From positions 1 to 23,086 of IMG/VR virus record IMGVR_UViG_3300032214_001169: 23,086 nucleotides of DNA. One strand, given 5' to 3'. Below are positions 1 to 23,086 of this stretch, piece by piece. Positions within the stretch are counted from its first letter, which is position 1. Each line of letters begins with the position of its first letter. The translations under genes and the position numbers were made by a program. The notes beneath the pieces are model-generated. The model did not search any database. It was not told the origin of the DNA and saw only the letters and a list, made by a program, of their open reading frames with translations. This DNA comes from a virus.

Positions 1-210
1 CAATCAAAAGGTGGATTAGACGTTACAAAAAATGTAGTCTGTTGCTGCCACGATTGTAACCAGTCAAAGGGACACGAGCACTGGAAGTTGTGGTATGTTC
101 AGCAAGACTTTTATAGTGAAGAACGGTTCAATAAAATAGAAGAGTGGATGAAACCAGATCCCCCTGTTAACTTATTTACATATCGTCCAAGACGCAATAA
201 TTGTACTTGA
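1..210 (+). CDS. HNH-type endonuclease, C-terminal fragment
   Basis: The first 69 codons are open from the window edge to a TGA at 208-210, so the start lies upstream. Seen: a CCCHDCNQSKG segment at residues 24-34 of the fragment, then an aromatic stretch (HWKLWYVQQDF), then an F-N-K-I-E-E-W helix. The Cys-x2-Cys-Asn-x2-Lys-Gly pattern is the C-terminal zinc knuckle and last Asn of HNH nucleases. Known: free-standing HNH genes are common in T4-like cyanophages, often beside structural genes, and may act as homing endonucleases. The catalytic His is not in view, so activity cannot be judged. It sits directly upstream of the fibre genes, separated from them by a late-promoter-like box and a palindrome. 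Confidence 0.6.
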   Translation, partial: QSKGGLDVTKNVVCCCHDCNQSKGHEHWKLWYVQQDFYSEERFNKIEEWMKPDPPVNLFTYRPRRNNCT

Positions 211-216
211 TAAATA
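209..216 (+). promoter_or_regulatory. late-promoter-like box GATAAATA
   Basis: GATAAATA differs by one base from TATAAATA, the T4-type late promoter box. It overlaps the stop codon of the HNH fragment and lies about 47 nt before the first fibre gene. Matching boxes occur at 5562 and 5983, each ahead of another fibre gene. A single short AT-rich match is weak on its own; the repeated placement is the support. Confidence 0.4.
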
Positions 217-242
217 GTAAAAGCAGTATATACTGCTTTTAC
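217..242. repeat. perfect 26-bp palindrome, possible terminator or operator
   Basis: The half-site GTAAAAGCAGTAT is followed immediately by its exact reverse complement, with no spacer. In RNA it would form a long hairpin. The 3' arm ends in TTTTAC rather than a long U-run, so it is an imperfect intrinsic terminator. It begins one base after the late-promoter-like box, so it would lie at or near the 5' end of a late transcript. It may end HNH transcription, protect a 5' end, or bind a dimeric protein. Confidence 0.6.
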
Positions 243-262
243 GGTAAATACCAAATCTAGTA

Positions 263-847
263 ATGGCAGATCCTAAGATTATTATTAGGCGTAGTTCTAC
301 GCCGAATAAAGTTCCTACTGAAAATCAACTAGCTCTTGGTGAGTTAGCTATTAATACTTATGATGGTAAACTTTATCTTGAGCAGGATCAGACATCAACA
401 GGATTAGGTGTCACTGTAATAGTAGTTAACCCTTGGGGCGTTGGGGTTGGTAGCACTGTATATAATACTTATTTTACCTCAGGTAATGTTGGTCTTGGAT
501 TAACAAATCCAACACAAAGATTAGACATTGATGGTGGATTAAGAATTCGTGGTGCATTATACGACAGTAATAATGTTGTAGGTGCTGCTGGATCAATTCT
601 TACTTCAACTGGAATTGGAGTTAGTTGGACTACACCTTCTGCGGGTGGATCTGGTGTTGTAATTCAGGACGAAGGACTACAAGTTGGATCTGCAAGTACG
701 ACTCTTAATTTTGTTGGAACTGGTGTTTCTGCGTTTACCGTAGGTAATATAACAGAAATTGTTATAGATTTACAAGGAAATCTTGATGGTGGATTTCCAT
801 CATCAAATTATGGTGGAATCGAAAATGTTAATGGAGGAGGCATTTAA
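263..847 (+). CDS. tail-fibre-like structural protein (short)
   Basis: 194 residues. The N-terminus (residues 1-40) has an IIIRRSS segment and a GELAIN...DGKLYL segment. These resemble the Mtd_N-like domain that anchors many phage fibres and receptor-binding proteins. Residues about 85-95 carry a NPTQRLDIDGGLRIRG strand typical of T4-like cyanophage fibres. Residues about 98-125 contain the recurrent cassette D[21 protein letters not shown], also found three times in the protein encoded at 2275-5550. The C-terminus is rich in Gly, Ser and Asn. There are no catalytic motifs and no signal peptide. There is no clear Shine-Dalgarno before the ATG. Probably a virion tail-fibre or baseplate-associated component; the exact role is inferred. 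Confidence 0.7.
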   Translation: MADPKIIIRRSSTPNKVPTENQLALGELAINTYDGKLYLEQDQTSTGLGVTVIVVNPWGVGVGSTVYNTYFTSGNVGLGLTNPTQRLDIDGGLRIRGALYDSNNVVGAAGSILTSTGIGVSWTTPSAGGSGVVIQDEGLQVGSASTTLNFVGTGVSAFTVGNITEIVIDLQGNLDGGFPSSNYGGIENVNGGGI

Positions 848-852
848 GAAAA

Positions 853-1920
853 ATGGCAACTAGAATTCAAATTAGAAGAGGAAGTTCGACAGACTGGACA
901 AATGCCAATCCAGTGCTTGCTGAAGGTGAATTAGGTTTAGAATTAGATACTGGAAGAATTAAAGTTGGTTTAGGAACCACATCGTGGAATTACCTTGAAT
1001 ATCGCTACTCCACCGCTGCTGCTGGATCTAACACTGAAGTTATTTTTAATGATTCTTTATCTCTTGGAGCATCTTCTAATTTCACGTTCAATAAAAACAC
1101 TTCGACTCTTAAAATTGGTGGAGTCAGTGGGATAGGAATTAATACTAGTACTATCAGTGGTCCATCGGAGATTATTATTGATCCTGCAGGAGTAGGAGAT
1201 AATACTGGATTAGTAAGAATTAAGGGTGATTTATTTGTAGATGGAACGCAAACAATCATAAATTCATCTACCATTGAACTTTCTGATTTTGTTGTAGGTA
1301 TTGCTTCAACTGCAACGACTGATTTACTTGCTGATGGTGCAGGAATCAAGATTGGTCCAGATAATACTTTTACATATGACTATAGTAATACTGCATTAAA
1401 GTCAAGTGAAAATTTAAATATTGCTTCTGGTAAGACTTATAAAATTAATGGAATAGATGTTCTTTCATCAAATACCCTTGGTTCTGGTGTAGTTAATTCT
1501 TCACTTACATCTGTTGGTACTCTCAACCAATTAAACATTTCTGGAGTTACAACTTCCAATGCATATTATGTTGGGTCTACACAAGTTATTTCTAGTGGTA
1601 GACAGTTACAGAACATTACTTCTTTAGATGCGACCACCACTGCAACAATTGAATCTGCAGTTCAAGCAGCTCCAAATAATTTCTCCAGCTTGAACGTTAC
1701 TGGAATATCAACACTTAGTGGAGTTTTAAATGTTGGAGCGGCTGGAACAGTTATTACTGCAACAATTGGTGGTAATGTTGGAATTAATTCAACAATACCT
1801 CAAACTATACTGGATGTTAACGGGGATATAAATAGTTCAACAGACGTTAAAATTGATGGAATTAGTGTCCTCACTACAGCAAGTAATGACGCACTTGCAC
1901 TTGCAATCGCACTAGGATAA
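853..1920 (+). CDS. tail fibre protein with Mtd_N-like N-terminus
   Basis: 355 residues. The opening MATRIQIRRGSS followed by NPVLAEGELGLELDTGRIKVG is a textbook Mtd_N-like (major tropism determinant N-terminal) domain, residues 1-50, known to dock fibres to the virion. Residues about 120-205 form a module with VDGTQTIINSS, an LADGAGIKIG turn and a GKTYKINGIDVLSS end. Its counterpart is in the 1025-residue fibre at 6024-9101. Residues about 225-330 are beta-rich with repeated S/T-G-V/I-T/S-T steps, as in cyanophage fibres. No recognisable C-terminal receptor or chaperone domain is seen, so assembly may need a partner. A GGAGGAGG at 833-840, inside the preceding gene, may serve as ribosome-binding site; the genes are 5 nt apart. 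Confidence 0.8.
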   Translation: MATRIQIRRGSSTDWTNANPVLAEGELGLELDTGRIKVGLGTTSWNYLEYRYSTAAAGSNTEVIFNDSLSLGASSNFTFNKNTSTLKIGGVSGIGINTSTISGPSEIIIDPAGVGDNTGLVRIKGDLFVDGTQTIINSSTIELSDFVVGIASTATTDLLADGAGIKIGPDNTFTYDYSNTALKSSENLNIASGKTYKINGIDVLSSNTLGSGVVNSSLTSVGTLNQLNISGVTTSNAYYVGSTQVISSGRQLQNITSLDATTTATIESAVQAAPNNFSSLNVTGISTLSGVLNVGAAGTVITATIGGNVGINSTIPQTILDVNGDINSSTDVKIDGISVLTTASNDALALAIALG

Positions 1921-1927
1921 TAAAAAA

Positions 1928-2257
1928 ATGGCAAATTTATTCAAAAGTTATACTAAAGCAAACGTAGGTACTGCTACAAGTGACATCTATACTACTCCCG
2001 GTGCGACTACATCTGTAATTATTGGACTATGTTTAGCAAACACGACAGGATCCCCTGTAAATGCTAATGTTCTTGTAGATAAGGCAGGTGCTTCTGACAC
2101 AGTTTATCTTGCTAAAAGTTTAGAACTTCCAGATGGATCTCTTTATGAGTTTAATGGGGGGAATAAAATTATTTTAGAGACCGGTGATAAATTGCAGGTA
2201 TTTTCCAGCACATCTTCTAGTATTGATGTAATGGTGAGTATTCTTGAACAAACCTAG
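1928..2257 (+). CDS. small phage virion protein (fibre-module accessory)
   Basis: 109 residues, almost entirely beta-strand in character, with a single Cys. Seen: an N-terminal ANLFKSYTKANVGTATSDIY segment, a central IIGLCLANTT strand, and a GGNKIILETGDKLQV strand before VMVSILEQT at the C-terminus. From memory this layout (anchor strand, viGLslANtt, kivLetGDsl, vsvLE) matches a small uncharacterised structural protein that recurs in marine phage tail modules. Its exact function is unknown to me. It is spaced 7 nt from the upstream fibre and 17 nt from the downstream one, so it is probably co-transcribed and co-assembled with them. A decoration, trimerisation or collar role would be a guess. 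Confidence 0.65.
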   Translation: MANLFKSYTKANVGTATSDIYTTPGATTSVIIGLCLANTTGSPVNANVLVDKAGASDTVYLAKSLELPDGSLYEFNGGNKIILETGDKLQVFSSTSSSIDVMVSILEQT

Positions 2258-2274
2258 TCTTAGAGGTAAAGTAA

Positions 2275-5200
2275 ATGGCATATGCAGGTAAGGGGCCAAA
2301 GAGACTTGGTGGTAAGGTTTATGATTATAATAATCAAGTTGGCGCAGCTGGATCTATTTTAGTTTCTACAGGATCATCTGTAGAGTGGGTATCTAGTAGT
2401 AGTGTTGTAACACTAGGAATAGGAACAAATAGAAATGCTGAATTTCAGCAAGTTAATGTTTCAGGAGTAACCACTTCTAAAGGTGGTTTTGTAGGTAATT
2501 TAACTGGAACTGCAACAACATCAACAAATCTTTCTGATGCTGCAAATATTACCACTGGAACTATTAATGCTTCTAGATTATCTGGAACTTATAACATTGA
2601 TATAAGTGGTAATGCTGCAACTGCAGATTATGCTGATGTATCAGGTATTTCTACATATTCCATATCAGCAGGTGTCGCCACCTATGCTACCAACGCTGGT
2701 ATCGCCACCTATGCTACCAACGCAGGTATTGCGACTTATGCTACAAGTGCAGGAGTTGCAACTGCTCTTCAAAACGCAAGAACATTTGAGATTACTGGTG
2801 ATGTTGTTGCTTCCGGAATAATTTTTGACGGTACTGGTAACGTATCTTTAGCTGCAACAATTCAACCAAATAGTGTTGGATTAGGAACTGATACAACTGG
2901 TGATTATGTTCAGTCTATTACTGGAACTTCAAATCAGATTACTGTTACTAGTGGAACTGGGGAAGGTTCAGCACCAACACTGAGTATTCCAACTCAGTTT
3001 ACTGCTCCACAGGACGTTACGGTTACTAGAGATTTACAAGTTAATCGTAATTTAAATGTTAATGGTAATATTACGATTGGTGGAACAACCGCTGTAATCT
3101 TTTCACAATCATTAAACATCTATGACCCTGATATTGTTCTTGGTTATAGAACTGATGCTTTTGGTAATGATGTTTCAAATGATAATACTGCCAATCATGG
3201 TGGCGTTGCTCTTGCATCCACAGAAGGAAACCCATTAGTTCAGTTATTCATTGCTGGGATTGAAACAAACCCCGCCACATACAAAAAGATTATGTGGTTC
3301 AAGGCGGGTGAATTTGCTGGACTTGGAACTGATGCTTGGTTGATGAACTATGCTGTTGGTATTGGAAGCACTCAATTCCCAACAGGAACCAGATTAGCAG
3401 CAGGTTCAGTTCAATTCACTGAAAATGATTTAGCAGTAGTAAGAAATATTAATGCTTCTGGTATTATTACTTCAACGAGTGGTATTAGGGTATCTAATGG
3501 TGGAATCAATGTAACAGGTGTTTCTACGTTTGTTGATAGTATTAACTTCAATTCAACATTAAAAGATTATTTTGGCAATGTTGGTGCAGCTTCTTCTGTT
3601 TTAATTTCAACAGGGTCTGGAATTAAATGGGAATCAATTGAAACTGCGGCTTTACAAGGATCTCAAGGATCTCAAGGTTTCCAAGGTGATATAGGTGCTC
3701 AAGGATCTCAAGGTTTCCAAGGTGATATAGGTGCTCAAGGTTCCACTGGTACTCAAGGTGCTCAAGGTGTCATAGGATTTCAAGGTGCTACCGGTAATCA
3801 AGGTGCTACCGGTGCTCAAGGTTCTACTGGTGCAACAGGTGCTCAAGGATCTCAAGGTTTCCAAGGTGATATAGGTGCTCAAGGTTCTACTGGTGCTCAA
3901 GGTTCTACTGGTGCTCAAGGATCTACTGGTGCTCAAGGAACCCAAGGTACTCAAGGTTTAACGGGACCAGTTGCTGGTACTGACAAACAAGTTATTTTTA
4001 ACAACAATAATGTATCTGCTGGTGCTACTAACTTTGTATATGATGCAGTAAATCAGAGTGTTGGTATAGGAACCATAACTCCAGCATCGGGAATTAAACT
4101 TGATGTTGTTGGTGGAGAAATCAAGGCAGGTAGAGTTGATACATCTAATGAAGGTGGTCAGTTAAGTTTTGGTAGAGCAACTGATAATGCAACTGCTTGG
4201 TATATTGATGTTTATGGAAATACTTCAACACCAAATCTTCGTTTTGTTGATGTTAGTAATTCAGCAGTAAGAGCACAAATTGATGGTTCTGGAAACTTTG
4301 TTTTTGAGAGTCCTATTGAATTAAATTCTACATTAAGGGACATCTATAATAATGTAGGTGCCGCTGGTTCTATTTTAGTTTCAACTGGGGCTGGTGTTTC
4401 TTGGACTGCCCCTTCTGCTGCTGGAACTCAAGGAGTACAAGGTGCTCAAGGAGTTCAAGGTTCTGTTGGAGCACAAGGTTCTGTTGGAGTTCAAGGTGCT
4501 CAAGGTGCTACCGGTAATCAAGGTGCTTCTGGTGCTCAAGGTGCTCAAGGTTCTACTGGTGCTCAAGGATCTCAAGGTTTCCAAGGTGATATAGGTGCTC
4601 AAGGTTCTACTGGTGCTCAAGGTTCTACTGGTGCTCAAGGATCTACTGGTGCTCAAGGAACCGCTGGTGCTCAAGGAACCGCTGGTGCTCAAGGTGCTAC
4701 CGGTGCTCAAGGTTCTACTGGTGCAACAGGTGCTCAAGGATCTCAAGGTTTCCAAGGTGATATAGGTGCTCAAGGATCTACTGGTGCTCAAGGATCTACT
4801 GGTGCTCAAGGAACCGCTGGTGCTCAAGGTTCTACTGGTGCTCAAGGTGCTACCGGTGCTCAAGGTTCAACCGGTTCTGGTTCTCAAGGATCTCAAGGTG
4901 CCACAGGTGCTCAAGGTGCACAAGGTCCCGCAGGAGGTGGTGGTGGATCTGGAGAGTCTTATTGGGTATCAACATCTGCTGGAATTCATACACTTTCTAG
5001 TGTTGGTGTAGGTACAACAAATCCAAATACTGTAGTAACTTCTAATAATACATCAACTCTTGCTGTTGGAGTTGTTACTTCATATGTAGTTAATACAAAT
5101 GTTATTGGAGTTGGTGATACCAGTTATACGAATGCTAACAACTTTATTATAGAAACAAAAACCGTAACTACAGCAACCACGAGTCAAGTTGGAATTGATA

Positions 5201-5550
5201 CTTTCTCATCAGACTTGTATAGAAGCGCCAAATATTATGTTCAGTTAACTAATGATAGTGATTATCATGTCGTTGAAATTACTGTTTTACATGATGGATC
5301 AAGTGTATATTTGCTTGAATCAAATGCTCTTAAATTAAATGTTGCTTGTGGAATTTTTACAGGATCTATAACTGGATCTGATTTAACTCTGTCATTAACA
5401 CCATCTACTGCTGAACCAACTAATATTATTCTTAATAGAACTTTAATTCGCAGTACAGGAAGTGCATTTGCTCCAACTGGAGATTTACTATTACAAACTG
5501 GAAGTATTGATTTTATGGTCGGATCTGGACAATTTGACTTGAATACATAA
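2275..5550 (+). CDS. giant tail fibre with two collagen-like domains
   Basis: 1091 residues. In order: an N-terminal cassette (about 12-40) with [12 protein letters not shown]; a short tandem repeat (about 132-163) of A-G-I-A-T-Y-A-T-N; beta-rich shaft; a module at about 258-345 with GNITIGG and a metal-site-like NHGGVAL turn; a second [12 protein letters not shown] cassette (about 432-455); 35 uninterrupted Gly-x-y triplets (462-566); a beta region with a third [12 protein letters not shown] cassette (to about 715); 50 further Gly-x-y triplets, a five-residue break, then five more (717-886); and a C-terminal domain (about 890-1091). The C-terminal domain has an [19 protein letters not shown] strand set that I associate with cyanophage fibre tips. 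Collagen-like stretches in phage fibres form trimeric helices. Trimeric receptor-binding fibre is inferred. AGAGGT at 2261-2266 may be the ribosome-binding site. Confidence 0.85.
2668..2763 (+). repeat. 27-bp tandem repeat, 3.5 copies, in frame
   Basis: Units start at 2668, 2695 and 2722, with a partial unit at 2749-2763. Each encodes nine residues, A-G-(V/I)-A-T-Y-A-T-(N/S). The first two units differ at few bases and the third is more diverged. The array is a short beta or coiled linker in the fibre shaft and can change length without a frameshift. Confidence 0.85.
3658..3972 (+). repeat. collagen-like repeat array 1 (35 Gly-x-y triplets)
   Basis: 35 consecutive triplets beginning with Gly, dominated by GAQ, GST, GSQ and GAT, with a recurring [12 protein letters not shown] block (three copies). 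There is only one Pro, so a triple helix would rely on Gln, Thr and Ser rather than imino acids. The length is an exact multiple of nine bases. Confidence 0.95.
3838..3942 (+). repeat. 105-bp exact direct repeat, copy 1
   Basis: Positions 3838-3942 match 4558-4662 at every base; the match ends at 3837/4557 and 3943/4663. The offset is 720 bp, or 240 codons, so recombination between copies would keep the frame. A second, overlapping repeat (3798-3884 against 4689-4775, 87 bp, offset 891 bp) is also exact and in frame. Confidence 0.95.
4423..4932 (+). repeat. collagen-like repeat array 2 (50 + 5 Gly-x-y triplets)
   Basis: 50 uninterrupted Gly-x-y triplets (4423-4872), a GSGSQ interruption (4873-4887), then five triplets ending in GPA (4888-4932) and a Gly-rich hinge. 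It carries two more copies of the [12 protein letters not shown] block seen in array 1. Confidence 0.95.
4558..4662 (+). repeat. 105-bp exact direct repeat, copy 2
   Basis: Second copy of the 105-bp repeat at 3838-3942. It lies in collagen-like array 2, while copy 1 lies in array 1. Identity at silent positions points to recent duplication or gene conversion rather than selection on protein sequence alone. Confidence 0.95.
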
Positions 5551-5561
5551 TCAATACTTCA

Positions 5562-5569
5562 TATAAATA
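5562..5569 (+). promoter_or_regulatory. T4-type late promoter box TATAAATA
   Basis: Exact TATAAATA in the 45-bp gap between two fibre genes, 26 nt before the ATG at 5596. T4-like phages use this single box, read by the gp55-type sigma factor, for late genes. The same octamer at 5983 precedes the next fibre gene. Confidence 0.65.
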
Positions 5570-5595
5570 AAAACATAGGATAGTAGTAAATTTAG

Positions 5596-5955
5596 ATGGC
5601 TAAAGTTTTACAATTTAGAAGAGGCACTACTTCTGGTCTATCTACTGTAACTGGTGTTGAAGGAGAACTTTTTGTCGATCTGACAAAAGATACTCTTGTT
5701 GTAATGGATGGAACCACTGCAGGTGGTCAACCACTTCAAAAAGAAATAGTATCATCTACACGAATCAATGCTGGAGTTACAACTGTTTCTTCTCTATATG
5801 TTACCTCACCATTTATTTTAAATCCTACTAGTATTAGTGAAAATTATACAGTTCCTGCAAATTATAATGCAATGACTGTTGGACCATCTATTGTAGTTAG
5901 CAATGGGGTTGTGGTGACGGTTCAGTCTGGCGGTAACTGGTCTGTTGTTCCGTAA
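5596..5955 (+). CDS. short tail-fibre-like protein with Mtd_N-like N-terminus
   Basis: 119 residues. Residues 1-45 carry the anchor pattern LQFRRGTT...GVEGELFVDLTKDTLVVMDG, matching the Mtd_N-like starts of the proteins encoded at 263 and 853. The last 40 residues contain ENYTVPANYNAMTVGPSIVV followed by GVVVTVQSGGNWSVV. I recognise this as a terminal beta module found in many phage fibre and accessory proteins (Y-T-V-P-x-x-x-N-A-M-x-x-G-P). The protein is thus an anchor joined to a terminal module with almost no shaft. It may be a reduced fibre, a tip adaptor, or an acceptor for module exchange. It has its own late box at 5562 and no clear Shine-Dalgarno. Confidence 0.75.
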   Translation: MAKVLQFRRGTTSGLSTVTGVEGELFVDLTKDTLVVMDGTTAGGQPLQKEIVSSTRINAGVTTVSSLYVTSPFILNPTSISENYTVPANYNAMTVGPSIVVSNGVVVTVQSGGNWSVVP

Positions 5956-5982
5956 GATATAATTGATTAGACATATCAACTT

Positions 5983-5990
5983 TATAAATA
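5983..5990 (+). promoter_or_regulatory. T4-type late promoter box TATAAATA
   Basis: Exact TATAAATA in the 68-bp gap between 5955 and 6024. With a start about 6-10 nt downstream, the large fibre gene would have a leader of roughly 25 nt. The repeated box suggests that the fibre genes are separate late units and not one long operon. Confidence 0.65.
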
Positions 5991-6023
5991 ACTAAAGCAA
6001 GCAATTAAATTGTTTTAAGAAAG

Positions 6024-9000
6024 ATGTCAGAAATTAGAGTAGATAAAATTGTAAATTCTTCTGGTAGTGGCGCCGTTGAGTTTACTCAAGGTATTAGTAT
6101 TCCATCTGGACAAACTCTAAGTGGAATAGCTCAAACTGCTCAAGGATTGACAGCGACTGCGAGTGTCAATACTAGTGGAATTATTACTGCTACGACTTTT
6201 GTTGGTGCTTTAACTGGTAACGTTACTGGAAACGTAACAGGCAACCTAAACGCTACTGGAGTTTCAACAGCAGCATACCTACAGAATACCAATATCAATT
6301 CATCTGGTATTCATACTGCTTCTTCATTCTCTGGTTCACTAGCAAACACATTAACTTTAGCAACTTCTGGTACTGGATTATCTGGATCCACTACCTTCAA
6401 CAACTCTGGTGCTGCAACCTTTACGGTTACTTCTAACGCAACCAACGCCAATACAGCATCTGCAATTGTTGCTCGTGATGCTTCAGGTAACTTCAGTGCT
6501 GGTACGATTACTGCTACGACTTTTGTTGGTGCTTTAACTGGAAACGTAACAGGAAACCTAACTGGAACAGCATCAACTGCAACATTAGCGACTAACGCAC
6601 AAGGATTAACTGGAACTCCAAACATTACTGTTGGTGATGCAACTGTAACTGGCAACTTAACCGTTCAGGGTACAACTACAACACTTGATACTGTTAATTT
6701 AGTTGTAGAAGATAAAAATATTGGTATCGGAACAACCACTACACCTTCAAATACAACAGCAGACGGTGGTGGACTTACATTATTTGGTGGAGCTGGTGGT
6801 GATAAGACTTTAACTTGGGTAAACTCAACCGCTGCTTGGACTTCTAACCAAGACATTAATTTAACAACCGGAAAAGTTTATGAGATTAATGGATCTACAG
6901 TATTAAGTTCATCTCAAGTTCTTGGTAAATCGGTTCCTGCTGGAACAATTGTTGGAGATACTGATTCTCAAACACTTTCAAGTAAGACTTTATGTTCCTC
7001 GACTTTAACTGGATCTCTAACTGCTGGTGGCGGAACGGGATCTAATGGTCAGTTCCTCCAATCAACAGGAGCTGGAGTTTGTTGGGCTACTGCTGCGGGA
7101 GGGGGATCAGGTGGCATCAATGTTTGCTGCGTCAGCAACTTCTTATCTTGTAATACTAATGCACTTAGTATCTCTTGTGCTAATAATAACTTCTTAGTTG
7201 GATGTAATGCGGGAAAATGTACTACCACTGGATGTTATAACAACTTCTTAGGCAAATACGCAGGGTGTTCTAATACCGATGGTTCTCTCAATAACTTCTT
7301 AGGTCGTCAAGCAGGATATTATAATACTATTGGAAATCATAATAACTTCATAGGTGACGCTGTAGGGTATAAAAATACTACTGGATGTTATAACAACTTC
7401 TTAGGCAATAACGCTGGATTTAATAATACCACTGGAAATCATAATAACTTCTTAGGTCGTTATAGTGGTTATAATAATACTACAGGATGCTTTAACACTT
7501 TCTTAGGTTTTTGTGCAGGACGTAGTAACACCACTGGAAGTAGTAACTTTGCAATTGGATGTTTTGCTTTATGCAGTAATGCTACTGGTACAGATAACAT
7601 TGCAATTGGATGTTTTGCTGGACGTGTTGTTGCTGGAAGTTGCAACATTTTTATTGGTCGCCTAGCAGGTTCATGTACATCATCTTCTGTTGCATCTAAT
7701 AACATTGCAATTGGCGCTCTTGCAGGTAGATGTATTACTACAGGAGGATCCAATATTGCTTTAGGTCTCTATGCCTACCGTGGTGCTGGCGGTGGATGTA
7801 ATATTGTTGCTGGTCATTGTGCAGGATATAGTGCAACCTCAGGAAATAATAATATATTCCTTGGACAAAATGCAGGTTTTAATTATATTGGAACTGCAGG
7901 ACAACATCAAAATATTTTCATTGGATGTAATTCAGGTTGCCTAGTTACTGGTGGATGTAACGTAATCATCGGTGGATTTATCGGATCTTTATTTACTGCT
8001 TGCTGTAACCATATTTTCCTATCTGATGGTGCTGGAAATAATAGATTACAAATTAATAACTCTGGTGCCCTTGGTTTTGCTGGTGCAAATTATGGTACTG
8101 CAGGACAAGTTCTAACTTCTTGTGGTAATGCTGCTGCTCCAGTATGGGCAGCTGCCGGTGGATCTCAAGCAATGTGTGCAACTGGCAGCAACACCATCTA
8201 CTCATGTAGTGCAGGACTTTGTGGATCTGAGAACTTCTTTGCTGGATTTCAAGCAGGGCCCAGTGCTTCAGCATATCCTCAGTATAGTACTGCTATTGGT
8301 GTACGAGCAGGACGCTATGCAGGATCTTATACATATGGATATAATTCATGGTATAATACCTTCCTTGGTTATCAAGCTGGATATTACAGATCAGGAGGAT
8401 GTCACAACTTCTTCGCTGGAACATGTGCAGGTATGTCAGGATTTAATGAGCTTGCTTCTACTACTGGATGCTCTAACATAGCAATTGGTAGACTGGCTGG
8501 AGTTTGTCTTACTAGTGGTAATAATAATGTTTTCCTAGGAGATGTTGCAGGTAAATATAACACAACAGGTTCCTACAATACATTTATTGGATACCAAGCA
8601 TCTAATGGATGTGTAAACAAAGGAACTTTAGGTGGACATAGAGGCACTAATAACATTGCACTTGGTTGTAATTCTGGAAATGATGCTCTTTATAATTTTG
8701 GATCAACAGACGCCTCCAATATTATCGTTATTGGTAATAACAGTCACACTGCATCATATGTCAAAGTTGCTTGGACAACTGGATCTGACGCAAGAGATAA
8801 AACTAATATTATTCCAATCCCAGTTGGTAAGAACTTCCTGAAGCAGTTAAATCCTGTTCAATATCAGTGGGCAGATCGTGAAACTGGTGAAGTTACCACT
8901 GAAAAACCAAATTACGGTTTCCTCGCACAAGATGTTCTTGCACTGGAGAATCCACCTCAAGTTATTGTTGATGATAATGATCCAGAGCACCTCAAACTTC

Positions 9001-9101
9001 GTGAGTCAATGATTATTCCAGTTCTTGTTAAGACAGTTCAAGAATTGATTGAAGAAGTTGATGCCCTCAAAGAAGAAGTTAGAATCCTGAAGGGGGAATA
9101 A
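6024..9101 (+). CDS. large tail fibre: cysteine-rich YadA-like repeats plus S74 chaperone
   Basis: 1025 residues. Residues 1-35 (MSEIRVDKIVN...GISIPSGQTL) are a distinct anchor seen in cyanophage fibres. Residues 40-320 are a Thr/Gly/Asn-rich shaft with a duplicated FVGALTGNVTGN block, and a module at about 215-300 homologous to one in the protein encoded at 853. Residues about 385-670 and 735-885 hold arrays of 17-residue repeats, consensus N-N-F-L-G-x-x-A-G-x-x-N-T-T-G-x-x, like YadA-type adhesin heads. I count 36 cysteines, all between residues 324 and 882. The C-terminus from 921 is a peptidase S74 intramolecular chaperone: S921-D-A-R-D-K926 holds the Ser-Lys autocleavage pair, followed by LNPVQYQW, YGFLAQDV and a terminal coiled coil (about 1000-1025). 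Probably a self-trimerising receptor-binding fibre whose chaperone is cut off after folding. Confidence 0.9.
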   Translation: MSEIRVDKIVNSSGSGAVEFTQGISIPSGQTLSGIAQTAQGLTATASVNTSGIITATTFVGALTGNVTGNVTGNLNATGVSTAAYLQNTNINSSGIHTASSFSGSLANTLTLATSGTGLSGSTTFNNSGAATFTVTSNATNANTASAIVARDASGNFSAGTITATTFVGALTGNVTGNLTGTASTATLATNAQGLTGTPNITVGDATVTGNLTVQGTTTTLDTVNLVVEDKNIGIGTTTTPSNTTADGGGLTLFGGAGGDKTLTWVNSTAAWTSNQDINLTTGKVYEINGSTVLSSSQVLGKSVPAGTIVGDTDSQTLSSKTLCSSTLTGSLTAGGGTGSNGQFLQSTGAGVCWATAAGGGSGGINVCCVSNFLSCNTNALSISCANNNFLVGCNAGKCTTTGCYNNFLGKYAGCSNTDGSLNNFLGRQAGYYNTIGNHNNFIGDAVGYKNTTGCYNNFLGNNAGFNNTTGNHNNFLGRYSGYNNTTGCFNTFLGFCAGRSNTTGSSNFAIGCFALCSNATGTDNIAIGCFAGRVVAGSCNIFIGRLAGSCTSSSVASNNIAIGALAGRCITTGGSNIALGLYAYRGAGGGCNIVAGHCAGYSATSGNNNIFLGQNAGFNYIGTAGQHQNIFIGCNSGCLVTGGCNVIIGGFIGSLFTACCNHIFLSDGAGNNRLQINNSGALGFAGANYGTAGQVLTSCGNAAAPVWAAAGGSQAMCATGSNTIYSCSAGLCGSENFFAGFQAGPSASAYPQYSTAIGVRAGRYAGSYTYGYNSWYNTFLGYQAGYYRSGGCHNFFAGTCAGMSGFNELASTTGCSNIAIGRLAGVCLTSGNNNVFLGDVAGKYNTTGSYNTFIGYQASNGCVNKGTLGGHRGTNNIALGCNSGNDALYNFGSTDASNIIVIGNNSHTASYVKVAWTTGSDARDKTNIIPIPVGKNFLKQLNPVQYQWADRETGEVTTEKPNYGFLAQDVLALENPPQVIVDDNDPEHLKLRESMIIPVLVKTVQELIEEVDALKEEVRILKGE
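6183..6541 (+). repeat. 35-bp direct repeat pair in the fibre shaft
   Basis: Positions 6183-6217 and 6507-6541 are identical and encode the same residues (ITATTFVGALTG). The 324-bp offset is 108 codons, so the repeat is in frame. It marks an internal duplication in the shaft and another potential recombination point. Confidence 0.8.
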
Positions 9102-9122
9102 TTCCTTCTAAATAATATCAAT

Positions 9123-9160
9123 ATCCCTCTAGGATTGACAAAAATTCTAGAGGGATTTAT
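9123..9160 (+). terminator. intrinsic terminator ending the fibre module
   Basis: The arm ATCCCTCTAG (9123-9132) pairs exactly with CTAGAGGGAT (9147-9156). Four more inner pairs (one G-T) leave a six-base loop, followed by TTTAT. It starts 21 nt after the fibre stop codon. The U-tract is short because the same bases double as the -10 box of the next promoter. Confidence 0.75.
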
Positions 9161-9163
9161 AAT
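9135..9163 (+). promoter_or_regulatory. consensus sigma70 promoter nested in the terminator
   Basis: TTGACA at 9135-9140, 17 bp, TATAAT at 9158-9163: an exact match to the bacterial vegetative consensus. The -35 lies in the upper stem and loop of the terminator, the 3' stem fills the spacer and the -10 overlaps the T-tract. Start expected near 9170, about 18 nt before the ATG at 9188. Confidence 0.8.
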
Positions 9164-9187
9164 ATATAAATGAAAATATAAAAAAAT

Positions 9188-9574
9188 ATGAATCATTGTC
9201 AAAAGAAATGTTTTGGAAATGATGGTGAACATGGTGGGTGCTGTAAGTCTTATAATGGAGAGTGGATGATTGGACCTATATCAGATCATATTGAAGTTCT
9301 TGCAAGAGTGAGAAAGCAATTTAAAGGAATGGAAATTAAGTGGAAAGATATTTTTATTGATTATGAAGAAGGTAAAAATTTATTTCCCGATAAACCCGCA
9401 TGGAAAAATCCAGAAAAATATCCTGTGATGCGAATACAATTCAATGTGCAAGATAGACCTTGTATCTTTTATAATAATGATATAAAAACTTGTCAGATAT
9501 ATAAAGCAAAATCAATAACTTGTTCAAATTACAAATGTGATTATTTAAAACAATTGGAAGAAGAAATAAAATGA
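9188..9574 (+). CDS. YkgJ-like cysteine-cluster protein
   Basis: 128 residues. Seen: C4, C8, C18-C19, and a C-terminal P-C92-I-F-Y-(x)6-T-C102-Q-I-Y-(x)7-T-C112-S-N-Y-K-C117. This is the YkgJ pattern (CC..., then C-x-F...C-x-I-Y-x-x-R-P-x-x-C), a family annotated as binding zinc or an iron-sulfur cluster, with poorly known chemistry. It is the first gene after the nested promoter. Its stop overlaps the next start (ATGA at 9571), so it is translationally coupled to a glycosyltransferase. The usual Arg-Pro before the third Cys is replaced here by Lys-Ser-Ile-Thr. A redox or metal-dependent modification role beside sugar genes is inference. No Shine-Dalgarno is evident. Confidence 0.65.
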   Translation: MNHCQKKCFGNDGEHGGCCKSYNGEWMIGPISDHIEVLARVRKQFKGMEIKWKDIFIDYEEGKNLFPDKPAWKNPEKYPVMRIQFNVQDRPCIFYNNDIKTCQIYKAKSITCSNYKCDYLKQLEEEIK

Positions 9575-10326
9575 ATTCTATTGATATTGTTACTCCTACG
9601 ATGTGGAAAGTAGATTATTTTTTGGAAGCATTGGAAAAATATTGCAATTATAAATCAGTAAATAAAATTTTTTTAATTGATAATGAGCATTTGGAAAGAC
9701 CAAAAAGTGAAATTTTAAACCACCCAAAAATTAAAATAATTTCCTTTGGTAGAAATATTTACGTAAATCCTGCTTGGAATGAAGGATATTATCAATCTAA
9801 AGCAGATGTAATTTGTTTATTGAATGATGATGTAATTGTTGATGAAGATTTATTCCATCAGGTTTCTGAGTTAAATATGAGCGAGATAGATATTATCGGT
9901 ACAAAAGTCAAAGGTAGTCTTGATAATTATCATATTATAGATCATCCAGATCATAAAGAAGAACTGATTAGAATGAATGTGAATAAATCTCAACCAATTG
10001 GTGGGCAAGCATATGCATTTGGTATTTGTATGTTTATTAAAAGAATTTCATATAAAGTAATTCCAACGTTATATCAAATTTGGTTTGGTGATGATTACCT
10101 AATTCAAAGATGTAAGAACATTTATGCATTTAAGACAAATAAAATTAAAGGAGAAATTTCTAAAACAATTGTGGAATTAGATAAATGTAAAGATTCTAAA
10201 ACAGAACAATTTAAGAGCAGTTTATCCAAAAGAATTCAACTAGATACTCATAATGCTTATCATTATGGGCATTTCAAAAATGGAAAAAATTGGGATATTT
10301 TAAAGAAAAATGCTTTTGTTAATTAA
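9571..10326 (+). CDS. GT-A-fold glycosyltransferase (GT2-like)
   Basis: 251 residues. The N-terminal IDIVTPTMWKVDYFLEAL strand-helix resembles the nucleotide-binding start of GT2-type enzymes. FLIDN follows at 34-38. The sequence NPAWNEGYYQSKADVICLLN leads into D86-D87-V, the expected metal and sugar-nucleotide DxD region. Later GGQAYAFGICMFIKR and WFGDDYLIQR (about 171-180) match the acceptor-side loops and the acidic catalytic helix. Family GT2 transfers a sugar from a nucleotide sugar to a glycan, lipid or protein acceptor; the sugar and acceptor cannot be read from sequence. There is no membrane segment. It overlaps the previous gene by four bases and is very AT-rich, like the rest of this operon. 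Confidence 0.75.
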   Translation: MNSIDIVTPTMWKVDYFLEALEKYCNYKSVNKIFLIDNEHLERPKSEILNHPKIKIISFGRNIYVNPAWNEGYYQSKADVICLLNDDVIVDEDLFHQVSELNMSEIDIIGTKVKGSLDNYHIIDHPDHKEELIRMNVNKSQPIGGQAYAFGICMFIKRISYKVIPTLYQIWFGDDYLIQRCKNIYAFKTNKIKGEISKTIVELDKCKDSKTEQFKSSLSKRIQLDTHNAYHYGHFKNGKNWDILKKNAFVN

Positions 10327-10335
10327 TTAAAACTT

Positions 10336-10902
10336 ATGAAAAAAATTTTAGAAGAAATTCCAACAGGTTGGAAAGATCATATTATATTTGCTCAATGGAT
10401 TGTTAAAAGAAAAAATCCAGACACAATTGTAGATCTTGGAGTTGATTGGGGATACTCAACTTTTTGCTTTTCCCTTCCAAAAATAGGACATGTTTATGGA
10501 ATAGATAGTTTTGAAGGTGATGCTTTTGCAGGTGTTCATAATACTTATAATTATGTTCTAGAAAAACAAAAAGAACTTCAATTAGATAATATTACTTTTA
10601 TTAAGGGATATTTTGATGATATTGCTAAAAATTGGGATAAAGAAATTGATATTCTACACATAGATGGATACCATACTTACAAAGCAGTTAAAAATGATTA
10701 TGATACTTGGAGTAAATTTGTAAAGAATGATGGTATAATATTATTTCATGACACAATGGTTTTTGACAGAAAATTTGGAGTTCATAAATTGTTTTCTGAA
10801 ATTAAATTACCAAAAACTAATTTTAAATTTTGTCATGGATTAGGAGTTGTATCAAAAGATCAAGATTTAATTAATAAAATAAATACTGAGTTTAAATTAT
10901 GA
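10336..10902 (+). CDS. class I SAM-dependent methyltransferase (Methyltransf_24-like)
   Basis: 188 residues. Motif I is at residues 32-41 (V-D-L-G-V-D-W-G-Y-S, the family's D/E-x-G-x-x-x-G-x-S). D57 in YGIDSFEG is the expected ribose-binding acid. DILHIDGYHTYKAVKNDY (105-122) and GIILFHDT (133-140) are the H-I-D-G-x-H and F-H-D-T motifs of the Methyltransf_24 family. Those enzymes methylate sugar hydroxyls or related groups, often in O-antigen and capsule loci, with a divalent metal. Its position between two glycosyltransferases fits sugar O-methylation as a capping or editing step. The stop codon overlaps the next start (ATGA at 10899). Confidence 0.85.
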   Translation: MKKILEEIPTGWKDHIIFAQWIVKRKNPDTIVDLGVDWGYSTFCFSLPKIGHVYGIDSFEGDAFAGVHNTYNYVLEKQKELQLDNITFIKGYFDDIAKNWDKEIDILHIDGYHTYKAVKNDYDTWSKFVKNDGIILFHDTMVFDRKFGVHKLFSEIKLPKTNFKFCHGLGVVSKDQDLINKINTEFKL

Positions 10903-11528
10903 AAAAAGTATTAATTGCTACACCTTGTCTTGATGGAAGAGTCGAAGCCTACTTTACAAATTCATTGTATGAGTCTGTAAAACTTGGTTTGGAAAATGAT
11001 ATAATGCTTCAACCAGTTTTTCTTGCTTATGAAAGTATTCTTCCAATGGCTAGAAATGAGTTGTTTAATTTAGCATATAAAGAAAAATATGATGATATGG
11101 TTTTCATTGATGATGATGAGTGTTGGGATGCCAATGCCCTTATTGATATTATTCAATCACCAAAAGATGTAGTTGCAGTTCCTGTAGTCAATAAAGGTGA
11201 TAGGAAAGTAGAGTATAATGTTTATGGAGTAGATAAAATTCCAGATCCAACTGATGGTTATCATAAAATTGTAAAGTGTGGAACTGGGTTTCTTAAACTA
11301 TCTCAAAAAGTAATTAAAGATTTGTATGAAAGTAATCCAGATTGTGAATTTAGAGGTAAAGTTTTAAAGAATATTTGTGAGTATGCAAATATTAATGAAA
11401 CTTTTGTTGGTGAAGACATTATGCTTTGTAAAAAAATTAGAGAACTTGGATATACTATTTGGGTTAATCCAAAGTACACTGTGTCTCACATTGGAATGAA
11501 AATGTATCGTGGTAACTTTGAAGTATGA
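10899..11528 (+). CDS. glycosyltransferase, GT-A fold
   Basis: 209 residues. It begins KKVLIATPCLDGRVEAYFTNSL. A LPMARNELFNLA helix is at 49-59 and F-I-D-D-D-E-C at 69-75, the metal-binding acidic triplet. A glycine-containing acceptor loop (V-K-C-G-T-G-F-L-K-L, 126-134) follows, then V-G-E-D-I-M-L-C-K-K (170-179) and Y-T-V-S-H-I-G near 193-199, the catalytic-acid and late His motifs of this type. It is short for the fold, about 210 residues against the more usual 230-300, but all core motifs are present. It resembles GTs found in phage and giant-virus surface loci. ATGA overlaps join it to both neighbours. Substrate unknown. Confidence 0.75.
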   Translation: MKKVLIATPCLDGRVEAYFTNSLYESVKLGLENDIMLQPVFLAYESILPMARNELFNLAYKEKYDDMVFIDDDECWDANALIDIIQSPKDVVAVPVVNKGDRKVEYNVYGVDKIPDPTDGYHKIVKCGTGFLKLSQKVIKDLYESNPDCEFRGKVLKNICEYANINETFVGEDIMLCKKIRELGYTIWVNPKYTVSHIGMKMYRGNFEV

Positions 11529-12274
11529 AAAACCAAATTAAAAATTCTGATATAACTGTAATTTTAAATTGTTATAAGAGAATTGAATATTTGGATGAGC
11601 AAATAAGTGCTATTGAAAATCAAACCATACCTCCAAAAGAAATTTGGATTTGGCAAAATTCACCTGAAGATATAGAAAAACCAAATTTAGAAAAGTATTC
11701 ATCCAAGTGTAAAATAGTATCTTCAAGCTTTAACTTTAAATTTCATGGACGATTTAGTTTGGCTCTTTTAGCACGAACAAAATATGTTTGTTTTTTTGAT
11801 GATGATTCAATACCGGGAAAAGAATGGTTTGAAAATTGCTTAAACACCATTGAAAATGGATATGATGGTATTTTAGGATGTGCGGGAATTATTTTAAAGG
11901 AAAAAAATTATCTAGATCCAATTAATATTGGTTCCAACGGAATTAAAAGTGACACCCCTGTAGAAGTTGACTTGGTTGGACATTCTTGGTTTTTCAATAA
12001 AAAATACTTAAAGTACATGTGGATTGAAAATCCAGTTAGTTGGGAGAATGGAGAAGATATGCAGTTGTCATACTTGTCTCAAAAGTATGGTAAAGTAAAA
12101 ACCTACGTTCCTCCCCATCCAGAAGATAATAAGGAACTTTGGGGATCAACAAAGGAAGAATATAGTGATGATGATAATGCATCTTATAAGATTAAAACTG
12201 ATTTTTACTTTCAAAGAGCTGTAATAATTCAACATTATGTAAAAAATGGGTGGAAAACTATTAATAATTTGTAA
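11525..12274 (+). CDS. glycosyltransferase family 2-like protein
   Basis: 249 residues. ITVILNCYKRIEYLDEQISAI (10-30) is the canonical GT2 opening, followed by Q-x-I-P-P-K-E-I-W-I-W-Q-N. The region C-F-F-D-D-D-S-I-P-G (89-98) is the DxD site. Residues 151-160 (VGHSWFFNKK) and N-G-E-D-M-Q-L-S (175-182) give the acceptor loop and the E-D catalytic pair. The C-terminal 45 residues are acidic then aromatic. These features support an active inverting GT2; donor and acceptor are not predictable. The ATGA overlap at 11525 couples it to the previous gene. It is followed by a 35-bp AT-rich gap, the longest in this operon. Confidence 0.8.
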   Translation: MKNQIKNSDITVILNCYKRIEYLDEQISAIENQTIPPKEIWIWQNSPEDIEKPNLEKYSSKCKIVSSSFNFKFHGRFSLALLARTKYVCFFDDDSIPGKEWFENCLNTIENGYDGILGCAGIILKEKNYLDPINIGSNGIKSDTPVEVDLVGHSWFFNKKYLKYMWIENPVSWENGEDMQLSYLSQKYGKVKTYVPPHPEDNKELWGSTKEEYSDDDNASYKIKTDFYFQRAVIIQHYVKNGWKTINNL

Positions 12275-12309
12275 TCTCTAATAATTTTTTAATGTTGTAA
12301 AATAAAAAT

Positions 12310-13170
12310 ATGAAAATAAAAATTTGTATACCCCATTATTTTGCAACAAAATTTGATGAAGACTTTTATTCTTCTCATGGATGGACGCACGGATCATTAG
12401 ATGGGAAAATTGATAAAAGAACAGAAGCATTTGATAAATGTTTATGGTCTTTATTTCATATTGGAACTCAAAATAATGATGGATTATTAGACATACGTAC
12501 TAATATAACAAATAAAATATTAAATCAGATTAAATATCATGATATTTCAATTTCAGTAATTACTGATGGTAAAAATATTTGTAAAGAAATTTTAAACAAA
12601 TATAAAAATTATATTACTATAAAAGAGGTGGATATAAGTAATTCAATGGATTTAGTGTTTGAAACTAGAGAAGAATTATTTAACGGAGAAAATTATGATT
12701 TATATTTTTATTGTGAGGATGATATTGGAATAAATGATAAAAAATATTTTGATAAAGTGGACTGGTTTGCAGAACAAACAAATCATAAGGGAGTCTTGAT
12801 GCCCTATAGATTTGAAAATTTATATTCATTGGAAATTGAAAAGATTTATATTGATGGACCTATAGACCAAAATATGCTTACGGGGTTTATGAAACCTAAA
12901 AATAACTCATTATCCCTAAAGTATAAAAATACTAATATAGTATTTGATAATCCGATGAATCCTCATTCTGGAACTTTTTGTTTGACAAAGCAACAAAGAG
13001 ATTATATAATAGAAAAAGGAATAACAAGAAGGAGTGATTTTGTAAGCTCGCTTGAAAGTGTATGTACTTTAACTGCAATGGAATTTTTTGATATATATAA
13101 AACCACTTTTAAATATAGAAAATTTTTAGAGGTAGAGCATCTTTGTCCAAGATATAATATTATAAATTAA
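12310..13170 (+). CDS. putative GT-A-like glycosyltransferase
   Basis: 286 residues. KIKICIPHYF opens the protein. The sequence L-Y-F-Y-C-E-D-D-I-G-I (131-141) looks like the strand-plus-acidic-triplet of GT-A enzymes. Downstream are a HKGVLMPYRFE strand, NPHSGTFCLTKQQ (about 217-229) and a FVSSLESVCT helix. The domain order fits a glycosyltransferase, but the sequence is divergent and I cannot assign a family. It is strongly AT-rich. The first 17 bases are identical to the start of the next gene, which hints at a shared origin or simply AT-rich usage. A perfect sigma70-type promoter match lies within its coding sequence at 12982-13010. Confidence 0.55.
   Translation: MKIKICIPHYFATKFDEDFYSSHGWTHGSLDGKIDKRTEAFDKCLWSLFHIGTQNNDGLLDIRTNITNKILNQIKYHDISISVITDGKNICKEILNKYKNYITIKEVDISNSMDLVFETREELFNGENYDLYFYCEDDIGINDKKYFDKVDWFAEQTNHKGVLMPYRFENLYSLEIEKIYIDGPIDQNMLTGFMKPKNNSLSLKYKNTNIVFDNPMNPHSGTFCLTKQQRDYIIEKGITRRSDFVSSLESVCTLTAMEFFDIYKTTFKYRKFLEVEHLCPRYNIIN
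12982..13010 (+). promoter_or_regulatory. intragenic consensus sigma70 promoter
   Basis: TTGACA (12982-12987), 17 bp, TATAAT (13005-13010), inside the gene at 12310-13170. The start would be near 13017, giving a leader of about 158 nt to the next ATG at 13175. Exact 12-base consensus with 17-bp spacing is rare by chance, but coding function also constrains these bases. Confidence 0.5.
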
Positions 13171-13174
13171 TAAT

Positions 13175-13870
13175 ATGAAAATAAAAATTTGCGTAAATAG
13201 CACTAAACAATACAGTGAAAAAACATTACCGATTATTATTCCTTCGTTGATTGATTCTGGTATTGATCCTGAAGATATTTTTGTATTTAAAGGTGGTCAT
13301 TATGAAAGATCAGTAATTAAAAAAGATACTTATACTTTAATTCAAACTGATAATAATACAATTGATTTAACCGGATTAATTGATATTGTTGAAAACGAAT
13401 TGGAATCTGATTATTGGTTTTATATTCATGACACTTGTAAAGTTGGTCCTAAGTTTAAACAACTACTTTATAATATCCCAGAAAGTTTTCCAGATAAAAT
13501 TGCATTAACTGTACACCCATCAATGAATATTGCTTCCTATAAATATTCATGCTTAATGAGATACAAAGACAAATTATTAAAAGTAAAAAATCAAGATTAT
13601 TCTGAAAAAAAATTAAAAAAATTAAAAGAATGGAGTATTTACTGTGAAGATTTAATCCTCCATAAACCACATCAAAATGGAATGGGTATGGTGGGTATTC
13701 ATAGTGATACTATAGAATTTTATAATCCAGAATTGTCTGATTGTATTAGAATTGAAAATGAAAATTGGTATGGTGGCGTTAAAAGAATTGTTGAATATTA
13801 TCCCCAATTAGATCTCTATAAGTCTAAAGCCAATTATTATAGAACTACTAAACCAATTATACAATTATAG
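13175..13870 (+). CDS. uncharacterised protein, possibly GT-A-like
   Basis: 231 residues; I do not recognise a family with confidence. Seen: KIKICVNSTKQYSEKTLPII at the N-terminus, a DIFVFKGGHYE strand, and S-D-Y-W-F-Y-I-H-D-T-C (about 79-89). In the last segment a His-Asp occupies the place where glycosyltransferases carry DxD. It continues with FPDKIALTVHPSMNIASYKY, a Lys-rich helix, then N-G-M-G-M-V-G-I-H-S-D-T (about 168-179), and ends with Tyr-rich residues. Hydrophobic spacing and operon position suggest a divergent glycosyltransferase or sugar-binding relative. It lies 4 nt after the previous stop and 2 nt before the next start. Confidence 0.5.
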   Translation: MKIKICVNSTKQYSEKTLPIIIPSLIDSGIDPEDIFVFKGGHYERSVIKKDTYTLIQTDNNTIDLTGLIDIVENELESDYWFYIHDTCKVGPKFKQLLYNIPESFPDKIALTVHPSMNIASYKYSCLMRYKDKLLKVKNQDYSEKKLKKLKEWSIYCEDLILHKPHQNGMGMVGIHSDTIEFYNPELSDCIRIENENWYGGVKRIVEYYPQLDLYKSKANYYRTTKPIIQL

Positions 13871-13872
13871 AT

Positions 13873-14427
13873 ATGGAACATATTTATCAACAATCACGAT
13901 TTGGACAAAATTGGTTTAATTGTCAATCTTTATATGGGGAAATGGTAAAAAAATTTCCATCTGGATCTCATTTTGTAGAAGTAGGATCTTGGAAGGGAAA
14001 ATCATCAGCATTTATGTGTGTCGAAATTATAAATTCTGAAAAACAAATTAAATTTGATTGTGTTGATACTTGGAAAGGAAGTGTAGAACATGCAAACTAT
14101 CAAGAACTTCCTCATTTGTATGATATTTTTAAGGAAAATATGAAACCTTTTGAGGGATATTATACTGATTTAAAAATGAAATCTATTGATGCGGCAAAAT
14201 TATATGAGGATGAATCATTGGATTTTGTTTTTATTGATGCTTCTCATGAGTATGAGGATGTAAAGGATGATATAACTCATTGGATATTAAAAGTAAAAAA
14301 AGGTGGAATTCTGAGTGGTGATGATTATTCTGGATATTGGGGAGGTGTAATTAAAGCAGTTAATGAAATTTTAGGCGAAAAAAATATTAAAAGGAATGGA
14401 GATACTTGGATTTATTATAAAAATTGA
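13873..14427 (+). CDS. class I SAM-dependent methyltransferase (Methyltransf_24-like)
   Basis: 184 residues. Motif I is at 35-45 (V-E-V-G-S-W-K-G-K-S-S). D65-T-W-K-G is the second nucleoside-binding element. L-D-F-V-F-I-D-A-S-H-E-Y-E-D-V (116-130) and G-G-I-L-S-G-D-D-Y (144-152) are the I-D-A-x-H and G-x-D-Y family motifs, with acidic residues suited to a divalent metal. It is a second enzyme of the same superfamily as the one at 10336, but clearly divergent, so two different methylations are likely. It is the last gene of the operon. Its TGA stop lies within the -35 TTGACA of the next promoter. Confidence 0.85.
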   Translation: MEHIYQQSRFGQNWFNCQSLYGEMVKKFPSGSHFVEVGSWKGKSSAFMCVEIINSEKQIKFDCVDTWKGSVEHANYQELPHLYDIFKENMKPFEGYYTDLKMKSIDAAKLYEDESLDFVFIDASHEYEDVKDDITHWILKVKKGGILSGDDYSGYWGGVIKAVNEILGEKNIKRNGDTWIYYKN

Positions 14428-14452
14428 CATTTTAAAAAACCTGATATATAAT
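14424..14452 (+). promoter_or_regulatory. consensus sigma70 promoter
   Basis: TTGACA (14424-14429), 17 bp, TATAAT (14447-14452), in the 47-bp gap between two genes. The start would be near 14459, 16 nt before the ATG at 14475. The TGA of the upstream gene is inside the -35 hexamer. Confidence 0.85.
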
Positions 14453-14474
14453 GTAGTTTAGTTATTACACATTC

Positions 14475-15380
14475 ATGAAATCAAAGTATTGTATTTTTCA
14501 TGTACAAGGTGGTATTGGAAAACATATTGCGGCAACAGCAGTAGCAAAAGCAATTAAAAATAATTATCCAGATCGAAAACTAATTGTAGTTTGTGTTTGG
14601 ACAGATGTTTTTATCAACCTAACTTTTGTAGATAGAGTTTATCCTCTTGGTGGAACTCAATATTTTTATCAAAATTATATTCAAGGTAAAGATTCTTTTA
14701 TCTTTGCTAATGAACCATATTACACTACAGACCATGTGAATAAAAAACTTCCTCTGGTGGAAAGTTGGTGTAAGATGTATGGTATTAAATATAATGGAGA
14801 AAAACCAGAAATAAGATTTAACAAACTTCAAACAAATATTTCCAAGCAATATTGGTGTCAAGGTAAAAAACCAGTTATGGTTATTCATACCAATGGTGGA
14901 ATGCAAACAACTGATGCTAAACCTTATATGTGGGCAAGAGACATGCCTTCAGATTTAGCACAAAAAATTGTTGACCACTATAAAGATGATTATCATATCT
15001 ATCAAGTTACTAAATTGAATTCTTTAAAACTTGAAGGTGCTCAACATATTTTTGCATCACAAGAACAATCTTATAATCTAACAGAACTTTTTAGTTTAAT
15101 TCTTCACAGTAAAAAAAGAATCCTAATTGATTCTTGTTTGCAACATTGTGCTGCAGCTTTAAGACTTAAGTCTACAGTTCTTTGGAATGGTACAAGTCCA
15201 AAAATATTTGGATATGAACTGCATGATAATATTTCTACAGAAATTCCTTATGATTTCAAACTTCCTGGAAGTTATCTTTTTGACTTTGATTTTAATGGTG
15301 TTGAGCAAGAATATCCCTTTGAGGAAGATGAAGAAATATTTGATTTTAATAAAATCATAGAATCAGTTGATAAACAATAA
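14475..15380 (+). CDS. GT9-like glycosyltransferase (heptosyltransferase fold)
   Basis: 301 residues. H-V-Q-G-G-I-G-K-H-I-A-A-T (9-21) matches the G-G-x-G-D-x-L/I loop at the start of ADP-heptose:LPS-type GT-B enzymes. The D-R-K-L-I-V-V-C-V-W strand follows. The C-terminal half has LTELFSLILHSKKRILIDSC (about 199-218), then Q-H-C-A-A-A-L and V-L-W-N-G-T-S-P, a variant of the family's D-S-G-x-x-H-x-A-A-A-L...F-G-x-T-x-P nucleotide-sugar site. The usual Asp in the N-terminal loop is Lys-His here. Known members build LPS core; here it may act on a host or phage glycan. The protein ends in an acidic tail. Expressed from the promoter 22 nt upstream; no strong Shine-Dalgarno. Confidence 0.7.
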   Translation: MKSKYCIFHVQGGIGKHIAATAVAKAIKNNYPDRKLIVVCVWTDVFINLTFVDRVYPLGGTQYFYQNYIQGKDSFIFANEPYYTTDHVNKKLPLVESWCKMYGIKYNGEKPEIRFNKLQTNISKQYWCQGKKPVMVIHTNGGMQTTDAKPYMWARDMPSDLAQKIVDHYKDDYHIYQVTKLNSLKLEGAQHIFASQEQSYNLTELFSLILHSKKRILIDSCLQHCAAALRLKSTVLWNGTSPKIFGYELHDNISTEIPYDFKLPGSYLFDFDFNGVEQEYPFEEDEEIFDFNKIIESVDKQ

Positions 15381-15395
15381 TCAAGGAGATCTAAA

Positions 15396-16322
15396 ATGAA
15401 TACTGATAAGACTTTCTATTTTATGGCGGGACTTCCACGATCTGGAAGTACACTGCTTTCTTCTTTATTAAATCAGAATCCTAGGTTTTATTCTGGACCA
15501 AGTTCTCCAGTAGTTTCTACAATGCTTGGACTGGAAAATCATTTTTCACAAGATGAATTATTTTTAGGATATCCAAAAGTGGAAGTTGCTAAAAATATTA
15601 TTGCATCCATTCTTCCGCAATATTATTCTGATGTTAATAATCCAGTTGTTTTTGATAAAAATAGATCTTGGGTCAATCGCATGAATTATATTTCTGGATA
15701 TTTTGATATTGTGCCAAAAGTAATTTGTCCAGTTAGAGATATTTCGGAGATTCTAACGTCATTTATTATGATGCGGCGTAGAAATTTTAATTTAGATCAA
15801 ACTAAAATTAATTTTATCGATGAGATGTTAGTCAAGAGTAATATTCCACTAACTGATGACAATCGCTGTGAGTTTATTGCAAGCCCAAATGGAATTCTTG
15901 GTCAATCTTATAATGGTTTAAAGCAAGCAATTATGGAAGGGTATGATCATTGCCTGCACTTTGTTGAATATGAAGATCTTGTCAATAACCCTCAAGAAAC
16001 CTTAAATAGAATCTATGAGTTTCTTGATGAAGAACCATTTGAACATACTTTTGATAATTTAGAAAATCCTCATCGTGAGAATGATCTACAAGTTTATGGT
16101 CTTGCTGATATGCATGAAGTTCGTCCCGTTGTTAAATCAACTGCACCTAGTCCAGAGGAAATTCTTTCTCCTGAAACGCTTGCAAAATGTCAGAATGCAG
16201 AATTCTGGAGAGAACTTACATCTGATTTAGATGATGAAATAGATCTTGATGATGACATTGATTTTACAGATAATGACTATGAATTAGAAGAGACTTCTTT
16301 TATTGGGTCTTCTAATAGTTGA
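15396..16322 (+). CDS. sulfotransferase family protein
   Basis: 308 residues. The N-terminal F-Y-F-M-A-G-L-P-R-S-G-S-T-L-L-S-S-L (residues 7-24) is the 5'-phosphosulfate-binding loop of PAPS-dependent sulfotransferases. V-I-C-P-V-R-D-I-S-E-I-L-T-S-F (about 108-122) is the 3'-phosphate-binding motif with its Arg and Ser. H-F-V-E-Y-E-D-L-V-N-N-P-Q-E-T-L-x-R-I-Y-x-F-L (about 188-211) is the typical late helix. The reaction moves sulfate from PAPS to a hydroxyl, here probably a sugar, given the neighbours. The last 45 residues are extremely acidic (runs of Asp and Glu), outside the catalytic core. AGGAGA at 15384-15389 is a good ribosome-binding site. The TGA stop lies inside the next promoter's -35. 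Confidence 0.85.
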   Translation: MNTDKTFYFMAGLPRSGSTLLSSLLNQNPRFYSGPSSPVVSTMLGLENHFSQDELFLGYPKVEVAKNIIASILPQYYSDVNNPVVFDKNRSWVNRMNYISGYFDIVPKVICPVRDISEILTSFIMMRRRNFNLDQTKINFIDEMLVKSNIPLTDDNRCEFIASPNGILGQSYNGLKQAIMEGYDHCLHFVEYEDLVNNPQETLNRIYEFLDEEPFEHTFDNLENPHRENDLQVYGLADMHEVRPVVKSTAPSPEEILSPETLAKCQNAEFWRELTSDLDDEIDLDDDIDFTDNDYELEETSFIGSSNS

Positions 16323-16347
16323 CAATCCCCACATAATCCTTTATAAT
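16319..16347 (+). promoter_or_regulatory. consensus sigma70 promoter of the small RNA unit
   Basis: TTGACA (16319-16324), 17 bp, TATAAT (16342-16347). The upstream gene's stop is embedded in the -35. The expected start at about 16353-16354 coincides with the first base of a helix, and a terminator follows after about 100 nt. Confidence 0.85.
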
Positions 16348-16352
16348 AACAA

Positions 16353-16453
16353 GGTCTTCAACATCCTTGTAACTTTGGGAATGAAGACCACTTCTCTGTG
16401 GTGGGAGAGGTGAGTTGGTGGTTAACAGGGAGGGTTTTATACCCTCCTTTTTT
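16353..16453 (+). ncRNA. candidate structured small RNA, about 100 nt
   Basis: The unit lies between a perfect promoter and an intrinsic terminator and has no gene longer than ten codons. Helix 1: GGTCTTCA (16353-16360) with TGAAGACC (16382-16389), 8 bp, closing a 21-nt loop. Helix 2: CACTTCTC (16389-16396) with GAGAGGTG (16405-16412), 8 pairs, one wobble. Helix 3 is the terminator (16429-16447). The predicted 5' end begins in helix 1, as in many stable small RNAs. A separate promoter for the downstream gene begins right after the terminator, so this need not be its leader. I do not recognise the family. An alternative is an attenuator: a ten-codon ORF, MKTTSLWWER, lies at 16381-16413. Confidence 0.6.
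16429..16453 (+). terminator. intrinsic terminator of the small RNA unit
   Basis: GGAGGGT (16429-16435), loop TTTAT, ACCCTCC (16441-16447), then six T (16448-16453). It is a strong GC stem with a clean U-tract, three bases before the next -35 box. Confidence 0.9.
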
Positions 16454-16455
16454 AT

Positions 16456-16484
16456 TTGACTTTATGTATGATAGAGGTTATAAT
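16456..16484 (+). promoter_or_regulatory. near-consensus sigma70 promoter
   Basis: TTGACT (16456-16461), 17 bp, TATAAT (16479-16484); one mismatch in twelve. The start would be near 16491, 17 nt before the ATG at 16508. Confidence 0.8.
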
Positions 16485-16507
16485 TGCTTCAGACCATATT
16501 GATTTGA

Positions 16508-17740
16508 ATGGAATATAAGTTCAGTATTATTTCTCCGTCTCATAAAAACACTCCATATCTTCAAGAACTTTACGAAAGTCTAGTTGCTCAGACTTATGGA
16601 AATTGGGAGTGGATTTTATGGTTGAATGGAAAGTTTGATCGTAATAAACTTTCTGCTGAGATTGAGAATGATGAAAGAGTAAAAATTTATCAGTGTGTGG
16701 AAGAGAATTCTAATGTAGGATTTCATAAAAATAAAGCATTTCATCTTGGAACAGGAGACATTCTTGTTGAGGTAGACCACGATGATATGCTTACTCCAGA
16801 TTGTTTGGAAGAACTGAATAATGCATATCAGGACCAAGAGATTGGTTTTGTGTATAGTGACGCTGCAATTTACGATGATAACTTTGTCCCATATCTTGCA
16901 GACCACGGTTGGACTTATTATCATCATAAGTTTCGTGATAAGAACTTATGTGTAATGAATTCTTGGCGTCCAACTAGTCAGGCATTGTCATTCATCTGGT
17001 ATGCCCCAGACCACGTTAGGTCTTGGAGAAAGAGTGTCTATCAATCAATCGGTGGACATAATGTTGAATTGGGTATCTGTGATGACCACGAACTGATGAT
17101 TAGAACGTATCTGAATACGAAGATGTTTCATATTCAGAAACCTCTTTATATTTACAGGGTTTATGGTGACAATACTTATCTGGAAAGAAATGCTCAAATT
17201 CAGACTAAGACTGTAGACCTTTATTATCAATATGCATATCAACTTGCAGAGAAGGATGCGGAAGAACGTGGACTTCTGAAGGTTGATATTGGTGGTGGAC
17301 TGTATCCTCGTCCTGGTTATGTGACAATTGATCAAGAGGGGTCTGATATTACTTGTGACTTGAATGATGGTATTCCACTCCCTGACAATAGTGTTGGTGT
17401 TCTGAATGCAAGTCACGTCCTAGAGCACCTGAGAGACCCTGTTAAGTCAATGCGTGAAATTCATAGGGTCCTTGCACACGGTGGTTGGGCAATGATTGAA
17501 GTGCCTTCTACAGATGGTAGAGGGGCATTTCAAGACCCAACTCACGTTAGCTTCTGGAATGAACATAGTTTCTGGTATTATACTAACAAACAGAAAGCAG
17601 ACTTTATTAGAAACTATGATATTCGCTTTCAAACGTATCGGTTAAATACTTGGGAAATGGCACCACATATTCCCGTTGTCACTGCTTGGTTGACAGCAAT
17701 TAAGGATGAAGAACGTTTCCCTGGAGTTCTTGGAATTTAA
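16508..17740 (+). CDS. bifunctional glycosyltransferase-methyltransferase fusion
   Basis: 410 residues in two domains. Residues 1-225 are GT2: F-S-I-I-S-P-S-H-K-N (5-14), W-E-W-I-L-W-L-N (33-40), the D-H-D-D metal site (90-93), and D-D-H-E-L-M-I-R (192-199) as the catalytic acidic helix. Residues 256-400 are a class I methyltransferase of the Methyltransf_11 type. K-V-D-I-G-G-G (258-264) binds SAM, I-D-Q (274-276) is the next strand, I-P-L-P-D-N-S-V (289-296) and H-V-L-E-H-L-R-D-P (303-311) are hallmark motifs, followed by G-G-W-A-M-I-E-V-P (325-333). One polypeptide could add a sugar and methylate it or its neighbour. The composition is less AT-rich than the operon at 9188-14427. No clear Shine-Dalgarno. 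Confidence 0.85.
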   Translation: MEYKFSIISPSHKNTPYLQELYESLVAQTYGNWEWILWLNGKFDRNKLSAEIENDERVKIYQCVEENSNVGFHKNKAFHLGTGDILVEVDHDDMLTPDCLEELNNAYQDQEIGFVYSDAAIYDDNFVPYLADHGWTYYHHKFRDKNLCVMNSWRPTSQALSFIWYAPDHVRSWRKSVYQSIGGHNVELGICDDHELMIRTYLNTKMFHIQKPLYIYRVYGDNTYLERNAQIQTKTVDLYYQYAYQLAEKDAEERGLLKVDIGGGLYPRPGYVTIDQEGSDITCDLNDGIPLPDNSVGVLNASHVLEHLRDPVKSMREIHRVLAHGGWAMIEVPSTDGRGAFQDPTHVSFWNEHSFWYYTNKQKADFIRNYDIRFQTYRLNTWEMAPHIPVVTAWLTAIKDEERFPGVLGI

Positions 17741-17745
17741 TTTTT

Positions 17746-18771
17746 ATGGCACTTGCATATGTAATCGGAGCAGGGACAGCAGGTTCAACTGCCGCTAGAA
17801 TTCTTAAAGATAATGGATGGGATGTAGAAGTATTTGAAACCAGGTCTTATATTTCTGGTAACTGCTACGATTATATTGATGAGAAGACCCGTTGTATTGT
17901 TCATGCACACGGACCACATGCAATTCATACAAATAGTGAAAAGGTCTGGAACTGGTTACATCAGTTCTCGGAGTTCAATGATTTCTCAGTGAAGGTCTGG
18001 GCAAATACTAAACTAGGTAAAATCCCCATTCCGTATAATGATACGTCTGATAGAATTATTGGACAACGACTTTCTGATGAGGAAATCATTGATTTAGTCT
18101 TCAGGGATTACTCTGAAAAGATGTGGAATACTCCGTTTGAGAAACTTCCTCAGAGCATTCTTGCACGATTGGCAGTGAGAAATCCTGGTGAAGAAACTTA
18201 CTTTGTCAACAACAAGTATCAGGGTCTTCCTAAGTATGGATTTGTTCGGATGTTTGAGAATATTCTGGATGGTATTCCAGTTCATTTGGATACACCCAGA
18301 GATGAGTGGAGAAAACTGAAAGATAAATGTGACTTGTTGGTTTACACTGGTAAGGTTGATAATTACTTTGATTATCAGTTTGGTGAATTAACTTATCGCT
18401 CTCTGAACTTTGAGCACGTCTATTGCCCTAAAACTCTTTATATTCAATTGAATGAATGTAATAAAGAGAATGGATGGAACCGTGCAATTGACCATTCCTA
18501 TTGGTATAATCAAGATGTTGAGACAACAATCGTTACAAGAGAGTATCCTGTCCCTCACGTTGATGGTGTGAACAACCCATATTATCCAATGATATTTGGA
18601 GAATATCTAAGTCAGTTCAGACTGTATCAACCTTTGATGCAGGCAGAAAAGAAAACAGTATTTACTGGAAGAACTGCAACTTATGAATATTTGACTATTG
18701 ATGAAACAATCATCAAGACTGCTAAAAAACTGAAGAAACTTGGAATGTCTGATGCCATCTTAACACAATGA
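17746..18771 (+). CDS. glf: UDP-galactopyranose mutase
   Basis: 341 residues. Converts UDP-galactopyranose to UDP-galactofuranose with reduced FAD. The N-terminal V-I-G-A-G-T-A-G-S-T (6-15) is the FAD Rossmann loop, followed by E31 at the end of strand 2. G-P-H-A-I-H-T (56-62) corresponds to the family's G-P-H-x-F-H-T. R-D-Y-S-E-K-M-W-N (120-128), Y-T-G-K-V-D-N-Y-F (200-208) and G-E-L-x-Y-R-S-L (213-220) are further signatures. F-T-G-R-x-A-T-Y-E-Y-L near 315-325 is the C-terminal FAD motif. It is a little shorter than bacterial Glf (about 365-390). Galactofuranose is thus a plausible building block for the adjoining glycosyltransferases. The ATGA overlap at 18768 couples it to the next gene. 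Confidence 0.92.
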   Translation: MALAYVIGAGTAGSTAARILKDNGWDVEVFETRSYISGNCYDYIDEKTRCIVHAHGPHAIHTNSEKVWNWLHQFSEFNDFSVKVWANTKLGKIPIPYNDTSDRIIGQRLSDEEIIDLVFRDYSEKMWNTPFEKLPQSILARLAVRNPGEETYFVNNKYQGLPKYGFVRMFENILDGIPVHLDTPRDEWRKLKDKCDLLVYTGKVDNYFDYQFGELTYRSLNFEHVYCPKTLYIQLNECNKENGWNRAIDHSYWYNQDVETTIVTREYPVPHVDGVNNPYYPMIFGEYLSQFRLYQPLMQAEKKTVFTGRTATYEYLTIDETIIKTAKKLKKLGMSDAILTQ

Positions 18772-19883
18772 AAAATACTAAACTATGCCTCAACGTGATG
18801 CTTGGAAATGAGGAGCATGTCGTTGAAAGAATGCTTAACTCTTGTTATAAACACATCGACTATTGGATTATCCAGTGTAATGGTAACGACCGCACTCAAC
18901 AGATGGTTGAAGACTTTTTTCAAGAAAAAGGTATTCCTGGATTTACCTACAATGTAGAATGGCATTATCCTGGTTGGAATAGTGATGATTTGGTTCTGAA
19001 ATGCACAGAGACTGATCATGGTTGTGATTGGTTATTCAGAATTGATGCTGATGAACAACTGCAAGTTGATGATGACTTTGATTGGAGTGTTCTAGAAGAT
19101 ACTTCAATTGATGCTTGGGATGTTACAGCACAGTCTGATAGTTGTATCTGGTATCGTTGCCGTCTATGGAATGCAAAAATTCCTTGGAGGTTTAGGCACG
19201 ATAAAAGGCACGAGTGTATTCTAAAACCTGGATGTGGTCCAACTGGAGAAGAATTTCCAAGAGTAAGTCTGGAAAGAGGATTTAGACATATTATTATTAA
19301 TGATGGTCGGACTTGGGTAAATCCAACTAAGTTTTTTACTGATGCTGTTGAACTTGAGAACCAACACATCTCTAATAACACAATGCTAGAGGATGTTTAT
19401 CACTTCTGGTATATTGCTAAGAGTTATAATGATGCTGCTTATGGGACTTATCCTTTAGGTGAAACACATAGGCAAGAGATGGCACGTCGTGCATTATTTT
19501 ATTATGAAGAGTATCTGAATTATCGGTTTAATTATCGTGAACTTGGATATGCGACAGGTATTGATGAGATGGCATATTTTACTTTATGTGCTATGGGGGA
19601 CTTGAATCGAACTTGTAATAATTTTGAAAAAGCAATTGACTGTTATATTCGTGCAGAAGAATGGTGTCCACCAAGAAATGAACATCTTGTGGGATTATCT
19701 GAGTGCTACAGAACTTTAGGTGACTATCAGATGATGAAGATGCAGACAGAAAGATTGATTGATCCTATCAGAGTTAATCCTTTTCCAACGTATCATTTTC
19801 TTGTTAATAGTAACTTTTATGTAGACACTGGTGAGTATGGAAAACTACTCCATCAAATTGCCTGCGAAAATTCAGGAGGTTAA
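18768..19883 (+). CDS. glycosyltransferase with C-terminal helical repeats
   Basis: 371 residues. L-C-L-N-V-M-L-G-N-E-E-H-V-V-E-R-M-L (6-23) is the N-terminus of the SunS/TPR-type GT2 group. W-L-F-R-I-D-A-D-E-Q-L (88-98) holds the D-A-D metal motif. The R-L-W region (W-Y-R-C-R-L-W-N, about 128-135) and H-E-C-I-L (about 148-152) match that group's acceptor-side elements. Residues about 225-350 are helical, with a TPR-like pattern (F-E-K-A-I-D-C-Y-I-R-A-E-E-W-C-P and G-L-S-E-C-Y-R-T-L-G-D-Y). Several family members glycosylate proteins or peptides, so virion or host protein targets should be considered along with lipids. It overlaps the upstream glf by four bases and ends on GGAGG, which serves the next gene. 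Confidence 0.8.
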   Translation: MKNTKLCLNVMLGNEEHVVERMLNSCYKHIDYWIIQCNGNDRTQQMVEDFFQEKGIPGFTYNVEWHYPGWNSDDLVLKCTETDHGCDWLFRIDADEQLQVDDDFDWSVLEDTSIDAWDVTAQSDSCIWYRCRLWNAKIPWRFRHDKRHECILKPGCGPTGEEFPRVSLERGFRHIIINDGRTWVNPTKFFTDAVELENQHISNNTMLEDVYHFWYIAKSYNDAAYGTYPLGETHRQEMARRALFYYEEYLNYRFNYRELGYATGIDEMAYFTLCAMGDLNRTCNNFEKAIDCYIRAEEWCPPRNEHLVGLSECYRTLGDYQMMKMQTERLIDPIRVNPFPTYHFLVNSNFYVDTGEYGKLLHQIACENSGG

Positions 19884-20465
19884 ATGAAATACGTTCCAGT
19901 CTCAACAATAAATAGACAGTCACAGAAAACTATATGGGTTGTTGATAATTTTTATGCTAACCCATATGCTGTAAGAGAATTTGCTCTTCAGCAAGAGTTC
20001 TCTGAAGACTTAAATTATTATAAAGGTAGTCGTTCTGTTGAACAGTTCTTTGTTCCGGGAACTAAAGAAGCATTTGAAAGAATTATGGGTATTACAATCC
20101 GTGAATGGGAAACTCATGGAATGTGTGGACGTTTTCAATACTGCACTTCCCAAGACGATTTAGTTTATCATTATGATGGACAAACTTGGGCAGCAATGTT
20201 ATACTTAACACCTAATGCTCCTTATTGTACAGGAACCTCTTTATATGCTGGTAAGAACGGTGCAAGAAGGCAATCTGATCCTAATTGTGACGAGTGTTTT
20301 TCTGGTGGTTTTTATGATGGAACTAAATTTGATTTAGTGGACTCTATTGGTAATATCTTTAACAGACTTTTTATTTTTGATGCTAAAAATATTCACGCAG
20401 CATCACAATACTTTGGTCAGACCAAAGAAGATTCAAGACTTTTCCATATATTCTTTTTCGATTAA
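19884..20465 (+). CDS. 2OG-Fe(II) oxygenase-like protein (DUF6445-like)
   Basis: 193 residues. Seen: V-Y-H-Y-D-G (94-99), giving the H96-x-D98 iron pair; W-A-A-M-L-Y-L-T-P (102-110); G-T-S-L-Y (117-121); a distal N-I-H171-A-A-S; and S-R185-L-F-H-I-F-F, the likely 2-oxoglutarate-binding Arg on the last strand. This HxD...H...R order defines the 2-oxoglutarate/Fe(II) dioxygenase superfamily, and the D-N-F-Y-x-N-P-x-x-V-R opening suits the DUF6445 branch. It could hydroxylate a sugar, peptide or other small substrate. It follows the glycosyltransferase without a gap (TAA then ATG), with GGAGG at 19876-19880, so it shares that mRNA and possibly the pathway. Confidence 0.75.
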   Translation: MKYVPVSTINRQSQKTIWVVDNFYANPYAVREFALQQEFSEDLNYYKGSRSVEQFFVPGTKEAFERIMGITIREWETHGMCGRFQYCTSQDDLVYHYDGQTWAAMLYLTPNAPYCTGTSLYAGKNGARRQSDPNCDECFSGGFYDGTKFDLVDSIGNIFNRLFIFDAKNIHAASQYFGQTKEDSRLFHIFFFD

Positions 20466-20467
20466 AA

Positions 20468-20704
20468 ATGAAATTCACAGTTTATAGTAAAGAAGGTTGT
20501 CCATATTGTGACAAGGTAAAGAAAGTATTAGAGTTGACAAATATGCAATTTGTCGTTTATACTCTAGAGGAAGATTTTACTAAGAATCAGTTTTATGCTG
20601 AGTTTGGAGAAGGTTCAACTTTTCCTCAAGTAATTTGTGATGAGAAAAAATTAGGAGGATCCGTTGACACAATCAAATTCCTCAAGGAAAAACAAATCAT
20701 CTGA
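20468..20704 (+). CDS. glutaredoxin
   Basis: 78 residues, the usual size for a phage or bacterial class I glutaredoxin. Active site C11-P-Y-C14, cis-Pro loop T-F-P53-Q-V, and G-G-S-V-D (63-67) for glutathione binding. It reduces disulfides with glutathione; in T4-like phages glutaredoxins supply electrons to ribonucleotide reductase (compare T4 nrdC). It begins 2 nt after the oxygenase stop, at the head of a run of short genes that I recall as typical of T4-like cyanophages. Its last 41 bases are overlapped in another frame by the next gene. Confidence 0.93.
   Translation: MKFTVYSKEGCPYCDKVKKVLELTNMQFVVYTLEEDFTKNQFYAEFGEGSTFPQVICDEKKLGGSVDTIKFLKEKQII
20534..20563 (+). promoter_or_regulatory. 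possible intragenic sigma70 promoter
   Basis: TTGACA (20534-20539), 18 bp, TATACT (20558-20563) within the glutaredoxin gene. It would direct the downstream small genes. Weaker than the other matches in spacing and -10 sequence. Confidence 0.25.
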
Positions 20705-20909
20705 TACAAACATAAATAAACCTGAAGACCACTTTAATCGTGGTGTTGAATTTATACTTAATGGAGGAAAAAGAAAGCAAACTCAACCATTCCATATTAT
20801 CTTTGAGAAGATAGTTTGCTTTCTTGATCGGGAAGTAACTGTCTATTTTGAATTTTCCTTAAAGTCAAGGAAGAGAAAAGTAGTTTCCCGGAGAAAAAAG
20901 AAATGTTAG
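20664..20909 (+). CDS. small basic cyanophage hypothetical protein, TTG start
   Basis: 81 residues. The start is TTG at 20664, chosen because AGGAGG (20653-20658) lies five bases upstream, a much better site than those of most neighbours. Residues 1-18 are Ser/Asn/Lys-rich and probably disordered. The middle has K-P-E-D-H-F-N-R-G-V-E-F-I-L-N-G-G, then F-H-I-I-F-E-K-I-V-C-F-L-D-R-E-V-T-V-Y-F-E-F, an alternating strand pattern. The tail is strongly basic (K-S-R-K-R-K-V-V-S-R-R-K-K-K). A nucleic-acid-binding role would fit the charge, but I do not recognise a family. It overlaps the 3' end of the glutaredoxin gene and the 5' end of the next gene. Confidence 0.65.
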   Translation: MTQSNSSRKNKSSDTNINKPEDHFNRGVEFILNGGKRKQTQPFHIIFEKIVCFLDREVTVYFEFSLKSRKRKVVSRRKKKC

Positions 20910-21130
20910 CAGTTAGTTTAGTTTTCGGTTCCTTTCTAACCGTATTGTTTCTTATAGTGGGACTTGTAACAGGTTGGGTAGCAAGAGAATATATGATGAA
21001 CTATCGGGAAATTCCTAGACCACATCCTGAGATGTTTGACCAGCAAGGTAATCTTATACCTGACGAAGTAATTGCATTTAATTTTGAGAACTATTATGAC
21101 AACGACGACACAGAAGAAGACGACGACTAA
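20903..21130 (+). CDS. small single-pass membrane protein with acidic tail
   Basis: 75 residues. Residues 3-27 (AVSLVFGSFLTVLFLIVGLV continuing to TGWVA) form one transmembrane helix. R-E-Y-M-M-N-Y-R-E-I-P-R follows on what is probably the cytoplasmic side. Then come H-P-E-M-F-D-x-x-G-N-L-I-P-D-E-V and a tail of eleven acidic residues in the last fourteen. I recall similar short membrane proteins in other T4-like cyanophages beside glutaredoxin, without known function. The start overlaps the previous gene by seven bases, and the acidic 3' end overlaps the next gene in another frame. Confidence 0.65.
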   Translation: MLAVSLVFGSFLTVLFLIVGLVTGWVAREYMMNYREIPRPHPEMFDQQGNLIPDEVIAFNFENYYDNDDTEEDDD

Positions 21131-21692
21131 ATCAAAGGTAGTTAAAGAAACTCCTATCGTAGAACTTCCAAAAAATCCATTTGTATTTGAAGTTTTAGAT
21201 CTTGTATCTAAGCAAAGATCTAATGCTAAAAAGGTAGAAGTTCTGAAAAAGTATGAGGATAATTCCTTAAAGATGGTTCTAATCTGGAACTTTGATGAAA
21301 GTGTAGCAAGTATGCTTCCAGATGGTGAAGTTCCATATTCACAATATGATGATCAGACTTCTTATAGTGGATCTCTCTCCACTAAACTTACTCAAGACAT
21401 TCGTAGAATGCACGAGACTGGATCATTTTCTCTTGGTGTAAGTGATCGTCAAGGTAGGACAACCATTCGTAGAGAAGCAAAGAATTTCTACCATTTTGTA
21501 AAAGGTGGTAATGATTCAATAAATGGCATTCGCAGAGAGAGTATGTTTATCAATCTCCTTCAAGGTCTTCATCCTCTTGAAGCAGAAATTCTTTGCCTTG
21601 TAAAGGATAAGAAACTTGTTGAAAAGTATAAGATCACTAAAGAAATTGTTGCGGAGGCATATCCTGATATTACCTGGGGAGGGCGTTCGTGA
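21096..21692 (+). CDS. conserved cyanophage protein (DUF6433-like)
   Basis: 198 residues from the ATG at 21096. An upstream in-frame ATG (21072) would add eight residues, but the MTTTTQKK start matches the usual Thr/Lys-rich leader. Residues 1-18 are low complexity. The rest has N-P-F-V-F-E-V-L-D-L-V-S-K-Q-R-S-N-A-K-K-V-E-V-L-K-K-Y, then L-K-M-V-L-I-W-N-F-D-E-S-V, a P-Y-S loop, and a C-terminal helix pair. The C-terminal pair (G-L-H-P-L-E-A-E-I-L-C-L-V-K-D-K-K-L, then Y-K-I-T-K-E-I-V-A-E-A-Y-P-D) is typical of a family widespread in T4-like phages of cyanobacteria. Function unknown. It overlaps both neighbours, so translation is probably coupled. Confidence 0.75.
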   Translation: MTTTTQKKTTTKSKVVKETPIVELPKNPFVFEVLDLVSKQRSNAKKVEVLKKYEDNSLKMVLIWNFDESVASMLPDGEVPYSQYDDQTSYSGSLSTKLTQDIRRMHETGSFSLGVSDRQGRTTIRREAKNFYHFVKGGNDSINGIRRESMFINLLQGLHPLEAEILCLVKDKKLVEKYKITKEIVAEAYPDITWGGRS

Positions 21693-22042
21693 GTCAACTT
21701 CGTGATGTGATTGAAACAGCACAAAATACGGAAAAACCTATGGATCACTGGACATCAGTAGAAAAAGAAAATTGTAAGTCACGCTACGGTTGTGAGATTA
21801 TGATTGAGAATGGTTCGCCTGCTGATGTCCGCACCAAGGAAGCACCCAATGATGCTTACATTGTTCAGTATGTTGTGGAAGGAGAAATTTGTTACGATCT
21901 TACACGAGGATCTAGAACTAAATTGTTTGATATGTACTGGGATAAGTTTCGTGAAAATCTCAAGTCTATTGAGTTTGGTTATGGTCGTGTCAATCCCAAA
22001 CTCTGGGGTTATCAATCACCTCAAAAGAAAAAACGGAAGTGA
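21689..22042 (+). CDS. conserved cyanophage hypothetical protein, GTG start
   Basis: 117 residues. GTG start at 21689 overlapping the previous TGA, with GGAGGG at 21678-21683, five bases upstream. Seen: an N-terminal helix (L-R-D-V-I-E-T-A-Q), C-K-S-R-Y-G-C-E-I-M-I-E (29-40) and A-P-N-D-A-Y-I-V-Q-Y-V-V-E-G-E-I-C-Y-D-L-T-R-G (about 52-73). These are followed by L-F-D-M-Y-W-D-K-F (about 79-87), a Gly/Tyr-rich segment and a basic end (Q-K-K-K-R-K). I recall homologues next to the DUF6433-like gene in cyanophages but know no function. It is the last gene before a regulatory region. Confidence 0.7.
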   Translation: MSQLRDVIETAQNTEKPMDHWTSVEKENCKSRYGCEIMIENGSPADVRTKEAPNDAYIVQYVVEGEICYDLTRGSRTKLFDMYWDKFRENLKSIEFGYGRVNPKLWGYQSPQKKKRK

Positions 22043-22126
22043 TTTTCCAAATCGGAGGGAAATTTTTCCGGCAAAATTTTGAGTTCTTAAAGTTTTTTAA
22101 AATTGTATCGCATTTTACAAAAAAAC

Positions 22127-22155
22127 TTGTATAAATTACCGTAACGAGGTATAAT
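22127..22155 (+). promoter_or_regulatory. sigma70-type promoter for the small-gene cluster
   Basis: TTGTAT (22127-22132), 17 bp, TATAAT (22150-22155). The -35 has two mismatches; the -10 is perfect. It lies in a 178-bp gap otherwise free of ORFs. The start would be near 22162, leaving a leader of about 59 nt before the ATG at 22221. Confidence 0.65.
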
Positions 22156-22160
22156 ACCTC
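22146..22160. promoter_or_regulatory. palindrome GAGGTATAATACCTC covering the -10 box
   Basis: Two exact 7-bp arms flank one central A, centred on the TATAAT. A dimeric repressor bound here would block the promoter. It may instead be a small hairpin just upstream of the start, or chance. No second copy occurs in the window. Confidence 0.45.
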
Positions 22161-22220
22161 TACGTTCATCTGGAACATACCAGACGGAAGTAAGCCGACT
22201 CGGAACGAAGCCGTTCATCT
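22161..22220 (+). other. structured 5' leader of the small-gene cluster
   Basis: CGTTCATCT occurs at 22163-22171 and again at 22212-22220, just before the ATG. One hairpin is TCTGG (22169-22173) with CCAGA (22180-22184). Another is GAACG (22203-22207) with CGTTC (22212-22216). The first CGTTC (22163-22167) could pair with the same GAACG, so two folds compete. AAGCCGACT at 22192-22200 recurs at 22363-22371. Confidence 0.4.
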
Positions 22221-22373
22221 ATGGAAGCAATCATTCTAACCTGCTTACAAGCACAACTAATGGTAGGAAGAGTCCTTAAACACGACATTCCTCATCAAGC
22301 GAAGAATGATATTATTTGGGAGATTAAACAGATCTCACCAAAAACTTGTCCCATAGACGCAAAAGCCGACTGA
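22221..22373 (+). CDS. small cyanophage protein, 50 residues
   Basis: A 50-residue ORF from ATG 22221 to TGA 22371-22373. It starts with a hydrophobic helix (M-E-A-I-I-L-T-C-L-Q-A-Q-L-M-V-G-R-V) and continues with K-H-D-I-P and D-I-I-W-E-I-K-Q-I-S-P-K-T-C-P-I-D-A-K-A-D. It carries two cysteines. From memory, very similar 50-residue proteins recur in T4-like cyanophages, which is the main reason for calling it real; I do not know a function. The ATG directly follows the second CGTTCATCT repeat of the leader and has no ribosome-binding site, so the leader structure may control its translation. Confidence 0.6.
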   Translation: MEAIILTCLQAQLMVGRVLKHDIPHQAKNDIIWEIKQISPKTCPIDAKAD

Positions 22374-22412
22374 AGGAACGCTCTTTAGCCTCAAAATTAA
22401 GGAGAAAACCTA

Positions 22413-22550
22413 ATGTCTAAAGTCGTATATCGTGGTGTTGAATACGATACCCAAAAGCGTATTGAATATCAACAACAAATGCAACAGCAAGCCCAACAAT
22501 ACAACGAAACCTATCGTGGTGTTAAGTTTGTAAAGGAGGGGCACAAATGA
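22413..22550 (+). CDS. DUF4278-like small protein
   Basis: 45 residues from ATG 22413, with AAGGAG at 22399-22404 as ribosome-binding site. Seen: V-V-Y-R-G-V-E-Y-D near the N-terminus, a Gln-rich helix (Y-Q-Q-Q-M-Q-Q-Q-A-Q-Q-Y), and Y-R-G-V-K-F near the C-terminus. The paired Y-R-G-V-x-Y/F motifs are characteristic of DUF4278, a short domain found mostly in cyanobacteria and their phages, of unknown function. The ends of the protein are therefore host-like, and the centre is a spacer. Its TGA overlaps the next ATG (ATGA at 22547). Confidence 0.7.
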   Translation: MSKVVYRGVEYDTQKRIEYQQQMQQQAQQYNETYRGVKFVKEGHK

Positions 22551-22645
22551 AGAAACTTAACTTCCTACAACTTATTAAAGAACAAAAACAAAAAGAAGAT
22601 CGTCGTCATCAAGCACAACTAGCACAACTAGTTGGGGCAAAGTGA
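22547..22645 (+). CDS. 32-residue basic peptide ORF
   Basis: 32 residues, MKKLNFLQLIKEQKQKEDRR then a Q/A/L-rich helix with a short duplication (A-Q-L-A-Q-L). It has ATGA overlap with the gene before and TGATG overlap with the gene after. AAGGAGGGG at 22533-22541, within the previous gene, is a strong ribosome-binding site. Coupling on both sides and the good site favour translation. An amphipathic helix is likely; function unknown. Confidence 0.55.
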   Translation: MKKLNFLQLIKEQKQKEDRRHQAQLAQLVGAK

Positions 22646-22731
22646 TGGGACAAGTCATCATATCTTCAACTGCTGCGATTGCGTTGATGACCATACTACT
22701 GTCATCATACATTCAGTGGCTTTATAAGTAA
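22645..22731 (+). CDS. 28-residue single-pass membrane peptide
   Basis: 28 residues: V-I-I-S-S-T-A-A-I-A-L-M-T-I-L-L-S-S-Y-I-Q-W-L-Y-K, almost entirely one transmembrane helix with a C-terminal Lys. The start overlaps the previous stop (TGATG). Very small membrane proteins of this size are common in cyanobacterial photosystems and also in phages, but I see no match to a named subunit. It is followed after six bases by a terminator, so the three miniature genes form one unit. Confidence 0.5.
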   Translation: MGQVIISSTAAIALMTILLSSYIQWLYK

Positions 22732-22737
22732 GTCATC

Positions 22738-22762
22738 AAGGAGGGGCAACCCTCCTTTTTTT
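22738..22762 (+). terminator. intrinsic terminator with GCAA tetraloop
   Basis: AAGGAGGG (22738-22745), loop GCAA, CCCTCCTT (22750-22757), T-tract through 22762. The GNRA-type loop and perfect 8-bp stem make this the cleanest terminator in the window. Confidence 0.93.
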
Positions 22763-22848
22763 AATAGGTATAAACTCGTAGGCATAAATTATTGTTAAGG
22801 AATCAACACAAAACACCTAGATAGTAGTAGAATATAGAGGTGAAGCGT

Positions 22849-22947
22849 ATGAACGAAAACCCCTTTGTTATGTTATTCTATGTGCATGGAGGTTATTATG
22901 CACAACCTAATCTCTTACAATCAACTAGCTGGATGGGAACACTTTGA
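22849..22947 (+). CDS. possible 32-residue upstream ORF
   Basis: ATG at 22849 is preceded by GAGGTG (22837-22842) at good spacing and runs 32 codons to TGA 22945-22947. The peptide (M-N-E-N-P-F-V-M-L-F-Y-V-H-G-G-Y-Y-A-Q-P...) overlaps the start of the next gene in another frame. It may be a leader peptide that places ribosomes near the next start, or a chance ORF. Confidence 0.3.
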   Translation: MNENPFVMLFYVHGGYYAQPNLLQSTSWMGTL

Positions 22948-23074
22948 GGAGACAGTAGAACGATCTAATGAACAGAACGACTTAGTTAATGATTATTTTA
23001 ATTGTTTGATTGAGTGTGATGATGAAAAACAAACTTGTAAAAGAATTTGTAGGGAGTTGTTAAGCAAGTCATAA
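22898..23074 (+). CDS. small cyanophage hypothetical protein, 58 residues
   Basis: 58 residues from ATG 22898, chosen over the upstream in-frame ATG at 22865 because GGAGG (22888-22892) sits five bases before it. Seen: S-Y-N-Q-L-A-G-W-E-H-F-E-E-T-V-E-R, then an acidic helix and C-L-I-E-C-D-D-E-K-Q-T-C-K-R-I-C near the C-terminus. The four cysteines (spaced C-x3-C-x7-C-x3-C) could form a helical hairpin with two disulfides or bind metal. I recall similar short proteins in cyanophages, without function. The TAA stop overlaps an ATG at 23074 that may begin another gene cut by the window end. Confidence 0.6.
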   Translation: MHNLISYNQLAGWEHFEETVERSNEQNDLVNDYFNCLIECDDEKQTCKRICRELLSKS

Positions 23075-23086
23075 TGAAACGGGGGG

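Follow-up and report, generated by a model that had tools for sequence, protein, structure and literature searches.

A conserved family of putative small regulatory RNAs near the glutaredoxin gene of T4-like cyanophages

The window analysed here, the whole 23,086-nucleotide stretch formed by positions 1 to 23,086 of IMG/VR virus record IMGVR_UViG_3300032214_001169, contains a short gap between a sulfotransferase gene (15396-16322, + strand; Pfam Sulfotransfer_3) and a gene for a GT2-methyltransferase fusion (16508-17740, +; Pfam Glycos_transf_2 and Methyltransf_11). A first-pass annotation had proposed a self-contained small RNA gene, and comparison with relatives, in which helices, promoter and terminator are conserved together, supports that proposal.

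The gap begins with a host early-type sigma-70 promoter on the + strand (TTGACA-17-TATAAT, 16319-16347), composed of a -35 box at 16319-16324, which shares bases with the sulfotransferase stop codon, a 17-nt spacer and a -10 box at 16342-16347; the perfect match (12/12) noted in the first-pass annotation was confirmed and is conserved in relatives. Its spacing would place the transcription start at about 16353, which is, as had been claimed, the first base of an 8-bp helix, and a small RNA of about 100 nt (16353-16453, +) would end at the terminator. The predicted fold comprises hairpin 1 (16353-16389, +), with an outer helix of 8 bp (16353-16360/16382-16389), an inner helix (16364-16367/16377-16380) missing from the first-pass list and a 9-nt loop, UGUAACUUU (16368-16376); hairpin 2 (16390-16411, +), in which the previously described second helix of 8 bp (16390-16397/16404-16411) carries the 6-nt loop GUGGUG (16398-16403); a single-stranded linker (16412-16426, +) with a conserved GGUGGU at 16417-16422, corresponding to the invariant columns G66-T71 of alignment A1; and hairpin 3, whose stem (16427-16435/16441-16449) and T run form an intrinsic terminator (16427-16455, +) that had been called strong and is kept in relatives. 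A competing pairing of CAAGG (16350-16354) with CCTTG (16365-16369) did not hold up, as bases 16350-16352 precede the likely start and the pairing is not conserved in relatives. The second promoter reported at 16456 is real (TTGACT-17-TATAAT, 16456-16484, +; 11/12) and would serve the displaced downstream gene.

The folding energy of the window RNA is -40.4 kcal/mol (z = -3.15 against dinucleotide shuffles, 1 of 200 shuffles being equally stable). Promoter and terminator counts within the window alone are not above those of shuffles, so significance was taken from conservation, and it is conservation across relatives that excludes a chance origin.

Sequence comparison assigns the window RNA to a conserved RNA family of T4-like cyanophages (Kyanoviridae). 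A 21-nt string from it recurs in 12 viral contigs; 113 stretches match a degenerate pattern that covers hairpin 2 and the linker. With a covariance model, 82 sources gave 53 matches at E <= 0.1, most of which lie directly upstream of the glutaredoxin gene nrdC. Altogether 90 distinct copies were collected, counted by the sequence of copy and flanks and including loci fetched through nrdC; some come from nearly identical phage populations, and independent lineages number fewer than 90. The order promoter, RNA, terminator is the same in almost every complete copy. Upstream sequence is long enough to assess the promoter in 85 distinct copies; it matches at 12/12 positions in 67 of them and at 11/12 in 14. 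Nearly every copy has a terminator after the RNA, its stem sequence being changed. A palindrome pattern with variable gap yielded mostly chance coding matches, true members being among them, and those weak model matches (11.6-23.8 bits, including window 22652-22761) that were inspected proved to be coding sequence, tail-fibre repeats or plain terminators. With the RNA as query, blastn against 50,697 phage records returned only promoter or terminator fragments and chance matches.

A diverged member was detected through nrdC and the covariance model, not by blastn, in Synechococcus phage S-SRM01 (MW015081, Serangoon Reservoir; 75.8 bits, E = 6e-15), the one annotated isolate with the RNA. It occupies a gap without annotated feature at about 10975-11079 of the record, its helix changes are compensatory, and the genome paper, looked up for small-RNA and promoter terms, gave no reference to it. 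Since this isolate is deposited together with its host, Synechococcus sp. KCZYC6, expression, timing and partner of the RNA are directly testable.

The body helices keep standard pairs in 99.2% of cells among 36 distinct aligned sequences. Cells with double changes number 28, compared with 7.9 +/- 2.3 in shuffles (0/500) and 0-3 once the partners were slid, in an alignment that was fitted to the structure and hence biased in its favour; alignment A1, built with MAFFT without structure, still contains 6 pairs with double changes. Three pairs of the hairpin 2 helix show double changes, and C-G to U-A replacements occur in the outer helix, the inner helix and helix 2. Loss of helices 1 and 2 among relatives would have spoken against the first-pass proposal; both are kept with compensatory changes, as is the inner helix.

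The unpaired segments are near-invariant: in individual folds of 75 unique RNAs, loop GUGGUG is found in 70 and the hairpin 1 loop UGUAWCUUU (UGUAACUUU or UGUAUCUUU) in most, and the linker UUGGUGGU is similarly constant. A pseudoknot between loop 1 and the linker was considered and rejected, as their variants, compared by eye, do not covary. Mean pairwise identity is 0.86 in the RNA body, 0.58 at nrdC third codon positions and 0.50 in the promoter spacer; among the most diverged fifth of pairs these values are 0.83, 0.42 and 0.49. This pattern in the aligned copies indicates that the RNA body is under purifying selection.

One rival explanation is a short peptide gene, MKTTSLWWER in the window, and most copies carry ATGAAGACC. 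This explanation is extremely improbable: ATGAA is missing in 12 of the 75 unique RNAs, a length difference of 2 nt in helix 2 and other changes lead to unrelated peptides, many frames read through the terminator, and the only recurrent start codon gives peptides differing by frame. The RNA, described earlier as holding no substantial open reading frame, keeps no peptide frame among relatives.

The same conservation bears on the idea that the unit is an insulator only, its promoter and terminator separating late tail-fibre transcripts from nrdC and the intervening RNA having no role. This would agree with the position of the RNA at the 3' edge of a variable region of tail-fibre and glycan genes, and with two nrdC loci without the RNA (L554 and L563), in which a short terminator hairpin comes immediately after a sigma-70-like promoter; such loci may represent a minimal or an ancestral version of the unit. 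An insulator would require neither conserved loops and linker nor helix covariation. Conservation of loops and linker exceeds that of nrdC synonymous sites and of the promoter spacer, and covariation is seen in the body helices, making this a quite improbable account.

The usual genomic layout, found in 82 of 89 copies, consists of early promoter, RNA, terminator, a late promoter TATAAAT and then nrdC, which starts about 32-36 nt past the RNA end in most of these copies. The genes upstream of the RNA vary, including tail-fibre, glycan and sulfotransferase genes. TATAAAT lies between terminator and nrdC in 81 of the 82 copies, and occurs 20-45 nt upstream of ORFs more often than expected in S-SRM01 (29 vs 6.1) and in G001 (25 vs 3.9); some of these ORFs we take, judged by their starts, to be tail sheath and major capsid genes. 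The element matches NATAAATA, the reported late promoter of cyanomyoviruses (PMC2984593). The layout likely reflects a plan in which an early-made RNA would be insulated from late-made nrdC.

This close association with nrdC is also the foundation of the main rival explanation, a cis-acting leader or attenuator, in which the structured RNA of early sigma-70 transcripts would choose between termination and read-through into glutaredoxin, the late promoter being a second, unregulated source. Cyanomyoviruses lack MotA, and pairing of an early with a late promoter has been proposed to account for their middle expression (PMC2984593), which fits such a role. The upstream part of the RNA also pairs with the 5' arm of the terminator (-10.2 kcal/mol, compared with -5.6 for shuffled sequence). 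Pairing with the cognate terminator is no better than with swapped ones (-10.19 vs -10.45), which means that an antiterminator has no covariation behind it, and no conserved antiterminator pairing emerged from this comparison; the hairpin of the terminator is the stronger structure (mean -13.3). The simple, separate hairpins are probably also unlike a ligand pocket. Furthermore, 7 of the 89 copies, the window among them, are exceptions to a position directly upstream of and co-directional with nrdC, and copies away from nrdC in the window, in G012 (at 16686) and in L302 retain both promoter and terminator, which speaks for a free RNA and against a leader. Attenuation of nrdC is on balance unlikely, but nrdC being the usual neighbour leaves it some probability.

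The position between sulfotransferase and GT-methyltransferase genes given by the first-pass annotation is true of the window and unusual for the family, whose normal place is 33-35 nt upstream of nrdC. The window copy has been displaced to about 4 kb upstream of nrdC (20468-20704, +; Pfam Glutaredoxin, and synteny), with four genes in between that encode, according to Pfam, the GT2-methyltransferase, a UDP-galactopyranose mutase, a TPR-like protein and a DUF6445 protein, and the sigma-70 promoter at 16456-16484 stands where the late promoter TATAAAT usually is. The related population G012 carries two copies, at 16686-16785 (L350) and 58912-59013 (L351), the former with a perfect promoter and the latter, which belongs to a group of 24 near-identical loci (L041 group), with the promoter replaced. 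This promoterless copy suggests that transcription can be lost in a displaced copy, and it counts against the reading as a small regulatory RNA. In L023 a second, truncated copy with promoter (12592-12649, - strand) is fused to glycine-rich tail-fibre-like sequence at a point inside the GTGGTGG motif, which may be a recombination junction or an assembly chimera, and L565:286-368 is a variant without hairpin 2, as if deleted between two GGUGGU repeats. The arrangements in the window, G012, L023 and L565 point to relocation and duplication of the unit at the border of the variable region, with assembly error a possible source of rearranged copies in single contigs.

The RNA represents a family not listed so far and is probably a phage-encoded, immediate-early regulatory RNA that acts in trans. 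Its own promoter and terminator would define a discrete short transcription unit, and its conserved structure exposes conserved segments and contains no conserved open reading frame. A near-unchanged RNA with its own promoter and terminator suggests that the RNA as such probably serves the virus early in infection, the early timing being deduced from promoter type only. In the proposed sequence of events, host RNA polymerase would read the perfect sigma-70 promoter, produce about 100 nt with three hairpins and stop at the terminator, so that nrdC would not be co-transcribed; in relatives nrdC would then be read late from its own TATAAAT promoter directly past the terminator. The loops UGUAWCUUU and GUGGUG and the linker UUGGUGGU would be the unpaired, invariant elements offered to a partner.

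The most likely mode of such a trans-acting RNA, with somewhat under half of the total probability, would be short-seed pairing with host transcripts via the GGUGGU-type elements, followed by a less probable one in which the doubled GGUGGU/GUGGUG motif would titrate a host RNA-binding protein. Rather doubtful is a role in early takeover or counter-defence, in which the GGUGGU/GUGGUG motif and the invariant 9-nt loop would bind a host protein and not mRNA, with an RNA-binding, nuclease or defence protein as the candidate partner; if true, cyanophages would possess viral decoy RNAs of a new class. Start regions of phage mRNAs in six genomes showed no conserved complementarity, the best combined p being 2.7e-3 and shuffled-RNA controls giving 1.7e-5 to 9e-3, and 13-nt host complements to the linker or loop 1 were scattered and not general (20 and 29 of 151 genomes). 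These tests leave room for seeds of 6-8 nt, host-specific targets or protein binding. In S-SRM01 (L360:11334 and 12318) the start codons of a gp88-family gene (Pfam PF17338) and of an ORF next to it both lie at a GUUCA-CACCAC-UGAAC hairpin. Its CACCAC loop is complementary to the RNA loop GUGGUG, possibly by chance; relatives are without this match and similar energies occur elsewhere in the same genome, and therefore it was not counted as a target.

In the genomes searched, the family is restricted to phages. Across 84,980 prokaryote species no genome matched the hairpin-2 pattern, 13 cyanobacterial genomes contained no homologous RNA (best E 0.68), and 400 Cyanobiaceae genomes yielded one 26-bit match at chance level and nothing else. 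Mimicry of a host RNA was rejected, as these genomes provided no homologous host RNA. For a putative RNA anti-CRISPR that would mimic host CRISPR repeats, the covariance model, applied to Cyanobiaceae genomes under strict filters and not to arrays directly, found no repeat-like match. Among phages, the searched regions or records of the marine isolates S-SKS1, P-SSM2, S-PM2, S-B05, ACG-2014d/f and S-SSM7 and of freshwater DSL-LC03 gave nothing at E < 0.1, and the RNA is also missing from roughly one in three of the nrdC loci with greatest similarity to the S-SRM01 locus. In Rfam 15 no family matched the window at gathering score, and the best hit of a relaxed scan of the RNA region was epsC (15.7 bits, compared with a cutoff of 42). 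The admission in the first-pass annotation that the fold was not recognised was thus fair, given that the RNA is absent from Rfam.

CsrB/RsmZ-type RNAs titrate a protein through a repeated GGA motif; the present family resembles them in repeating a short motif in a hairpin loop and the linker (GUGGUG, GGUGGU), but this motif is not GGA, has only two copies and would have a hypothetical protein partner. Species 1 and 2 RNA of T4 are small, stable RNAs of unknown role and, by description, are comparable as small RNAs of a T4-type phage, differing in their location within a tRNA cluster. VpdS and DicF, examples of trans-acting bacterial or phage small RNAs (review PMC12197685), likewise have their own promoter, hairpins and an intrinsic terminator, whereas the family described here comes from lytic cyanophages and yielded no conserved target. 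CfrI of cyanophage S-PM2, as far as it is described in PMC2984593 (citing Millard et al. 2010), is an RNA of about 225 nt that a T4-like cyanophage makes during infection, antisense to both psbA and a homing endonuclease gene and of uncertain function; the present RNA, in contrast to what is given there, is about 100 nt, intergenic, has its own sigma-70 promoter and terminator and adjoins nrdC. The Rfam elements wcaG, manA, glnA and abiF are listed for cyanophage S-CREM1 (PMC9964418), from which the window differs in matching no Rfam family at gathering score.

The RNA is therefore a separate, previously unlisted family within the known kind of phage-encoded small RNAs, and no description of it was found in the literature searched, which was that accessible without subscription. 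Documented regulatory RNAs of lytic cyanophages are few, the literature searched giving an antisense RNA or known Rfam elements, and this family combines a clear gene structure with strong conservation and covariation. If the proposed role is correct, T4-like cyanophages devote one of their strongest host-type promoters to an RNA and not to a protein. The RNA may also aid annotation, as it marks the border of the variable region with tail-fibre and glycan genes.

Further elements were noted in the window. Three more 12/12 TTGACA-17-TATAAT promoters on the + strand, with -35 boxes starting at 9135, 12982 and 14424, fall among glycosyltransferase and methyltransferase genes, suggesting that these cargo genes possess their own early-type promoters. 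A strong terminator (AAGGAGGGGCAACCCTCCTT-TTTTT, 22738-22757) follows a cluster of very small ORFs, and a tail-fibre-like ORF at 2275-5550 contains long collagen-like Gly-X-Y repeats (TGAQGS...).
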